A stretch of DNA of 64,000 bases, from the NCBI RefSeq assembly GCF_003023845.1, contig NZ_PYFT01000001.1, positions 2,728,001-2,792,000 on the forward strand. Direction: 5' to 3'. This DNA comes from Adhaeribacter arboris (GTDB taxonomy: Bacteria; Bacteroidota; Bacteroidia; Cytophagales; Hymenobacteraceae). A program made the position numbers and the translations under genes. How positions within the stretch are numbered: the stretch's first letter is position 1; the number at the start of each line of letters is the position of its first letter. This document shows positions 1 through 64,000 of the stretch, piece after piece. The notes beneath the pieces are model-generated. The model worked only from the letters and a program-made list of their open reading frames with translations. It had not been told where the DNA came from and did not search any database.

Positions 1-611
1 TGCCCCCAGGATAAATGCACATTCCGCAAACCGCAATTAGGTTCATAAACGCCGTATTTGGTATTAAATCTTGGGTCATTACTATCCGGATTGTCTTTGA
101 AAAATTCCGGGTAAACAATTTTATCGGAAAATGCGCAGCCTACCGGAAAGGTATCCCCCACTACCGCCCACTGAGGTTCGCCGAATAAGCAAAGCACCTT
201 ACCCATATCGTGCATTAAGCCCACCATTACCATCCAATCCGGGTGCCCATCGGCGCGAATAGCTTCGGAAGTTTGCAGTAAATGCTGCATTTGGTCCAGA
301 TCGGTATCAGGGTCGGAATCATCTACCAGTTGGTTTAAAAACTGGAAAGCGTCCCAAACCGGCATTTCTTTCTTATCGAAGCGTAAGAAATCTTTCTCCT
401 TCTCCAGCACAAAATCATAGCTCTGGTATCGGTGATTGAGCCGGTAAAATTCTTTTACGGTATCGCGCACGGGAGCTTCGTAATTCCGGTAGGCTTCGGT
501 GGCTTTACCTTGGGCAATTTCTTCCGGGTCCGGATAACGGTCCAGTAAATTTTCTTCCCACTCTTCCAGGCTCTCCAATGGATTCAAGGCGTCTTTTTCG
601 GCTAAGTTCAT
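1..611 (-). CDS. Myo-inositol oxygenase (MIOX), 3' end cut by the window
   Basis: Reading the minus strand from the ATG at 611 gives 203 codons with no stop before the window edge. The protein closely resembles myo-inositol oxygenase, the di-iron enzyme that cleaves myo-inositol to D-glucuronate in the cytoplasm. Visible family signatures are H110 in [13 protein letters not shown], the metal pair H134-D135 in GLMHDMGK, and the very conserved stretch [17 protein letters not shown] (143-159). The last complete residues are SWG, and the next codon begins CA, fitting the expected metal-binding His of SWGH. The gene is transcribed away from the LacI-type regulator at 790, which could control it (inference). 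Its product, glucuronate, is the substrate of UxaC near the other end of the window. About one third of the protein, including the last metal ligands, lies outside. Confidence 0.9.
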
Positions 612-789
612 AACAATTTGCAATTTTATTAAAGTAGAGATTTCTTATCCTGCTAATTTTACTAATTTACTAAAATTTAAAGGCTTATTGTACCTTTTAT
701 TGGCTGTTTTATTTACGCAATCGTTTGCCTAAACTTATGCAGCGCTTCTATTGCATTGGCTATTTTGATTTTCGGTACCAGATTACATT

Positions 790-1806
790 ATGGAGAAAGT
801 AACCATTAAAAAATTAGCGGAAGAGTTAAACCTTTCGGCATCTACTATTTCCCGGGCCTTGCAGGATAGCTACCAGATTGGCAGCCAGACCAAACAAAGG
901 GTGCTGGAACGGGCGGCTCAACTTAACTACGTCCCGAATTACCACGCCAGCGGTTTACGAAAAAAAGTAAGTAAAACCATTGCTGTAGTTATTCCGGAAG
1001 TAGCCGATAGTTTTTTTGCGCAAGCCATAAACGGCATTGAAGCCGTGGCGCAGGATTCAGGATTTCACGTTTTAATCTACTTAACCCACGAAAGTAGCGC
1101 CAAAGAACAGGCTATTTTAAAAGAATTTCAAAACGGCCGGGTCGATGGCGTTTTACTTTCTATTACCGCGGAAACTACCCACTACAACTACATTCAAGAA
1201 CTAATCACCCGCGGTATTCCTTTGGTTTTATTCGATCGGGTTTGTGAAGACATGCTCACCACTAAAATTACTACCAACGATTTTGAAAGCAGCTATTTGG
1301 CAACTAAACATTTAATGGACTGCGGCTGCCATTCTATTGCTTTATTATCGGCCTCGAACAGTTTAGCCATTAGTAAAAACCGATTAGCTGGTTACAAGCA
1401 AGCTTTAACTGATAGGGGAAGACATTTTAAGGAAAATATTGTTGTAGAGTGCTCTAAAATAGAGGGAAAAAATTATCTATTAATTAAAGAGTTGTTGAGC
1501 CGCCCGGACCGGCCCGATGGTATAATGGCGACCGTGGAGAAACAAGCTACCAGTATTTACCAGGTTTGCCGCGAGTTAAATTTACCGATTCCGGAAAAGG
1601 TAAAAGTGGTGGGTTTTTCTAATTTACAATCGGCGGCTTATTTAAATCCGGCCCTTACTACCATTACTCAACCCGCTTTTGCTATGGGAAAAGCCGCGGC
1701 TACCAGCTTATTTAAAGCCCTTAAAAGAACGAATGGAAGTATAGTTGCCGAAAGCCAGGTATTGTCTTCGGTTTTGCACGTCCGGGATTCCACGTGCCGT
1801 CTTTAA
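790..1806 (+). CDS. LacI/GalR-family transcriptional regulator
   Basis: The 338-residue protein has the LacI-family layout: an N-terminal helix-turn-helix (about residues 4-24, TIKKLAEELNLSASTISRAL), a hinge near 45-58, and a periplasmic-binding-protein-like effector domain from about residue 62 (KTIAVVIPEVADSFFAQAINGI) to the end. Length is normal for the family. It is divergent from the inositol oxygenase gene with 178 bp between the two starts, so it may regulate that gene or the GH20 gene downstream; both are inferences. Members of this family respond to small sugars or sugar phosphates, but the ligand cannot be read from the sequence. A 252-bp gap separates it from the next gene, which has its own promoter-like motif, so the two are probably not one operon. 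Confidence 0.9.
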   Translation: MEKVTIKKLAEELNLSASTISRALQDSYQIGSQTKQRVLERAAQLNYVPNYHASGLRKKVSKTIAVVIPEVADSFFAQAINGIEAVAQDSGFHVLIYLTHESSAKEQAILKEFQNGRVDGVLLSITAETTHYNYIQELITRGIPLVLFDRVCEDMLTTKITTNDFESSYLATKHLMDCGCHSIALLSASNSLAISKNRLAGYKQALTDRGRHFKENIVVECSKIEGKNYLLIKELLSRPDRPDGIMATVEKQATSIYQVCRELNLPIPEKVKVVGFSNLQSAAYLNPALTTITQPAFAMGKAAATSLFKALKRTNGSIVAESQVLSSVLHVRDSTCRL

Positions 1807-1976
1807 ATATTTAAGAGTCAACCTCCCAAACAGTTTGCTTTTAGAGTCTAAATACGTAAGCTCTATTAACTAAGAGTATTTTACTATAGAGTTACTACTT
1901 TCTATTTACTTAGCTAAATACCTTCCTTATAGAATTTAACTTCATAAGAAAAGAACAGATTACTGATTACGGAATA

Positions 1977-2009
1977 TATTTTTATCCGCTGAAAGTTCCT
2001 GTAAATTTG
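1977..2009 (+). promoter_or_regulatory. Candidate Bacteroidetes-type promoter of the GH20 gene
   Basis: TAAATTTG at 2002-2009 fits the Bacteroidetes -7 consensus TAnnTTTG exactly. It lies about 50 bp before the GH20 start. A T-rich stretch sits at the -33 distance, but a clear TTTG is not visible, so the -33 box is weak. No experimental support. Confidence 0.45.
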
Positions 2010-2058
2010 TGGCGTACCTTCCGAATGATACCTTCTCTTTTATTCAATTAATTATTTC

Positions 2059-3918
2059 ATGATAAAAAAAGTTTTCCTCTTTGTCGTCCTTTCCTGGTTT
2101 GGTCTTTTCTGGGCCCATGCTCAAACCAAAGAAATTCCCGTTGATAACCTCGGCTTAGTTCCGTTACCTTTAGAAGTTAAAGCTTACGAAGGTAAATTTA
2201 CTTTGCCCGCTAAAGTAGTAATTGCCGCCAAAACCGCTGACGAACAAAACGTAGCCGGATTTTTAAAAGATTATTTTACGGTACTGGGTAAAGTGGCTAC
2301 CGTAACCGCCGATGCGAACCTGGCGACGATAAAATTAAAAATCAGCGCGGTTACGGATAAAAATCCCGAAGGGTACCAACTAACGGTAGACCAATCAGGA
2401 GCTAGTATAACAGCTTCGGCCGGACCTGGATTATTTTACGGCGCCCAGACGCTGATGCAGCTTTTACCGCCCAAAGCGCAGGAGAATGTGGCCATTCCGT
2501 ACGTGCGCATCACCGACGAACCGGCTTTTAAATGGCGCGGCAACATGTTAGATGTAGCCCGGCATTTCTTTCCGGTAGCTTTCGTTAAAAAATACATTGA
2601 TAACTTAGCCACATATAAAATCAATACCTTCCATTGGCACCTCACCGACGACCAAGGCTGGCGCATCGAAATTAAAAAATATCCTAAGCTAACTACCATA
2701 AGCGCTTTCCGGAACGAATCTTTAATTGGGCCGCAGCAATTAATGAAAAAGCCCGAAGATTTTAAATACGACGGCCAACCGCACGGTGGCTTTTACACCC
2801 AGGAAGAAATTAAAGAGGTGATTGACTATGCCCAGAAACGCTACATTACCATTGTACCGGAAATAGAAATGCCCGGCCATTCGGTATCTGTTTTAGCGGC
2901 TTATCCCGAGTTAGCTTGCAAGCCGGGACCCTATCAAACTCGTACTTTATGGGGAATTTCCGAAGATATTGTTTGTCCGTCGGAGCAAACTTTTCAGTTT
3001 TTTGAAGATGTGTTAACCGAAGTGGTGCAGTTATTCCCGGGTAAATACGTGCACATCGGCGGCGACGAAGCCCCCAAAGACCGCTGGCGCGAAAGTAACC
3101 TGGTAAAAGATGTTATGAAAAAAGAAAAACTGAAAGATGTAGAAAAAGTGCAGGGTTGGTTTAACAACCGCATCGAAAAGTTCTTACTGGCTAAAGGCAA
3201 AAAATTAATTGGTTGGGACGAGATTCTGGAAGGTGGTATTTCTCCTAAATCTACAATTATGAGTTGGCGGGGCGAAAAAGGCGGCATTGAAGCCGCCCGC
3301 CACGGCAATGAAGTGGTGATGTCGCCGGCCTCGCATTTGTACTTAGATCACGGGCAGAACCCCGTTCCGCATAGCCCAGTAGAGCCTACGATGATTGGCG
3401 GTTATTTGCCTTTAGAAAAAGTGTACAGCTATAATCCGCTATCCAGCGAATTAACCCCAGCGCAGCATAAATTTATTCTGGGTACCCAAGCCAACTTATG
3501 GACCGAGTACATTACCATCCCGGAAAAAGTAGAATACATGTTATTCCCGAGAATTTTAGCGCTATCGGAGGTAGCCTGGACACCCTACGCAAAAAAAGAG
3601 TATTCAAACTTCCTGCAACGCTTGGGTAAACAATTCCCGCGGCTTGACGCTAAAAAAATAATGTACCGGGTACCGGAACCAGTAGGATTAGATGCAAGTA
3701 AAATCGTAACGCAAGGCGACAAAGCTATTCTTACCCTTTCTACGCTCTATCCCGATGCTCAGATCCGGTATACTTTGGATGGCTCCGTTCCGAACGAAAC
3801 CTCGGATGTTTACACCAGACCTTTAGCTATTCCCATTAACCGAAATATAAAAGTTAGAACGGTAACCATTACGCCTAATGGCCGCCATAGTGTACCGGCT
3901 GAGGTAGTAATTCCTTAA
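2059..3918 (+). CDS. Secreted beta-N-acetylhexosaminidase, GH20
   Basis: 619 residues. Residues 1-21 form a signal peptide (hydrophobic core, then AHAQ). A GH20b-like N-terminal domain (about 30-150) precedes the catalytic TIM barrel, which carries HWHLTDDQGWR at 192-202 and the catalytic pair D336-E337 in HIGGDEAP (332-339). The C-terminal stretch from about 555 resembles the chitobiase/hexosaminidase C-terminal beta domain (RYTLDGSVPN). The enzyme should remove terminal beta-linked GlcNAc or GalNAc from chitin fragments or glycans outside the cytoplasm. It is followed 28 bp later by a small frameshifted gene. It may supply amino sugars to the SusCD/SIS/ROK locus elsewhere in the window (inference). 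Confidence 0.93.
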   Translation: MIKKVFLFVVLSWFGLFWAHAQTKEIPVDNLGLVPLPLEVKAYEGKFTLPAKVVIAAKTADEQNVAGFLKDYFTVLGKVATVTADANLATIKLKISAVTDKNPEGYQLTVDQSGASITASAGPGLFYGAQTLMQLLPPKAQENVAIPYVRITDEPAFKWRGNMLDVARHFFPVAFVKKYIDNLATYKINTFHWHLTDDQGWRIEIKKYPKLTTISAFRNESLIGPQQLMKKPEDFKYDGQPHGGFYTQEEIKEVIDYAQKRYITIVPEIEMPGHSVSVLAAYPELACKPGPYQTRTLWGISEDIVCPSEQTFQFFEDVLTEVVQLFPGKYVHIGGDEAPKDRWRESNLVKDVMKKEKLKDVEKVQGWFNNRIEKFLLAKGKKLIGWDEILEGGISPKSTIMSWRGEKGGIEAARHGNEVVMSPASHLYLDHGQNPVPHSPVEPTMIGGYLPLEKVYSYNPLSSELTPAQHKFILGTQANLWTEYITIPEKVEYMLFPRILALSEVAWTPYAKKEYSNFLQRLGKQFPRLDAKKIMYRVPEPVGLDASKIVTQGDKAILTLSTLYPDAQIRYTLDGSVPNETSDVYTRPLAIPINRNIKVRTVTITPNGRHSVPAEVVIP

Positions 3919-3946
3919 ATATTGATTTTGTTAAGCAAAGAGATAA

Positions 3947-4380
3947 ATGGCAAGACACAAACCTTTAAAAAGTGTTTCACATAACTTCGGGCATTCATTT
4001 ATTAGCTTAATGAACTACTTAAATGATGACTACTTCTTAGGGCATTTGTTGAAGCAGGTAAGGATAACCAAACTAACTCGGCTTGAAGTAGATATTCTAA
4101 ATAATAAAGCTAAACCCGAAGAATTACTCACTAAACCAATCCATGATTCTGTAGGATATTGGAATGAGTGGTTTCCTGCTTTGGTCGAGAGTAGTGGCTC
4201 AACAATGGAGTTTGTTAAAAAGCAACTTTAGCAATAGAGTTTGACATACAGAATTCTAGATCTTATGCGAATGATAATAGTATTTTGGAGAATTCATTTA
4301 TCTGTGAGATAAGAATAGTTGACGATAAGGGAAAAGAATACAAACATAGACACGAAGGATGGTGGTTTCCTGAATCATAA
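3947..4380 (+). pseudogene. Small conserved-looking protein, frameshifted at an A-tract
   Basis: An ORF of 94 codons runs from 3947 to a stop at 4229-4231. Directly after it, in another frame, coding-like sequence continues (AIEFDIQNSRSY ... HEGWWFPES) to a stop at 4378-4380. The two halves join if one A is added to the AAAAA run at 4217-4221, giving a protein of about 141 residues. The N-terminal half contains HNFGHSFISLMNY. I do not recognise the family. Alternatives are a true frameshift mutation, a sequencing error in the homopolymer, or ribosomal slippage. The gene follows the GH20 gene in the same direction, and the IS110 element sits about 50 bp beyond it. Confidence 0.6.
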
Positions 4381-4497
4381 AAGAACTACAAGTGCTAACC
4401 ACACCTATACGGCAGCAATGCCGCCGCAAAGGTACTGTGTCAAAAGTCAAGTTTATTTTCAGAATTTTTTAGGAAGCAGTCAACTCACCAGGTTCTG

Positions 4498-5544
4498 TTA
4501 TCCTATGCAGCAAGGGCTTAGGTTCTTGCTGTTTTTTTGTTCGAACTCTGGGTTATAATATTGATTTTTCTGGTAAAGGCTATACATCAAGAGCAACAAT
4601 TTTCGCTGGACGGCTACTAGAGCTACAATCGGTTTGGCTTTCTTTGGTCGAAGGCGTTGGTAAAATACTTTCAAGGTTGGATTCACGCGTATGGCCGTCA
4701 TGGAGGGCATGTGCAGCATGCTCCGGATATGCTTGTTGCCTTTCTTGCTGATTTTGGTGCTGCCCCGGAAGTTGCCCGATTCCTTGAGTACCACATCGTA
4801 ACCCGCATAGCTGGTCAATTGCTTGGCGGAGCTTATTTCATTAAACCCGCAAGTTTCTCCCACTACCGTTGCCGCTGAAAGAAAAGAGACGCCCGGAATG
4901 CTTTCCAGATAATCCATCTTTTGGGCCAGCTCTTCATCGGTGGCTACCAACTCCCGCATTTCCTGCTCCACTTCTAACAACTGCTCCTCCAGCATTTTTA
5001 AACGCCTGGTATACCTTTTTACTTCTTTTTTATTACTGTAAGCGGCCGTTTCTACGGCGTGTAGCCGGTTTTTCTCCCCATTCTTCTGCTTTAATAAAGA
5101 TGATCGCTCGCGGCTTAAGGCTTTTAACTGGCGCAGGGTTTTATCGGGTGGAGACCAACGGGTGAGTTTGCGCTCGCAGCCCAGCATGGCTAGCATCCGG
5201 CTGTCCAAGGCATCCGTTTTAGAGCGCTGATCCAGGCTCTGGGCATAACGTTTTACCCGGCCTGATTGCATCACACTGATGGCAAACCCTTTCTGGTGCA
5301 GGTAGACGGCCAATGCCTCGTGATATACGCCAGTTGCTTCCAGCACCACGACTAGTTTTTCTTTGTTAACCCCCAGCTTGGTTAGCCAGTCGGTTATTTT
5401 CTGAAATCCGGCAGAGGTATTAGCGACCTCAGCAATAGAAATAAATTCCTTTTCTAGGTCCTGCCGTAAGGTGCCCAGGCAAACGGCTAAGGTGGCTTTG
5501 GCCACATCAATGCCCAGGGCGTGTTTTAATACATCTGCTTTCAT
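4498..5544 (-). CDS. IS110-family transposase (bridge-RNA-guided recombinase)
   Basis: 348 residues. The N-terminal RuvC-like DEDD domain shows D13 (GIDVAK), E69 (VLEATGVYH), and D111 and D114 (SKTDALDS). A coiled-coil-like middle (about 140-205) is followed by the C-terminal Transposase_20 domain with SIPGVSFLSAATVVGE and GNFRGSTKISKKGN, where S262 is the likely catalytic serine (inference from IS621/IS110). Length is normal and the frame is intact, so the element may be active. The start at 5544 follows the candidate bridge RNA directly. The family recombines the joined element ends with a target, guided by an RNA made from the left end. Confidence 0.95.
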   Translation of the reverse strand: MKADVLKHALGIDVAKATLAVCLGTLRQDLEKEFISIAEVANTSAGFQKITDWLTKLGVNKEKLVVVLEATGVYHEALAVYLHQKGFAISVMQSGRVKRYAQSLDQRSKTDALDSRMLAMLGCERKLTRWSPPDKTLRQLKALSRERSSLLKQKNGEKNRLHAVETAAYSNKKEVKRYTRRLKMLEEQLLEVEQEMRELVATDEELAQKMDYLESIPGVSFLSAATVVGETCGFNEISSAKQLTSYAGYDVVLKESGNFRGSTKISKKGNKHIRSMLHMPSMTAIRVNPTLKVFYQRLRPKKAKPIVALVAVQRKLLLLMYSLYQKNQYYNPEFEQKNSKNLSPCCIG

Positions 5545-5559
5545 AGGTTAATTGTTTTT

Positions 5560-5735
5560 AAAACCAGATTACTCTCTTCAACGCCTTTGCTCGTTTTTGA
5601 TTCGGCCTTATCAAACGGACCTAGGTACTGTTCAAGCTCTAAAGAAAGTAGATAGCAGGGTGGAAATTCTATGCGGCGGCATCATAAACATGTGCCCAGC
5701 CAAGTCCACCCTATCCCTGCTACCTGATTTTTGTT
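5560..5735 (-). ncRNA. Candidate IS110 bridge RNA (target and donor guide loops visible)
   Basis: Transcribed on the minus strand between the left end and the transposase start, as in the IS110 group. An outer stem pairs 5715-5705 with 5664-5651 (GATAG and GGTGGA arms, 3-nt bulge). Inside it, 5707-5698 (GGACTTGGCT) matches the left target GGACTTAGCT with one G-T wobble. Next, 5682-5669 (ATGCCGCCGCATAG) is complementary to the right target including core CT, 13 of 14 positions. Further 3', 5631-5623 (ACAGTACCT) equals the right end of the element, and 5594-5590 (ACGAG) complements core plus left end CTCGT. The order LTG, RTG, LDG, RDG is that described for IS621. The exact RNA ends are estimated. 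Confidence 0.82.
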
Positions 5736-5827
5736 AGAATTAATTTATTTATATTTAACCTACATACATAAGAAAAAGCTAACATACGAGCTAAGTCCGG
5801 TTAAGCGAAGAGATAGAGAATGATAAT

Positions 5828-5876
5828 AAAAGGTTACCCGGAGCTAATATTTTAGAATTAGTCGGGTAACCTTTTT
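5828..5876 (+). terminator. Rho-independent terminator
   Basis: AAAAGGTTACCCG (5828-5840) pairs with CGGGTAACCTTTTT (5863-5876). An inner CTAAT/ATTAG extends the structure, and a T-run follows on the plus strand. Without the IS110 element it would lie roughly 85 bp after the stop of the small gene at 4380, so it probably ended the GH20 transcript before the insertion. It could also act on the opposite strand. Confidence 0.75.
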
Positions 5877-6075
5877 ATTTTAAGGGAAAGATCTGTTTTT
5901 TAATTAGTTTAACGCAAAAGAAAATTAACGATAAAAAAGTAGCAAATTAGTAGTTTAAATACACCTTGTTTTAATCTTCCGGTGTCTTTATTAAGTAATC
6001 GGGTTAACTAAACTAGTATAAGTGATAAAAAATTAAGTATTTTAAGATTAAAACTATCATAAAGTAACTCCAACC

Positions 6076-7347
6076 ATGACTCTACCAGAAGCAAACTCCA
6101 GGCGGAAATTCCTTAAAACTTCCATTTCGGCCCTGGCCGGTATCACCATTGTTCCCCGTCATGTTTTAGGCGGTAAAGGGTATCTTGCTCCGAGCGATCA
6201 CCTTACCAAAGGTATTATCGGGGTGGGTTCTATGGGCCGGGGCCATATTCCTTATGCCGGCACCAAGGTGGTAGCTATTTGCGACGTAGAGCAAAACCAT
6301 ATAAAAATTGCTTTAGATAAAATTGGCAGTACGGTTAAAACTTTTTCGGATTACCGCGAGCTGATTCAATTACCGGAAGTGGATATTGTGCATATTGCCA
6401 CCCCACCGCATTGGCACGGCATTATGGCCGCCGACGCAGCCCGGGCTGGTAAAGATATCTGGTGCGAAAAACCCATGACCCGGACTATTGGCGAAGGCAA
6501 GCGAGTGGTAGAAGCGGTGCAGCAACACGGCCGAATTTTCCGGTTAAATACCTGGTTCCGGTTCCAGGATATGTTCTACGGCATGCGCACTCCGGTTAAA
6601 CCCATCAAGAAATTAGTAGAAAGTGGTTTATTGGGCTGGCCTTTAAAAGTTACCGTTGGCGCTACCACCGGCTACGACTGGAAGTTCTACTGGGTAGGTA
6701 AAACAAACCTGGATCCTATGCCGGTACCGGCTACCCTGGATTACGATGCCTGGCTGGGACCGGCGCCTTACAAACCTTATAACCCGCACCGCGTGCACCA
6801 AACTTTCCGGGGATACTGGGACTATGATGGCGGCGGTTTAGGCGATATGGGCCAGCATTATTTAGACCCTATCCAGTATTTCCTGGGTAAGGATGATACT
6901 AGCCCGGTTTCGGTGGAGGTAGATGCACCCCAACAGCATACGGATGCCGTAGGTACCTGGCGCCGGATTACGTACACCTATGCCGATGGCTGCCAGATTA
7001 TTTTAGACGGCGAAGGCAAAGACACGAATGCCGCTTACATTGAAGGCCCTAAAGGGAAACTGTATCCTGGTTTCCGGTCGGATATTCCGGAACTAGAGAA
7101 AAAACTTGCTGCTTTCCCGGACCCGCAACCGCAAGTAACGGATTTTGTAGATGCCGTTAAAAACCGGAAGAAGTTTGCCTTAAACGAAGAAAATGGTCAC
7201 CGTTCCTGCACCATTGTCAACATGGGACTCGCCGCTTTAAAATTAGGCCGTTCGCTCAAATACGATCCGGTAAAACAAGAATTCATCGATGATGAAGGTG
7301 CCAACCGCCTCATTGACCAACCCATGCGCGCGCCATTTGTGATTTAA
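6076..7347 (+). CDS. Exported Gfo/Idh/MocA-family oxidoreductase (Tat-type signal)
   Basis: 423 residues. The N-terminus has a twin-arginine-like signal (SRRKFLKTSISALAG, residues 8-22), typical of Bacteroidetes exported members. The Rossmann fold follows with GVGSMG at 49-54 and the family signature CEKPMTR at 130-136 (E131, K132, P133). The C-terminal domain has the 'GGGLGDMGQHYLD' region used for substrate binding in the family. Predicted role: NAD(P)-dependent oxidation or reduction of a sugar or cyclitol at a ring carbon; the substrate is unknown. The next gene downstream carries two DUF1080 (3-keto-disaccharide hydrolase-like) domains, which fits a keto-sugar pathway (inference). A repeat lies between them. 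Confidence 0.9.
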   Translation: MTLPEANSRRKFLKTSISALAGITIVPRHVLGGKGYLAPSDHLTKGIIGVGSMGRGHIPYAGTKVVAICDVEQNHIKIALDKIGSTVKTFSDYRELIQLPEVDIVHIATPPHWHGIMAADAARAGKDIWCEKPMTRTIGEGKRVVEAVQQHGRIFRLNTWFRFQDMFYGMRTPVKPIKKLVESGLLGWPLKVTVGATTGYDWKFYWVGKTNLDPMPVPATLDYDAWLGPAPYKPYNPHRVHQTFRGYWDYDGGGLGDMGQHYLDPIQYFLGKDDTSPVSVEVDAPQQHTDAVGTWRRITYTYADGCQIILDGEGKDTNAAYIEGPKGKLYPGFRSDIPELEKKLAAFPDPQPQVTDFVDAVKNRKKFALNEENGHRSCTIVNMGLAALKLGRSLKYDPVKQEFIDDEGANRLIDQPMRAPFVI

Positions 7348-7452
7348 ATAGTATCTGCGGATTATCAGACTAAAGACGCAAAGTTGCTTCTAATTAGCTT
7401 TTGTAGAGCAAAACAACCATCTGTAAGCGTTAATAAATCTTTTATCCAGTTA

Positions 7453-7592
7453 GCTATGCAACATTAAGCAATTCAAAGTGCAGGATTGACGATTTTGTGT
7501 TTGAGCGTAGCGAGTTGAAAATCGTCTTGACTTTTTTGGTTCTATTTGTGTCAAGACAAAAAGAACAAATACTTCAACAATGAAACAACTCA
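7453..7592 (+). repeat. Dispersed repeat family 1, copy 1
   Basis: Between conserved ends CTATGCAACA and ATGAAACAACTCA lies a hairpin GACGATTTT (7488-7496) / AAAATCGTC (7518-7526), and then a second hairpin GTCTTGAC (7524-7531) / GTCAAGAC (7549-7556). Related copies are at 16921, 43361 and 49121. It sits in the gap before the HEAT/DUF1080 gene and supplies a spurious in-frame ATG at 7546. Confidence 0.85.
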
Positions 7593-7659
7593 CTTTATAA
7601 TCAAAGCAATAAAGCTAGCTATGCGAACATTTATTTTTGATTTTACCCCTTCGTTATAC

Positions 7660-10600
7660 ATGAAAAAACTTTCCTTAATATTTCTTTCTTTTCTATTAGT
7701 TTCGGGCAGTTTAAAAGCCCAGACTAAAGTCGATAACCGGACTATTTCTACCCGCATTGCCGATGTTTTGGCGCAGTTCCCGGCCCAAGATGCCCAGCAA
7801 TTAGCTACCAACATGAACGAGGTGGGTGCCTTGGGAGAAGCCGGCTTAGTAGAAATAGCTAAAATGCTGGTTCCCCCTGGTCAAGGGGATAATTCTAAAA
7901 TACAATATGCTTTAGGCGGTTTTTCTTATTATGTAACACAGGGCAACCGCGAAAATCTACGAGCCATGGCGGCCAATGCCTACGTGAAAGCTTTGGACCA
8001 GGTAACCGATCCGATCAATAAAACTTTTTTAATTTTTCAGCTGCAAATGGTCGGTAAAGACGAAGCCGTAGCAGCTCTAATTAAAAACTTGGGAAACGAT
8101 CAGGTTTGTGGTCCGGCTGCCCGGGCGCTGGTTAAAATAAATACCGCATCGGCCAAAACAGCTTTATTAAATGCCTTGTCCCAATCTCAAGGAACTTGCC
8201 AAATGTCGTTAGTAGAGGCGTTAGGTGATTCGCGCGATGCGGCCGCTGTATCGGCTATCAGTAAATTAGTTAGCAGCAGCGATCCGAAAATGAAAAAAGT
8301 GGCGCTTTTTGCCTTAGCTAACATTGGGGACCCTGCCGCCGAACCGGTATTAGCCGCCGAAGCCGAAAAAGCAGGTTTTGCTTACCAGAATGCCAATGCC
8401 ACGGCCGCTTATCTGCGTTGGGCCGAAACCATGCTCGCCGCCGGCAATAAAAGCCAGGTAGAGAAAATGGCGCAAACTTTATTAAGCAAAACTACTCAGG
8501 ATAACCAGGTTCCTACCCGCATTGCGGCTTTAAAATTTTTGGTCAGAATTCAGGGAGAGCAGAGTTTACCTTTATTGTTAACCGCCGCGAACGATAATAA
8601 TCAAGCCTACCGGGTAGCAGCCTTAACCCAAGCGACCGAATTTAAAACCGGCACCTCGGAGTGGTTAACTGCCCTGAAAAAAGCTAAACCAGCCGCCAAA
8701 GCAGATATTATTAATTTTTTTGGTATCCGTCAGGATGCGGCGGCTTTACCGGCCTTGCTTAAAGCCGTAAAAAATAAAAAACAAGATGTTAAAGTAGCCG
8801 CCATAATTGCCGCCGGAAAAGTAGGTCAGGAAGCCGCTTTGCCAGCTATTATAAAAGCCATGCGCAAAGGAGATTCTACGGTGGTGCAGACAGCCCAAAC
8901 GGCAATTCTCACCATGAAAGGTACCAATGTAGTGCCACAGGTAAGCCAAGCCTTGCCAAAGATGAAAGAACCTGCCCGGGCAGCCTTATTAGAAGTTTTA
9001 GGATCGCGAAAAGCTTCCGAGCAAATTAATGTGGTACTGGCTCAGGCTAAAAGCAAAAATCCGGAAGTAGAGTTAGCGGCCTTAACCGCCTTAAAAGATA
9101 TGGCTACCCAGGAGAATTTAACCTCTTTGTATCCCTTGTTATTAGCTGCTGACCGGCCGGAAGAAGTAACCGTTATGCAGGAGGCCATTTACAACGCCGT
9201 AAAAGGTGAAAGCGATAAAGCCAAGCAGACCGATATTATCCTGCAGCAAATGGCGCAGGCGCCCGCCGATAAAAAATTATTGTATTATTCGGTTTTAAGC
9301 AAAATTGGTGGTAAAAAAGCCCTACAAACCGTAGTTACTAACTTTAAATCCGGGAACGATGAAACCAAGAAAGCCGCTTTTGCCGCTTTAGGCAACTGGA
9401 CGGATTTTAGCGCGGCCACTGAAATCTTTAATATTGCGCAATCTGATCCAAATTCATCTTATTTTGACCAGGCTTTGCGGGGATATGTTCGTCAGGTAAG
9501 TACAGCTAAATTCCCGGCAGAGCAAAAATTATTGCTGTTAACCAAAGTAATGGATATTGCCAAAACCAGCGATCAAAAAACCGTTATCCTGCGCGAAGTA
9601 GGTAAAAGCCCAACTTATTTATCGTTGTTACTAGCCGGTAAATATTTAGACGATCCGGCTTTAAACCAGGTAGCCGCCGATGCTGTTACCAACATTGCTT
9701 TAAATAACAAAAACATTTTCGGGCAGGATGTACGCGATTTGCTGAACAAAGCAATGAGTGCCATGCAAGGCGCCGAAGTAGAATATACCAAAGCAAACAT
9801 CCGCAAGTTACTCGACGAAATGCCCAAAGAACCCGGTTTTGTATCTATGTTTAACGGCACAGATTTAACTGGCTGGAAAGGTTTAGTAGCTGACCCTATT
9901 AAGCGGTCGAAAATGGATGCGAAGACTTTGGCCGCCGCCCAACAAAAAGCCGATGAGCAAATGCGGCAAGATTGGCAGGTTAAGAACGGCGAAATTGTAT
10001 TTGTTGGAAAAGGGTTTGATAACCTGACTACCGTAAAAAAATACGCTGATTTTGAAATGCTAGTGGATTGGAAAATCTACGACGACGGGAAAAAAGAAGG
10101 CGATGCCGGTATTTACCTACGCGGTACTCCGCAAGTGCAGATGTGGGACACGGCCCGCGTGAAAGACGGCGCTCAGGTAGGTTCCGGGGGTTTGTACAAC
10201 AATAAGGTAAATCCTAGTAAGCCATTGAAAGTAGCGGATAATCCTTTGGGCGAATGGAATAACTTTCGGATTCTGATGCAAGGAGATCGGGTAACCGTTT
10301 ACCTGAATGGCGAACTGGTAACCGATAACGTAATTTTGGAAAATTATTGGGATGCCAAGCTGCCGATATTCCCCCAAGAACAAATTGAACTGCAGGCGCA
10401 CGGTTCACCAGTTGGTTACCGCAACCTATATATCCGGGAAATTCCTCGCCCCAAACCTTACCAGCTGAGTGCAGCTGAAGAAAAAGAAGGGTATAAAATT
10501 TTGTTTGATGGCACCAACATGCACGAGTGGCAAGGCAATACCATTGATTACACCATTGATGCAGGCACTATGTTGGTTTCACCGAAGCCAGGCAGCCGGG

Positions 10601-11082
10601 GAAATTTATACACGAAAGATCAATACAGCGACTTTGTTTTCCGGTTTGAGTTCCAATTAACTCCTGGAGCTAATAATGGATTAGGAATTAGAGCGCCTTT
10701 AGAAGGCGATGCCGCCTACACCGGTATCGAATTACAAATCTTAGACAACGAAGCGGATATTTACAAAGCTTTACAACCTTACCAATACCACGGCTCGGCC
10801 TACGGTATTTTGCCCGCTAAACGCGGGTACCTAAAGCCAATAGGCGAGTGGAACTACCAGGAAGTAATGGTAAAGGGTCCGAAAATAAAAGTAATTCTAA
10901 ACGGTACTACCATCTTAGATGGCGACCTAACCGAAGCCCGCAAAAACGGCACCGCCGATCATAAAGATCATCCGGGCATCAATCGCGACTCAGGTTATAT
11001 TGGTTTTCTGGGCCATGGCTCTACTTTAGCTTTCCGGAACATCCGGATTAAAGATTTAAGCAAGAAATTAGCCGTTAAATAA
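7660..11082 (+). CDS. Secreted HEAT-repeat protein with two C-terminal DUF1080 domains
   Basis: 1140 residues from the chosen ATG at 7660, which begins a clean signal peptide (MKKLSLIFLSFLLVSGSLKAQ). The ORF stays open to an ATG at 7546, but that start lies inside a dispersed repeat. Residues about 50-700 are Ala/Leu-rich helical repeats of the HEAT type (for example VVQTAQTAILTMKGTNVVPQ). Two DUF1080 (3-keto-disaccharide hydrolase, concanavalin-like) domains follow, near 724-930 (FVSMFNGTDLTGWKG) and 943-1135 (ILFDGTNMHEWQG). Single DUF1080 proteins hydrolyse 3-keto-glycosides; two on one HEAT scaffold is less usual. It follows the Gfo/Idh gene in the same direction. Confidence 0.88.
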   Translation: MKKLSLIFLSFLLVSGSLKAQTKVDNRTISTRIADVLAQFPAQDAQQLATNMNEVGALGEAGLVEIAKMLVPPGQGDNSKIQYALGGFSYYVTQGNRENLRAMAANAYVKALDQVTDPINKTFLIFQLQMVGKDEAVAALIKNLGNDQVCGPAARALVKINTASAKTALLNALSQSQGTCQMSLVEALGDSRDAAAVSAISKLVSSSDPKMKKVALFALANIGDPAAEPVLAAEAEKAGFAYQNANATAAYLRWAETMLAAGNKSQVEKMAQTLLSKTTQDNQVPTRIAALKFLVRIQGEQSLPLLLTAANDNNQAYRVAALTQATEFKTGTSEWLTALKKAKPAAKADIINFFGIRQDAAALPALLKAVKNKKQDVKVAAIIAAGKVGQEAALPAIIKAMRKGDSTVVQTAQTAILTMKGTNVVPQVSQALPKMKEPARAALLEVLGSRKASEQINVVLAQAKSKNPEVELAALTALKDMATQENLTSLYPLLLAADRPEEVTVMQEAIYNAVKGESDKAKQTDIILQQMAQAPADKKLLYYSVLSKIGGKKALQTVVTNFKSGNDETKKAAFAALGNWTDFSAATEIFNIAQSDPNSSYFDQALRGYVRQVSTAKFPAEQKLLLLTKVMDIAKTSDQKTVILREVGKSPTYLSLLLAGKYLDDPALNQVAADAVTNIALNNKNIFGQDVRDLLNKAMSAMQGAEVEYTKANIRKLLDEMPKEPGFVSMFNGTDLTGWKGLVADPIKRSKMDAKTLAAAQQKADEQMRQDWQVKNGEIVFVGKGFDNLTTVKKYADFEMLVDWKIYDDGKKEGDAGIYLRGTPQVQMWDTARVKDGAQVGSGGLYNNKVNPSKPLKVADNPLGEWNNFRILMQGDRVTVYLNGELVTDNVILENYWDAKLPIFPQEQIELQAHGSPVGYRNLYIREIPRPKPYQLSAAEEKEGYKILFDGTNMHEWQGNTIDYTIDAGTMLVSPKPGSRGNLYTKDQYSDFVFRFEFQLTPGANNGLGIRAPLEGDAAYTGIELQILDNEADIYKALQPYQYHGSAYGILPAKRGYLKPIGEWNYQEVMVKGPKIKVILNGTTILDGDLTEARKNGTADHKDHPGINRDSGYIGFLGHGSTLAFRNIRIKDLSKKLAVK

Positions 11083-11088
11083 TATTTT

Positions 11089-11153
11089 ATCTGTCCTGCA
11101 ACAAGAAACTATAGCTCAGCAGCAAATTAGTTGTTTCCTGCTGCAGGACAGAT
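11089..11153. terminator. Long hairpin after the HEAT/DUF1080 gene, repeat-like
   Basis: Perfect 12-bp arms ATCTGTCCTGCA (11089-11100) and TGCAGGACAGAT (11142-11153) enclose GAAACTATAGCT...TTAGTTGTTTC. It begins 7 bp after the stop codon. There is no T-run, so it may stop transcription or protect the 3' end. The inner part resembles the hairpin at 29673-29728, while the outer arms differ. Confidence 0.55.
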
Positions 11154-11811
11154 GATTTAAATATTGTTGTTATAAAATTTCCTAGCTACAACTTTAGAGA
11201 TAAGGTTAATTTTGATCGAAATCAATAAAAAATTTCACCTTCCATTTACTCACAACAAAGAAATTAGAAGTGCAACGGTGCTTTTAGGTTCTCCCTCCCA
11301 AGTAAGCCTAAGTAAATTATTTTAATCGCCCTACCCAGTAAAATTATCACATAACATTATAGTAGTTATTTCCGGATTGTTGGATTTTATAAGCCGAACA
11401 ACGAACAACTACTGACAACTTTTCAATTAGTTAAAGTTGCTATTTAAATTTTGCTTTTACCAGGTAAAGCAAAAGCTTACCTGGTAAAAACAGGTTATGG
11501 AATGAATAACCTTTTTCATTGAAATTCTTGCCGGCTTGGGGGTAGCCAGTTTGGGAAACACCCGTAAATTCGGGCTTTAAATATTTGCTTATTGTTCCCG
11601 CCGATAGTAGGTAGCTTGCCGTTCTTTTTTTCTAAAAAAATACAGATTGAAAACAGAAGCTCAAAAAGTTCTGGCTTGCTTCTTTAAGGAATAATACGTA
11701 TACAATCCATCTCCCATTTTTAAACAACTTAGTTCGACTTCCTGGCAACTATTTCCCCTACCCTTTCCGTCTTGTGGTAAACTATTATCCTGCCATTAAA
11801 CCACTAGAGCT
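11154..11811. other. Gene-free, AT-rich gap of about 650 bp
   Basis: No credible coding region on either strand. The only clear structure is the hairpin at 11455-11489. Otherwise I see nothing distinctive. Confidence 0.6.
11455..11489. terminator. Symmetrical terminator-like hairpin
   Basis: TTTTACCAGGTAA and TTACCTGGTAAAA form a 13-bp stem around a short purine-rich loop, with T or A tracts at both ends. It could act in either direction. It lies in the gap between the HEAT/DUF1080 gene and the first small gene. Confidence 0.55.
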
Positions 11812-12060
11812 ATGCTGAATTTAAAAGACTTCAATCATTTAACCCATTTAGAAAAAATGGTGTATCTTAAAAAATGGGGAACGTATTTAGCTATTCGCCG
11901 GACTAATGTATTTGAGATTAAGCTCTATTATTTGCATAATTTCTATGTAGAACTTTATTGCCGGCCTGCTTATGGCACCTGTGAATACATTGGCAATTTT
12001 CAGGATACTACCATGCTGGAACCATACCTGAATAAGATTAAACTAGATATATATTCTTAG
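11812..12060 (+). CDS. Small protein, paralogue of the product at 12468
   Basis: 82 residues, no signal peptide or membrane segment. I do not recognise a named family. It shares a layout with the 83-residue product at 12468: an N-terminal NLxDF, a central aromatic block (KLYYLHNFYVELYCRPA here, CLYTMGRFFAEVWYRAD there) and a C-terminal 'MLEPYL' motif followed by about ten residues. The pattern of alternating aromatic strands suggests a small beta-rich fold (inference). The match between the two supports both being real genes. Function unknown. Confidence 0.65.
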   Translation: MLNLKDFNHLTHLEKMVYLKKWGTYLAIRRTNVFEIKLYYLHNFYVELYCRPAYGTCEYIGNFQDTTMLEPYLNKIKLDIYS

Positions 12061-12139
12061 GTTTGTCTTCGGTAAATTGTATGTTAATTTTACAACCCCG
12101 GAACCTGTTGTAATAGGCTCAGGCAATTATAAATCTTCA

Positions 12140-12169
12140 CAAATTAGTTTAACCATTTAAACTAATTTG
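12140..12169. terminator. Perfect 12-bp hairpin
   Basis: CAAATTAGTTTA (12140-12151) and TAAACTAATTTG (12158-12169) form a perfect stem with a 6-nt loop about 80 bp after the small gene at 11812. It is AT-rich and has no T-run, so terminator function is uncertain. Confidence 0.4.
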
Positions 12170-12350
12170 GGTACCGGCAAACTCTTTACCCATTCCTCCC
12201 TGACCTACCTTATTCCCGAGTAATTAGCGGATAAAAAATGGCCATTTGTCTCGTGGAATAATTTTATCGTAAAAGTTTTTATTCCCGCCTCTAAAAACGT
12301 AGTCTGGCATAATATTTATAATTACATATATAAATCATAATCAATATAAT

Positions 12351-12440
12351 ATGCTAAAATCTTTACTCACTTTTACTCTAATTCTCGTATTTATAGCTGG
12401 TTCTAAAAAGAACGAGGAAAAGGACAATCTTTTTATCTAA
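12351..12440 (+). pseudogene. Lipoprotein-like stub of 29 codons
   Basis: The ORF starts MLKSLLTFTLILVFIAGS and is followed by KKNEEKDNLFI and a stop. The N-terminus looks like a Bacteroidetes lipoprotein signal, but the lipobox Cys position holds Ser (TCT where TGT would give Cys), and the reading frame ends soon after. It may be the decayed remnant of a lipoprotein gene, or a short secreted peptide. Confidence 0.35.
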
Positions 12441-12467
12441 TTTCTATCCATTTATACGTAAGCCATT

Positions 12468-12719
12468 ATGAATTTATACGATTTTTTTAGTTGCGATCAC
12501 GAGGAACGGGCAGAGTTAGTTTGTACCCAGGGCGAGTTAGTAATAGTTCGTGGAAGCGGGGCTTACCGTATTTGTCTTTATACCATGGGCAGATTTTTTG
12601 CGGAAGTATGGTACCGGGCAGACAATAACGAGGTAGATCTGGTAAGAGGCTTTAAATCTTTGGATATGCTGGAGCCTTACCTGGAGTTGGTAAACTTATC
12701 GGAAATAACAGAAGATTAG
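12468..12719 (+). CDS. Small protein, paralogue of the product at 11812
   Basis: 83 residues, acidic C-terminus, no membrane segment. It shares NLxDF at the start, an aromatic-rich centre (YTMGRFFAEVWYRAD) and MLEPYL near the end with the 11812 product, while most other positions differ, indicating an old duplication. Its stop codon is 2 bp before the start of the tiny membrane protein at 12722, so the two are probably cotranscribed. No named family recognised. Confidence 0.65.
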   Translation: MNLYDFFSCDHEERAELVCTQGELVIVRGSGAYRICLYTMGRFFAEVWYRADNNEVDLVRGFKSLDMLEPYLELVNLSEITED

Positions 12720-12721
12720 TG

Positions 12722-12847
12722 ATGAACGAATATCAGTGGATAGTAGCAGTAACCGTAATTGCCTGGTTAATCTGGGTTAGCATAGAATGGTTAAAGCAGC
12801 GATGGACATCGAAACCAAATAATCGGCGTAAATACAAAAGCTTATAA
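12722..12847 (+). CDS. Predicted 41-residue single-span membrane protein
   Basis: ATG at 12722, stop at 12845-12847. After MNEYQ, residues about 6-22 (WIVAVTVIAWLIWVSIE) form a hydrophobic segment rich in Trp, and the C-terminus is strongly basic (KQRWTSKPNNRRKYK), which would keep it inside the cell. It starts 2 bp after the preceding stop, suggesting translational coupling. Too short for homology by eye; the call rests on composition and spacing. Confidence 0.5.
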   Translation: MNEYQWIVAVTVIAWLIWVSIEWLKQRWTSKPNNRRKYKSL

Positions 12848-12878
12848 CTATTTAATTTAAAATTTTCTTAAAGATATT

Positions 12879-12920
12879 TTCCGGCAAAGATCAATACCTT
12901 GAGTTTGTTCTTTGCCGGAA
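12879..12920. repeat. Perfect 12-bp inverted repeat
   Basis: TTCCGGCAAAGA (12879-12890) and TCTTTGCCGGAA (12909-12920) face each other across 18 bp, about 30 bp after the tiny membrane protein. It may form a hairpin in the mRNA 3' end just before the terminator, or act as a binding site. Confidence 0.5.
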
Positions 12921-12936
12921 TTACGATCCTAAAAAA

Positions 12937-12966
12937 TAAAAAGCCACTCTCCCGGGTGGCTTTTTT
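12937..12966 (+). terminator. Rho-independent terminator
   Basis: An A-run, then GCCAC/GTGGC arms around TCTCCCGG, then six T residues. This is a textbook terminator closing the small-gene transcript (12468-12847). Confidence 0.85.
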
Positions 12967-13209
12967 CATTTCCAATGTTGTAATAATTTAAAAATTATCG
13001 GCTTACCATTTCCGATTTTTAGCATCTTTGCTTTATATTTAAGTATGTTTAACCATTCAGGCAGATACTAAGTAAGAAAAAGGTTAAAGTTAAACATTAT
13101 TTTTACCGGCTTGTTTACCGAAGAAGTTACAGTTGATTTTGGCGGATAGTTCTAAATTTTACGTAGTTTTCCGCTGCTTTACCTGTTAGTCTATTTTACC
13201 TGTACAGCT

Positions 13210-13665
13210 ATGGGACTTTTTGATATTGTATTAAACCCAACTCAACCGCCAATCATCTATACTCCCAAGTCTGAACCCGAAGCCTGGTTAGCCATTATGT
13301 TTAGCTGCATGGCAGTAGATGAAGATATTTCTGAGGCCGAGACGAATAAACTTTCTCAGATAATGGTGGCTAAAACTCTTTTCCAGAACATAGACAAAGT
13401 AGCGCTGTACGAAAAGGTTATGAACCTGCAATTGCAACTGGGCAGTAAAGAACTTATCGATCGAAGCGTAGAAAAAGTGGCGGAGGAAAATAAACCTACC
13501 TTATTTGCTCTTATCGTAGAGTTATTGTTAGCCGATGGCATCTTGGCCGATAAAGAAAAGGAAATTACCGACTACCTGGCCAGCGCTTTGGATTTAGAGG
13601 AACACCTGGCGACAAAAATTATCCAGGTAATTTTGATAAAAAACAAAGATAATATTCAACTCTGA
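13210..13665 (+). CDS. TerB-like helical protein
   Basis: 151 residues, all-helical by composition. Two similar segments, EAWLAIMFSCMAVDEDISEAE (about 24-44) and LFALIVELLLADGILADKEKE (about 98-118), each carry the acidic 'A-DG/E-I-s/d-E' turn seen in TerB (tellurite-resistance B-like) domains, which bind metal or act as small adaptor modules. No signal peptide. It stands alone with its own upstream gap and no other Ter genes, so a direct role in tellurite resistance is not supported. Domain call by pattern, moderately sure. Confidence 0.65.
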   Translation: MGLFDIVLNPTQPPIIYTPKSEPEAWLAIMFSCMAVDEDISEAETNKLSQIMVAKTLFQNIDKVALYEKVMNLQLQLGSKELIDRSVEKVAEENKPTLFALIVELLLADGILADKEKEITDYLASALDLEEHLATKIIQVILIKNKDNIQL

Positions 13666-13815
13666 TGGCCCTACCTATAGCGCTATAAAACTTACTTCCA
13701 TTTACGTACTCGAAAGAGAAACGGAAATACATTTAAAGAAATATTTAGTTTTTAGAGCCATTAGCAAGTTCTACGAAAGTTAAAGGAATCCACTGCTACT
13801 AAGAACAACTAAAAA

Positions 13816-14240
13816 TTAAGCTTCCTCCGAAGGTACGAACCACTCCATGGCCTTGGCGCTGGTAGTAAAGTTTTTAAATGCAATAGGTAATTTAAGTTCT
13901 CGCCTAAGCTCGCTGGAAAGCTTAGCCGAATTTTCTTCTCACTTTTTATCGGATGTTCCTACCCACGCTACCTTCTTTAAATTAGTATTCATTAAATCCA
14001 TCCCGAAGCGAAGAGTAATGGTTTTATAGACATCCTCTTCCACCTCAATAATTGATTTGCTCGAATCTAACAGCAGATTTTTATGTGGTAATTTCTAATA
14101 TTTTCCACAATAAGATTTAAGCAAAAACTCACTTCCGACATCCCAAATTCCCGGACATCCGGCATACTGGTTATCAGAACGTCCTTTGCCGGACTATAAT
14201 CAAGCGTAATAATCGTACTATAAAGGAGCAAGTATTTAAT
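13816..14240 (-). pseudogene. Broken STAS/SpoIIAA-like small-protein gene
   Basis: On the minus strand a coding-like path runs from about 14240 (ATT AAA TAC TTG, possibly a lost ATG) through TLDYSPAKDVLITSMPDVREFG, then shifts frame at an A-tract near 14090, continues as LLLDSSKSIIEVEEDVYKTI and KKVAWVGTS, meets an in-frame TGA, and ends ELKLPIAFKNFTTSAKAMEWF before a TAA at 13816-13818. The layout resembles the roughly 130-residue STAS-like proteins common in Hymenobacteraceae (from memory). At least three lesions are needed, so decay is likelier than sequencing error. Confidence 0.55.
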
Positions 14241-14299
14241 CGTTTACAGACAAATAAGCAAAATTACTATTTTAAAATCACTACTTTTCTACCAGGTTT

Positions 14300-14527
14300 A
14301 CTCAGTGCTTAATCAAATTAAAAATTAGAAAGGATGAATGAGAAGGCCAGACTAAAAAGGGGATAAAGCTAGAATTGGTACCAACTTTATTTCTACAAAT
14401 TAAATTGGAATAGCACAAGTACTTCTCCAAAGTAGATAGTAAAATAAGGCTTATGGATGAAGTAAATAGAAGAAGCACCCAATCCTCATTCATCCTTTCT
14501 AATTTTTAATTTAATTAAGCACTAAGT
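14300..14527. mobile_element. MITE-like foldback element with about 42-bp terminal inverted repeats
   Basis: The left end (ACTCAGTGCTTAATC..., 14300 on) and the reverse complement of the right end (ACTTAGTGCTTAATT..., from 14527) match over about 42 bp with two differences, both ending in GGATGAATGA. The roughly 145-bp centre has no credible gene. Size, long near-perfect TIRs and absence of a transposase suggest a non-autonomous transposon. A target duplication is not obvious. Confidence 0.7.
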
Positions 14528-14699
14528 TAAAGATGGCGTTCCCTTTATCCCACTTTATAAATATCGGAATCCTACAGCTAATGAATTAATACTTCTGATT
14601 ATCAAACAAGTAAAATAGTGTTGTAACGAAAGCCGGCCTTCCTCGTCCTAAATTTTATGATACATAACTATTTATAAATCAATATATTACTTTATAATT

Positions 14700-15599
14700 A
14701 TGAAAGAAAACGAGGAAAACCAATCTGCTATGCAAAACCCCCAGGAGCAGTATCCGCAACCACCTTTCTCGGAGAAAGAACAATCTGTACCCGGTACCGA
14801 GGCCGAAATGCAAACCAAGCCCGATCACGGCGAAGACTCTTATCAGGGATGCGGAAAACTGACCGGGCGAAAAGCAATTATTACGGGCGGAGATTCGGGA
14901 ATTGGGCGGGCGGTTGCGATAGCTTTTGCCCGCGAAGGAGCAGATGTACTCATTTCTTATTTGAACGAAGACGAAGACGCCCGGGAAACGGCTAAATACG
15001 TGGAAGCGGCTGGCCGCAAAGCCGTTTTGGTACCCGGTGATATTAGCGAAGAAACCCATTGTAAACACGTCGTTCAACGCGCAGTAGAAGAACTCGGCGG
15101 ACTCGACATACTGGTAAATAATGCGGCTTTCCAGATGGAACGGGAAAGCTTGCAGGAAATTTCAACCGAAGAATGGGACCGGACGTTTAAAACCAATATT
15201 TATTCGATGTTTTATTTGTGCAAGGCCGCCGAACCGTACCTGAAACCGGGGAGCACCGTCGTTAATACTACTTCCGTTAATGCTTACAAAGCTCCTCCTA
15301 AATTAATACCGTATTCGGCAACGAAAGCGGCTATTCAAAATTTTACGGCTAGTACGGCCCAGCTTTGGGCAGATAAAGGTATCCGGGTAAATTGCGTAGC
15401 TCCCGGTCCTATCTGGACGCCCCTTATTCCTGCTACTATGTCGCCGGACCATGTTAAAAACTTTGGCGAAAGTGTACCCCTGAAACGGGCCGGTCAGCCG
15501 GCGGAACTGGCGCCCATTTTTGTTTTATTAGCTTCACAAGACTCTAGTTACATGACGGGCTCTACGGTGCAAGTAACGGGTGGTTATCCAACTATCTAA
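14700..15599 (+). CDS. Stress-type SDR oxidoreductase (YghA/GSP39-like)
   Basis: 299 residues. A hydrophilic N-terminal extension of about 50 residues rich in Glu, Gln and Pro precedes a classical short-chain dehydrogenase: nucleotide-binding TGGDSGIG at 62-69, NNAA at 140-143, and catalytic Y205xxxK209 in PYSATKAA. The extension ending in GCGKLTGRKAIITGGDSGIG is typical of the B. subtilis general-stress-protein-39 and E. coli YghA group, NAD(P)H-dependent oxidoreductases of uncertain substrate. The gene is monocistronic, bounded by the MITE-like element upstream and a gap downstream. Confidence 0.88.
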   Translation: MKENEENQSAMQNPQEQYPQPPFSEKEQSVPGTEAEMQTKPDHGEDSYQGCGKLTGRKAIITGGDSGIGRAVAIAFAREGADVLISYLNEDEDARETAKYVEAAGRKAVLVPGDISEETHCKHVVQRAVEELGGLDILVNNAAFQMERESLQEISTEEWDRTFKTNIYSMFYLCKAAEPYLKPGSTVVNTTSVNAYKAPPKLIPYSATKAAIQNFTASTAQLWADKGIRVNCVAPGPIWTPLIPATMSPDHVKNFGESVPLKRAGQPAELAPIFVLLASQDSSYMTGSTVQVTGGYPTI

Positions 15600-15892
15600 G
15601 CGGGTAAGTTAAAAGTGGTATTTTCAAAATTTAACAATTTCCGGCCAGGAACAGGCGTTTCCTTATCGGTTAAGGGAACAACACTGCAAAAAATACTTTC
15701 GCAAGGTGGGTTCGACACAAAAATAGCTTATTTTTCCGTCAGCTGGTGAGGATATAATTGAAACAGAACAAATGAAGTAGTTGCTAGAGAAGGTTACTCT
15801 ATTGAATTTAGTACTATTTTAGATTTGTTTGTCAGTAGCTATTCCCTTCTACCAATAGGACCTTTTTAAGATGCCAAACAAAGTGCTCCTAA

Positions 15893-16843
15893 TTACACTA
15901 TCTTACTAATTTCCAAATTAACGTCCACCGGCGGAACATTTGTTTTCTTTTTCTCTACCGACAGGAATAAAGAGCCAAATATGGCCAGGCAAATGCCAAT
16001 CAATTCGATGGAGGCCAGCTTTTCGCCCAATAAAAGAATAGCTAGAATTATAGTAAAAACCGGCTGTAATGCCCCCGCAATGGTGGTTACCTGCGAGGCT
16101 TTGCCTTCGGCCCGGTAGGCAGCAAAACTGGCCAGCACGCCTAAGCCGTTCAACATGCCGGCTAAAGTGCCTACCCAAAGTGTTTGCCGGGAAAAGTTAA
16201 ATTCAACCAGGCCAAAAACTATAAAGCCACCTGCCATCAGCGCGGAGGAGAGAATAAAACTAAGGTAAGACCATTCGGCGGAAATGTAATTGGTAGTTAC
16301 TTTTTGCGCCGCACTGAAAAACCCCCAGAATAACAGGGCAATAAACGCATACAAGAGCCATACTTTTAAGCCTAATTCTTGCCAAAATAATCCTGGATTA
16401 TCTAAAATCTGAGATTGCCCCGAAAGCATAATAATGGCCGGTACGATAATCACTATACCAATGGCGTTGAGCCAGTGCATTTTCTCTTTGAACACCAGCA
16501 ACGCAATCACGATAGTAATTAAAGGATACAAATTAGTAACCGGAATTACTACCGCCGCTTGCCCGCCGGTGCTGAACGACTGGAAAACGGCCACATTCCC
16601 AACCACCGCCAGCACTCCGGCCACAATGCCCCAGATGATTCCTTTCGTACTTATTTCCTTTACTTTACATTTCCGGATTATAAATGGCAGGGTAAACAAC
16701 ATACCAATGGAAAAAAGGAAGTGATTGGTGAAAGGGGTAATATCGCTGGAAATAAACTTGGCCAACACGCCCCAAACACCCCAGCAAAGCGCAGCCAGGA
16801 TGGCAAAAACTAACCAAAGCCTTTCTTTAAAATATTGCATCAT
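15893..16843 (-). CDS. EamA/DMT-superfamily permease
   Basis: 316 residues with ten predicted membrane segments arranged as two EamA halves (first about 10-140, second about 160-295), e.g. LWLVFAILAALCWGVWGV near the start and VFTIILAILLLGEKLASIELIG near the end, where the 'GEKL' turn is characteristic. It should be an inner-membrane metabolite exporter or importer; the substrate is unknown. The C-terminal tail is short and cytoplasmic. It stands between a gap and a family 1 repeat and shares direction with the ROK gene downstream. Confidence 0.85.
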   Translation of the reverse strand: MMQYFKERLWLVFAILAALCWGVWGVLAKFISSDITPFTNHFLFSIGMLFTLPFIIRKCKVKEISTKGIIWGIVAGVLAVVGNVAVFQSFSTGGQAAVVIPVTNLYPLITIVIALLVFKEKMHWLNAIGIVIIVPAIIMLSGQSQILDNPGLFWQELGLKVWLLYAFIALLFWGFFSAAQKVTTNYISAEWSYLSFILSSALMAGGFIVFGLVEFNFSRQTLWVGTLAGMLNGLGVLASFAAYRAEGKASQVTTIAGALQPVFTIILAILLLGEKLASIELIGICLAIFGSLFLSVEKKKTNVPPVDVNLEISKIV

Positions 16844-16920
16844 ACATTATCTTTTAGTTGTAAAAGGGGATAGAATAAAATATCTGTTGGCATAGCTGTG
16901 GCTTTTGTTTTGACTATAGC

Positions 16921-17053
16921 TTGAGTTGTTTCATTTCCTCTGCTATTGTTCTTTTTGCCTTGACACAAAGTAAGAGGGCCCCTACCCCCACTTGCTCCGC
17001 TCAAACACAAAATCGTCAAGCCTTGCACCTGGCTGAGGCTGTTTGTTGCATAG
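16921..17053 (-). repeat. Dispersed repeat family 1, copy 4 (one hairpin arm missing)
   Basis: Reading the minus strand: CTATGCAACA, then GTGCAAGG, GACGATTTTGTGTTTGAGCG, then GGGGGTAGGGGCCCTCTTAC, GTCAAGGC, and ATGAAACAACTCAA. The second arm AAAATCGTC seen in copies 1 and 3 is absent, so this copy looks partly deleted. Copies 3 and 4 share the GGGGCCCTCTTACTTTGTGTC block that copies 1 and 2 lack. Confidence 0.8.
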
Positions 17054-17096
17054 TTAATGGGTAAAATTAAATTGGTACATAAAGCAGCTAGTACTA

Positions 17097-17152
17097 TCGC
17101 GAGCGCCCTCGATCGTGAGGCCTATCGTCCGGCCTCTGGCCGGTTGTACAAC
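17097..17152 (+). repeat. Truncated copy of dispersed repeat family 3
   Basis: GCGAGCGCCCTCGATCG (17099-17115), CTATCGTCC and GGCCGGTTGTACAACC follow the order of the left half of the repeat at 21841 (GCGAGTGTCCTCACTCG, CTATTGTTC, GGCCGGTATAACC). The right half is missing; the ROK gene ends directly beside it. Confidence 0.5.
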
Positions 17153-17153
17153 C

Positions 17154-18086
17154 CTACTGATTAAATAAGGCCGCACTCCCCAGTATTCCGGCATGGTCGC
17201 CGAGTTCCGAGAGTACAATGCTGGTATGATAACTTTTATATGGTTTTAAATAATTAACTTGGCTGAGTTGACTCAAATAGGGATTCATCCCTCGGGCTAC
17301 CCCTCCACCCAATACAATAATATCGGGAGCAAACAAATTGATGTAATTATGAATACCTGTTTTTAGATGGGTTAAAAAACTGGATACGACAGAATGAGCA
17401 TCTAAATTACCTTTTTGTTGCGCTTCAAAAATGGTATCTACCGTTAAGGGTAAAGTCGGGTATTTCTCTTCCCATTTTAAGCGAATGGCGGAATCAACAA
17501 TACCGGTGGCGGAAACCAATGCCTCCAGGCAGCCGGTTTTGCCGCAGTAACAGGCAACATCGGTTTGGCCGATTGATTGATGGCCGCTCATGTGGCCAAA
17601 GGCGAGCTTACTTTCAAAAGTACCATCGGCTACAAACCCTACACCTAAACCGGTTCCCAAAGTAAGCACCAATACCCGATTATATCCGTTTCCTTTCCCA
17701 TACAAAGCTTCGCCTAAAGCTACCACGCGGGCGTCGTTATCAGCCTTACAGGCTAAGGAGCAAGATTCTTGAATCAGTTGCGTTAAGGGGTAGTCCTCCA
17801 TAAATTCCAGAAAGCCATACGTAGAATCTACCGTACCATTTGCCAACACAAAGCCGGTCACGCCAAAGCCAGCACCTAATAAAATAGTTGGCTCTTTCTC
17901 GGCCCGGCTCTTTAATTGCGCAATTCCAGATGTTATGGAATGTAAAAATTGAGCTCCATCCTTTTTCTCGGTAGGTGCTATTACTTTTTCCAGAACTTCT
18001 CCCTTGTTTAAATCCACCAGTCCCATTTTGGTTCGGGTTCCGCCAATATCTACCCCAATAGCTAATTTTCTTTTTCTGTTTGACAT
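17154..18086 (-). CDS. ROK-family sugar kinase
   Basis: 310 residues. ATP-binding GVDIGGTRTK at 11-20 (D13), catalytic D118 in KADNDAR, LTLGTGLGVG at 141-150, and the ROK zinc site with H165 and the cysteines of CYCGKTGC (C179, C181, C186) followed by E188. Such proteins phosphorylate glucose, mannose, fructose or N-acetyl-hexosamines in the cytoplasm. The start lies 3 bp after the stop of the GH38-like gene, so it is the last gene of the SusCD operon. An amino-sugar or mannose kinase role is suggested by neighbours but not proven. Confidence 0.92.
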   Translation of the reverse strand: MSNRKRKLAIGVDIGGTRTKMGLVDLNKGEVLEKVIAPTEKKDGAQFLHSITSGIAQLKSRAEKEPTILLGAGFGVTGFVLANGTVDSTYGFLEFMEDYPLTQLIQESCSLACKADNDARVVALGEALYGKGNGYNRVLVLTLGTGLGVGFVADGTFESKLAFGHMSGHQSIGQTDVACYCGKTGCLEALVSATGIVDSAIRLKWEEKYPTLPLTVDTIFEAQQKGNLDAHSVVSSFLTHLKTGIHNYINLFAPDIIVLGGGVARGMNPYLSQLSQVNYLKPYKSYHTSIVLSELGDHAGILGSAALFNQ

Positions 18087-18089
18087 GCG

Positions 18090-20645
18090 CTATTTTGTTG
18101 CTTTAGCATTCTCAAGAACCACCCGGAAAGTTTTGATTTGATGATGCCCAATGGTTTCCTGTAAACTTCCGTTTAGGATGGTGGCTTTGTTCAAATCAGT
18201 TTCCACGTGGGTCGTTTGGTGCGCAGTAGTAATCTGAGGGGTAAAAGATAGCTTAACCGGGGAGTTGTTATTTTTAAAATTCCATAACCGGGTAATTATT
18301 CCTTTCGCGGCACCTTCTTCGGCTGGTTTAAGGCTCCACAATAAAACATTCGGGTCACTTACCTTTAAGAAGGAATAAGTTTTATCTGAATAAATGGTTT
18401 GGGTGCCGGTTATCCTGCCAGCGACCAGCGGGTTTTGGTGTTCTAAGGAAAAACGCATAGAAGCCGCGGCATTAAAACCGGCATTTGTGCTTAAGGCAAA
18501 GCGCTGGGTAAACAAACTATCGCCTCCTTGTTTTAAAATGCCTAATTTAGCCCCATCTACCTGGCCGCCCGCTAACACCGAAATCTGAGCAGTTTTTGTA
18601 TCTAAATTGGTTAAGGCACTGTTACCGAGTTTCAGGAAGGCGCAATCGGCGTTAGATAAGGTAATACCCTGCTTGCCGTTGTTAATAGCTGCGAAATGGT
18701 TTAAGGTGAGCCAATCAAAGCGGGCATTCTGGGTGGCATAGTTCCCGCCTTGGATTACTGGTTTTGCTTTTAATATAGTGCCGGTTTCTTCGTGCCATAC
18801 ATCCGCGCCTGTTAGGTTATAAGAAAAAGCCCAGCTCTGCACTTCTCCAAAATTTTGGGTTATCTGATTCTCTATATCCACTCTCGGTATTTCTTTAAAT
18901 AAGGTAATCCGGCTGGTATGCGCTAAAGGCTTTTGGCCAGTACAGAGTATGGTCACGGATACTGGTCCCTCGTGCTCAATCACAATCGAACCTATATTAT
19001 CGGAGCCCGAACCCAAATCATTCATAAATTTACCATTCACTTGCGCGGCATACTCTTTATTGCCTTGGCGTTTATCAACAAAACTGGTAATGACACCCTG
19101 GTTGGTTATTTTTAACTTATAAAAACTATTCTCGAAAACTTGGTTGGCGTAAGTTGCGGCTTTTGGTAATGCTTTAGCTGGGGAAGAAGTTATTTCGAAT
19201 ACTTTATACCCGACGGAAGGTATATCCGTCGCTAAAATCCGGATAAATTCTTTGCCTTTACTCTTAATTAACTGGGAAGGTACTTCCTGGTTGGTCTGGG
19301 TATCTATTACGCGAACGTTTTTAGTGCCGGTGTAAGGGAAATCGCAAACATCGGTACGTTGCCAGCTAAGAGGGTTGAAGACGTAAAACTGGGTTTTATT
19401 AGAGCTAGTTTTAATGTAGGTTCCTAGCTTTTGCTGCGACAGGTTATACAATGTATCGACGTAGGTAGTCAGCTGGTTTTCAATTTTGCGTTGCCAGGCA
19501 GCTCTATCCTCTCGTGATACCGGACCATCAGCGGTCCAATCGTGTTCGTAGTAAAGCCCCAACGCCATCCAGGCCGTTTTTTTCAAATCCGCCAGATTAC
19601 CGGCAAAGTTTTTATCTTGTTGGCTTACCAGCGAAGCCATAGCTTCCGCGGCCCGGAGCTTTTCGACGGACCGTTTTACTTTGGCCGAAAGCTCGGCCAT
19701 AGAAGCACTATACAAATCCCATTCGTTGCCATAAGCGAGCGACTCCTCCGGAATGACCTTACCGTAAGCCGCTTCAAAGGCTTTAAAATAATCCGATTGA
19801 TTCGATACAATAACTTGCCGCTGGGCATTAGTTTTAGCTTGGGCGGTAGTGGTAAAAATATCCGTGGTGGTTTGCAAATCGTCCCAGCCGAACCCAAAAG
19901 CGCCGGCAATGTGGTACGGATGCGCCGGCGATTGGCATAAAGCCGTTAATTGGTCGACGGCTAAAGCCGGGTCGCGCGCTTCCGCGTAACCCCCCAGTTG
20001 TTTATTTCCGCCGGGAGCAATGGAATACCATTTCATGAGCACCTTACTGTTATCCAGCCCTGTATACCAGTACACTTCTTTGTTGCGCTTTTTTAAATCT
20101 TTCATTTGAGAGGCACAATCGCAGACTCCTTTCCAGCTATATTTTACCCCCGCGCCCGCCCACAACGAACCTAAGCCTAAGGGCAAAGTCTGATTTTCCA
20201 TAGCTACGGCCTGGTCCAGGTCTAAATTATATCTTCTTTGGAGGTAACCCGCGTAATACATGCCGCGCAAAATACCTTCCGTAGGGCTAGCGCCATAACA
20301 CGATACTACCGCATTGTAAGGCACGCTGATATGCCCTGATTTTATTTTAGAGATTAACTTCTCAAACTCAGCCGGGCTTTTATTTTTTTCGTATTCCCAC
20401 AACCAATAACTACCATCGCAGTTAAACCGGCTTTGGTAAGGGGCAGGTAAGTTGGCGGTTTTATCACTTTGCCCGATATAATAATCGAGCATCTTAATAA
20501 AAGCTTCTTTATACTGCTTTTCATTCCCCGTCCACATATAATCGGTATGGTCATCGTTGGAAATGTAGAATTGGGTTTGTTTAGTTGGTTGAGCAAAAAG
20601 CAGGTTTGGTAGGGCCATACCCAAAAACAAAAGGTATATTTTCAT
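18090..20645 (-). CDS. Secreted GH38-like alpha-mannosidase
   Basis: 851 residues with a signal peptide (1-18, ending LLFAQ). The N-terminus carries the GH38 metal-site-like motif SNDDHTDYMWTG (D32, H33, D35). Homology to GH38 extends through the central WDDLQTTTD region and a long C-terminal beta domain (about 500-850). The usual nucleophile motif DxFGH is not seen; the corresponding region reads AMENQTLPLGLGSLWAGAG, so the subfamily or even the activity may differ. The family removes alpha-linked mannose. Cotranscribed with the ROK kinase; upstream lie a SIS isomerase and SusCD. Confidence 0.78.
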   Translation of the reverse strand: MKIYLLFLGMALPNLLFAQPTKQTQFYISNDDHTDYMWTGNEKQYKEAFIKMLDYYIGQSDKTANLPAPYQSRFNCDGSYWLWEYEKNKSPAEFEKLISKIKSGHISVPYNAVVSCYGASPTEGILRGMYYAGYLQRRYNLDLDQAVAMENQTLPLGLGSLWAGAGVKYSWKGVCDCASQMKDLKKRNKEVYWYTGLDNSKVLMKWYSIAPGGNKQLGGYAEARDPALAVDQLTALCQSPAHPYHIAGAFGFGWDDLQTTTDIFTTTAQAKTNAQRQVIVSNQSDYFKAFEAAYGKVIPEESLAYGNEWDLYSASMAELSAKVKRSVEKLRAAEAMASLVSQQDKNFAGNLADLKKTAWMALGLYYEHDWTADGPVSREDRAAWQRKIENQLTTYVDTLYNLSQQKLGTYIKTSSNKTQFYVFNPLSWQRTDVCDFPYTGTKNVRVIDTQTNQEVPSQLIKSKGKEFIRILATDIPSVGYKVFEITSSPAKALPKAATYANQVFENSFYKLKITNQGVITSFVDKRQGNKEYAAQVNGKFMNDLGSGSDNIGSIVIEHEGPVSVTILCTGQKPLAHTSRITLFKEIPRVDIENQITQNFGEVQSWAFSYNLTGADVWHEETGTILKAKPVIQGGNYATQNARFDWLTLNHFAAINNGKQGITLSNADCAFLKLGNSALTNLDTKTAQISVLAGGQVDGAKLGILKQGGDSLFTQRFALSTNAGFNAAASMRFSLEHQNPLVAGRITGTQTIYSDKTYSFLKVSDPNVLLWSLKPAEEGAAKGIITRLWNFKNNNSPVKLSFTPQITTAHQTTHVETDLNKATILNGSLQETIGHHQIKTFRVVLENAKATK

Positions 20646-20894
20646 AATAGTCGGGTATCTGATTACGCGGTGAACTAATTCGGTAAAAGTTTGAAAAAGT
20701 GCTGTATTAGCTAAAAGAAGGCATTTCCCTCCCCTACCCCCTCCAAAGAGAGACTTTTCTACTAATCGCTATTTTCTCTTAAGTTAATTACCTCACTGTG
20801 TACTGAATACACCGTGAACTAAGTAGGTTGCTATTTAGTAGCATCAGGCGCGGCATGTTTTGAAACCCGCCGGGTCTATTTGCTGAGAAACAGG
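20646..20894. other. Gap between SIS and GH38-like genes
   Basis: Contains a family 4 repeat (20727-20760) and a possible small hairpin near 20848-20872 (GGCG...CGCC-like). No gene. Confidence 0.5.
20727..20760 (+). repeat. Family 4 C-rich repeat, degenerate copy
   Basis: CCCTCCCCTACCCCCTCC followed by AAAGAGAGACTTTT. It corresponds to 58407-58442 and the reverse complement of 63030-63063, which keep a cleaner CCCCC/GGGGG hairpin. Confidence 0.55.
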
Positions 20895-21818
20895 TTATTC
20901 TACTTCGGTAACTTTGCCGCCCACGATGAAGGTATCGCCGGCATTTAATTTCTGGGCCAGGTAATACGCCATAAAATTAAAGGGTATTATATTATTTAAA
21001 ACCGATAGATTTTCGCTTACTGCCGGTTCTTCCACGGTAAAAACGTGCGCTCCGGCTTGCTTTATTTTTTCTGAAAGTTTATAACTGCGGTTATAAGATT
21101 CTCCTTGCGCTATTATTTGTATCACAATGCTTTGCCGGGCGGTTTCTTTAGGACCGTGGTCGTATTGCGCCATGGGCAAACCATGGAAATTACGTTTGGT
21201 ACTCTCACTTAAAATAAGCGCCGCTTCTAAAGCAGTGGCAATATTTGGGCCGTCGCCCGTAATGTAAATGCCGTGGATTTTTTCACTTTGCAGCAACGAA
21301 AAAACTTCAGCGGCCAACTGCTCTCCTTTTTGTTGGTACGCCCGCATATTTTTAGTTAATACCTGCCAGGCGTCGGAGGCATCTAGCCCAAGTCCTTTAA
21401 AAAGGGCCAGTAAGGTATTAGTATAGGTTTTAGAAGAAGAAAACTGCTCTTCACCCGCCAGGATGGGTATTACCTGTTTTACATTTTTGGCGGTGGCCAA
21501 CAGGCTTTTACCATCATTTGTAATGGCAGTATAATTCTGGAATAAATTACGGCACCATAGCGCTTCACTGCTTCTGCCAGATTGCGATAGAATAACGGCA
21601 TGGGGAAGCTTTTGGTCTGATTTTAAGTAAGTAAAATATTCCGAAGCTAGCTCCGGATAAATGGGAATACCCATGTACTTAAAGGCGAGCGGCGCAAAAT
21701 AAGAAGACCCCATGCCTAAGTAGGGCACCTGCAACGGTAATGTATATGGGGGTGATTCAGTCAGCAGTATTCTTCCTTTTTCAGGTATTTCCAGTATTTC
21801 TTCCAACATTTTATTCAT
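20895..21818 (-). CDS. Double-SIS sugar isomerase/deaminase (GlmS-C/AgaS-like)
   Basis: 307 residues, cytoplasmic. The first SIS domain has GMGSSYFAP (35-43) and SQSGRSSE (78-85), the phosphosugar-binding Ser/Thr loop; a second SIS half follows from about 170 with GDGPNIATALEAALILSE and the HGPKE motif near 215-220 shared with the isomerase domain of GlmS and with AgaS/FrlB deglycases. It lacks the glutamine amidotransferase domain, so it should isomerise or deaminate an amino-sugar phosphate rather than make one. Position between SusD and the GH38/ROK pair supports a catabolic role. Exact substrate unknown. Confidence 0.82.
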   Translation of the reverse strand: MNKMLEEILEIPEKGRILLTESPPYTLPLQVPYLGMGSSYFAPLAFKYMGIPIYPELASEYFTYLKSDQKLPHAVILSQSGRSSEALWCRNLFQNYTAITNDGKSLLATAKNVKQVIPILAGEEQFSSSKTYTNTLLALFKGLGLDASDAWQVLTKNMRAYQQKGEQLAAEVFSLLQSEKIHGIYITGDGPNIATALEAALILSESTKRNFHGLPMAQYDHGPKETARQSIVIQIIAQGESYNRSYKLSEKIKQAGAHVFTVEEPAVSENLSVLNNIIPFNFMAYYLAQKLNAGDTFIVGGKVTEVE

Positions 21819-21840
21819 TAGAACTTAAAATTTAAATTTA

Positions 21841-21988
21841 GTGCGAGTGTCCTCACTCGAGTTTGTCTATTGTTCTGTCAGAGGCCGGTATAACCCCAGT
21901 TTAGTTATTCTGATAGAGCGTATGTCGGTTCGCCTGGCCAGAGACTTCCCGGATAATAGACACGAGCAAGGACACTCGCGCCAGAGAA
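21841..21988. repeat. Dispersed repeat family 3, full copy with inverted ends
   Basis: Arms GCGAGTGTCC (21843-21852) and GGACACTCGC (21970-21979) are perfect complements; similarity continues inward (GTCTATT versus AATAGAC). GCCAGAGAA follows the right arm. About 140 bp, no gene. A second copy with different arms is at 58284-58347 and a truncated one at 17097. Confidence 0.65.
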
Positions 21989-22045
21989 ACGATCATAAAT
22001 TTAGTAGCCCCACTGACTAATTTTGAAAATTCTTAATCCCTGCTT

Positions 22046-23839
22046 TTAGTAAAGCGGATTTTGAATGAGCAGTTTGTTGCGATTCATTTCGTCTAACTTA
22101 ATAGGCATGAAATAAGACCAGTCTTTCCAGGTTCTATCCCGGACACTCACAAAGGAGTAGGTCGGTTTTTCCATACCTAATTTATAGCGGATGTCTACGC
22201 CCAGTGCGTTAGTAGAAAGTACTTGGGGGGCAATCATCCACCGCCGGATATCGAAAAAGCGCTGGTCTTCGTACATTAGTTCTATTTTTCGCTCCTGCCT
22301 TATCTTTTCCCGCAATTCATTACCCGAACCAGTAATAGTAGGTAAACCGGCTCTTTTCCGGATAATATTAATTACCTCCAGTGCTTGGGCATCTTCGCCT
22401 AATTCATTAGAAGCTTCGGCATAGTTTAATAAAACTTCGGCGTACCGTATAAAGCGCCAAGGCGCATCTTGCTTTAAAAACTGGGTATTCACGGTAGGAT
22501 CGATAAATTTACGCAGGTAGTAACCGGTATAGGTACCGTCTTCTTTCGCAGCAAACGAACTGTTGCGGGTATCCAGGCCACCTACCCAGGAGCCATCAGG
22601 CTGCTCGTAATACCCTACTTGGATTACTCCCACTGGGTCTAAAGATACCGCCCCAGCCTGACGAGGTTGCCATTTGGCTCCTTCGAACAAAATGTTGGCG
22701 TAAAAACGCGGCTCGCGGTTTTTATAAGGGTCGGCCCGATGCACCGGATTATCCCAGCTAAATTTACTGCCATCGCTCATTTCAAAGGCATCAACTAACT
22801 GACTGGTAGGCGTATTGCCGCCATAACCGAAGTAGCCATTTGGGTTATTGTACCGTCCCGGGTTATAGCCCTCCGCAGAATTCTGAATAAAAAAACGAAC
22901 AAAAATATCTTCATTGGTTTCTTTCGATAAAAAAATCTCTTCGTAATTCTTGGCCACATTATCGCCCGGAGCCGGTTCTTTTTTGTACAGGTCGTATACA
23001 TTTAAATCCATTACGGCTTTCGCGGCGTTCTTGGCTTGCCGCCAGCGTTCCGCCCGGTCGCCGCCCACGTAGCCAATTAATTCCGGATTAGGGTAGCCCT
23101 GCGACCAGGCATTCTGGTTATGGTATAAATTGCTGGCCGCAAATAATAATACCCGGGATTTAAGAGCTAAAGCCGCTCCTTTGGTAGCCCGGCCTTTCAG
23201 ATTTCCGCTGTAACTATCGGGCAATAAAGCCGCCGCTTTGTCGCAATCATCCACAATAAATTTAATGCATTCTTCAAAAGTATTCCGGGCCGCGAGGTGG
23301 TCGTCGTTCAGCCCGTAAGGAGTGGTAATGATGGGCACGCCCCCGTATAGAAAAACCAAATTGTGGTAATGGTACGCTCTCAAAAAGTAAACTTCACCCA
23401 AGAGCCGGTTTTTCAGTTCTTCATCGTCGTAGGTATTTTTTTCTACTTCCTGCAGAAAGAGGTTACAGGCCCGGATGCTTTTGTAAACAGTCTCCCAAGA
23501 CATTTTCCAGGCCCTGGCATGTACGCCGCTCATCCAACCATTATTGGGTTCAAACACGGAGTAATCGCTGGGTGTTATTAACGATTTTGTAACGTTGCTG
23601 CTGCCGCCATCGAAGGTAAGAATGGCCTCGTCCGAAATAGAAGCCATCATTAATTCGGTAAACCCATGCGGAATATTATTGTAAACGTTATTCACAAAAG
23701 TCTGCATTAAAGCCAGGTCGGTCCAAACAACATTGCCGCTGTATTCGCTCGATGGTTGTTTATCCAGGAAATCGTCGTCGCAGGCAGGAATGGGAATCAG
23801 GAATAAAAGAACCAGGCAAGTGTATAGTAAATTCTTCAT
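22046..23839 (-). CDS. SusD/RagB-family outer-membrane lipoprotein
   Basis: 597 residues. Lipoprotein signal with C20 as the lipidated residue (LIPIPACDDDFLDKQPSSEY); the 'FLDxxP' start of the mature chain is typical of SusD. The N-terminal TPR region (about 90-330) and the C-terminal RagB/SusD domain with AEVLLNYAEASNEL and RKIELMYEDQRFFDIRRW complete the family pattern. It binds glycan at the cell surface and forms a lid on its SusC partner, whose stop is 11 bp upstream. The ligand cannot be told from sequence; downstream enzymes suggest mannose or amino-sugar-containing glycans. Confidence 0.95.
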   Translation of the reverse strand: MKNLLYTCLVLLFLIPIPACDDDFLDKQPSSEYSGNVVWTDLALMQTFVNNVYNNIPHGFTELMMASISDEAILTFDGGSSNVTKSLITPSDYSVFEPNNGWMSGVHARAWKMSWETVYKSIRACNLFLQEVEKNTYDDEELKNRLLGEVYFLRAYHYHNLVFLYGGVPIITTPYGLNDDHLAARNTFEECIKFIVDDCDKAAALLPDSYSGNLKGRATKGAALALKSRVLLFAASNLYHNQNAWSQGYPNPELIGYVGGDRAERWRQAKNAAKAVMDLNVYDLYKKEPAPGDNVAKNYEEIFLSKETNEDIFVRFFIQNSAEGYNPGRYNNPNGYFGYGGNTPTSQLVDAFEMSDGSKFSWDNPVHRADPYKNREPRFYANILFEGAKWQPRQAGAVSLDPVGVIQVGYYEQPDGSWVGGLDTRNSSFAAKEDGTYTGYYLRKFIDPTVNTQFLKQDAPWRFIRYAEVLLNYAEASNELGEDAQALEVINIIRKRAGLPTITGSGNELREKIRQERKIELMYEDQRFFDIRRWMIAPQVLSTNALGVDIRYKLGMEKPTYSFVSVRDRTWKDWSYFMPIKLDEMNRNKLLIQNPLY

Positions 23840-23850
23840 GATATCCGAAA

Positions 23851-26800
23851 TTAAAAAGTTAAAGTAAGGCCACCATTCACTACGCGCTGCACCGGATAAC
23901 TGGAACCGGAAGTATTATCTGATTCCGGGTCAAAGTCGATTAAGTCCGGGGAAATAGTGAACAGATTATAACCACTCACGAAAAAGCGCAAGGCGCTAAC
24001 TCCTATCCGGTTAATCAGGCTCGCTGGTAAATTATAGCCTAATTGCAGGGTTTTTAATCTCACATAATCGGTGTTCCGGATAAATTGGGTGTTAAATTGG
24101 GTGCGCCAGTATTCCTGTGAGCGGTTAAAGGCCCGGGGTTCACTGGCATCCGGATTAGCTTCCGTCCATCGGTTATTATAAAAATCTTGGAGAAAATTGC
24201 CGCTGTCGCCGGAGTAGGTATCGATGTAGCGAATGGCGCCCGTGGCTCCCTGAAACAATATCGATAAATCAAAGGCTCCATAAGCCAGGTTGATATCCAC
24301 GCCGCCGTTAAACCGGGGAATATTGGTTTTTTCATTCCGGACCCGGTCATTCCCGTTAATAACGCCGTCGTTATTTACATCTTTAAAAATTACATCGCCG
24401 GGCCGGGCACCTTGCCAGTGCGGGTAAGCATCTACGGCAGCCTGGTCCCGGAAAATGCCCAAAGATTGGTAAAAAAGGTCTCCATCTGGGTTATTCGGGT
24501 CGGTAGGAATAGGTTTGCCGGTAGACTGCTGATATTCCGGCCGGCCCGGTGATTCATCCCAGAAAAGGATTTTGTTTTTAGAATAACTGCCGTTTACCGA
24601 TACGTTATATCTGAACTTTTGAAGTTGGTTTTTATAACCAACATTAAACTCCACGCCGCTATTTCGTACTTTGCCGATATTTTCCTTGGGCAAGGTAATA
24701 CCGGTAGAAGAAGGTACGGAAGCATTCCGCTGCCATAATATCTGGGAACGCTTATTATTAAAATAATCGAACTCAAAATACAATTTGCTGTTAAAAAGAC
24801 CGGCTTCAAAACCAATATTAGCTTGATTGGCCACTTCCCAGGTTACGTTCTCGTTTGGAATCCTAACTTCCCGGAGCAGTTTATTTTCTTGGGTGATGCC
24901 AAAAATGTAGGTATTGGCGTTAAAGCCGTAAGAAGATAAATATTGCCATTCGTCGATGCGGTCATTACCGGTCTTGCCCCAGGATGCCCGAACTTTAAAA
25001 TTATCGACCACGGGCAACGCATTCTTCCAGAAATTTTCTTCGGATAATCGGTAGCCGGCCGAAACACCCGGGAAAAAGCCATAACGGCCTTCTTTCGGAA
25101 AAATGTACGAGCCATCATACCGCCATACAAATTCGAGGAGCAGTTTTTCGAAATAATTGTAATTAACCCGGCCAAAGTAATTTAAGCGAGCGTTTTCGTA
25201 GGCTACCCCGGTATTATCTTTATTTATATCGCCACCGGCAAACAACTCATCAATGGCCGATGAAACAAAAAACCGGCGGTAAGCGGAGAGGCTATTGCCG
25301 CGTCCCCGACGCGATTCCGAGCCAACCATAATTTTGAATGCATTCTTCTCAATGTTTTTTTCGTAGGTTATAATTCCGTTAAGCAGAATATCCTGGTTAT
25401 CTTCGGCCCATTCCTGTAACCTTGGGTCGTCGAAGCCTTTCTTGCCTTTTACCAAAATGGGTTTGCCGTTGGTGTCGTACGAACTGCCATCCCAGGAATA
25501 CAAGTACCAGGGAGTTTCCCAGCGTTTGCGAAAACGGAACGTTTTATCGAGGCTGGCATTGCCGCTAAAAGCCAGTCCTTTTACCCACGGAACTTTTACA
25601 TCTAACCGGATATTACTGTTTAAAACAAATTGCCGGGTCCGGTCGTAACCGGTAGCATCGGTACTGGTAACCGCGGGGTTATTGCCTTGTTCTACGTCCG
25701 GGCCGGGTGTGCCATCGGGCCAATAAGCGTGTTTTCCGGGGTCGGAACGCATCAGGCCCGAGAATATATTGCCACTGCCGAAATTTGGCGCATTTCGGTT
25801 TTCCATTCGGCCCGCTACATCAAACCGCAGGCTTACATTATCGGATATTACCCCATCAATGTTGCTGCGAAAATCATATTGTTTATAATCGGTAGAGCTT
25901 TTATAGTAATAGCCATCCTGAAAGCGGGAACCCATATTCAGAAAATATTTAATTCTTTCACTGCCTCCCGTAAGAGTGGCATTCAAGTAATTTTGCCGGG
26001 AACGCGGCTTTAGTACTTCTTTATACCAATCGGTATTGGGGTGACCCCAAGGGTCGGAGCCATCCTGAAATTTCTGAATATCACCCGGACTATATCGTGG
26101 TTGCCGGTTATTGTAAGAATCAATTTCATTAAGCAGGGTAGCGTATTCGGCGGCATTGGCCATTTCCGGTATGCGGGTAGGCTGGTTATAGCCTTCGTTG
26201 TAATTAAAAGTAATTTCTGGTTTGCCGGTTTTACCGCGTTTGGTGGTAATTAGTATTACCCCGTTGGCCGCTTGCGAGCCGTAAATAGCCGCCGAAGCAT
26301 CTTTCAGAACAGTAATACTTTCAATGGTATTGGGGTCGATGCGTTCTAAGGACCGGCCCGGAATACCATCTACAATTATTAAAGGATTATTATTGCCTAA
26401 GGAATTGGTACCCCGGATGCGAATATTAGAACCATCGCTACCGGGTTCGCCACTGCGTTGAACTGCCGTTATGCCAGGTAAACGTCCGACCAAGGCATTA
26501 CTCACGTTGGCTACCGGGGTTTGAGTAATTTTTTCGCCTTTCACCGAAACTACCGAACCAGTAATAGTGGCCCGCTCCTGACTACCATAACCCACCACCA
26601 AAACTTCACCGAGTTGTTTGGCATCCGGCGCAAGGGCAATATCTATCACACTTTTGCCGCTTAGTAGCACTTCTTTAGGTAAATATCCTACATAAGAAAA
26701 CACCAGCGTGCCAGTGGTATTTTCGTCCGGTACATTTAATGTAAAGATACCCTCTGGGTCTGTACTGGTGCCAATGGTAGTTCCTTTTATTACCACCGTT

Positions 26801-27321
26801 ACCCCTGGCAGACCGGCTCCGTTTTCATCCGTAACTTTTCCGGAAACAGATACATCCAAAGGATTTGAAAACTCATTTTTTATCCCAGCTGCGTTCGATG
26901 TACTCTCGGTTAAGATTCCGGAGAGACCAGCGGAAGTAGTTGCCTTATCCGTTGTGTCGGCCGATTTAGGAGCCAGAATCAGGTACGTTTCTTCATCAAT
27001 TTTTTTATATCTCAGGCCGGTTTTCTTCAGCAAGCTTCTCAGGTTTTCTTCCAGTTTCCTGCCCGGCTGAATCAAGGTTGGATTAACGTATACGTCGTTG
27101 AGCAGTTTCTCCTCGAACATAACATCTACGTGGTACTTGGTTTTTAATTGCATCAGCGCCTCCCTCAGGAGCACCGACGAGTTAGCTTGTGGGCTGGTTT
27201 GCTGGTTCTTTTGGACAGGTGGCTGCATACTAACCAAGTTTTGCGAGTAGCCAACCAGTGGGTAATGTCCATACCCTACCAGGCACATGAATACTAAACA
27301 ATATCGGGTAGACTTTCTCAT
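23851..27321 (-). CDS. SusC/RagA TonB-dependent transporter with N-terminal STN domain
   Basis: 1156 residues. After a signal region (1-30), an STN/secretin-like domain (about 55-112, KYHVDVMFEEKLLND ... KIDEETYLIL) is followed by a CarboxypepD_reg-like domain (about 152-235, VSGKVTDENGAGLPGVTVVI), the TonB-box-like EVLVVGYG, a plug domain with LIIVDGIPGRS, and a long beta-barrel ending in ...LTLTF. The STN domain marks transporters that signal to a FecR anti-sigma factor, and a FecR/sigma pair lies immediately upstream. It imports oligosaccharides across the outer membrane together with the SusD protein. Confidence 0.95.
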   Translation of the reverse strand: MRKSTRYCLVFMCLVGYGHYPLVGYSQNLVSMQPPVQKNQQTSPQANSSVLLREALMQLKTKYHVDVMFEEKLLNDVYVNPTLIQPGRKLEENLRSLLKKTGLRYKKIDEETYLILAPKSADTTDKATTSAGLSGILTESTSNAAGIKNEFSNPLDVSVSGKVTDENGAGLPGVTVVIKGTTIGTSTDPEGIFTLNVPDENTTGTLVFSYVGYLPKEVLLSGKSVIDIALAPDAKQLGEVLVVGYGSQERATITGSVVSVKGEKITQTPVANVSNALVGRLPGITAVQRSGEPGSDGSNIRIRGTNSLGNNNPLIIVDGIPGRSLERIDPNTIESITVLKDASAAIYGSQAANGVILITTKRGKTGKPEITFNYNEGYNQPTRIPEMANAAEYATLLNEIDSYNNRQPRYSPGDIQKFQDGSDPWGHPNTDWYKEVLKPRSRQNYLNATLTGGSERIKYFLNMGSRFQDGYYYKSSTDYKQYDFRSNIDGVISDNVSLRFDVAGRMENRNAPNFGSGNIFSGLMRSDPGKHAYWPDGTPGPDVEQGNNPAVTSTDATGYDRTRQFVLNSNIRLDVKVPWVKGLAFSGNASLDKTFRFRKRWETPWYLYSWDGSSYDTNGKPILVKGKKGFDDPRLQEWAEDNQDILLNGIITYEKNIEKNAFKIMVGSESRRGRGNSLSAYRRFFVSSAIDELFAGGDINKDNTGVAYENARLNYFGRVNYNYFEKLLLEFVWRYDGSYIFPKEGRYGFFPGVSAGYRLSEENFWKNALPVVDNFKVRASWGKTGNDRIDEWQYLSSYGFNANTYIFGITQENKLLREVRIPNENVTWEVANQANIGFEAGLFNSKLYFEFDYFNNKRSQILWQRNASVPSSTGITLPKENIGKVRNSGVEFNVGYKNQLQKFRYNVSVNGSYSKNKILFWDESPGRPEYQQSTGKPIPTDPNNPDGDLFYQSLGIFRDQAAVDAYPHWQGARPGDVIFKDVNNDGVINGNDRVRNEKTNIPRFNGGVDINLAYGAFDLSILFQGATGAIRYIDTYSGDSGNFLQDFYNNRWTEANPDASEPRAFNRSQEYWRTQFNTQFIRNTDYVRLKTLQLGYNLPASLINRIGVSALRFFVSGYNLFTISPDLIDFDPESDNTSGSSYPVQRVVNGGLTLTF

Positions 27322-27379
27322 AAGTAAAACGCAATTAATAGGTTAACTCTATAAAAAGGTAAGCGTATGCGGAATAGAC

Positions 27380-27397
27380 GTGGCGTACTTGCGCCAC
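27380..27397 (-). promoter_or_regulatory. Small GC-rich hairpin in the susC leader
   Basis: GTGGCG and CGCCAC pair across 6 nt, about 60-75 bp before the SusC start. It is the only GC-rich structure in the leader. Role unknown; it could be a binding site or mRNA structure. Confidence 0.35.
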
Positions 27398-27425
27398 AGT
27401 AATCTGAATAAAATGAGACTTATAA

Positions 27426-27450
27426 GGTTCAAGCCACAAAAGCTTGAACC
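27426..27450 (-). terminator. Hairpin between fecR and susC
   Basis: GGTTCAAGC (27426-27434) and GCTTGAACC (27442-27450) form a 9-bp stem 67 bp after the fecR stop. No strong T-run follows on the minus strand, so it may be a weak terminator or attenuator separating sigma/fecR from susCD. Confidence 0.5.
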
Positions 27451-27516
27451 AGGATTATTTTATTAGAATGGTGTTCCCTCCTAACTCCTTTAGGAGAGTA
27501 TTAAAACTTTTTTAAA

Positions 27517-28560
27517 TTAAGGCTGCGCGGTTACGGGTTCGGTAAGCTGATAAGTAGATTTATCTACTAAAACTAATTGCAAGTCCAGCATTTCGGAAAG
27601 CGATTGCAGAAGCGATTCGGGTTTAGTTACTTTAAAAGTTCCGCCAAAGGTGCGATTGGCCACCAAAGAATCCGGTATAATTAACTTAATTCCAAAACTT
27701 TCTTCCAAAATAGCCGCAATTTCCCGTACCGACGTATTGTCGAAAATAAACCGTTTTTCTTCCCAAGCCTGATGCGCCAGCAACGATTGTTTATGTTTCA
27801 GTTGTAACTTGCCACCCGAATTAATGGTAACCACATCGCCGGGCCGGATAGCCAAAGGAGTTTTAAGCCCACTTTTAGGTGACCGCAACCGTACTTTCCC
27901 TTGGTTGAGCACTACTTTACTGCCTCTTTTCCGGCTGAACACCACAAATTCGGTCCCTAGTACTTCTACCTCTAGTTGCTCAGGAGTCCGAACGATGAAT
28001 TTCTGGTGACTTTTTGTGTGTACTATTTTAAATTTTGCTTCGCCACTTAGTAAAACCTCCCGGCTCTTGCTTCCAAACCCAAACCTTGGAACTCTCAGGC
28101 TTGAATTAGCATTCATGACTACCCGGCTGCCGTCGGGGAGCGCCAAGGTTTTTACTTCTCCGTAGGCAGTCCGGTATTCGGTATTTAAAATTTGGTCTTT
28201 TTGTACCCAAAGCGTAGCAAAAGAAATTAGCAGAAAAACCACGCTGGCGGCAGCATACCCGTATCTAAAGCTCCGAATAGAGCTAAGAAAGGGCAATACC
28301 TTGGTAAAGTCTGTATTGGAAGTTGTGCAATTTTTACTGCCTGTGCCAGCTTCCTGTATCCGAAATAATAATTTTTGGTAAGCTTCTCCCGTGTCGGGGG
28401 TTAGTTGCAGGTTCTCATTCTCCCATTCTTCGGTCCATTGATAATACAATTCTTGGTTAGCTTCTTCTTCCAGCCACTTTTGTATAAGCGCCCGCTGCAT
28501 GAGAGTCGCTTTTCCCTCAAAAAAATTAAACAATGTATGTTTATCAATTTCCGCTTTCAT
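27517..28560 (-). CDS. FecR-family anti-sigma factor
   Basis: 347 residues. A cytoplasmic N-terminal region (1-95) with acidic, Trp-rich helices (YYQWTEEWENENLQL) precedes a single membrane segment (about 101-119). The periplasmic part has the FecR domain (about 130-230, GEVKTLALPDGSRVVMNANSSL) and a C-terminal DUF4974 domain (about 268-340, FIFDNTSVREIAAILEESF). It should hold the adjacent ECF sigma factor until the STN domain of the transporter signals substrate. It starts 44 bp after the sigma gene, same strand. Confidence 0.93.
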   Translation of the reverse strand: MKAEIDKHTLFNFFEGKATLMQRALIQKWLEEEANQELYYQWTEEWENENLQLTPDTGEAYQKLLFRIQEAGTGSKNCTTSNTDFTKVLPFLSSIRSFRYGYAAASVVFLLISFATLWVQKDQILNTEYRTAYGEVKTLALPDGSRVVMNANSSLRVPRFGFGSKSREVLLSGEAKFKIVHTKSHQKFIVRTPEQLEVEVLGTEFVVFSRKRGSKVVLNQGKVRLRSPKSGLKTPLAIRPGDVVTINSGGKLQLKHKQSLLAHQAWEEKRFIFDNTSVREIAAILEESFGIKLIIPDSLVANRTFGGTFKVTKPESLLQSLSEMLDLQLVLVDKSTYQLTEPVTAQP

Positions 28561-28604
28561 AGTTTAATAAAATGTATGCCCTCTCCAAGGTCATCAGTAT
28601 AGAA

Positions 28605-29324
28605 TCAATGCTCGGCCATCATCAGAACCTGCACCATCCCGACCAGAGTCAGAAAGGCATCTTTCTTTAAGATTTTCCGGAGAATGTGGAGTACCCGAGT
28701 GATATGACCTTCCACGGTTTTAACAGAAATCTCTAATTTATCCGCGATTAAAGCGTTTTTCATGCCTTCAAACCGGCTCATTATAAACACCTTCTGGCTT
28801 TGCGGCGAGACCTCCTTAATCAGCTTATCAATTTTCAGGTAAAGTTCGTTGTACTGCAGCATCTCGTCGGGCAAGGCTTTTTTATCTAAAGGGTCATTTT
28901 CGTAAATATCTACTTTAGGCCTTTTATGAAACCCCGACCGCAAATAAGACAAAGCCTGGTTACGAGCTGCCACGAACAAATAAGCCCGGTAAGAGGTGTG
29001 GTTCTTTTGGTATAATTGATGTTCCCAAAAACTAAAAAACACATCGGCTACCAAATCTTCGGCTATGTCCCGGGATAAAGTAATACGGGCCACATGGCTG
29101 CACAAGGGCCGGTAATACCTTCTGAAAAGCATTTCGTATCCAGCTGCCGGGCTGTTTTCAAAGGCTTTCCGGATGAACAATTCGCTATCATTCAAATTAG
29201 TAGGAACCACCTCTTCTTTCCTATCCGACACAGAAATAGGATTATAGCAGTCCTCTGAATTCAGCTTGTCACTTGCAAACATAATGTTATCCGAACAGTT
29301 ATCAGTAAGACGCAACAGGTTCAA
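28605..29324 (-). CDS. ECF RNA polymerase sigma-70 factor
   Basis: 239 residues. Sigma region 2 lies at about 60-125 (YEMLFRRYYRPLCSHVARIT ... AEDLVADVFFSFWEH) and region 4 at about 160-215 with the helix-turn-helix ALIADKLEISVKTVEGHITR. This is the Bacteroidetes family-1 type paired with FecR and SusCD. The annotated ATG gives a long N-terminal tail of about 48 residues; an internal ATG (residue 15, position 29282) is also plausible. It probably drives its own operon and susCD. Confidence 0.92.
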   Translation of the reverse strand: MNLLRLTDNCSDNIMFASDKLNSEDCYNPISVSDRKEEVVPTNLNDSELFIRKAFENSPAAGYEMLFRRYYRPLCSHVARITLSRDIAEDLVADVFFSFWEHQLYQKNHTSYRAYLFVAARNQALSYLRSGFHKRPKVDIYENDPLDKKALPDEMLQYNELYLKIDKLIKEVSPQSQKVFIMSRFEGMKNALIADKLEISVKTVEGHITRVLHILRKILKKDAFLTLVGMVQVLMMAEH

Positions 29325-30005
29325 TTTACCCTTGGTCTTTTGATAAAATTTATTGAAAAAAAATATCCAGATGATTGTCGTTTATCAAAAAACTTCAATT
29401 ATCGGGTTCTAGTTTGATGATTGTGGCAAAAGGAGGCGGAAGAATAAATTCCATTTAAGGTCATATCAGCAACTGGTTTAAGGTAATAAAGCTAAATCCT
29501 GTTATTTTTATAAATCAATATTTATTCAATACAAAAAACTGCAGTTGAATGCTGTATCTACCTCTTTTATGGAATTAAGTAAAATCAATTTGGTGTTAAT
29601 TCCCGATTTAAAAGATAATGGTGTAGTGTGAATGCAAATAAATAAGAGGACAGAAATAAGTTCAAGTATTCTGTCCTTCAGGAGAAAACTATTCTGCTTC
29701 ATAGCTAAATAGTTTCCTCCTGAAGGACGTAAAAAATTATCTTTCTCTATTGTAATTTAATTTTGGCCAATTGCTTATTATAGTTTAGTTTACAGTTACC
29801 CCTAAGTAAAATTATCTAATTCTCCATTTAATCTATTTCCAAGGTAGACTTCGGTATCCTCCATACTAAATTATTTACCGACTATATGCCCACCTCTTTC
29901 TGGGATGTCTATGCAAATGCCAAATCAGCCAAAGAGCGAATGAAAACTCATTAGATTGGTTATAAACTTTAAGTTTTCAAGATTGAAATCTTTACATAAT
30001 TTAAA
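29325..30005. other. Intergenic region of 680 bp
   Basis: Holds the promoter side of the sigma gene and the 3' side of the dehydrogenase gene. A strong hairpin lies at 29673-29728. A 40-codon open stretch at 29832-29954 (+) reads SISKVDFGILHTKLF ... AKERMKTH; it looks mildly protein-like but has no good start and may be a remnant. Confidence 0.5.
29673..29728. terminator. Long hairpin, relative of the one at 11089
   Basis: GTCCTTCAGGAG (29673-29684) pairs with CTCCTGAAGGAC (29717-29728), and inside it AAACTATT with AATAGTTT, making about 20 bp with one mismatch. The reverse complement has the same inner words (GAAACTATTTAGCT...GCAG) as the 11089 hairpin but other outer arms. It lies past the end of the 30006 gene and may end that transcript. 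Confidence 0.55.
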
Positions 30006-32789
30006 TTATTTATAAGCGGTATCGGATGGCAGGAAATAAACCCAATTGAGGCTTAGGTATTTGTTCCCTTGGTCAGGTGGGAAATTCGTTGCGACTACAT
30101 AGAGCGAATGTTTGCCGATCAAAGGTTTAATCCGGAGGGTTTGTTCTTTCCAATCCGTAATCAGATTGGTGATATTTCCCCCAGGGGTTTCGTTGGGTTG
30201 TAAATCAAGGGCACCTATTTCGATGCCACTAGGTTTATCTAGCCGGAAAGATAAACGGCAAGTAAAAGAAGTAGAAAAAGCTATCTTCAGGTTTTCAATA
30301 GTCGTCAGATCCAGGTTTTGGAAAGAGATATAGCTATTGTCAGCGGGAAAACGAATATAGGCATTGTTGTAGCGGATGGCAGCCTGATTCTCATCACAAT
30401 AGATGGCTTTTACCTTGGCATTGCGTAAGGCCTGCGTGATTTGCCCCACCTGAGGTGGGGTATTCCCAAAACCTTTGTCCTGGTACATGCTCCGGAAAAT
30501 ATATAATCCTTCCGCCTTATTATCTGGTTTAAATATACCCTGCATAGGTAACCGGTTTTTTGCTTCCTGATTCATTTTAACAGCCAGGATATATTTAACC
30601 ATTTGGGAAACTTCTTTGTCCGTGAGTTGGGGGTGGGCCGACATGGCTGCTTCGCCCCAATTGCCATTACCACCTTTAATAACTTTTTGCGTTAAAGCGC
30701 TGATGCTTTTGTCCTCTTCGGGGTAGCGGTTGGCAATTTGTACCCACGAGGGGCCAATGGACTTTGTTTTTTCCTGATGACATCCCAGGCAGTCGCTTTG
30801 CTTAATTAATTGTTGACCGGGATGCAGATAAATGGAGGTGGGTTTTTCCTGATTCTGAGCCAGAAAGGTTAGGTCCGTTCCCATATCGGCCAAATCTACC
30901 GTCGTTAATACTTCCTGAGGAGCAATTTTTCCAGTACCCAAACTGCCGTCCTCCTTGTCTTTCACTTTCACCTGGTAGCGAACAGGCATCTGATTCCAGT
31001 AAAAACTCTGATTACCGGCAAAGTTGATGGTTACTTCCGGTTGCTCATTCCCTGCCTCAATTTTAATTTCCTGGGTAGAACTCTCACCTTGGTTATCGGT
31101 TACTTTTAAAGAAATTCGGAAGCTGCCAGGGCGATCGAACTGATATTTTGTTTCGGAACCTGCTGCAAGGGATTTTTCCGAGTCCAGTAGTTGCCATTCA
31201 TACGTCAGCTTATCGTTTTTATCATAATCAAATGATTCTGCTCCCGAGAAAGAAACAGTCAGGGGCACCGCGCCCGCCGTTTTGCTGGCCTTAATTTTAG
31301 CTACTGGCGGTCGGTTACCTTCGATGTAATCAATCCGGACGAGGCGGGAATTCTGATTTTGGGCAAACCAACCGGTACCATATTCCAGCACGTAGAGCGC
31401 TCCATCCGGCCCAAACTCTAAATCTATCGGATGGTCGAATTTTGCGGTCGGCATAAACCGTTCAATATCTTTGATGTTACCGGCTTCATCCAGAGTTACT
31501 ACATTTATCCAGTCGCGCAGCCACTCGGCGATAAACCACTTGCCATTGTAATAATCCGGAAATTTACGCGGCGTTTTCACCCAGGCAGGTGTTTGCTGGT
31601 AATTTTTGCTGTAATAAAAGGGTCCGGCAATCGGGCTTTTGCCGCCCGTACCTAAATTTTTGAATTCTTTCGATTCGTCGTAAGAATACCAGATTAACGC
31701 GCCCACAGCCGGTGGCAACTCCTGTGATCCGGTATTGTTGGGCGAATTATTAATGGGTTTTAGTGGGTTAAAAAACAGGCCTGTTTTCTCGGTAGCAAAG
31801 TCGAAGTCCGCGTAGGGTTGGTTGTTGCCGGCAAAATAAGGCCAACCGAAAAAGCCGGGTTGTTTGGCCTGGTGCCATTCGTCGTAGCTGATGGGCCCAC
31901 GGGCCGGATTATCAATGGTATTCTGGCCAACATCGCCCCAGTACAACCAACCGGTTTTGGCATCAATAGCAATCCGGTAAGGATTGCGCACACCCATGGC
32001 GTAAATTTCGGGCCGTGTTTTAGGCGTATTTACCGGAAACAAGTTTCCTTCGGGTATGGTGTACGTACCATCCGGTTCGGGTTTAATGCGCAGTATTTTG
32101 CCGCGTAAATCATTAGTGTTACCGGCGGTTCGTTGCGCATCCCAGAACTCCCGGCCTTTTCTTTCGTCGATGGAGTTGTAATAACCCGGATTGTGCGGAT
32201 TGGTATTGTCGCCGAGGGCAATGTATAAGTTCTTATCCGGTCCAAAAGCCAGCGAACCCGCCGAATGACAGCATTCCTGACGTTGCGTCGGAATCTCCAG
32301 CAATACTTTTTCGGACTTTACGTCTAAGGTGCCATTGGCAAAATTAAACCGCGACACCCGCTGTACAGCTTTATCCCCTACCGGAGAATAGAAAAAATAA
32401 ATAAAATGATTTAGCGCATAATCCGGGTCTAAAGCCAGACCTAATAAACCATCTTCCAAATCGTGGAAAACGGGTAGATTAGTTACTAGCCGCAGTTTAT
32501 TTTCTTTGGCGTCAAACAGCTTGATTCCCCCGGTCCTTTCAATTAGCAATACATCCCCTTCTGGCAAAATCTGCAGTTCCAGGGGTTCATTTAAATTAGA
32601 AGCCAGTTCTATTTTCTGAAAACGTTCCGGGTCGGGTACTATTGGCTGGGTTGGTGCTTTGGTTTCGGAAGAGGTTTTGCTGTTTACTGCTTTATTCGCA
32701 CTGGTACCTGTACAAGAAGAAAAACCTAATGCAATAGCTAAACAGATAAATAATAGTGAAATTTTAAAGGCTCCGAATAAAACCTGCAT
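30006..32789 (-). CDS. Lipoprotein PQQ-type sugar dehydrogenase with PKD, cytochrome c and CBM-like domains
   Basis: 927 residues. Lipobox Cys at C26 (GFSSCTGTS). Domains in order: six-bladed glucose/sorbosone dehydrogenase-like propeller (about 60-490, with LLIERTGGIKLFD, GLLGLALDPDY and MGVRNPYRIAIDAKTGWLYWGDVG segments), a PKD domain (about 497-580, PLTVSFSGAESFDYD), a linker domain, a class I cytochrome c domain with heme motif CLGCH (667-671), and a C-terminal carbohydrate-binding beta domain (about 770-925). It should oxidise a sugar at the outer face and pass electrons through the fused heme domain. First of the minus-strand series leading away from the sigma operon; hairpin after its end. 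Confidence 0.85.
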   Translation of the reverse strand: MQVLFGAFKISLLFICLAIALGFSSCTGTSANKAVNSKTSSETKAPTQPIVPDPERFQKIELASNLNEPLELQILPEGDVLLIERTGGIKLFDAKENKLRLVTNLPVFHDLEDGLLGLALDPDYALNHFIYFFYSPVGDKAVQRVSRFNFANGTLDVKSEKVLLEIPTQRQECCHSAGSLAFGPDKNLYIALGDNTNPHNPGYYNSIDERKGREFWDAQRTAGNTNDLRGKILRIKPEPDGTYTIPEGNLFPVNTPKTRPEIYAMGVRNPYRIAIDAKTGWLYWGDVGQNTIDNPARGPISYDEWHQAKQPGFFGWPYFAGNNQPYADFDFATEKTGLFFNPLKPINNSPNNTGSQELPPAVGALIWYSYDESKEFKNLGTGGKSPIAGPFYYSKNYQQTPAWVKTPRKFPDYYNGKWFIAEWLRDWINVVTLDEAGNIKDIERFMPTAKFDHPIDLEFGPDGALYVLEYGTGWFAQNQNSRLVRIDYIEGNRPPVAKIKASKTAGAVPLTVSFSGAESFDYDKNDKLTYEWQLLDSEKSLAAGSETKYQFDRPGSFRISLKVTDNQGESSTQEIKIEAGNEQPEVTINFAGNQSFYWNQMPVRYQVKVKDKEDGSLGTGKIAPQEVLTTVDLADMGTDLTFLAQNQEKPTSIYLHPGQQLIKQSDCLGCHQEKTKSIGPSWVQIANRYPEEDKSISALTQKVIKGGNGNWGEAAMSAHPQLTDKEVSQMVKYILAVKMNQEAKNRLPMQGIFKPDNKAEGLYIFRSMYQDKGFGNTPPQVGQITQALRNAKVKAIYCDENQAAIRYNNAYIRFPADNSYISFQNLDLTTIENLKIAFSTSFTCRLSFRLDKPSGIEIGALDLQPNETPGGNITNLITDWKEQTLRIKPLIGKHSLYVVATNFPPDQGNKYLSLNWVYFLPSDTAYK

Positions 32790-32887
32790 AAACTCAAAAT
32801 TTTTATTTTTAAAGTATTTGTAACTAGTACCAACGATTACCTGCCTTATGCCGATTTAAAGTTAGAAAAGACAAAAATTTTGTTCCT

Positions 32888-34150
32888 TTAGGTAGTTGTA
32901 ATAGAACCAGCATACTCTTCCTGAATCGGTAACCCGGCAGCATTAGGTTTATTTTTTTTATTTTGATCTTTGAAGAACAGCAAAAATAAAAAGGTTACCA
33001 CGCCAGCAATGGTAGCGGGTATTAACCAGATAAATGACCAATCGTGATTTCCGGTTGGAGTCTGCCATTTATCTACCACTAACCCTGAAATAAGCGAACC
33101 GATAAGCATGCCAACCCCGTAGGTGGCTAAGGTAATCAGGCCTTGAGCCGCGCTTTTGAACCTTTCCCCGGCTAAGTTATCGGTATAAATCTGACCGGTA
33201 ACAAAAAAGAAGTCGTAACAAATACCGTGTAAAACAATACCTACAATCAACATCCAATAGTTGGCAGCGGTATCTCCGAACGCAAATAAAATATAGCGAA
33301 AAATCCAGGCCAGCATTCCAACGGCCAGCATCTTTTTTACTCCCAAACGGACAAAAAACAAAGGCATTAAAATCATAAATAACAATTCTGATACCTGGCC
33401 TAAAGACTGTTTGCCAGCCGCCGCTGCCATTCCTATTTCATTCAGAAAGGGATTGGTAAAATTGTAGTAAAAGGATAAGGGAATGCAAATGGCAATAGAG
33501 GAGATAAAAAACAACAAATAAGATTGGTTTTTAAGTAAGCGCAGGGCATCTAAACCCAGGATATCCGCAATGGTAGTTTTCGCTCCTTTTTTTACGGGTG
33601 GTGTAGCAGGCAATGTAAAACTAAATAAACCCAGCAGTGCCGAAGCAATGGCGGCCATTTTAAAGGTTAAATCTAACTGCCCGCCCTGTTCCCAATTAAG
33701 CCAACCAATGGTAAAACCCGCTATAATCCAACCCATTGTTCCCAGCACCCGGATAGGTGGGAATTCCTTACCCGGATTTTTCATTTGCCGAAACGAAATA
33801 GAGTTGACCAAAGCAAGCGTGGGCATAAACAAAATCATGTAAATTAAAATGGCAGGATAAAAGCTATCGAAGTTAGCCGCCGTAGAAGCATTCCATAACA
33901 AAACACTACCTAATAGATGCAACCAGCCCAGAATATACTGCGCCGAAAAGAAACGGTCGGCAATTAAACCGATAATAAAAGGCGCTAAAATTGCTCCAAT
34001 AGATTGAGCCAAAAAAGCCATTCCTACCTGGGTAGCCGAAGTGTGCAGATTGGTCAATAAAAAAGTACCCATGGTAACAAACCAGGCGCCCCAGATAAAA
34101 AATTCGAGAAACATCATGGTGGAGAGGCGTAATCTTGTTGCTATTTGCAT
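32888..34150 (-). CDS. MFS transporter of the NupG nucleoside-symporter type
   Basis: 420 residues, about twelve membrane segments. The start MQIATRLRLSTMMFLEFFIWGAWFVTMGTFL and the motifs GLIADRFFSAQYILGWLHLLG and MILFMPTLALVNSISFRQM fit the nucleoside:H+ symporter (NupG/XapB) family. In Bacteroidetes such genes often sit beside DUF1080 and Gfo/Idh genes, where the cargo may be a sugar or glycoside rather than a nucleoside (inference). Short hydrophilic C-terminus. It lies upstream of the dehydrogenase/cytochrome gene with a 98-bp gap. Confidence 0.85.
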   Translation of the reverse strand: MQIATRLRLSTMMFLEFFIWGAWFVTMGTFLLTNLHTSATQVGMAFLAQSIGAILAPFIIGLIADRFFSAQYILGWLHLLGSVLLWNASTAANFDSFYPAILIYMILFMPTLALVNSISFRQMKNPGKEFPPIRVLGTMGWIIAGFTIGWLNWEQGGQLDLTFKMAAIASALLGLFSFTLPATPPVKKGAKTTIADILGLDALRLLKNQSYLLFFISSIAICIPLSFYYNFTNPFLNEIGMAAAAGKQSLGQVSELLFMILMPLFFVRLGVKKMLAVGMLAWIFRYILFAFGDTAANYWMLIVGIVLHGICYDFFFVTGQIYTDNLAGERFKSAAQGLITLATYGVGMLIGSLISGLVVDKWQTPTGNHDWSFIWLIPATIAGVVTFLFLLFFKDQNKKNKPNAAGLPIQEEYAGSITTT

Positions 34151-34358
34151 TTAACTTTAAATTTATTTTTTGTAATAAGATTCTAGCTTATCAGTGAGCT
34201 AAAAGAGCATCATTTCTGGCTCTTGGCTGATAATTTACGGCAGAGCTATTATTAAAGTAGAAGCTTTTCCCTAAGCATAGAAGGGACGGGATGGTTGATT
34301 TTACATTGGATTACCCCATTTCCCTTAGAATTTCCCACGGGCAGTTTTCTAGCCTGCT

Positions 34359-35117
34359 TTACAACTCCCTAATCCAGATATTGCGAAAACTCACTTCGCT
34401 GCCGTGCCCTTGCAGCCGGATAGATGCTTTATCATGAAGTTCGTAGCGGGGAATACCGATGTACTGGATGGTTCCCTGAATTTCGAAATGGTTCAGCGTT
34501 AAAATGCCGTTATGCACCACCGTAACATAAGCGGGTTTTTCGAGAGAACCGTTGTATCGAAAACGCGGCGCGGTAAAATAAATATCGAATGTTTCCCAAT
34601 TGCCCGGTTTATTAGCAGCATTTGCCAGCGGAATAACTTGTTTGTAAATGCTACCCATCTGGCCATTGGCGTACAATGGAGTTTCGTTGTTATAGGAGTC
34701 AAAAATTTGAACTTCGTACCGTTCTTGCATAAACACGCCACTATTACCCGCATTATTACGGTCCTTACTGGTTTTAGCATCAGCTGGTATTTTAAATTCC
34801 AGGTGCAATTGGCTATCCCCAAACTTTTGTTTGGTCTGGATATCGCCGCTGCCTAATTTAACCGTCATAGCGCCGTCCTGCAGTTTCCATTGGCAAGCGC
34901 TATTATCTTTGGCCATCACCCAACTATCGAGGCTTTTCCCATTAAAAAGTACGATGGCATCGGAAGGTGGGGCGCCATTTAGGCCCGGCGTCACTACTGC
35001 GGGTTTTGGCTCCCATAATTCCGTAGCCTCCGGTTTAGAATAGTCTTTTTTAAAAATATCCTGCGCATGAGCTATACTACCACCCAGCACAAGCAAGCAA
35101 AAAATTATTTTTTTCAT
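34359..35117 (-). CDS. Secreted DUF1080 protein (3-keto-glycoside hydrolase-like)
   Basis: 252 residues with a signal peptide (1-18, GGSIAHAQ). A single DUF1080 domain spans about 50-252: VLFNGKSLDSWV near 56-67, the middle NNAGNSGVFMQERYEVQIFDSYNNE with the conserved acidic site, and the C-terminal SEVSFRNIWIREL. Family members hydrolyse 3-keto sugars produced by sugar 3-dehydrogenases. The neighbouring MFS transporter and the GMC oxidoreductase at 44828 fit such a pathway (inference). Same direction as neighbours, 208 bp before the transporter. Confidence 0.85.
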   Translation of the reverse strand: MKKIIFCLLVLGGSIAHAQDIFKKDYSKPEATELWEPKPAVVTPGLNGAPPSDAIVLFNGKSLDSWVMAKDNSACQWKLQDGAMTVKLGSGDIQTKQKFGDSQLHLEFKIPADAKTSKDRNNAGNSGVFMQERYEVQIFDSYNNETPLYANGQMGSIYKQVIPLANAANKPGNWETFDIYFTAPRFRYNGSLEKPAYVTVVHNGILTLNHFEIQGTIQYIGIPRYELHDKASIRLQGHGSEVSFRNIWIREL

Positions 35118-35260
35118 ATAAGTAAATAACAGATAGCAGGAAGGTTCAACAAGTTTTCAGGCACAAAAAGCTACTGGGTAATGCAGATAGGTTGCCGTAC
35201 TTGCCCAGCGGGAGGTTGATGGAGTCCTAAACCCGCTGAGCAAGCAACGTAACATTACTT

Positions 35261-36907
35261 TTAATAACCAGGATTTTGTTCTAAGCCTGTTTTATTTATT
35301 TCGGATAATGGAATAGGCAGGTAATACATTCTGGCGGTAAAACTTCTTTGCTGCACATCAATAATATTATATTTCAAAACCCCGTTTTCTTTTTTCCATT
35401 CGATTCCTTTGGCGTTTTTATTGCCTGTTTCCTCCGCAATCATCCATCGGCGTACATCAAAAAACCGTTTCGATTCAAAACATAATTCAATTCTTCTTTC
35501 ATGTTGGATATCTTCCAGTAGCTGTGCACCCGAAGAATTAATTTCCGGCATGTGAACCCTGGCACGTATTTTATTTACATATTCTTTCGCAACGGCTTCA
35601 TTGCCCAAATAATATTGAGCTTCGGCGTAGTTTAAATACATCTCGGCCAGCCGGAAAAAGATAAAAGGTTGCTTTCCTAAACCTTTTTTAAAATCCAGGC
35701 TTTCATCCATAAATTTGCGCATAGAATAACCGGTAGTAGCATAATTCCACGATTCCGGACCATCCCGGGAGTCTAAACCGCCGGGTAAAAAAAACTCGGT
35801 TTGCCGGCCCCGGTAAGTAGCGCCCTGGTACACGATATTGGCATAAAACCGGGGGTCGCGGTTTTTATAAGGTTCGGCCGCATGTTCCGGATTGGTCCAG
35901 TCGAAGTTGGTGCCGTCCATCATCTTAAAATCATCTACTAAGTTTTGCGAAGGAATATTACCCGACCAGCCATTATAGCCATTGGGAGTATTAATCTGGT
36001 CGATGTTGGGATGACTAAATTCAGGAGAATACGGTCGGGCGAAAATAATTTCCGGATTAGCTTTCAAGAAAATCTGGGTATACTCTTGCCAGGTATTTAC
36101 CGGTACCAGCGAATAATAATTTAAATCTATTACTGCTTTGGCTGCGTCGGAGGCTTGCTGCCATTTATTTGCTTGATCATAAGTAAAAAGCGGACCGTTG
36201 GGCGTGCTGGCCGGATCGTGTAGTTTACTGGCCGCATACAGCAACACTTCCGATTTTAAGGCTAGGCAGGCTCCCTGGGTTACTTTACCCCAATTTTCGG
36301 CAGTCACTGTGGGGGGCACCATCTCTTTGGCCTCATCCAGTTCTTTTACTATAAAATTAACGCACTCCTGGTAGCTGGCTCTTTTTTCGGTAAATTCATC
36401 GTTTAAGCTATAAACATTGGTAATAAGTGGTACACCGCCAAAAAAACTGATTAAATCGGCGTAAGCCTTGGCCCGGATAAACTTCATTTCACCTTTTAAA
36501 CGCTTTACTTTTTCAGGATCGGCTCCTGGCACATTATCAATCCGGTTCAGGAAAATATTGATATTCCGGATGCTCTTATATCCGTCTCGCCAGCTATTTG
36601 TAAACACACCCATATTACTGGCGTCGATGGTTCCGGAACTTACGGGCCAAAAGCCATAGTCAAATAGCATAAAGGCTTCATCGGTAGCCGTGGAAAGCAG
36701 GCCACCCGCCCCTTCCTGCGGCCAGCCCCAGCCTCCTAAGGCATCATATGTGGAAAACACCAGCTTCTCTGCTAAATTAATATCCTGCCAAACATCCTCA
36801 TCAGTGAAAGAAGATCTAGACTTTTTATTTAAAACTTCTTTTTCACAGCCCGTAACTATTATCAGTAAAAGGCTGGTAATCATCCATATTATTTTAGTCG
36901 CTTTCAT
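35261..36907 (-). CDS. SusD/RagB-family lipoprotein, second locus
   Basis: 548 residues; lipidation at C21 (IIVTGCEKEVLNKKS). It shows the same family blocks as the protein at 22046: an N-terminal TPR half with LKGEMKFIRAKAYADLISFFGG, and the C-terminal half with RLAEMYLNYAEAQYYLG and ERRIELCFESKRFFDVRRWM. Its start is 19 bp after the SusC stop. It should be the surface glycan-binding partner of the transporter at 36927. Sequence differs widely from the first SusD, so a different ligand is expected. Confidence 0.95.
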   Translation of the reverse strand: MKATKIIWMITSLLLIIVTGCEKEVLNKKSRSSFTDEDVWQDINLAEKLVFSTYDALGGWGWPQEGAGGLLSTATDEAFMLFDYGFWPVSSGTIDASNMGVFTNSWRDGYKSIRNINIFLNRIDNVPGADPEKVKRLKGEMKFIRAKAYADLISFFGGVPLITNVYSLNDEFTEKRASYQECVNFIVKELDEAKEMVPPTVTAENWGKVTQGACLALKSEVLLYAASKLHDPASTPNGPLFTYDQANKWQQASDAAKAVIDLNYYSLVPVNTWQEYTQIFLKANPEIIFARPYSPEFSHPNIDQINTPNGYNGWSGNIPSQNLVDDFKMMDGTNFDWTNPEHAAEPYKNRDPRFYANIVYQGATYRGRQTEFFLPGGLDSRDGPESWNYATTGYSMRKFMDESLDFKKGLGKQPFIFFRLAEMYLNYAEAQYYLGNEAVAKEYVNKIRARVHMPEINSSGAQLLEDIQHERRIELCFESKRFFDVRRWMIAEETGNKNAKGIEWKKENGVLKYNIIDVQQRSFTARMYYLPIPLSEINKTGLEQNPGY

Positions 36908-36926
36908 ATAACTTGCCCTTATACTA

Positions 36927-39900
36927 TTAAAAACTTAGATTTAATCCGCTCATTATGGTGGTTTGCTGCGGGTAATAGCCGGCATTAGAGGTGTTTATTT
37001 CCGGATCGAACTGGCCTTCTATCTTTTTGAAGGTAATTAAATTGGCTCCTCGCACATATAATCGTAATCCTTTTACTTTAATCCGGGATAGCACATTGGA
37101 AGGCAGATTGTAGGCTAATTCTACATTATTCAGCCGGAGAAAGGAAGCATCGTATAACCAGAAATCGGAAGCTTTGGTATTGTAAATATCTGTTCTTTGG
37201 TAGGCCCGGGGGTATTTAGCGTCCACATTATTTTCGGTCCAGCGGTCATTAAACAGGTACTCCGGCTTATTACCCCCATCCAAAAACAAAAGCATGGTTT
37301 CGGCTTTGGCCTGCCCACTGAAAACTGCGTTTAGTTCAAAGGCCTTATAGGCCATTCCTACGTTAAAACCATATTGAATCCTGGGAATGGGGGAAGTATA
37401 TTTTCTTACCTGGTCATTACCGTTAATCTGTCCGTCTCCATTTACATCCACGTATTTGATATCGCCGGGTTTGGTACCGGGTATATGGGGAGAATTGGTG
37501 ATTTCGTCTTCCGAACGATATAAGCCATCCGTTTTATAAACCACCCAGGAATTTAAAGGATGGCCTTCCTGAGCTCTATATGGAGGAACATCTTTCGGCT
37601 CATCCATAAATACAATTTTATTTTTATTGTAAGTTAAATTACCACCCAGGTTGTATTTTAATTCGCCCACGTTGCCCTGATGATTTAAAGCTACCTCTAC
37701 ACCTTCATTATCTACTTCGCCTAAATTTTCGAGGGGCAGTTCCAAGGCCGTATATTCTGGTACAGATTCGCTTCGGGTAATTAAAATTTGACTGCGTTTG
37801 GATTTAAAATAATCCACACTGATGGATAACCCCCCTCGCCATAAATCAGCGTCTAAACCCATGTTCCGGTTTTCAGATACTTCCCAGGTAATATTCGGAT
37901 TACCGGTATTCGTGATGGTAAAGCCGTTTTCCCGCCGCGGGCTTTCGCCAAAAATATAATAGTTGTTTAATTCGTATTGCGTTAAATACTGAAAAGCGCC
38001 AATCCGGTCGTTGCCCATCTTGGCCCAGGAGGCCCGCAGTTTTAAATTATCCAGCCATTTTTTCGTGAAGCCCATAAAGGATTCCTGCGAAATATTCCAG
38101 GCCACTGCTACCCCCGGGAAAGTACCAAATCTTTTGCCGCGCGGAAAATTGAAAGAGCCATCCCGTCGTACGGTAATATCCAGCAGGTATTTTCGCATAT
38201 AATCATAACTGAAAGAACCAAAATAATTGACCCGACCCGTTTCACTGGACGAGCCCTGGTTATCGCGCAGCGCCTGACCTCCGGTAAATAATTCTACTTT
38301 CTGATCACTGATTAAATCTCTGCGGAAACCACTCAAGGTTTGCCAGGTACCTACCTGCTGCTCGTATGCAATAAAGCCACTATAGTTATGTTTGCCAAAA
38401 TTCCGATTATAGGCTAACCGGGCATGGTACAACTGGCTTTGGTTCATATCATTAGCCTGATTTAAGGTTCTAGTATTTCCTACGCTTTGATTTTGGCCGC
38501 CTTGCGGCACATATTCGCCGGTGGTTTCGTTGTAATCATACACGGTCCAGATATTATTAAATACTTCTCTACTCCGGATATCAAAATCAAAAGCCGCGTA
38601 GCTATTTAGCGCTAAGCCTTTGGTTAGCCAATCCAAGTTGTAATTGAGCGATAACCGGGATTGAAAAATTTTATTCTTATTCTCTACCCAACCGGCCTCA
38701 TCACTGGATATAATAACCGGGTTTTGACCCTGGGGCCCACCTACCCCCGGCAAACCATTGGGGTAATAGGCGGTATTGTAAGGATAAGCCCAATTCGCAA
38801 TAAAGGGCATCATCGAAGTTACATCGGTAGCCGTGCTGTGTTGCTCCTCTAACCTGCCGGTTAAATCAAATCCTAAATTTAAATTTTGCGTAACTTGGGC
38901 ATCTATGTTCGATCTTATTTGATATTGATCATACTTCAGATCCTTGGATTTATACAGCCCGTCCTGATGCAGATAATCACCGCTTATGTAATACTTCACT
39001 TTTTCGCTACCGCCAGAGGCCGATAGGTTATGATGCGATTGGGGTGCCCAATCTCTAAAAACTTCTTTGTAAAAATCGGTATTGGGGTGCGTTAACGGGC
39101 TAGTGCCGTTTCTGTACTTTTCTAAGTCTTCTGCGGTCCATTGAATGGCCCTTCCGTAACGTTCCGAAATTTCATTTTCCCAGGTGGCATACTGATAAGA
39201 ATTCATGTATTTGGGCAAACTGGTAAAAGAAGAAACCCCGTAATTAGAAGATAACCGGATTTCACTTTGGCCTGCCTTGCCTCTTTTGGTTTTTACTATT
39301 ATTACTCCATTGGCTGCCCGGGCACCATAAATAGCGGCAGCAGCATCTTTTAGTACACTAATGCTTTCAATATCATTCGGAGTTAAATGGGAAAAGCTTT
39401 CCCGGGGTACCCCATCAATAACAATTAATGGAGCGTTATTTCCCAGGGTCGATTGTCCCCGGATTATAATATTGGCATCATCACTGCCCGGAATCCCTCC
39501 TCTGTTATTTACTACTAACCCGGGTATTTTTCCTTGTAGAGCCTGGGTTAAATTCATCTGCGAAGTCTGCTCAATGTTTTTACCATTGATATTGGCAATG
39601 GCACCGGTAAGTTCCCCTTTCTCTTTTTCTCCGTAACCTATTACCACCACCTCTTCCAGAGCTTTTGTATCGGATGCCAGTGATATATTAAAAGTAGATT
39701 GATTATTAATTGGCACCTCCTGCGTAAGGTAGCCAATAAAAGAAACTACCAAAGTACCAGCAGCATTGGGGACCGGGAGCGAAAAACTACCGTCAGTACC
39801 AGTAGCGGTACCAGTAGAAGTTCCTTTGAGTAAAACGGTTACCCCAGGCAAAGCCGCCCCGTTTTCGTCGGTAATTTTACCTTTTAGGGTTACCCCTTGT

Positions 39901-39980
39901 GCGTAAGCCTCTACAAACGCTATAAAACAAAGAAAAAATAGCAGCAAGTATCTCGCCTTTTTAAATAAAGAATGTTTCAT
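36927..39980 (-). CDS. SusC/RagA TonB-dependent transporter without STN domain
   Basis: 1017 residues. Signal peptide 1-28 (LFFLCFIAFVEAYAQ), CarboxypepD_reg-like domain (about 30-110, LKGKITDENGAALPGVTVLL), TonB-box-like EVVVIGYGEKEKGE, plug with PLIVIDGVPRES, then the barrel ending GLNLSF. Unlike the transporter at 23851 it lacks the STN signalling domain, and no sigma/FecR pair adjoins it, so regulation must differ. It starts about 410 bp after the PVC cytochrome gene ends. Confidence 0.95.
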   Translation of the reverse strand: MKHSLFKKARYLLLFFLCFIAFVEAYAQGVTLKGKITDENGAALPGVTVLLKGTSTGTATGTDGSFSLPVPNAAGTLVVSFIGYLTQEVPINNQSTFNISLASDTKALEEVVVIGYGEKEKGELTGAIANINGKNIEQTSQMNLTQALQGKIPGLVVNNRGGIPGSDDANIIIRGQSTLGNNAPLIVIDGVPRESFSHLTPNDIESISVLKDAAAAIYGARAANGVIIVKTKRGKAGQSEIRLSSNYGVSSFTSLPKYMNSYQYATWENEISERYGRAIQWTAEDLEKYRNGTSPLTHPNTDFYKEVFRDWAPQSHHNLSASGGSEKVKYYISGDYLHQDGLYKSKDLKYDQYQIRSNIDAQVTQNLNLGFDLTGRLEEQHSTATDVTSMMPFIANWAYPYNTAYYPNGLPGVGGPQGQNPVIISSDEAGWVENKNKIFQSRLSLNYNLDWLTKGLALNSYAAFDFDIRSREVFNNIWTVYDYNETTGEYVPQGGQNQSVGNTRTLNQANDMNQSQLYHARLAYNRNFGKHNYSGFIAYEQQVGTWQTLSGFRRDLISDQKVELFTGGQALRDNQGSSSETGRVNYFGSFSYDYMRKYLLDITVRRDGSFNFPRGKRFGTFPGVAVAWNISQESFMGFTKKWLDNLKLRASWAKMGNDRIGAFQYLTQYELNNYYIFGESPRRENGFTITNTGNPNITWEVSENRNMGLDADLWRGGLSISVDYFKSKRSQILITRSESVPEYTALELPLENLGEVDNEGVEVALNHQGNVGELKYNLGGNLTYNKNKIVFMDEPKDVPPYRAQEGHPLNSWVVYKTDGLYRSEDEITNSPHIPGTKPGDIKYVDVNGDGQINGNDQVRKYTSPIPRIQYGFNVGMAYKAFELNAVFSGQAKAETMLLFLDGGNKPEYLFNDRWTENNVDAKYPRAYQRTDIYNTKASDFWLYDASFLRLNNVELAYNLPSNVLSRIKVKGLRLYVRGANLITFKKIEGQFDPEINTSNAGYYPQQTTIMSGLNLSF

Positions 39981-40393
39981 AACTTTTTTGGGTTTAGATT
40001 TTATTCGATAAATAATAACTAATTAAATGTTGACTCTTTAAGCTACTGCCGGGCAATTAGGAAATTCTAAAATTTTAAAATCCTGAATTGTAATCACCCA
40101 GGAGCGTGAAGCTTAGCTACCGGATGCTATAACCACCGGAGAATATAGGCTGCGCTTTCAGGCTTCAGCCGGTACATTTTTAAGGTTGTTTTACTATTCT
40201 GGTAATAGCAATAACCCTTTCGTGTAGGCACATAAAAAGTACCCCAGACTCGTTTGAGCTGATTTTTACCGTTTTATCAGGAACTCGATTGTAAAAAACG
40301 AAGAGAAAACCTTACCTGAATTCTGTATCGTAATGTAGTTTGGTAACTTTAGCTGCTCTTTAAATACGTTTAAATAGTGCCATTCTGAAATTA
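39981..40393. other. Promoter-side gap upstream of the second susC
   Basis: About 410 bp without a credible gene. Likely holds the susC promoter and the end of the PVC cytochrome transcript. I see no strong hairpin or recognised operator. Confidence 0.45.
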
Positions 40394-43279
40394 TTACAAA
40401 CTCTTATCTTTTTGCAGTAAAAACGCCGTAATATCGGCTACATCCTGCTCGCTGAGTTGCAGGTGTTTCGGGGAAGGCATGGGACTCGTTTTGAGTTGCT
40501 TTTTACTTAAAACCCGCGTGGATTCCATCATGTAACGCCGGCCATAGATATCCAACACGGTTACTACCGGTCCTTCGGATAGTAACAAACCATACAGCAT
40601 GCCGCCATTTTTTAAAGTAATTAAATAAGGCTCCGAACCAAAAGCGATACCAGCTTCCGGTTGTACGATGGCTTGGGACAAACTTTGTTTATCGTACTTA
40701 TTATTAATATTAGTCAGCACCGGCCCTATTTCACCACCGGCTTCCCCTACTTTGTGGCAGACCAGGCAATTACCATACAACAACTTCTTACCTTTAACCA
40801 GATCTCCGGGCAAAGCAGTTATTTTTTGAATAGAGTAAGAAACCGAATCCGAAGTGTCAAAATAACGGGAGATTAATGATTTTATATAGCGGTCATCCTC
40901 CCGCAGCATTGGAGCTTTTACCAATTGCTGAATAGTATCGGGCAATTTCTGGTCAGCGGCTAAGCTTACTAAATGCAGCTTACCCACTTTACTTTTTGCC
41001 AGTTCCATCGCCGCGCCGGAACGTTGTGCTATATTCAGTTGGGAGTTAGTTACCTTGTTCCGCAGAACCAACAATTCCGGATGGGCTTCCGGTAATTGAT
41101 TATCGGGGCTTTGCCAGTTTTTCAAATATGCCCGCCAGTCGTTGGTTTTCCGGAACTGCAACCAGTATTGCGCGAAGCTAACCATATCGTTTGGTGCGTT
41201 CTGAGCTAGTTGACGTACGGCATCAGCAGCCGGACGAGTAGGAACAAAAGCGAGGGCTACTAGGGCTTTTTCCCGCTCCTTAGTCGATAATTTTTCATTA
41301 CGGGCTCTTTCCTGCAGGGCATTAACCGCAGCAGGCGGATGCAATTCCCAAACCAGATTAACCAGTGATTGGGGCCAATTGGCTGGTTCTTGGGCATTAA
41401 AATGCTTCAGTAAGGTTGGGTAGAAAACCTCGGCCTCTCCTTCCAGGGCAATTCCTAAGGCATTCAAATACCACCGGTCATGGCCGTCGTAACCGTCTAT
41501 TAGAGTTAAGAGGATGGGTTCCGTTTTTTCTAAAGGCAATCCGCGCAGTGCAATTGCCACTTCTCTTCGTACGGCCGGCGACTTATCCGAAGCTAATTGC
41601 CCGGCGTAATTTATTACATTTTGAGGATTAGCTTGCCGCAAAGCCCGCAGAGCCGTTATTCGAATCTGCGCGTCCGAATCTTGCAGCAAGGTTTCTACTT
41701 CTTTAATCCCCGGATTACCTAATTGTGCTAACAGATAAACGGCCCGCGCCCGCTCATACGGATTCTCCGAAGATAATACTTCTTTTATCCGCGGTACTAC
41801 TTTTTCACCTTGAGCTTTCAGAAGTTTAAAACCCTGGTTCCGGATATTAATAGCCGGATTTAACAAAGCTTGTATCTGGCCCGCCGTGTTACTTAGGTCG
41901 ATTGCCGGAACAGTTAATTTTTTATTTTTAGGAGCAATGCGGTAAATGCGGCCATATCCTTTTTTATCGTTCATCTGGTGCCCACCGACCACGGGGTCAT
42001 AAAAATCGGCGACATAAATAGCTCCATCGGTACCAATAGCTACATCACTGGGTCGGAACCATTTGCTTTTATCTTCCTTTATATCGTTCCATCGGTAATT
42101 CGTATCATCCGTTTCGACGGAGGAGATAAAGTTTGTCCGGTTTTTTAACGGAAAACCGGCACCTTCCAGTTTGGGCAAGTAACCAAAAATAATATTGCGG
42201 CCCGCATCGGCGCTAAGCAGCAACCCCCTATATTGTTTTCCAAGAGCATCACTTTCGTTCAGTACGATTCCAGTGGGTGAACCCGAACCATAAATATCTC
42301 CGACGGGCAATACGCCCGGGTCTTCCTGGTGCCAATGGGCCGTTTCGATACTTTGTCCCGGACGCCGGTCGGCCTGCCAGGTGCGTTCGCCGGTAGCGCT
42401 AAAGTAACCAGCGTTGCTTCCTTCCATTACCCAGGTAGTACGGCAAGTAGCGACCTGGTCGTCATTATCACTTTGCCATAAATTACCATAAGAATCTACG
42501 GCTACTTCGTACGAATTACGGAAATTATGCGCCATTACTTCTAAACCGGTACCATCCGGGTTTACCCGAAAGGCGAAACCTCCCGTATAAATTTTACCAT
42601 TACTACTTTTTAATGCCGGGGTATTTTTATCATTATAAGGAGAGCCGCCGGTATAGACGCTACCGGCACGTATGGTTCGCCCGTCTTTTCCGGTAACATT
42701 ATGGGGTCCGGCATTGCCGGTAATAAAATACAATTTTCCGTCCGGACCCGCCAGGCCAGCATGTAAACTATGGTCATGGTCTAGCCCCCCAAAACCGGTC
42801 AGGAAAACTTCTTTTTTATCCGGCTTATCGTCTCCGTTTTCATCAGTATACACAATAACCGATGGCGAACAGGAAACTACCACCTTATTACCTAACACCG
42901 CAATACCCAATGGGGAACGAAGGTCTTTGTCCTGCACAAATACTTTAGAAGAATCTGCTACACCATCGCCATTGGTATCTTCCAAAATCATGACCCGGTC
43001 ACCTTCCGGATGTTTTAAATAACCGTCCGCATTATTAAAGTTCCGGTAATTTACGGCTTCGGTGGCCCAGATGCGTCCTTTAACATCTACATCTATATTG
43101 GTAGGATTATACACTTGCGGCGATTCAGCCCAAAGGGTTGCTTCCAAATCATCCGGAACAAACAGCGCCGGTCTATTCTGGGTAATTTTTTCGGTTTGTT
43201 CTTTGCCGGGCTTGCAGGAGAAGAGCAGCAGCAGAAAAGATAGAATAAAACAAACTTTGGTTTTATAAATTTTTATCAT
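40394..43279 (-). CDS. PVC-type membrane-bound dehydrogenase with HEAT repeats and cytochrome c
   Basis: 961 residues; lipidation at C22 (LLLFSCKPGKEQ). The N-terminal propeller (about 40-440) is the PVC-type NHL/sorbosone-like dehydrogenase (LRSPLGIAVLGNKVVVSCSPSV; SNGKIYTGGFAFRVNPDGTG). HEAT repeats follow (about 470-620, YERARAVYLLAQLGNPGIKE), then a C-terminal cytochrome c domain with CLVCH at 838-842 and a downstream heme-associated region (LKNGGMLYGLLL). Proteins of this layout are common in Planctomycetes and Bacteroidota and are thought to oxidise carbohydrates with direct electron transfer; activity is not well defined. Confidence 0.85.
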   Translation of the reverse strand: MIKIYKTKVCFILSFLLLLFSCKPGKEQTEKITQNRPALFVPDDLEATLWAESPQVYNPTNIDVDVKGRIWATEAVNYRNFNNADGYLKHPEGDRVMILEDTNGDGVADSSKVFVQDKDLRSPLGIAVLGNKVVVSCSPSVIVYTDENGDDKPDKKEVFLTGFGGLDHDHSLHAGLAGPDGKLYFITGNAGPHNVTGKDGRTIRAGSVYTGGSPYNDKNTPALKSSNGKIYTGGFAFRVNPDGTGLEVMAHNFRNSYEVAVDSYGNLWQSDNDDQVATCRTTWVMEGSNAGYFSATGERTWQADRRPGQSIETAHWHQEDPGVLPVGDIYGSGSPTGIVLNESDALGKQYRGLLLSADAGRNIIFGYLPKLEGAGFPLKNRTNFISSVETDDTNYRWNDIKEDKSKWFRPSDVAIGTDGAIYVADFYDPVVGGHQMNDKKGYGRIYRIAPKNKKLTVPAIDLSNTAGQIQALLNPAINIRNQGFKLLKAQGEKVVPRIKEVLSSENPYERARAVYLLAQLGNPGIKEVETLLQDSDAQIRITALRALRQANPQNVINYAGQLASDKSPAVRREVAIALRGLPLEKTEPILLTLIDGYDGHDRWYLNALGIALEGEAEVFYPTLLKHFNAQEPANWPQSLVNLVWELHPPAAVNALQERARNEKLSTKEREKALVALAFVPTRPAADAVRQLAQNAPNDMVSFAQYWLQFRKTNDWRAYLKNWQSPDNQLPEAHPELLVLRNKVTNSQLNIAQRSGAAMELAKSKVGKLHLVSLAADQKLPDTIQQLVKAPMLREDDRYIKSLISRYFDTSDSVSYSIQKITALPGDLVKGKKLLYGNCLVCHKVGEAGGEIGPVLTNINNKYDKQSLSQAIVQPEAGIAFGSEPYLITLKNGGMLYGLLLSEGPVVTVLDIYGRRYMMESTRVLSKKQLKTSPMPSPKHLQLSEQDVADITAFLLQKDKSL

Positions 43280-43360
43280 TGGATAAATATTGCTGTTAAG
43301 TAAAGAGATTACATAAAGTAACTGTTCGCATAGCTTCTGCTAAAACTTTGACTTCTAAGT

Positions 43361-43519
43361 AAGTTGTTTCATTGCTCAGGTCTTGTTCTTTTTGTCTTGA
43401 CACAAAGTAAGAGGGCCCCTTCCCCCAGAACCAACGAAAGTCAAGACGATTTTCAACTCGCTGCCGCTCAAACACAAAATCGTCGGGTTCTGCACTTTGA
43501 ACGGCTGATTGTTGCATAG
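43361..43519 (-). repeat. Dispersed repeat family 1, copy 3 (long form)
   Basis: Minus-strand reading has the conserved ends CTATGCAACA and ATGAAACAACTTA. On the plus strand GACGATTTT (43445-43453) pairs with AAAATCGTC (43476-43484). It carries an extra GGGGGAAGGGGCCCTCTTAC block inside the second hairpin, shared with copy 4. Confidence 0.85.
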
Positions 43520-43576
43520 CTTTCTGTTAATTGGTAAATGGAAACTGGTAAATGGTATTTGGTAAATGGTAGCCAA

Positions 43577-44461
43577 CTAAGCCTTATTCAGCACCGACCG
43601 AAGGTATTTTAAATTGGTAACATAAGATTTATAAAGGTCTGCTCCTTCCGGCAACGCTCCTTCTATGATTACCCAACCCTCAAAACCCATATCGTCCAGA
43701 ACCTTTTTAAGCCGGACAAAATCTACTTTACCCTGGCCTAATAAAAAACCATTCTCTTTCGCGTGTACTTCACAGATGTATTCTTTGCCGAGGCGGCTCA
43801 TTTCTTCGTAAATGTCGTAGCCCATTTGGGTAGAATTTGCTACATCGTAATACACTCGTACATTTTGGGAGCCAACGGCCTGTATAATCTTTAAATGATC
43901 ATCAGCGCTCAGCCAGGATTCAATGCCCAGTATTATCCCGGCTTTTTCGGCTTTGGGCGCTACTTTCATTAAACGACGAATGACTTCCTGAATGCCCGCT
44001 TCATCGCCTCTCAGGTCTCCTTTACCAAAGAAAGCCAGCAGTATTACCTTACAGCCCATGGCTTTCGCTACATCGATGCTGTCGCTTACCCATTCTTCGG
44101 TTACTGGTTCCGACTTGTAAGGCACGTTATTTAATTCCCCAATGGCCAGACTGGATATCTGCACCCCCTGTTTTTTGGCGGCGTCTTTATAAGCTTGCTG
44201 CACTTCAGGGCGCCGGAGATGCATGTTGTTCGCTACCGTTCCTAAACTCACCTGCACGCCATCAAAGCCTATTTTCTTGGCAAAAGCCAGGGCCTCTACA
44301 TCGCTACCCTTATTTATAGACCAATCGCAGGTACTTATTTTGTATTTTGCCTGGTGGGCAGAAGCAAATACCTCCCACCAAGGAGCAATAATGGAAAGAC
44401 CAGCCAAGGCCGCACTGCTTTTAATAATTTGACGACGGGAATATAGATTCTCCAGGAGCAT
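43577..44461 (-). CDS. Exported TIM-barrel sugar isomerase/epimerase
   Basis: 294 residues from the preferred ATG at 44461, which places the Tat-like signal YSRRQIIKSSAALAGLSII at the N-terminus; the frame is open to an ATG at 44524 but that adds a charged tail ahead of the signal. The rest is a xylose-isomerase-like TIM barrel (pfam01261): GFDGVQVSLG, ILGIESWLSADDHLKIIQ, VRVYYDVANSTQMGYDI, YICEVHAKENG, GWVIIEGALPEG, with E and D/H residues at the strand ends as metal ligands. Probably epimerises or isomerises a keto-sugar. A family 1 repeat lies after it. Confidence 0.85.
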   Translation of the reverse strand: MLLENLYSRRQIIKSSAALAGLSIIAPWWEVFASAHQAKYKISTCDWSINKGSDVEALAFAKKIGFDGVQVSLGTVANNMHLRRPEVQQAYKDAAKKQGVQISSLAIGELNNVPYKSEPVTEEWVSDSIDVAKAMGCKVILLAFFGKGDLRGDEAGIQEVIRRLMKVAPKAEKAGIILGIESWLSADDHLKIIQAVGSQNVRVYYDVANSTQMGYDIYEEMSRLGKEYICEVHAKENGFLLGQGKVDFVRLKKVLDDMGFEGWVIIEGALPEGADLYKSYVTNLKYLRSVLNKA

Positions 44462-44524
44462 AAGTAGCGAATAATTAGTATTCTTTCGTTTTTCGCAATC
44501 TTTAACCAAATAAATATTATTCAA

Positions 44525-44827
44525 ATATGACTAATAATACAGGCTTATTCTGATGCTTTTTTATCGTTTTCTACAAATGTTCAATCACTTGTTATTTCCA
44601 CTTGGTAACAATTTTAGTAAAATTTAAAAAGGAGATGTGGAAGAAAGTTTAATTACCGGAAATAAATTCTGATCTCTTTCCTACAAGGTCGCTTCTTTTA
44701 TTTACAATGCGGATTTTGGACGGAGCGAGAAAAGATTTATCTGCGACGCTACTGATTATTTAAAATAAACAGCGCAACGCCCGCTGGGCAGACGTTGCGC
44801 TGTTTTAATAAAATTTAAAAAATAGAC
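44525..44827. other. Gap between epimerase and GMC genes
   Basis: About 300 bp. Contains the terminator at 44768-44804; otherwise AT-rich with no gene. Confidence 0.5.
44768..44804 (-). terminator. Terminator of the GMC gene
   Basis: AACAGCGCAACG (44768-44779) and CGTTGCGCTGTT (44793-44804) form a perfect 12-bp stem 24 bp after the GMC stop, with T-rich sequence on both outer sides. It could also act for plus-strand transcripts. Confidence 0.8.
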
Positions 44828-46573
44828 TCAAGAAAGATTTTGTCTTTTTAATTCTTTAACGGCGTAGTCCACAGCCCGAGCCGTTAGAGCCATATACGTT
44901 AAGGAAGGATTTTGGCAGGCATTAGAAGTCATGCAGGACCCATCGGTAACAAATACATTCGGGGCACCCCACACCTGGTTATTCGCATTTAATACCGACG
45001 ATTTCGGATCTCTTCCCATGCGGGCCGTGCCCATTTCATGAATGCCTAAGCCGGGTGCCTGGTTATTATCGCTAGCAGTTATATTCTTAAAGCCCGCTTG
45101 TTCTAACATTTCAGAACCACTAGAGAGCATATCTTTCAGCATACTGGTTTCATTGGCCTTAAATTCACAATCAATTATTAATTGCGGAATACCCCAGGCA
45201 TCTTTCTTTTCCGGGCTAAGAGTTACCTTGTTTTCATGATAAGGCAAGCATTCTCCCATACCCGTCATGCGAAAGCTCCACGGACCAGGTTTAGTGAGTG
45301 CCTCTTTATAAGCTGCCCCCATTGCTTCGGTTGTTACATTTCCTGTTAAACGCACTCCGCTAGCCGCAAAAGCATAGCCCCGGATAAAGCTGCTTTGTCT
45401 GTCGTGGCCCACGTTTCTGTAGCGGGGTATATACACGCCGGCCGGTCTTCGTCCGTAATAATAGGAATCTTGCAAACCATCGAACTGGCCGCTGATGTGC
45501 CCCCGGTAATTATGGTCCATTAAATAATGGCCTAGTACGCCGCTATCGTTGCCTAAACCATTGGAAAAGCGGGCGGAAGTAGAATTTAAAAGCAGTAAAG
45601 TAGAATTAAGGGTACCAGCATTTACAAAAATAATTTTCGCATAGTATTCCGTTTCCTCTTTGGTGTTGGTATCTATTACCCGTACGCCCTTTGCTTTTTG
45701 CTTTTGCTCATCATAAATTAGGGAATGCACCACCGAAAAAGGTCGTAAAGTCAGGTTTCCGGTTGCTGTAGCGGCAGGCAGCGTTGCCGAGTTACTACTA
45801 AAATACCCGGCAAACGGGCACCCTCGGGCGCAAAGGTTCCGGTACTGGCAAGGGCCGCGGCCTTTTAGACCTTTGGTAAGATTGGCGGTGCGGGAAATAA
45901 TTAAATGCCGGTCCGGGTAATTCTTTTCGATACTGCTTTTTAAGTGTTTTTCCACACAGTTCATTTCCATGGGAGGCAGAAACTCGCCGTCCGGCAAATG
46001 CGGAATTCCATCGCGGTTACCACTGATACCTACAAACTTCTCTACATAAGAATACCAAGGAGCAATATCTTTATACCGGATGGGCCAATCGATGGCAATG
46101 CCTTGTTTGGCATTGGCTTCAAAGTCCAGGTCGCTCCAGCGCTGGGTCCAGCGGGCCCACATTAAAGACTTGCCGCCCACCTGATAGCCTCGAATCCAGT
46201 CGAAAGGCTTTTCCTGGCTATAAGGATGTTCGTTATCTTTTACAAAGAAATGTTGTGTAGATTCATCGAAAGCATAACACCGGCTTACAATAGGGTTTTC
46301 TTGTACTGTTTTCAGGGCCAAGCGCCCCCGGTGCGGAAAATCCCAGGGATTTAAATTAGCGGTAGGATAATCTTTGATGTGCTCCACCTGGCGGCCGCGT
46401 TCCAGCACCAGGGTTTTCAGGCCTTTCTCGCACAATTCTTTGGCCGCCCAGCCACCGGATATTCCCGAGCCAATCACTATAGCATCGTAGGTGTTTTCCG
46501 CAATGCCTTTTAGATTCAGATTCGGAGAACCTTTGGTTTGTTTATTTTGGCTCTCGTTATCTGCTGTTACCAT
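44828..46573 (-). CDS. GMC-family oxidoreductase (sugar 3-dehydrogenase-like catalytic subunit)
   Basis: 581 residues, no signal peptide. FAD-binding VIGSGISGG at 33-41 followed by TLVLERG (54-60); GMC C-terminal domain with the active-site His in GIHEMGTARMG and Asn in ACQNPSLTYMALTARAVDYA. A cysteine cluster, C242-x5-C248-x3-C252 (PCQYRNLCARGC), fits the iron-sulfur site described for glucoside 3-dehydrogenase catalytic subunits. The usual small partner subunit (gluconate 2-dehydrogenase subunit 3-like) is not adjacent. It starts 41 bp after the next upstream gene, a TIM-barrel epimerase. Substrate by inference only. Confidence 0.88.
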   Translation of the reverse strand: MVTADNESQNKQTKGSPNLNLKGIAENTYDAIVIGSGISGGWAAKELCEKGLKTLVLERGRQVEHIKDYPTANLNPWDFPHRGRLALKTVQENPIVSRCYAFDESTQHFFVKDNEHPYSQEKPFDWIRGYQVGGKSLMWARWTQRWSDLDFEANAKQGIAIDWPIRYKDIAPWYSYVEKFVGISGNRDGIPHLPDGEFLPPMEMNCVEKHLKSSIEKNYPDRHLIISRTANLTKGLKGRGPCQYRNLCARGCPFAGYFSSNSATLPAATATGNLTLRPFSVVHSLIYDEQKQKAKGVRVIDTNTKEETEYYAKIIFVNAGTLNSTLLLLNSTSARFSNGLGNDSGVLGHYLMDHNYRGHISGQFDGLQDSYYYGRRPAGVYIPRYRNVGHDRQSSFIRGYAFAASGVRLTGNVTTEAMGAAYKEALTKPGPWSFRMTGMGECLPYHENKVTLSPEKKDAWGIPQLIIDCEFKANETSMLKDMLSSGSEMLEQAGFKNITASDNNQAPGLGIHEMGTARMGRDPKSSVLNANNQVWGAPNVFVTDGSCMTSNACQNPSLTYMALTARAVDYAVKELKRQNLS

Positions 46574-46614
46574 ATATCTGAAGCATGAAATAGGAATGAG
46601 AAATTATTTGTTTT

Positions 46615-47535
46615 TTACCAGCCAAAAACCTTCGTTACATAATCGCGGCTTTTCTTCCAGTCTTCTTTTACCGGATTTACCGGTGGGTTATCAAAAGCTA
46701 ATTCGATAGCCGCTCTCCCTTTAAAATTCACCTTTTGTAAAGCTGCCGCCATAGCCGGAAAATCGGTAATTCCCTCGCCCACTGCTTCGGTCCATTTACC
46801 GTCGGCTTTCTGGTCCCGGATATGCAGGTAAACTATTTGCTTACCATAGGTATTAATAAACCAAACCGGGTCAACGCCCCCGCGAACCAGCCAGTTTAAA
46901 TCCGGGCCCAATTTAATATTCGGAATTCGGGCCAAAGTTCCTTTTAAATCGTGCAGGTTGTTTACTACTTCATAGGTATGGTTATGTAAATTGGCTTGAA
47001 CCTTATTTTTGTCACAAACCTGAAGTATCTTTTTTAATAAATCAGCCTGCGCATCTAATTCCGGTTCCGTTTTAACTCGCTTGGCATCTCCTACCGAAAT
47101 ACCGAAGGTACTGCCTCCCAGTTGATGCAGGCGCTCCACTACCAATTCTACATCTTCCAGTATTTCCTGCTGTTTATCGCGGTTCCACATTTCGCCGTTG
47201 TAGGAAGTACCGGTTACCGGCAACTTATATTTTTGAATTAATTCTTTAATGCGGGAAACGGCATCAGCATGCTTCAGGTTGGGCTCCATCATTTCCACCC
47301 CTTCTATGCCGGCATATTTAAAATCCTGGAAGACTTGCTCTAATATAGGGGTACAATCCCAGTTAGGAGGATATTTGCTGGCATACACCCAAAGGTGCCC
47401 GCTCACAGGTATACCCTTCTCAATGTTGTTCTTCCCAAATAACTTTTCCGGAGAAAAATTACCCACTAAGCCGGCACCAGCTAAATAAGCGGTTGCTTTC
47501 AAAAATCCACGCCGGGAATTATTCTTGGTTTTCAT
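46615..47535 (-). CDS. Exported TIM-barrel sugar isomerase/epimerase, second copy
   Basis: 306 residues with a Tat-like signal, NSRRGFLKATAYLAGAGLVG (residues 6-25). The TIM barrel shows GIEGVEMMEPNLKHAD, VQANLHNHTYEV, IKLGPDLNWLVRGGVDPVW, VYLHIRDQKADGKWTEAVGEG and RAAIELAFDNPP: His, Asp and Glu at strand ends as in the AP endonuclease 2/xylose isomerase-like family. It is divergent in sequence from the 43577 product, so not a recent duplicate. Probably in one operon with the GMC oxidoreductase 41 bp downstream. Confidence 0.87.
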   Translation of the reverse strand: MKTKNNSRRGFLKATAYLAGAGLVGNFSPEKLFGKNNIEKGIPVSGHLWVYASKYPPNWDCTPILEQVFQDFKYAGIEGVEMMEPNLKHADAVSRIKELIQKYKLPVTGTSYNGEMWNRDKQQEILEDVELVVERLHQLGGSTFGISVGDAKRVKTEPELDAQADLLKKILQVCDKNKVQANLHNHTYEVVNNLHDLKGTLARIPNIKLGPDLNWLVRGGVDPVWFINTYGKQIVYLHIRDQKADGKWTEAVGEGITDFPAMAAALQKVNFKGRAAIELAFDNPPVNPVKEDWKKSRDYVTKVFGW

Positions 47536-47767
47536 TTATATTCGTTTGTATAAGCAAGTGTTATTCCTGAGATTCCAACCAGTATCCCCTTAAAATAGAT
47601 AAACCGGTCCCCTGCATTCACTTTTTTTGCATTTTAGACGGCAATTAAAATCCTCAAAACTAAAGCGGTTCTGGTAATTTATTATTAATAGTTTGCAAAC
47701 GTTCGTTTAATTACCACTTGCTTTTAGCTCATAATTCCGAAATAATAACTTGAGTTAAAGGAGAATG

Positions 47768-48649
47768 CTAGACATAGGAAGAACTTTCGGTTCTCAATTT
47801 TTTATATTTTAGGGGAGGAATCCCGGTAACTTTCTTGAACTGCAGATTGAAATTGGACATATTATTAAACCCGCTTTCATAACAAATCCGGGAAATATTA
47901 AATTTATCTTCCAGTAGTAGCTTACAGGCGTAACCTACTCTTACTTCGTTAAGATAATGCGAAAAGCTTTTTCTGGTGCAGGCTTTAAATGAACGGCAAA
48001 ACGACGGAACCGACATATTGGCCACTTCTGCCGCATTGGCCAGGGATATATCTTTCCGGAAGTTCGTAATAATGTATTCATGCACTTTGGTAATTGGGTC
48101 GGTACCGGCGGCAATATACTGCTCCACGAATCCGGGACTGACTAAAAGCTGGTATTCTTCCGATAAAGCAAGTAGTTCCAGAATATGTAGTAAGTGCGTA
48201 ATCCGTCTGTAACCACTTACCTCCAGCATTTCCTGCATGCAATCTGTAATTTGCTGGCGAGTGTTTCCCAGAATTTTTATACCAAATTTAGCTCTATCAA
48301 AAAGTTGATTCACTGAAATCATTTCTGGCAGGTTAAAAAAATCCTTACCCAAAAATTCTTCCCGGAAGTGAATAACTATGGCCTCAGCTCTGAGTGCTGT
48401 ATTACCCTGATAATAAATCGGGTCATTTTGATAAGAATGGGGCAAATTCGGACCTAAAAAAACTAAATCACCATCGGTAAATCTTTCGGCATTGTCCCCC
48501 ACCGTTCGTTGCCCGGAGCTTTTGATAACCAGTACGAGTTCATATTCCGGATGATAATGCCAAGGGGTGGGGTAATAGGAATATACATCCTTTTGCAGTA
48601 TAAAAGAATATTTAGGCTCTAAAGTTAGCTTTTCAAGTCGCGGTTTCAT
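47768..48649 (-). CDS. AraC-family transcriptional regulator with cupin sensor
   Basis: 293 residues. N-terminal cupin-like sensor domain (about 1-150, TPWHYHPEYELVLVIKSSGQRTVGD and DLVFLGPNLPHSYQNDP) and C-terminal double helix-turn-helix (about 193-287, LANAAEVANMSVPSFCRSFK ... ICYESGFNNMSNFNLQFKKVTGIPPLKYKK). Normal length. It stands at the head of the minus-strand series 30-48 kb, 230 bp upstream of the epimerase/GMC pair, and is the best candidate regulator for that cluster (inference). The ligand is probably a sugar. Confidence 0.92.
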   Translation of the reverse strand: MKPRLEKLTLEPKYSFILQKDVYSYYPTPWHYHPEYELVLVIKSSGQRTVGDNAERFTDGDLVFLGPNLPHSYQNDPIYYQGNTALRAEAIVIHFREEFLGKDFFNLPEMISVNQLFDRAKFGIKILGNTRQQITDCMQEMLEVSGYRRITHLLHILELLALSEEYQLLVSPGFVEQYIAAGTDPITKVHEYIITNFRKDISLANAAEVANMSVPSFCRSFKACTRKSFSHYLNEVRVGYACKLLLEDKFNISRICYESGFNNMSNFNLQFKKVTGIPPLKYKKLRTESSSYV

Positions 48650-48814
48650 AAACGAGAATATGGGCTTATGTAATATATCTATTTTTTCCTAAATAACCTC
48701 TAAACAGAGTTGCTTTGAAAGAATCATTTCATCATCATTTATTTACTTAGTCAATAGGCAGTATAAACATTTATTTCGTCAGAAAATCTACTCTGTCTTT
48801 TTCACTTCCTTCTA

Positions 48815-48993
48815 TGGAGCCTTTTCAAGTCTCCAAGCGGTGGTGCTGATGAGGTAGAACCGTACCCTGTTTGCCTCATGGCCGGCGGGCCCCATCGGGA
48901 CACTCGGGCGGGCTACTTTTCCTTTGCTCCTAACGTCGCAATGCCTAACGGCACCGGAAAACCAGCAGGCCCTCGCTGTCCCGACTGACGTCT
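48815..48993 (+). repeat. Dispersed repeat family 2, copy A
   Basis: Shares a 21-bp start (TGGAGCC...GTCTCCA, itself a TGGAG/CTCCA hairpin) and a 24-bp core at 48870-48893 (TTTGCCTCATGGCCGG...) with 62780-62960. The following arms TCGGGACA (48895-48902) and TGTCCCGA (48977-48984) differ from copy B but pair perfectly. Ends CTGACGTCT. Confidence 0.8.
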
Positions 48994-49120
48994 CTTCTAC
49001 TAAAGACTGCTTATCTAAATTTCTAGCTTACATTTTAATTCTTGTTCAAATATTAGCCTAATCTTAGGAGGAAAGCATTTAATTGCATTTCCCAATCAAC
49101 ATTTACTTTTTACCTATTTG

Positions 49121-49260
49121 CTATGAAACAATGAACCAATCAAAGTGCAAGAGTTGACGCTAAACTGTTCGAGCGGTCAGCGAGTTTTTAGCGTCTTGAC
49201 TTTTTTGGTTCTTTTTGTGTCAAGACAAAAAGAACAATACCTAAACTATGCAACAACTCA
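49121..49260 (+). repeat. Dispersed repeat family 1, copy 2 (arms changed)
   Basis: Conserved CTATGAAACAA at the start, GTCAAGACAAAAAGAACAA and ATGCAACAACTCA at the end. The first hairpin is GACGCTAAA (49156-49164) / TTTAGCGTC (49187-49195), where copies 1 and 3 have GACGATTTT/AAAATCGTC, so both arms changed together. Confidence 0.85.
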
Positions 49261-49356
49261 ATTAGAAATAAAACAACCGCCGCAGCTATGCTAATGATTA
49301 CCTGTTATTCAAATAATTAATTGTTCTTAAATTTAAGAAGAGCCAAAAACTCATTC

Positions 49357-50322
49357 TTATTTACAAAAGGCATAAAGTTGAGCCGGATTTTTAAAAAAGA
49401 TATTCTCGTAATAATTACCTAAACCCATCTGTTGCAAATTATCTTTAAAAGTAGTTAACAAGAAATTCAAGCCTGGCTTTCCGCCATACGATAGCCAGTA
49501 ACTACTTTTAGCCGCGTCCATCCCCATGGTAATCTGGTCCGGAAAATCAGGCAATAAGGCTTCCAGAAATTTGTAAGTCCAGTTAACTTCTTCTTTCCAG
49601 CGAAAGGCACTATCGAGTTCTACTCTAACACCCGTTTGCAGCAATTCGCGGTTATACTCTATATCCTGGTAGCGGTCTACATGCGAAATAACAACATGTT
49701 TTAAATCAGCGCCCATTTTATCGAATAGCTTTGCTTGGTCCAGGGAATGTTTACCAAAATTAGTGTGCGTTAATATGGGAACTCCGGTTTCTTTGTGGGT
49801 ATTTACCACCGTGTGAAATATCTTTTCCTGGTGCGCCGTAATTTTTTCATCGCCGGTGGCCAATTTTACCATGCCGGCTTTGTGCGGGGTTCGCTCCACG
49901 TAAGGCCCATTATAATCATGCGCATCAATGCCCTCTGTTACATCGGCCACAAATAATTGCGTTAATTGTTCTTCGGTGTAGGCGTAGCGCCAATGATTTG
50001 GCAAATAATACTGTTCCAGGTGAATTCCGGTTGGGGCAATAATGTGCACCCCAGTCCGGCGGGACACTTCAGCCAGTTTAAGCACATTTCTCCCGCAATC
50101 GGCCGGCATGGTGTCGACCATCGTGCGGCCACCTGCTTCGTAAAAACGCTGCAATTCCTCGACAACTTTTTCTACGTCGTTCAGCAGAAACAAAGGATTA
50201 CCGAGGGTCGGATAGCTTTCGTCGATAATAATGTGCTCGTGGGAATAGGTTAATCCCATCGCATCCGGAGAAATATCGCCGAGTACGGTACGCACAAATG
50301 GCTGGTTAGGGCTTGGTTCCAT
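49357..50322 (-). CDS. Phosphotriesterase-family amidohydrolase (probable lactonase/esterase)
   Basis: 321 residues, cytoplasmic. The binuclear metal site of the family is complete: H28xH30 (SHEH), carboxylated Lys K153 (AGMVKLATG), H186 (ILTHTN), H214 (VISHVDR) and D269 (TMGMDAAK). Members include phosphotriesterases, lactonases and sugar-phosphate lactonases. Genomic setting in a sugar cluster, with dehydrogenases that could form lactones, makes a lactonase role likely (inference). The gene starts 11 bp after the stop of the FAD oxidoreductase, so the two form one transcript. Confidence 0.85.
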   Translation of the reverse strand: MEPSPNQPFVRTVLGDISPDAMGLTYSHEHIIIDESYPTLGNPLFLLNDVEKVVEELQRFYEAGGRTMVDTMPADCGRNVLKLAEVSRRTGVHIIAPTGIHLEQYYLPNHWRYAYTEEQLTQLFVADVTEGIDAHDYNGPYVERTPHKAGMVKLATGDEKITAHQEKIFHTVVNTHKETGVPILTHTNFGKHSLDQAKLFDKMGADLKHVVISHVDRYQDIEYNRELLQTGVRVELDSAFRWKEEVNWTYKFLEALLPDFPDQITMGMDAAKSSYWLSYGGKPGLNFLLTTFKDNLQQMGLGNYYENIFFKNPAQLYAFCK

Positions 50323-50333
50323 AGGCTAAGAAA

Positions 50334-51737
50334 TTACAGCGAATGAGCGATGGTATTTTTAACCCGGAAATTATTCTGCCAACCATTCCGACTAGTATCG
50401 GCTATTGTATCGGGGTTATCCAGAATAGCCCCTATTTGCAGCAGTTTGGTCTGTAATTGCGGAATATCTACAGCATTCGCAGCCGTATTGGTATCCAGTG
50501 AAAGTACCGCCGCTAAACCCGCGGCCTGCCCCATCGACATGGTCTGGGCCATGGACCGGCAGGAAGCATGCGCATCGTGAGTGGCCGAAAAACAACGGCC
50601 GACTACCCAAACCTGTTCGCTGCCTTTCGGAACAATCGTACCATAAGGGACGCCATACACGCCATTTTCCGGAATGTATTGCCAAAACGTTTCGTCTTCG
50701 CCGTTTTTGCCGGGCCGATGGTCTTCAATGGGCGCTCCGCAAAGAAAAATACGGTCAGGGGGCATAATACCGGATAAGCAATCTTCTTTGGTGAGGCGGT
50801 ACTCCCCGTAAACGCGCCGGGTTTCCCGAACGCCAATCTGGTGCGATAGCCCGATAATTTTAGAATTTTCGTAACCGGGAACTTCCTGGCGGAAAAAATC
50901 CTCGTAAATAAAAGATTGCCTCCTTCCTTCAATTTCGGCCTGGGTCAGTTCCTCTACCTGCAACGCGCGTAAATCACTTACCTTTACCGCCACCGTAGAA
51001 ATACAACCGGGCTGGCACATTTCATGAGCGGAGCCTTCTTTGCGGGGCAGCGGATGTTTACCGGTTTCCATAGCCTGAATCATTTTTTCTTGCAGCATCT
51101 GCTTGCCGCCTGCTTTTTTAAATTTATCCAGGTCTACGTTACACATCCGGAAAGTGGTGGTCATGCTTTGGGCCGGCTCTAACTCACCGGCAACTTCGTA
51201 AGCGTACCCAGCTAAATGGCAAAAATCAGCATCTCCCGAAGCATCAATTACTCTCTTGGCTTTTACCTGGTGGAACCCACTTTTATTCCAGAAAATACAA
51301 CTTATTTTCTCTCTTTCGGTTCTTACTACATCCACCAGGGTAGTATGCAGCAGAAAACGGATACCCGCATTAATAATTTTTTGGTCCCAGACCAGTTTTA
51401 AACGTTCCGGATTATAATTAACGCCGGTGCCTGCTCCGTAGGTATTAGGCCGTAAAAAGATATCACCGGTTTTATTTAATTCATTTACAATAGCGTCCGG
51501 TAAACCAGCCACTATTTTTTTAGGCGCTTCCCCAGGGGTGAAAAATCCATAAAAAGTATCCAGCATTTGGGTAGAAGTACCACCGGGAAAACCATATCTT
51601 TCTACCAGCATCACTTTATACTTACCCGAATGGCTGGCGGCTAATGCGGCCAGGCAACCGGCCGAACCGGCGCCAATTACCAGAATATCGGTTTCCGTTA
51701 GTAAGGGTACCTGATGATGATTGATAAAGGTCAGCAT
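50334..51737 (-). CDS. FAD-dependent oxidoreductase (FAD_oxidored family)
   Basis: 467 residues. Dinucleotide-binding ILVIGAGSAGCLAA (18-31), a second FAD segment VMLVERYGFPGGTSTQM, and the characteristic KRVIDASGDADFCHLAGY region identify the pfam12831-type family often found in carbohydrate clusters. C-terminal half includes GEYRLTKEDCLSG and AQTMSMGQAAGLAAVL. Signal peptide absent. It probably oxidises a hydroxyl-bearing sugar or organic acid; substrate unknown. It lies 118 bp after the SIS gene and runs straight into the phosphotriesterase-like gene. Confidence 0.85.
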   Translation of the reverse strand: MLTFINHHQVPLLTETDILVIGAGSAGCLAALAASHSGKYKVMLVERYGFPGGTSTQMLDTFYGFFTPGEAPKKIVAGLPDAIVNELNKTGDIFLRPNTYGAGTGVNYNPERLKLVWDQKIINAGIRFLLHTTLVDVVRTEREKISCIFWNKSGFHQVKAKRVIDASGDADFCHLAGYAYEVAGELEPAQSMTTTFRMCNVDLDKFKKAGGKQMLQEKMIQAMETGKHPLPRKEGSAHEMCQPGCISTVAVKVSDLRALQVEELTQAEIEGRRQSFIYEDFFRQEVPGYENSKIIGLSHQIGVRETRRVYGEYRLTKEDCLSGIMPPDRIFLCGAPIEDHRPGKNGEDETFWQYIPENGVYGVPYGTIVPKGSEQVWVVGRCFSATHDAHASCRSMAQTMSMGQAAGLAAVLSLDTNTAANAVDIPQLQTKLLQIGAILDNPDTIADTSRNGWQNNFRVKNTIAHSL

Positions 51738-51854
51738 GGTTTTGAGTTAGTCCACAGTCCATAGACGACAGTCCACGGCTATTTTTTATATTTTTGATTA
51801 GTAACTTACTTCAAGCAGAATGAAGGAATTAAATAAGATTGTTTACATTATGAC

Positions 51855-52655
51855 TCAACATGACTCAACAGGTAAACCCGCTCCAACTGATTTATACAAG
51901 CCCGCTAAACGGTGAGCGTGCTGGTCGTAGGCACTTTCGAATAATTCTACAGCCCTTTCTGGCCCAACTATTACGGCCCCACTCAACACGGTAGGTGGTT
52001 GGCCGGCTTCGGTAAGCAAACGAGCCACTTCGGCTTTAATGCTATTCACCAGTATAGCTCCCCCAACGGTAGAACCGGGAGCAACCGGCGTATCCAAGTT
52101 TGGCACGTATACCATCGCATCACCTGCCGGGGCACCCGTGTCGAGGATTAAGTCCGCAAAATCGCTCAGCTTTTTGCCATCCTTTCTTTTACTGGTGCTA
52201 CCGGCGGAATGTGCGTTGGTAATTAAGGCTACTACTTTAATACCTTTCTTTTGAAAATTTTCGGCAATTTCAATAGGTACCACATTACAGCCACTTGAGG
52301 AGATGACTAGAGCAGTATCCTGCGGACTTAAATCAAAATTGCGTAAAATTCTTTCAGCTAAGCCCGGTACGTTTTCCAAAAACATTGCCTGCCGCTGGCC
52401 GTTGGCGCCTACTACCAGGTTATGGAAAGTCAGGGATAGTTCCACGATGGGGTTAAACCCGGGAAAAGAACCATACCGTGGCCACATTTCCTCTACCATA
52501 ATCCGGCTGTGCCCGGAACCAAACACGTGTACCATACGACCGGCTAAAATAGTTTCGGCAAACCAGCTAGCTGCCGTCCTTATTTCCTCTGATTGTTTTT
52601 CTACTACTTCGATTATGTGGCGGCATTTATCCAGATAATTCTTTATTACATCCAT
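51855..52655 (-). CDS. SIS-domain sugar-phosphate-binding protein (UPF0309-like)
   Basis: 266 residues from the preferred ATG at 52655; the frame is open to 52718 but that extra N-terminus (ILKVQICIFKFLICKLIN) is hydrophobic and reads like leader sequence. The SIS fold has VHVFGSGHS (42-50) and VISSSGCNVVPIE (117-129), the sugar-phosphate-binding loops. It corresponds to the UPF0309 group, single-SIS proteins of unknown activity near sugar kinases. It follows the ROK gene with a 66-bp gap, so a kinase product may be its substrate (inference). Confidence 0.82.
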   Translation of the reverse strand: MDVIKNYLDKCRHIIEVVEKQSEEIRTAASWFAETILAGRMVHVFGSGHSRIMVEEMWPRYGSFPGFNPIVELSLTFHNLVVGANGQRQAMFLENVPGLAERILRNFDLSPQDTALVISSSGCNVVPIEIAENFQKKGIKVVALITNAHSAGSTSKRKDGKKLSDFADLILDTGAPAGDAMVYVPNLDTPVAPGSTVGGAILVNSIKAEVARLLTEAGQPPTVLSGAVIVGPERAVELFESAYDQHAHRLAGLYKSVGAGLPVESC

Positions 52656-52721
52656 ATTAATAAGCTTACAGATTAAAAATTTAAAAATGCAAATTTGTAC
52701 TTTGAGTATAAGCGGCAAAAA

Positions 52722-53651
52722 TTATAGCAACTGTCCCTGTAAAACCCGGTTCATGGCAAATCCGGCAGCGCCTACTGCTCCGGCTATATCACTGTAATAG
52801 GCTTGCTGAATGGGAGTTTTTTTGCCCGAATTTTTCCATTCGTACACTTCTATAAAACTGGCTAAAGGCTTATATAATGCCTCGCCAGCTTTGGTTATTC
52901 CACCACCTAAAATAATTAAATCAGGAGAAAGTAAATTACCTAAGGAACAAAGACCCAAAGCCAACTTCCTAACCGAATTCAGCCAGACATAAGTAGCAAA
53001 AGCATCTCCCTGTAAATAGGCCTGCACCAAGGCCTTAGTGGATGTAAATTTTCCGAAAGAACGTATCGAAACTGTAGCATCGCCAATGGCATTTTCCAAG
53101 GTTCCGGGCATACCGGTTATGCCGGGGTCTTCTTTATCTACATCCAAGGTCATGTGTCCTAAATGGCCAGCCATTTGATAATTGCCCTGGTATAATTCAC
53201 CGTTAATCAATATACCCCCTCCTACCCCTGTTCCCAAAGTAAGCATCACTATATTTTTAATACCCTGACCGACCCCAAACTTTGCTTCGGCCATGAGGGC
53301 GGCATGGGCATCATTTAATACTCTCACCTCTTTTTCTCCCAAAAACTCTGACCAAACAAGATTTTCTAAACCATCCAGCCTACCCGGCATGTTTCGAATG
53401 GCCGAATTTGAGTTATTAGGAAGACCAGGTGCGGCTACTCCAATGGCTTCTATGGCATAGGCACTTTTAAATTTTAAATCCTGAACCATTTGAAATACCG
53501 CCTGTTTCCAATGGCTACCCTGTCCATTACTACCCATGGGTTCAGATTCAGTGGCTTGCACCGCCCGATGTAATATCTCCCCGGTGGTGGCATTCAGCAG
53601 TACTCCTTTAATGTTTGTGCCGCCTAAGTCAATTCCGATAGCTGTTGTCAT
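52722..53651 (-). CDS. ROK-family sugar kinase lacking the zinc-binding cysteines
   Basis: 309 residues. ATP-binding IGIDLGGTNIKG (5-16, D8), VLNDAHAALMAEAKFG with the catalytic Asp, and LTLGTGVGGGILINGELYQG are normal ROK features. The zinc site is changed: where CxCGxxGCxE is expected, this protein has GITGMPGTLENAIG, keeping GTLE but no Cys. Some ROK proteins of Bacteroidota and glucokinases lack this site. It may phosphorylate a sugar or a keto-deoxy acid such as KDG; no KDG kinase of the PfkB type was seen nearby. Starts 12 bp after the SDR gene. Confidence 0.85.
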   Translation of the reverse strand: MTTAIGIDLGGTNIKGVLLNATTGEILHRAVQATESEPMGSNGQGSHWKQAVFQMVQDLKFKSAYAIEAIGVAAPGLPNNSNSAIRNMPGRLDGLENLVWSEFLGEKEVRVLNDAHAALMAEAKFGVGQGIKNIVMLTLGTGVGGGILINGELYQGNYQMAGHLGHMTLDVDKEDPGITGMPGTLENAIGDATVSIRSFGKFTSTKALVQAYLQGDAFATYVWLNSVRKLALGLCSLGNLLSPDLIILGGGITKAGEALYKPLASFIEVYEWKNSGKKTPIQQAYYSDIAGAVGAAGFAMNRVLQGQLL

Positions 53652-53663
53652 ACTTCTGATAAA

Positions 53664-54446
53664 TTAGGATAGCTGCCCATCGCTTATACTCCAACCGCCA
53701 TCTATGGCTAAAACCTGGCCGGTAGTAAACCTAGAACTATCCGACATAAAAAAACAAGCTGCTTCATCCAGGTCCTCCGGCTTGCCAATCCTGCCACCGT
53801 CGAGGGGTTGTTTAGTTTGGATATAACCCATGATGGCATCATCCTTGGCGGCCCTTTGGGCCATAGGCGTTTCAACCAGAGCGGGGGCAATAACATTTAC
53901 GCGGATATTTTCTTTGGCATAATAAGCCGCAATAGATTTGGAAAAACCGATAATAGCTGCTTTAGCGGTGGCATAGGTGTGGGTAGCAAAGTACCTGGGT
54001 GCCGGTGAGTAGCCAAGTACGGAACCCATATTTAATATGGTGCCACCTTGTTTCGCCTCCCGAAATGCCCGAATGGCTGCCTGGTTGGAAAGCATGACCG
54101 AAGTAAGATTAAGGTCTAAGGTTTTTTGCCATCCTTCCAGGGTAATTTCATGTAAGGGTCCATCGCCCATGCTCCGGCCACTACCACCCGCTACGTGGTA
54201 AAGTCCATCCAAACGACCCCATTTCTCCAGGCAAAGCGCAATGGCCTGGGCAGCGGTATCTTCATTTGTGGCATCTCCCGTTAAAACCAAACCGGATGAA
54301 CCAAGTTCTTCCTGCGCCAGTAGAGCCGTTTCCGGATGACGGCCAACTGCTACCACCTTGGCCCCTTGTTGCAGGAATGCCTTGGCCGCCGAAAGTCCTA
54401 ATCCAGTGGTACCCCCGATAATGACAATATTTTTGTTATGAAGCAT
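53664..54446 (-). CDS. SDR-family dehydrogenase
   Basis: 260 residues, classical short-chain dehydrogenase. Nucleotide-binding GGTTGLGLSAAKAF near 10-23, VAGGSG near 85, active-site Tyr-Lys in THYATAKAAIIGFSK (YxxxK), C-terminal GQVLAIDGGWSI. NAD(P)-dependent oxidation of a sugar, cyclitol or sugar acid is expected. It is tightly packed with the downstream ROK kinase (12-bp gap), so the dehydrogenase and kinase probably act in the same route. Substrate unknown. Confidence 0.88.
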   Translation of the reverse strand: MLHNKNIVIIGGTTGLGLSAAKAFLQQGAKVVAVGRHPETALLAQEELGSSGLVLTGDATNEDTAAQAIALCLEKWGRLDGLYHVAGGSGRSMGDGPLHEITLEGWQKTLDLNLTSVMLSNQAAIRAFREAKQGGTILNMGSVLGYSPAPRYFATHTYATAKAAIIGFSKSIAAYYAKENIRVNVIAPALVETPMAQRAAKDDAIMGYIQTKQPLDGGRIGKPEDLDEAACFFMSDSSRFTTGQVLAIDGGWSISDGQLS

Positions 54447-54692
54447 AGTTTAGTCCATAGTCCATAGACGACCGTCCATAGTAGCAATTATTTTGTTGTT
54501 AGATTTTTAAGTTTATTATCTCACTTAAGAAATAACCTCGAAGAACTCATAGCCAGGCAGATGTTACTCATTAAAATTCAAGAACTTCGACAAGATAAAA
54601 TTTAAATTTATTGTATTATTCCTTATTAATTATCAGGTAATTACAAACCAAACAACTAATAACAAATAACTAACAACTACTAACTACCCTTG

Positions 54693-55898
54693 TTAATCCA
54701 GCACTCGTTGCACCACTTGACCACCTGCTTTTTCCTTTAGAATCAATTTTTTTCTACCATCCGGCAATAATTCTTCTTTAATCAGGTAGTGGTTGTAATC
54801 GTATTCTATGTAGTTCTGCTGTTTTTCCTCTACCTCATTACCTCGCCACACTTCTAATTCTACTGGTTCCCATTTTTTTGTTCTGGCTGATTTATAGCAG
54901 GCATCCATAATGGCATTGACCACATAGCCGTCGTAAAAAGTTTCCATGGGTGAGGTGCCTTTATCCAGGGCAGTAAACATGTCGTCGAACATTTGCGGAT
55001 AACCTAAGGCGTGGGATTCGTCGCCTACCGGAAAGAGCCAACCTGTTTCACTTTCGGCTTTTTCGGCCACATAACCTTGTTCTCCTATACTGGTAAACAT
55101 TTCCAAGCCGGTCCGTAAAAAGTGGTCTACCCGCAGTGTACCTTCCGTACCAGATACTTCATCTCTCAAATCCATACCTCCCCGGTAGGTCCAGCTTACT
55201 TCAAACTGGCTCATGGCACCGTTGGCATATTTCACTAAGCCAATCGCATTGTCCTCCGCTTCAATTGGTTTTACCAAGGTATCGGCCCAGCACATAACTT
55301 CTACTGGCCGAATATCTTTGCCAATATAGTTTCGTCCGATTTCAATACAATGGCAACCCATGTCGATAATGGCGCCGCCGCCCGAAAGTTCCGCGTTCCA
55401 GAACCAATCGCTGTGGGGTCCGGGATGGGCTTCGCGGGAGCGAGTCCAAAGAACTTTTCCTAAAGCACCGTTTTTAATGGAGGTTAAGGCTTTCAGGGTT
55501 TTAGCCGGATAGGCCAAATCTTCTAAATAACCATGAAAGACACCTGCTTCTTCCACTATTTTTAACATTTCCATAGCTTCCGCGGCATTCCGGCCCAAAG
55601 GTTTGGTACATAAAATACCTTTACCCGCTTCGGCCGCCAAACGAACCGCTTCTAGATGCAGGTTATTGGGCAAACCGATAACTACCACATCGGTCTCCGG
55701 CGATTGAATAGCCTGAGCCAGATCGGTTTCGTAATGAGGAATATCCCATTGAGCGGCAAACTTTTGGGCTCTTTCCTCTGAACGGGAATATACCGTGTGT
55801 ATCCGGTCCAGCTTGCGTTGCCCGTGTAAACTCATAGCATAAAAATTACCAATCAGACCGGTGCCCAAAAGTAAAATGCGGTAGGGTTTGTTTTCCAT
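54693..55898 (-). CDS. Gfo/Idh/MocA-family oxidoreductase
   Basis: 401 residues from the preferred ATG at 55898, which puts the Rossmann motif [15 protein letters not shown] near residues 7-21. An earlier in-frame ATG (55994) would add 32 charged residues and is less likely. Family signature [17 protein letters not shown], and the C-terminal substrate domain with [25 protein letters not shown]. Unlike the 6076 product it has no export signal, so it works in the cytoplasm. Possible substrates are inositol, sugars or sugar acids. A 246-bp gap follows before the SDR gene. Confidence 0.85.
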
Positions 55899-56366
55899 GG
55901 TGTTAGGTTTATGAGTATCAGTACATTTATGGGTGGTGACTTTTGTAAAGGTTTTCTTAGAAAATTCAGGCTTACATTCCCTCCACAGTTCCATCTAGGA
56001 GCCAGCTTTCAACTTTATTGGATTGGTTTGAAAGGTAAATCCCGAAACTTTAAATCTAGTAATAGACTGATTGATCCTCTTTCCATTTTCTAATACCTCC
56101 TGATACAAATTTGAAAAATTAAGTAGTGCTATTCTGATGTTTTTTAATCAGTTTTTACAAATATTTTATTAGCATTTCGTTTCCTACTAAATAAAATTGC
56201 GACCATCCTTCTTAATTCTTAAAAAATAGAAGGATGGTCGCAATCAAGGCTCTTGCTGAAGATCCTTTTATTTCTCCGAAATTAGATTCGATAAATTTTG
56301 AAAAGTTTAGGAAGTATTGAATTCTTTTAAAAGGTAGTTATTGTTGTTTATCTATTTATTCCTGGT
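55899..56366. other. Gap of about 470 bp with one strong hairpin
   Basis: Contains only the hairpin at 56196-56244. The 55899-55994 part is open in frame with the oxidoreductase but is probably its leader. Confidence 0.5.
56196..56244. terminator. Perfect 17-bp hairpin, probable terminator
   Basis: ATTGCGACCATCCTTCT (56196-56212) and AGAAGGATGGTCGCAAT (56228-56244) pair perfectly around a 15-nt AT-rich loop. It lies 123 bp past the mannonate dehydratase stop and probably ends that transcript. The flanking A/T-runs are modest. Confidence 0.7.
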
Positions 56367-57362
56367 TTATTCCATCGGAATACCATAAGCATCCGCCGCT
56401 CCTTTGATACAGCCTACGGCCAATATTTTGCCGGTAATTTCGTAACCCACCGACATCCCACCCGCAAATAGATTTTGATTTTCGCCGTACATGGCGGGGG
56501 CATGGTCGGGGCGCAACGGACCAGCAAAGCCGTAATCACCGTAATGTTTCAGCATTTCGGCCATGGGCGTAGGGCCGTTGTCGTGAAAGGTTTCCCGGAA
56601 TTTATATTTGTCACCGGCTACATCCCGCAGGTGCAGAAAAGCAATTCTATCTTGCTGTAACCAATTTTGAGAGATTGCTTTTAAATCTTCGTCCATGATT
56701 TTAAATGTAGCCTGACAAAACGTGATGCTGTTACTTTTTACCGGAAATTTTGCCCAAACTTTATCAAAAGCGGCCGCACTGGTCAGGATTCGGCTCACCC
56801 CTTTTAAAGGGCTGACGGGTGGGTCATCGGGGTGCAAGGCCATTTTTACGCCAGCTTCTTCTGCTACGGGCAATACCGCATTTAAAAAGTAAAATAAGTT
56901 CTCCCAGAGTTTAGCTTCGGATATCTGCTGTTCTTCGGACACCAACTGCCCTTCTGTATCGGCTACATCGAACTCACTGACAATAGCCCCTCCCCGCTCG
57001 ACAATATCTACGCGCGTGCGGAACCAACCAATGACGGCCATGAAGTTGTAACAGAGTAAAGGTATTTCCAGCCGTCCCATATTCCGGAGCATCGCCTGGT
57101 ATTTTTCTATTAATGCATCGCGGCCGGGCAGTCCTAACTTAATTGCGGACATATCAAACTGATCTCCTTCCAGACCATACAAATTGAATCCAGCCTCGTT
57201 AAAATCTTCTTTAATGGCTTGCAACGACGCAAAATCATAAGGAGCCGGGCGACCGGATAAATCAGGCGCAGCTTTAGTAATGGCATAGTTTACCCCGATT
57301 TGTCTGGCCAGCGTCCATTTGCGCTCGTCGAATTTCGGAGGTAAGAGCATGGATAATTTCAT
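56367..57362 (-). CDS. uxuA: Mannonate dehydratase
   Basis: 331 residues. UxuA family: LHPDDPP at 176-182, C216 in ITFCQ, the second metal ligands H244 (AFLHLRD) and H260-D261 (ETFHDNG), and RPDHAP at 284-289. It dehydrates D-mannonate to 2-keto-3-deoxygluconate in the cytoplasm, using a divalent metal. Somewhat shorter than the E. coli enzyme. Position with uxaC and a mannonate-oxidoreductase-type SDR completes the glucuronate-to-KDG route. It starts about 130 bp after the RraA-like gene. Confidence 0.92.
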   Translation of the reverse strand: MKLSMLLPPKFDERKWTLARQIGVNYAITKAAPDLSGRPAPYDFASLQAIKEDFNEAGFNLYGLEGDQFDMSAIKLGLPGRDALIEKYQAMLRNMGRLEIPLLCYNFMAVIGWFRTRVDIVERGGAIVSEFDVADTEGQLVSEEQQISEAKLWENLFYFLNAVLPVAEEAGVKMALHPDDPPVSPLKGVSRILTSAAAFDKVWAKFPVKSNSITFCQATFKIMDEDLKAISQNWLQQDRIAFLHLRDVAGDKYKFRETFHDNGPTPMAEMLKHYGDYGFAGPLRPDHAPAMYGENQNLFAGGMSVGYEITGKILAVGCIKGAADAYGIPME

Positions 57363-57491
57363 GGGAGAGGGGGTTGCAGGTTGGAAAGTTGCAGGTTGCA
57401 GGTTGAAAAGTTGAAAGGTTAGAAAGAATCAAACAAACAATTCAGTAGTCCAACAATCCAACTATTCAACAATCTAATAATTCAGCCATAC

Positions 57492-58235
57492 TTAAAAATA
57501 GCCGCCTTGTTCGGTTATCTGGTGGATGGTTTGGCCTTCGTGTACCCAGCCGAATATTTTCTTTTCATTTTCTTTAATTTCTTCTGCCCGTATTAACACT
57601 TCGTAGGCTATGTCGCGCGGTACGGCTAACACGCCATCGATATCGCCGAGTAAAATATCGCCGGGTTTAATGGTAACATCGCCAATTTGCAGGGTTATCT
57701 GGTAATGGGTAATCAAGCAGCGGCCCAGGCTGCCGTTGGAGGTGCGGTACTTATAAAATACCGGGAAATTGGCTTCCAAAATCTGGTGGGTGTCGCGGAT
57801 GCCGCCGTCAATGCAGGCTGCTTTTACTTTTAAACCTTTAGCGGTAGCCGTCATCACGCCGCCCCATAAGGTGGCTTTTTCGTCTTTGCTGGTATCCCAG
57901 ATTACAAAAGCATCTTCGTGTAATTCACCCAGCATTTTCGTCCGGTATTCCATTTCGCCGCTTATCATGCTGTTGGGCGCACTTTTTACGGTAAAAGCAA
58001 AACCGGCCACCGTTTGGTACTCCCGCAAAGGAATGATGCGGTTGGGCAAAGCTTGATTTAATAAGCAAAACTCCCGCAGCACATCGTTCACGGCCCCGGT
58101 GTATAATTGTTCAAACCGGGACAGCAACTCTTTATCGGAAACCGGAAAAACTTTATTAGAAACACTTTGCCGCGATTCTATAAGTTTCTCCAGATTCATC
58201 ATTCCTACCTCTTTTTTATATTGGTCTACACTCAT
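57492..58235 (-). CDS. RraA-like family protein (possible aldolase/decarboxylase)
   Basis: 247 residues. RraA/HMG-aldolase fold: LYTGAVNDVLREF, WGGVMTATAKGLKVKAACIDGG (about 124-145) and GGIRDTHQI with R147 and D148, the pair that binds metal and substrate in class II HMG/CHA aldolases; GDILLGDIDGVLAVPRD follows. Some family members are aldolases for branched hydroxy-keto acids, others regulators. Its place in a uronate cluster suggests a sugar-acid role (inference). Two or three in-frame ATGs near the start (residues 1, 12, 13) leave the exact N-terminus open. Confidence 0.82.
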   Translation of the reverse strand: MSVDQYKKEVGMMNLEKLIESRQSVSNKVFPVSDKELLSRFEQLYTGAVNDVLREFCLLNQALPNRIIPLREYQTVAGFAFTVKSAPNSMISGEMEYRTKMLGELHEDAFVIWDTSKDEKATLWGGVMTATAKGLKVKAACIDGGIRDTHQILEANFPVFYKYRTSNGSLGRCLITHYQITLQIGDVTIKPGDILLGDIDGVLAVPRDIAYEVLIRAEEIKENEKKIFGWVHEGQTIHQITEQGGYF

Positions 58236-58283
58236 TTTTTTAATTTTTATTAAAGTTATGTTACTTGATTAAACTTAAACATT

Positions 58284-58347
58284 CTTCTCTGGCGCCAGTT
58301 TTAGCAGAGCGAGACTGGTGACGAACAGACAAGAGCCAGTCTCCCGA
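58284..58347 (-). repeat. Family 3 repeat, short copy with different arms
   Basis: TTCTCTGGCGC at the edge equals the reverse complement of the GCGCCAGAGAA end of the copy at 21841. Arms GAGACTGG (58311-58318) and CCAGTCTC (58336-58343) pair perfectly but differ from the GCGAGTGTCC arms at 21843. Confidence 0.5.
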
Positions 58348-58406
58348 GCAATGTCTTTAAGTAAGGGAATAATAGCTTTTGAAAAAATTTAATCAGATGC
58401 TATTTG

Positions 58407-58442
58407 TCATCCCCCTACCCCCTGCGAAGGGGGGCTTTTTTC
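58407..58442 (+). repeat. Family 4 C-rich repeat with hairpin and T-run
   Basis: CATCCCCCTACCCCC, then TGCGA, then AGGGGGG and CTTTTTT. The C/G arms and T-run look like a plus-strand terminator, but the same unit also appears at 63030 (reverse) and, degenerate, at 20727. Confidence 0.6.
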
Positions 58443-58639
58443 TTCCGATTGGCTCAGGTTAAAGACATTGGTTGAAAGACTGACCGGTGCCTTTTAAGCA
58501 TTAGTGATGCTCTGGTTAACCCTAGCGCTTGTAGAGAAGTAAACTTGTTTGCTTCGTGGCAAAATAAAGTCCACCTGAATGACACGAATATTACGTTACC
58601 TATAAATTGCACTTTTGAAATACTGCATTAGACCATGAA

Positions 58640-59485
58640 TTACACTCCCGAAGACGCCAAAAAGCCTCCATCAATGGGAATTACTGTGCCGGTTACAAAG
58701 CCAGCGGCTTCGTCGTTGATGAGCCAGTTCATGCAGCCAATTAATTCGGTAGCTTCGCCAAAACGGCCCATGGGCGTATGCTGTATAATATTGGCGCCCC
58801 GGCTACTGTAGCCTTCGGGGGTTAATAAGAGTTTTTTGCTGCGCTCGTTTAAGAAAAAGCCTGGAGCAATGGCATTCACCCGGATGTTGGCCGGAGCCAA
58901 GTAAGCCGCTAGCCATTGGGTAAAATTGGCAATACCGGCTTTGGCAATACCGTAAGCGGCCACCCGGGAAAGCGGCCGGTAACTGTTCATAGAAGCAATA
59001 TTAATAATACAGCCTTGTTTGGTACGCGCCATGTCTTTACCGAAAACAAAACTTGAAATAACGGTGCCCATGGTATTTACCTCTATCACGCTTTTAAATT
59101 TTTCCATATCCAGGTTAAAAAAGCCCCGGAAATCGGCGCTTCCATCATCCAGTTCCTGTTCCTCAAATTCATTAATCGTGGTTATAGCATCCGGTTGGTT
59201 ACCACCGGCTCCATTAATTAGTATGCTACAGATGCCTAATTCTTTTTTAATCAATACCTGGGCTTCTTCTACTTTTTGCTGGTCCGATACATCCGCGCTC
59301 ACCGAAATAGCCGTACCGCCTTCCGCCTTTATCTGCTCTTCTACCTGCACTAGTTTATTCATATCCCGGCCAATCAGGGCTACTTTTATTTCTTGCTGGG
59401 CGAGCGCACGAGCCATTTCGGAACAAAGCGTACCACCGGCTCCGGTAACTACCGCCACTCTATTTTGTAAATTTATATTTACCAT
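58640..59485 (-). CDS. SDR-type mannonate oxidoreductase (fructuronate reductase)
   Basis: 281 residues. SDR fold with VVTGAGGTLCSEMARALA (12-29), INGAGGNQPDA (90-100) and catalytic Y178xxxK182 in VAAYGIAKAG. The GGNQPDA insertion after the fourth strand and the overall layout fit the D-mannonate oxidoreductase SDR group that replaces UxuB in many Bacteroidota. It would reduce D-fructuronate to D-mannonate. Its start overlaps the end of uxaC by 26 bp, so the two are coupled. The TGxxxGxG motif is altered (TGAGGTLC). Confidence 0.82.
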   Translation of the reverse strand: MVNINLQNRVAVVTGAGGTLCSEMARALAQQEIKVALIGRDMNKLVQVEEQIKAEGGTAISVSADVSDQQKVEEAQVLIKKELGICSILINGAGGNQPDAITTINEFEEQELDDGSADFRGFFNLDMEKFKSVIEVNTMGTVISSFVFGKDMARTKQGCIINIASMNSYRPLSRVAAYGIAKAGIANFTQWLAAYLAPANIRVNAIAPGFFLNERSKKLLLTPEGYSSRGANIIQHTPMGRFGEATELIGCMNWLINDEAAGFVTGTVIPIDGGFLASSGV

Positions 59486-60953
59486 TATTTATTTTTAAAA
59501 GCCAATTCTTCGCGTTGTGATAAGATATATTCCGGATTAGTTCTTCGAGCGTGGATTTATCGCTTGGGATGCGCCCTGCTTCGGCCCATTTGCCTAGTAG
59601 GTTACAGAGTATTCTTCGAAAATAGTCGTGCCGGGTAAAAGAGAGTACACTCCGGGAATCGGTCGTCATGCCGATAAAATGGGGCAGCAAGCCGTAGCTG
59701 GCAACCGCCAGTAATTGTTTTTCGATGCCGGTTAAATGGTCGTTGTACCACCAGGCGGGCCCGAACTGAATTTTTGCGGTAACCCCATCTTCCGCAAAAG
59801 AACCGGTTAAAGTTGCCAGCGCTTCATTATCAGCCGGGTTTAGAGTATACAGAATAGTTTTAGGTAAATTATTCTGGCTATCCAGGGCATCTAAAAAGCA
59901 GCATAAGCTATCAATGTCGCAGGTTTTTCCGATGGTGGCAAAGCCGCCGGCCGGACCGGCTAATTTTCGTAAGCGGGTGCTGGTAGCGCGCTGGGCCCCG
60001 ATGTGCAGTTGCATGACCCACCCACGTTTTCGGTATTCTTCCCCCAGAAAAACCAGTAAAAAAGATTGTAACTGCACTTGCTCCGCCAGTGGCAAAACTT
60101 CGCCTTGTATTAGTTTTTGTAAAAGTTCATTTTCTTTTTTTGGGGCCGGTAAATTAAAATGAAATCCGGCATTCAGGGCATGGTCGGCTAATAAACAACC
60201 CGTGTCACTAAAATAATCCAGCCTTATTTGAACCGCCTCCCGGAAAGTTTCCGGAGAATGAATGGTTACTCCTGCTTGAGCAGCTAGTTTTTTAAGCCAA
60301 TTAGAAAAAGCCGGATGTCCTACATTCAGAATGCTATCGGCCCGCAAAGAAGGCAGCACCGTAATATTGTTCGACTTAAAAGTGGCCGCCTGGTGGAAGG
60401 CTAAATCATCCAGTAAGTCATCGGAAGTACAAACTAATTCGGTATTAAATTTTTTTAAAATATCTAACATCCCGAAGTTGTTCCTTTTCAATTGTTCGTT
60501 GCAGGAGTGCCAGATTTCTTCGGCAGTACCGGGGTTTAGTAGTTTATTTATCCCAAAAACAGTTTGTAGTTCCAGGCAAGACCAGTGGTATAAAGGATTA
60601 CCCAGAGTATTGGGCAATGTTTCGGCCCATTTCAGAAATTTTTCCTTATCCGCAGCATCGCCCGTAATATACTTTTCCGGAACGCCATTCAGGCGCATAG
60701 CCCGGTGCTTATAAGGGTCGTGGGTAATCCAGAGCTGGGTGATATTGGCAAAGGTTTTATTTTCGGCTAAGTTCTGCGGATGCAAATGATTGTGGTAATC
60801 CAGAATAGGTAAATGGGCTGCTACCTCGTGGTAAAGTCCGGCGGCCGTTTTATTATCCAGTAAAAAATTTGGCGTTAAAAAGCTGCCGGCAACGGGCGCG
60901 GTGCCCAGAGCTTTGGCGGCTTCGGCTAATAAAAAATCTTCTTTGTTATACAT
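59460..60953 (-). CDS. uxaC: Glucuronate isomerase (uronate isomerase)
   Basis: 497 residues, normal UxaC length. N-terminal LPILDYHNHLHPQ contains the metal-binding H54xH56; further family blocks are ITQLWITHDPYKHRAMRLNG, VCTSDD with the Asp near 185, WVMQLHIGAQRATSTR, and MTTDSRSVLSFTRHDYFRRIL. The enzyme converts D-glucuronate to D-fructuronate and D-galacturonate to D-tagaturonate. The stop overlaps the start of the mannonate-oxidoreductase gene. Upstream, 39 bp away, is a sodium:solute symporter that may bring in the uronate. Confidence 0.95.
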   Translation of the reverse strand: MYNKEDFLLAEAAKALGTAPVAGSFLTPNFLLDNKTAAGLYHEVAAHLPILDYHNHLHPQNLAENKTFANITQLWITHDPYKHRAMRLNGVPEKYITGDAADKEKFLKWAETLPNTLGNPLYHWSCLELQTVFGINKLLNPGTAEEIWHSCNEQLKRNNFGMLDILKKFNTELVCTSDDLLDDLAFHQAATFKSNNITVLPSLRADSILNVGHPAFSNWLKKLAAQAGVTIHSPETFREAVQIRLDYFSDTGCLLADHALNAGFHFNLPAPKKENELLQKLIQGEVLPLAEQVQLQSFLLVFLGEEYRKRGWVMQLHIGAQRATSTRLRKLAGPAGGFATIGKTCDIDSLCCFLDALDSQNNLPKTILYTLNPADNEALATLTGSFAEDGVTAKIQFGPAWWYNDHLTGIEKQLLAVASYGLLPHFIGMTTDSRSVLSFTRHDYFRRILCNLLGKWAEAGRIPSDKSTLEELIRNISYHNAKNWLLKINNGKYKFTK

Positions 60954-60992
60954 GTTGTTTACCGTTAGTTGGTAGGCAATTCTTTTACCCGA

Positions 60993-62702
60993 TTAGTTTT
61001 GCTGATAGGTAATTGCTTCCGGCTCGGGCAATGCCGATATTGCTTTTTTATCTTTGGATTTGGCTTGTACCCATAAAATTCCGGCCCCAATCAAACAAAT
61101 AGTCCCAGCGCCAAAACTTAACTGTCCGCTTAATTTAGTGATGGAGGGTAAACTCATGGTTAAGAATAAAACGGCGGTGGTACTCATGGCAATGGCAAAT
61201 AAATATTTTAAGGAGCGCATAAATACTTCATTTACTACCGGCTTTTCGGCGGCCGAAATAGGGGTGGCTAATTTTTTAAAAAAAGTATTTACACGAGCTT
61301 CGTAAGTTGGATTTTTACTCGGAACCCAGCCAGAAACAACCATTATCAGAATACAGATAACTATTTGCAGGAGCGTGGCAGCTTCCCAGGAAATACTTTT
61401 ATCCTGGTTTAAAATCAAGCCGATGATAATACCCGCCACAATGGTAACCAAGGCTCCCCAGGGTTTAGGCCGGCGGTATAAAATACCCATGAGTAAAGGA
61501 ATAGACATGGGAATGGCAAAAAGCCCAGTGAAAAGTTTATTGGCTTCGAAGGCACCGCCAAAATTGCCGATATACAAAGCCCCGAACGTTACCAGAATAC
61601 CAATCAGGAAGGTAGAACCACGGGCTACCAGTAACAAATTACGGCCTAAAGCATAAGGAGAAATTAAACGCTTGTAAATATCCTCGGTGAGTACGCCAGC
61701 CACTACATTATAAGTAGCACTTAAAGCCGACATAGTAGCCGCAAACATAGCCGCAATCATCACGCCCATTATCCCTTCAGGCAACAGCCTCAAACACATG
61801 CTCACGTACGCCATTTCTTTATCCGCTAAATCCGGAATATAGCTGCGGGCCGCAATGGCCGGAATCAAAAAAACTACCGGAAAAACAAAAAAGAAGGCGG
61901 CCGTAATTAGGCCCATTTTTGCCCCTGCAGCTTCGTCGCGCACGCTGTAAAAACGCTGAATAAACGCCCAGTTGCCGTTGTACTTAATGAGCACCATGAC
62001 GTAATAGCCCAGTAAAAACAAGGGGGTTCCTTTGGGTCCGTTAAAAAAGGTAAAATGCGCCGGAATGGTGAGAGTCAGATTGTCCAGTCCGCCCACTGCT
62101 TTAATGGAAAGCGGCAATAATATCAACGTGGAAAATATCAGAATCACAAACTGAACCGCGTCGGTTACCACTACGGCCCAAATTCCGCCTAAAACCGTGT
62201 AGAGCACGACAATCAGGCCCGATACCAAAATAGCGGTTTCCAGGGAAAGCGGAGTTGCCGCTGCGATAAATAGCCCAATGGAATAAAGGCGCACCAAACT
62301 ATCTAGAATTTTAAAACCAATACCGCCCCAGGATAAAATTTGCCGCACCGGTGCATTATAACGGGTTTCGAGAAATTGCATGGGCGTAATTAACCCAGCG
62401 CGACGCCAGCGGTGCGCAAAGTATTTGGCGGCGATTAAAGCGGGCGGCACGGAACTCCATAATATTAATATGGCCACTAAACCGTATTCGTAAGCAATGC
62501 CGGCGTACGCGACAAACACAAACGTACTGAACAGCGACATAAAATTACTGATGGCTCCACCCAAAGGCGGAATAGAGTTATCGCCGACAAAATAATCGTT
62601 AATATTTTTGACGTATCGGCCCAGAAACAAGCCAATGGCTCCCATCAACACCATATAAATGCCTATGGCGGAGTAATCTAACAACTGCAGCGAATCCTTC
62701 AT
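60993..62702 (-). CDS. Sodium:solute symporter (SSS family)
   Basis: 569 residues with about 13-14 membrane segments. N-terminal YSAIGIYMVLMGAIGLFLGRYV is followed by the SSS motif region NDYFVGDNSIPPLGGAISNFMSLFSTF, and GLITPMQFLETRYN near 100-115. C-terminal part contains a hydrophilic loop and final membrane pair. It couples sugar or uronate uptake to sodium. The place directly upstream of uxaC makes glucuronate or another uronate the likely cargo (inference). Confidence 0.9.
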   Translation of the reverse strand: MKDSLQLLDYSAIGIYMVLMGAIGLFLGRYVKNINDYFVGDNSIPPLGGAISNFMSLFSTFVFVAYAGIAYEYGLVAILILWSSVPPALIAAKYFAHRWRRAGLITPMQFLETRYNAPVRQILSWGGIGFKILDSLVRLYSIGLFIAAATPLSLETAILVSGLIVVLYTVLGGIWAVVVTDAVQFVILIFSTLILLPLSIKAVGGLDNLTLTIPAHFTFFNGPKGTPLFLLGYYVMVLIKYNGNWAFIQRFYSVRDEAAGAKMGLITAAFFFVFPVVFLIPAIAARSYIPDLADKEMAYVSMCLRLLPEGIMGVMIAAMFAATMSALSATYNVVAGVLTEDIYKRLISPYALGRNLLLVARGSTFLIGILVTFGALYIGNFGGAFEANKLFTGLFAIPMSIPLLMGILYRRPKPWGALVTIVAGIIIGLILNQDKSISWEAATLLQIVICILIMVVSGWVPSKNPTYEARVNTFFKKLATPISAAEKPVVNEVFMRSLKYLFAIAMSTTAVLFLTMSLPSITKLSGQLSFGAGTICLIGAGILWVQAKSKDKKAISALPEPEAITYQQN

Positions 62703-62779
62703 ACAATTTAATTTACTATTTGCGGGCTTTTTTTAAATGTGATATAGGGTTGATTCCTAGCGCTTTGTTGGTTTCTCTT

Positions 62780-62960
62780 TGGAGCCTTTTCAAGTCTCCA
62801 GGCATTGGCGCTGTCTAACTTGTTGACTTCAAGTTTGCCTCATGGCCGGCGGGCCCCGTTTGGCTCTTCCGGGCTGTCTAAGCTTCCTTTCCTCCTTCGT
62901 CGGAATTCTGCTCCGCAGAACCACAACCTTAGAAGGCCCTCCACAGCCAAACTGATGTCT
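62780..62960 (+). repeat. Dispersed repeat family 2, copy B
   Basis: The 21-bp start (62780-62800) and 24-bp core (62834-62857) are identical to copy A at 48815. The arms after the core are GTTTGGCT (62858-62865) and AGCCAAAC (62945-62952), unlike copy A yet perfectly paired. Ends CTGATGTCT. Confidence 0.8.
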
Positions 62961-63029
62961 GTTGTTAATAGCCACCGCTTACCGGGTAGCCACCGTTTAA
63001 ATATTTCCGGGACTTACGCAAAAGTATCA

Positions 63030-63063
63030 AAATGTCCCCCTTTGAGGGGGGTAGGGGGATGAT
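63030..63063 (-). repeat. Family 4 C-rich repeat, reverse orientation
   Basis: AATGTCCCCCTTTGAGG then GGGGTAGGGGGATGATG; reading the minus strand gives CATCATCCCCCTACCCCCC followed by TCAAAGGGGG, matching 58407. A short stem CCCCCTttgaGGGGG is present. Confidence 0.65.
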
Positions 63064-63113
63064 GAGTAAGAACGTTCATTTTGCCAAAATTCTGATTCCC
63101 TAAATTATAGCGG

Positions 63114-64000
63114 TTATTTAATTAAAGTAAGGATGGATTTTTCGGCAATAGCTACGGGATAATCGGGTACTGGAATATTGGTGAACGTATAAGTGTTACC
63201 TTCTTTTTTCCAGTCATTTTTCGGAATTTCATATACCTTACCCGATATTAAATCAATAAAAACCGGGGCTTTAAAGGTACCCGAAAGAGTGAGGGTAGTT
63301 ACTTTAGGTGGGTACCTTTCGGCAGGTGTGGCTTCGTCGGCCCAAATGGTGGCCAATGAGCCGTTGCTTTTTTTGTGCCGGTAACTGAAAGTAGTAATAT
63401 TTTCCTGGTTTACTTTTAATTTATTTTCTGGATTACGTTCCAGTTGGTTATCAAATAGCGAGAATATGTTTTGGGCCGCTTTGTAAGCTATTTTGGGCCG
63501 TTCAATGGTTTTATCGGGATTCGTTTTCAGCAAGCCTTTTGAATTAACCCCGGTCATATGGTCACCGGCAGCATAATGAATATCACTAATGGTAAATAAG
63601 TTAGTGGAGATACCCCGGCCATGGTCGCCGAGCATCCGGCGTAAGTCCCATTTTACCTGGGTAAGTTCGGTCCAGTCACGTTCCCGCATGGCGCCAATGG
63701 TAATTTCTTTAGGCGTAGATGGGGCCCCATTTTCTCCTTGCATGTACTCAACCTGCATGCCGTGTTTCGCGAATACTTTCCGCAGTTCATCCACCCGTTT
63801 ATAGGTATCTTCCGGACGTAAAGCATAGCCGTGAAAAGTTACCACATCCATTAAATTTTTCTTATTAACGGTACTTAAATGCGTTAATACGGTATCGGCA
63901 TATTCGTTCCAGGTCATGCAGCACAAGGCCAAGCCAATAATCCGGGCATCAGGTTGTTCCTGGCGGATAATACTAGCGGTTCTTTCGTGAAAACGGGCAA
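63114..64000 (-). CDS. Glycoside hydrolase-like protein, N-terminus outside the window
   Basis: The frame runs off the right edge; about 295 codons are visible. Upstream of the first Met in view it continues ARFHERTASIIRQEQPDARIIGLALCCM. Segments LMDVVTFHGYALRPEDTYKRV, VEYMQGENGAPS (Glu, possible nucleophile of a clan GH-A barrel) and a C-terminal beta domain (VTTLTLSGTFKAPVFIDLISG) suggest the last strands of a TIM-barrel glycosidase plus beta-sandwich, as in GH39/GH30-like enzymes. The exact family is uncertain. It is first in line of the uronate cluster and may release uronic acids (inference). Confidence 0.6.
   Translation of the reverse strand, partial: ARFHERTASIIRQEQPDARIIGLALCCMTWNEYADTVLTHLSTVNKKNLMDVVTFHGYALRPEDTYKRVDELRKVFAKHGMQVEYMQGENGAPSTPKEITIGAMRERDWTELTQVKWDLRRMLGDHGRGISTNLFTISDIHYAAGDHMTGVNSKGLLKTNPDKTIERPKIAYKAAQNIFSLFDNQLERNPENKLKVNQENITTFSYRHKKSNGSLATIWADEATPAERYPPKVTTLTLSGTFKAPVFIDLISGKVYEIPKNDWKKEGNTYTFTNIPVPDYPVAIAEKSILTLIK

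Follow-up and report, generated by a model that had tools for sequence, protein, structure and literature searches.

The window, that is, the whole stretch of 64,000 nucleotides of Adhaeribacter arboris DNA analyzed in the current work, carries an IS110-type insertion sequence which very probably (at a probability of about 0.86) specifies a bridge RNA in its left end, the guides of this RNA being set to the attC-like cassette site of Hymenobacteraceae and the CT core being common to element and target (Table 1). On sequence grounds, the element is an insertion sequence of the IS110 type: it contains a long noncoding region of 244 nt upstream of the transposase gene and a further 66 nt downstream, and subterminal inverted repeats are absent, the longest exact inverted match in its outer 40 nt being 5 nt. 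The transposase matches PF01548 (4.3e-26) and PF02371 (5.9e-22) of Pfam, scores 207 bits against a cut-off of 140 with NF033542 (“IS110 family RNA-guided transposase”), and is related to the solved structures of ISCro4 (E 3.4e-34) and IS621 (PDB 8wt6, E 1e-33). Residues D11, E60, D102, D105 and S241, described as essential for IS621 in the available text of PMC11208158, align with D13, E69, D111, D114 and S256, and the protein thus possesses the DEDD RuvC domain and the Tnp domain with catalytic serine of IS110-type transposases. An initial annotation of this DNA had named an IS110 element with an apparently intact transposase, and both statements agree with these matches and with an open frame of 348 codons in which all five catalytic residues are aligned.

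The ends of the element, which had been fixed to the base in that annotation, are corroborated by two further full copies in the host genome (own2 and own3), the transposase of which is 76% identical to that of the window copy. These two copies are identical to each other at 1356 of 1357 interior positions, while their flanks agree at 24 of 60 and 18 of 60 positions. The proposed CT core likewise holds in the sequence, with one AG (CT on the minus strand) at each side, and the empty site predicted from the guide matches resembles intact paralogous sites such as CGCAAAGCTTAATCCGTTAG at G000:C1:5198046.

Table 1. Features of the element, its target and the associated cassettes. Positions are those of the window, except for the rows that name a locus (L), which are numbered within that locus.
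Feature	Position	Strand	Basis
IS110-type insertion sequence	4432..5788	-	1357 bp between core dinucleotides; ends common to copies with unlike flanks, guide matches
Core CT (AG on +), right side	4430..4431	-	Sequence
Core CT (AG on +), left side	5789..5790	-	Sequence
DEDD transposase, 348 aa, open frame	4498..5544	-	Pfam, NF033542 and PDB matches
Predicted bridge RNA (stem-loop for target binding followed by one for donor binding)	5570..5724	-	RNAalifold, seven left ends
Left target guide (LTG) GGACTTGGCT	5698..5707	-	Flank match, shuffles
Right target guide (RTG), 13/14 paired with right flank and core	5669..5682	-	Flank match, shuffles
Left donor guide (LDG) ACAGTACCT	5623..5631	-	Match to right end, shuffles
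Right donor guide (RDG) ACGAG	5590..5594	-	Match to core and left end; alignment column
Interrupted attC-like target site, first part (GTGCTAACCACACC...CGCAAAG)	4392..4431	+	Model R1; intact paralogous sites
Interrupted attC-like target site, second part (CTAAGTCCGGTTAAGC)	5791..5806	+	Joined site aligns with intact sites
Probable single gene cassette before target site, starting GTTAAGC	3930..4391	+	Cassette reading inferred from arrays elsewhere in the genome
94-aa ORF in probable cassette	3947-4231	+	No Pfam match at E<=0.1
Recombinase, L131 (G000:C1:6673000-6692000)	3227-4669		
Cassette array, L131	5316-16198		
attI-candidate leader, L131	4771		
attI-candidate leader, L133	5205		
attI-candidate leader, L134	4733		
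attI-candidate leader, L069	629		

Relatives of the transposase are found in Pontibacter sp. HSC-14F20 (77% identity), on the Rufibacter tibetensis plasmid NZ_CP012644.1 (75%; this match has coordinates that coincide with those of contig C2 of genome G012) and in Marivirga arenosa (51%), and two genomes of the same genus as the host, G005 and G006, also carry relatives; the copies of G006 and Pontibacter have a stop inside the transposase frame. Among 395 genomes of the class, one further genome with a relative (39% identity) was recovered at E<=1e-80, 390 genomes of the order yielded nothing new at E<=1e-90, and the 12 pattern stretches retrieved from viral contigs included no relative of the transposase. 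Ten distinct insertion sites with readable ends were available (the window copy, the two other host copies and seven sites in relatives), with L041 and L036 counted as one site because their flanks are the same. The analysis of ends and targets left out relatives at about 36 to 42% identity, the relatives on Hymenobacter plasmids and a third, partial copy of G005.

The predicted bridge RNA is read from the noncoding left end, in which all four guide segments, as previously claimed, are located on the minus strand in the 5’ to 3’ order LTG-RTG-LDG-RDG and with the strand use of IS621. The LTG pairs at all ten positions with the left flank GGACTTAGCT (nine identities and one G-T wobble), the LDG matches the right end of the element at nine of nine positions, and the RTG and the right flank (5669-5682 and 4418-4431) also surfaced independently as a 93% inverted repeat. 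The RDG pairs at five of five positions with the core and left end; at 5 nt it is not significant alone, and its column in seven aligned left ends reads ACGAG or GCGAG. When the 244-nt end was subjected to 5000 dinucleotide shuffles, in which the order of the segments was not demanded, an equal or better best match was obtained 13 times for the left target, never for the right target and three times for the LDG. RNAalifold, applied to the seven left ends, predicts two long stems corresponding to the target loop and the donor loop, with a double change kept in 8 of 39 pairs. Folding of the noncoding end, a check proposed in the initial annotation, gave z = -2.55 for the single sequence (4 of 200 shuffles fold as well or better). 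In silico, the left end thus offers the target and donor loops with matching guides of an IS110-type bridge RNA; a search of positions 3800-6100 against Rfam returned no bridge RNA family, its one weak match being far under the gathering score.

A long RTG had also been noted, of which the 13/14 match stands, but the length is partly peculiar to the window copy and the right-side run varies among copies. Counted from the core and with wobbles included, uninterrupted pairing covers 2 nt in the window copy (a mismatch at position 3 is followed by 11 more pairs), 3 nt in own2 and G012b, 5 nt in Pontibacter and G006, 6 nt in own3, 8 nt in Marivirga, 9 nt in G005 and 11 nt in G012a; longer RTGs are on record for some IS110 orthologues (available text of PMC11208160). 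The final base of the LTG mismatches the core T in seven of the ten copies.

The flank of the element is not plain DNA but an attC-like cassette site, a point overlooked in the initial annotation. Four flank-only matches from a first search led to the palindrome GCTAACCACACCTA-hairpin-TAGCCAAGTACGTTAGC, and an alignment of 13 sequences was assembled from ten intact sites and three sites with their flanks joined, three of the 15 pattern sites (L025, L026 and L028) being excluded because no GTT arm follows them. The alignment shows the palindrome with conserved arms ending in GTT that is expected of an integron attC site. In the two-helix structure 89.6% of the cells are paired, and none of 500 shuffles was as high as the alignment in double-change cells (30 versus 12.3 in shuffles) or in covariation score (0.385 versus 0.141); the pairs that show a double change (7 versus 6.0; 134 of 500 shuffles) and the pair types (15 versus 12.9) are not exceptional in number. 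The derived covariance model (R1) has 41 matches at E<=0.01 in the host genome, two of which are IS-interrupted sites (those of the window copy and own2), and finds matches in 24 of 59 genomes, own included. In the 64-kb window its sole match is the interrupted site (39.5 bits, 4392-4443), the joined form of which is itself among the 13 training sequences.

Eight of the ten insertion sites are attC-like, three of them having served in joined form as training sequences of the model, and the other two, both in G005, represent another repeat. The core AG is positioned 6 to 9 nt before GTT in seven of these eight, own3 having TTT, which amounts to the fixed-position insertion known for the IS1111-attC group. 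The Marivirga site, at which the model has no match, is counted as attC-like by its own long palindrome and GTT. Minimum-energy DNA folds of the joined sites give long stems for Marivirga and G012a and no attC shape for most others, and the attC reading therefore rests on covariation, position and cassette borders. In G005, two identical IS copies (L039 and L059) lie inside two copies of another repeat (..CTTGTACCGGATAGCCTGGTTC..).

As judged by sequence comparison, the attC-like sites are the ends of gene cassettes in the host genome, and these GTT-bounded cassettes have moved. Among 37 array sites (a count that omits two partial matches, two duplicates from overlapping loci, one match with E>0.01 and the site of the window itself), 30 are preceded, within 400 nt, by the end of an ORF of 80 aa or more on their own strand, none by that of such an ORF on the opposite strand and seven by neither. 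A 454-bp cassette occurs twice in one array at 100% identity, and a 503-bp cassette is present, identical, in two arrays; both blocks start at GTT or one base earlier and end at GTT or GTTA. They are the cleanest of ten block pairs inspected: among the remaining pairs, two run on the left into a shared attI-looking leader and one starts 12 nt before GTT, and on the right three extend more than 10 nt beyond GTT. It is very unlikely that the palindromes belong to the ordinary dispersed repeats, such as REP-like sequences or terminators, with the element being another repeat-targeting IS110 like IS621, since the ORFs upstream of the sites lie on one strand, the identical cassettes break at the GTT of the site in different places, and a recombinase family described below lies upstream of the sites in relatives, with the same orientation in 17 of 17 matches, even if some sites are solitary, including that of the window with its one model match in 64 kb, and REP sequences are recorded as targets of IS621 and ISPa11 in the available text of PMC11208160 and PMC11187229.

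In the window, a near-identical sequence, GTTAAGC(A/G)AAGAGATA, is found at 3930-3945 and 5800-5815, flanking the IS together with the one cassette present, as though this place had formerly had two cassettes or the insertion site resembled a cassette start. A candidate attI is provided by a leader that recurs in similar form (..GATAACCGGAAC..CTCCGTATATCTGCTA-GTT in its clearest copies) directly ahead of the first cassette of four separate arrays; of the stretches fetched, that of L131 alone has the recombinase next to it.

The seven distinct guides pair with their own flanks at 97 of 105 non-core positions (wobbles included), compared to an average of 79.6 across the 5040 possible permutations, two of which reach this value, in a test that comprises only seven guides and in which guides and targets are linked by descent. 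Restricted to Watson-Crick pairs, the count is 87 for own flanks versus a mean of 65.3, again with 2/5040. The initial annotation had held that copies with flanks not matching their guides would speak against its reading; own-flank pairing is in line with that reading, though for three of the seven guides another site fits better. The own flank provides the best fit for the guides of the window copy, Pontibacter, Marivirga and G005, whereas for those of own2, G012 and G006 a different attC-like site in the set gives better pairing (for G006, 13/15 with its own site versus 15/15 with that of own2), and the guides therefore do not discriminate among attC-like sites. Where targets differ the guides differ as well, as seen for Marivirga (GCCTAGCT and CTAAAATG), Pontibacter (GTGCTGGG) and G005 (CTATCCG).

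A transposase that recognizes the folded attC hairpin as a structure, with the guide-like matches being secondary, would account for these three better-fitting foreign sites and for the entry, at one position, into palindromic attC-like sites in eight of ten cases; it is very unlikely considering that across the seven elements the guides change with the target sequence, that the guides of the two G005 copies are changed and match the different repeat in which these copies are located, and that most joined sites, by minimum-energy prediction, lack an attC shape as single DNA strands. Coincidental matches in an AT-rich end, for which the 5-nt RDG outside the shuffle test would leave room, have a negligible probability in view of the shuffle counts (13, 0 and 3 of 5000), the recurrence of the matches in related copies and the permutation test.

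Under the preferred reading, that of an IS110-type element guided to attC-like sites by its bridge RNA, this RNA would be transcribed and bound by the transposase; in its target loop the LTG would pair, to the left of the core, with the bottom strand and the RTG, to the right of it, with the top strand, and its donor loop would pair with the element’s own ends, so that the transposase could join a circular form of the element, by strand exchange, to a target with the same CT core. The element inserts in one orientation, at an AG that the inner stem has on its 3’ side, 6 to 9 nt before GTT, by which the attC-like site is split, and cassette mobility may be lost at the occupied site.

The array at G000:C1:6678315-6689144 is located after the gene for a 480-aa tyrosine recombinase. 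In this locus (L131), the recombinase is Xer-like with a doubled N-terminal motif and is followed by an attI-looking leader and then by attC-like cassettes. Relatives of the recombinase at E<=1e-90, a limit chosen after the list was seen, occur in 20 of the 59 genomes, own included, each of these 20 belonging to the 24 that have attC-like sites (Fisher p 3.8e-12), and at E<=1e-60 attC-like sites are present in 21 of 29 genomes with the recombinase versus 3 of 30 (p 8.4e-7), neither p being exact because the genomes are related. G003, G004, G005 and G121 have attC-like sites but no recombinase at E<=1e-90. In the flanks (up to 1.5 kb) of 30 recombinase loci, 17 model sites were recovered, which are distributed over 11 loci and in every case lie downstream with the same orientation; the other 19 loci have none. 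In Rufibacter tibetensis, the recombinase and the IS are separated by eight genes, all on the same strand, and this 16-kb stretch contains two model matches, one of them at the IS end.

The 480-aa recombinase is devoid of a stretch of approximately 29 residues which an IntI homologue of the same genus has at this position; the insert in the catalytic domain of IntI is described as essential for integron function in the available text of PMC8138268. An IntI with the family-specific insert was not found adjoining an array: IntI is above the cut-off in two of 59 genomes, in one case with an internal stop, and the model has no match within 1.5 kb of either gene. IntI was also considered as the array integrase and rejected, given the internal stop of the host-genome homologue, with no model match in the surrounding 19 kb, and given that no IntI reaches the cut-off in 22 of the 24 genomes in which attC-like sites occur. 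A similar neighbour gene is present beside both homologues (G000:C1:1659408-1660301, L068, with the internal stop, and that of G003, L150), and the G003 homologue deviates at residues common to the other recombinases (K for R, Y for H, L for H); the picture is that of a decaying integrase without cassettes. We infer that the 480-aa recombinase moves the cassettes, and the arrays that accompany it are possibly an undescribed integron type.

The wider interpretation, to which we assign a little better than an even chance, is that a bridge-RNA IS110 lineage has specialized, independently of the IS1111-attC group, on an undescribed integron-like platform of Hymenobacteraceae, the arrays of which are moved not by IntI but by the Xer-like recombinase with its doubled N-terminal motif, with guides that track the attC of each host and an element that marks and disarms the sites. 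If this is true, cassette recombination sites have been adopted as targets by two branches of RNA-guided insertion sequences whose RNAs lie on opposite sides of the transposase gene. The naturally occurring guides and targets of the lineage match to degrees that range from almost complete to poor, which helps to establish how much pairing is required by a bridge RNA. Since the guide of an element identifies its target, cassette arrays could be traced in Hymenobacteraceae by means of the elements, together with a candidate recombinase that is of another type. To our knowledge, integrons have hardly been recorded in Bacteroidota or in Hymenobacteraceae. A literature search, with most subscription papers and all preprints outside its scope and hence weak as evidence of absence, found neither IS110-type elements in attC sites nor integrons of Hymenobacteraceae.

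Compared with known systems, the arrays resemble integrons and CALIN arrays, as represented in the available text of PMC9024848 and PMC8618304, in having cassettes with palindromic, GTT-ending attC-like sites, a single orientation and an attI-looking leader, and differ from integrons in that the array-linked recombinase is an Xer-like protein of 480 aa without the IntI insert. The element is like IS621 and other IS110-type bridge RNA or seekRNA elements in its DEDD and serine transposase, its upstream noncoding region, its LTG-RTG then LDG-RDG order, its CT core and the lack of subterminal inverted repeats (PMC11208160, PMC11208158 and PMC11187229, in the portions available). It is unlike IS621 in that the transposase match is limited to E 1e-33, the host belongs to Bacteroidota, the target is an attC-like cassette site and not a REP sequence, and the right-target match of the window copy is long. 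RNA-guided insertion at a fixed place in the attC sites of integron cassettes is shared with the IS1111-attC group, of which ISKpn4, ISPst6 and ISPa25 are known in attC sites according to the available text of PMC11187229. In that group the RNA follows the transposase gene, subterminal inverted repeats are present and the order of target matches is reversed, whereas the window element, with neither a downstream RNA nor such repeats, is of the IS110 type. As eight of its ten sites are entered at one position of the attC-like palindrome, the element represents the IS110-type counterpart of the IS1111-attC elements.
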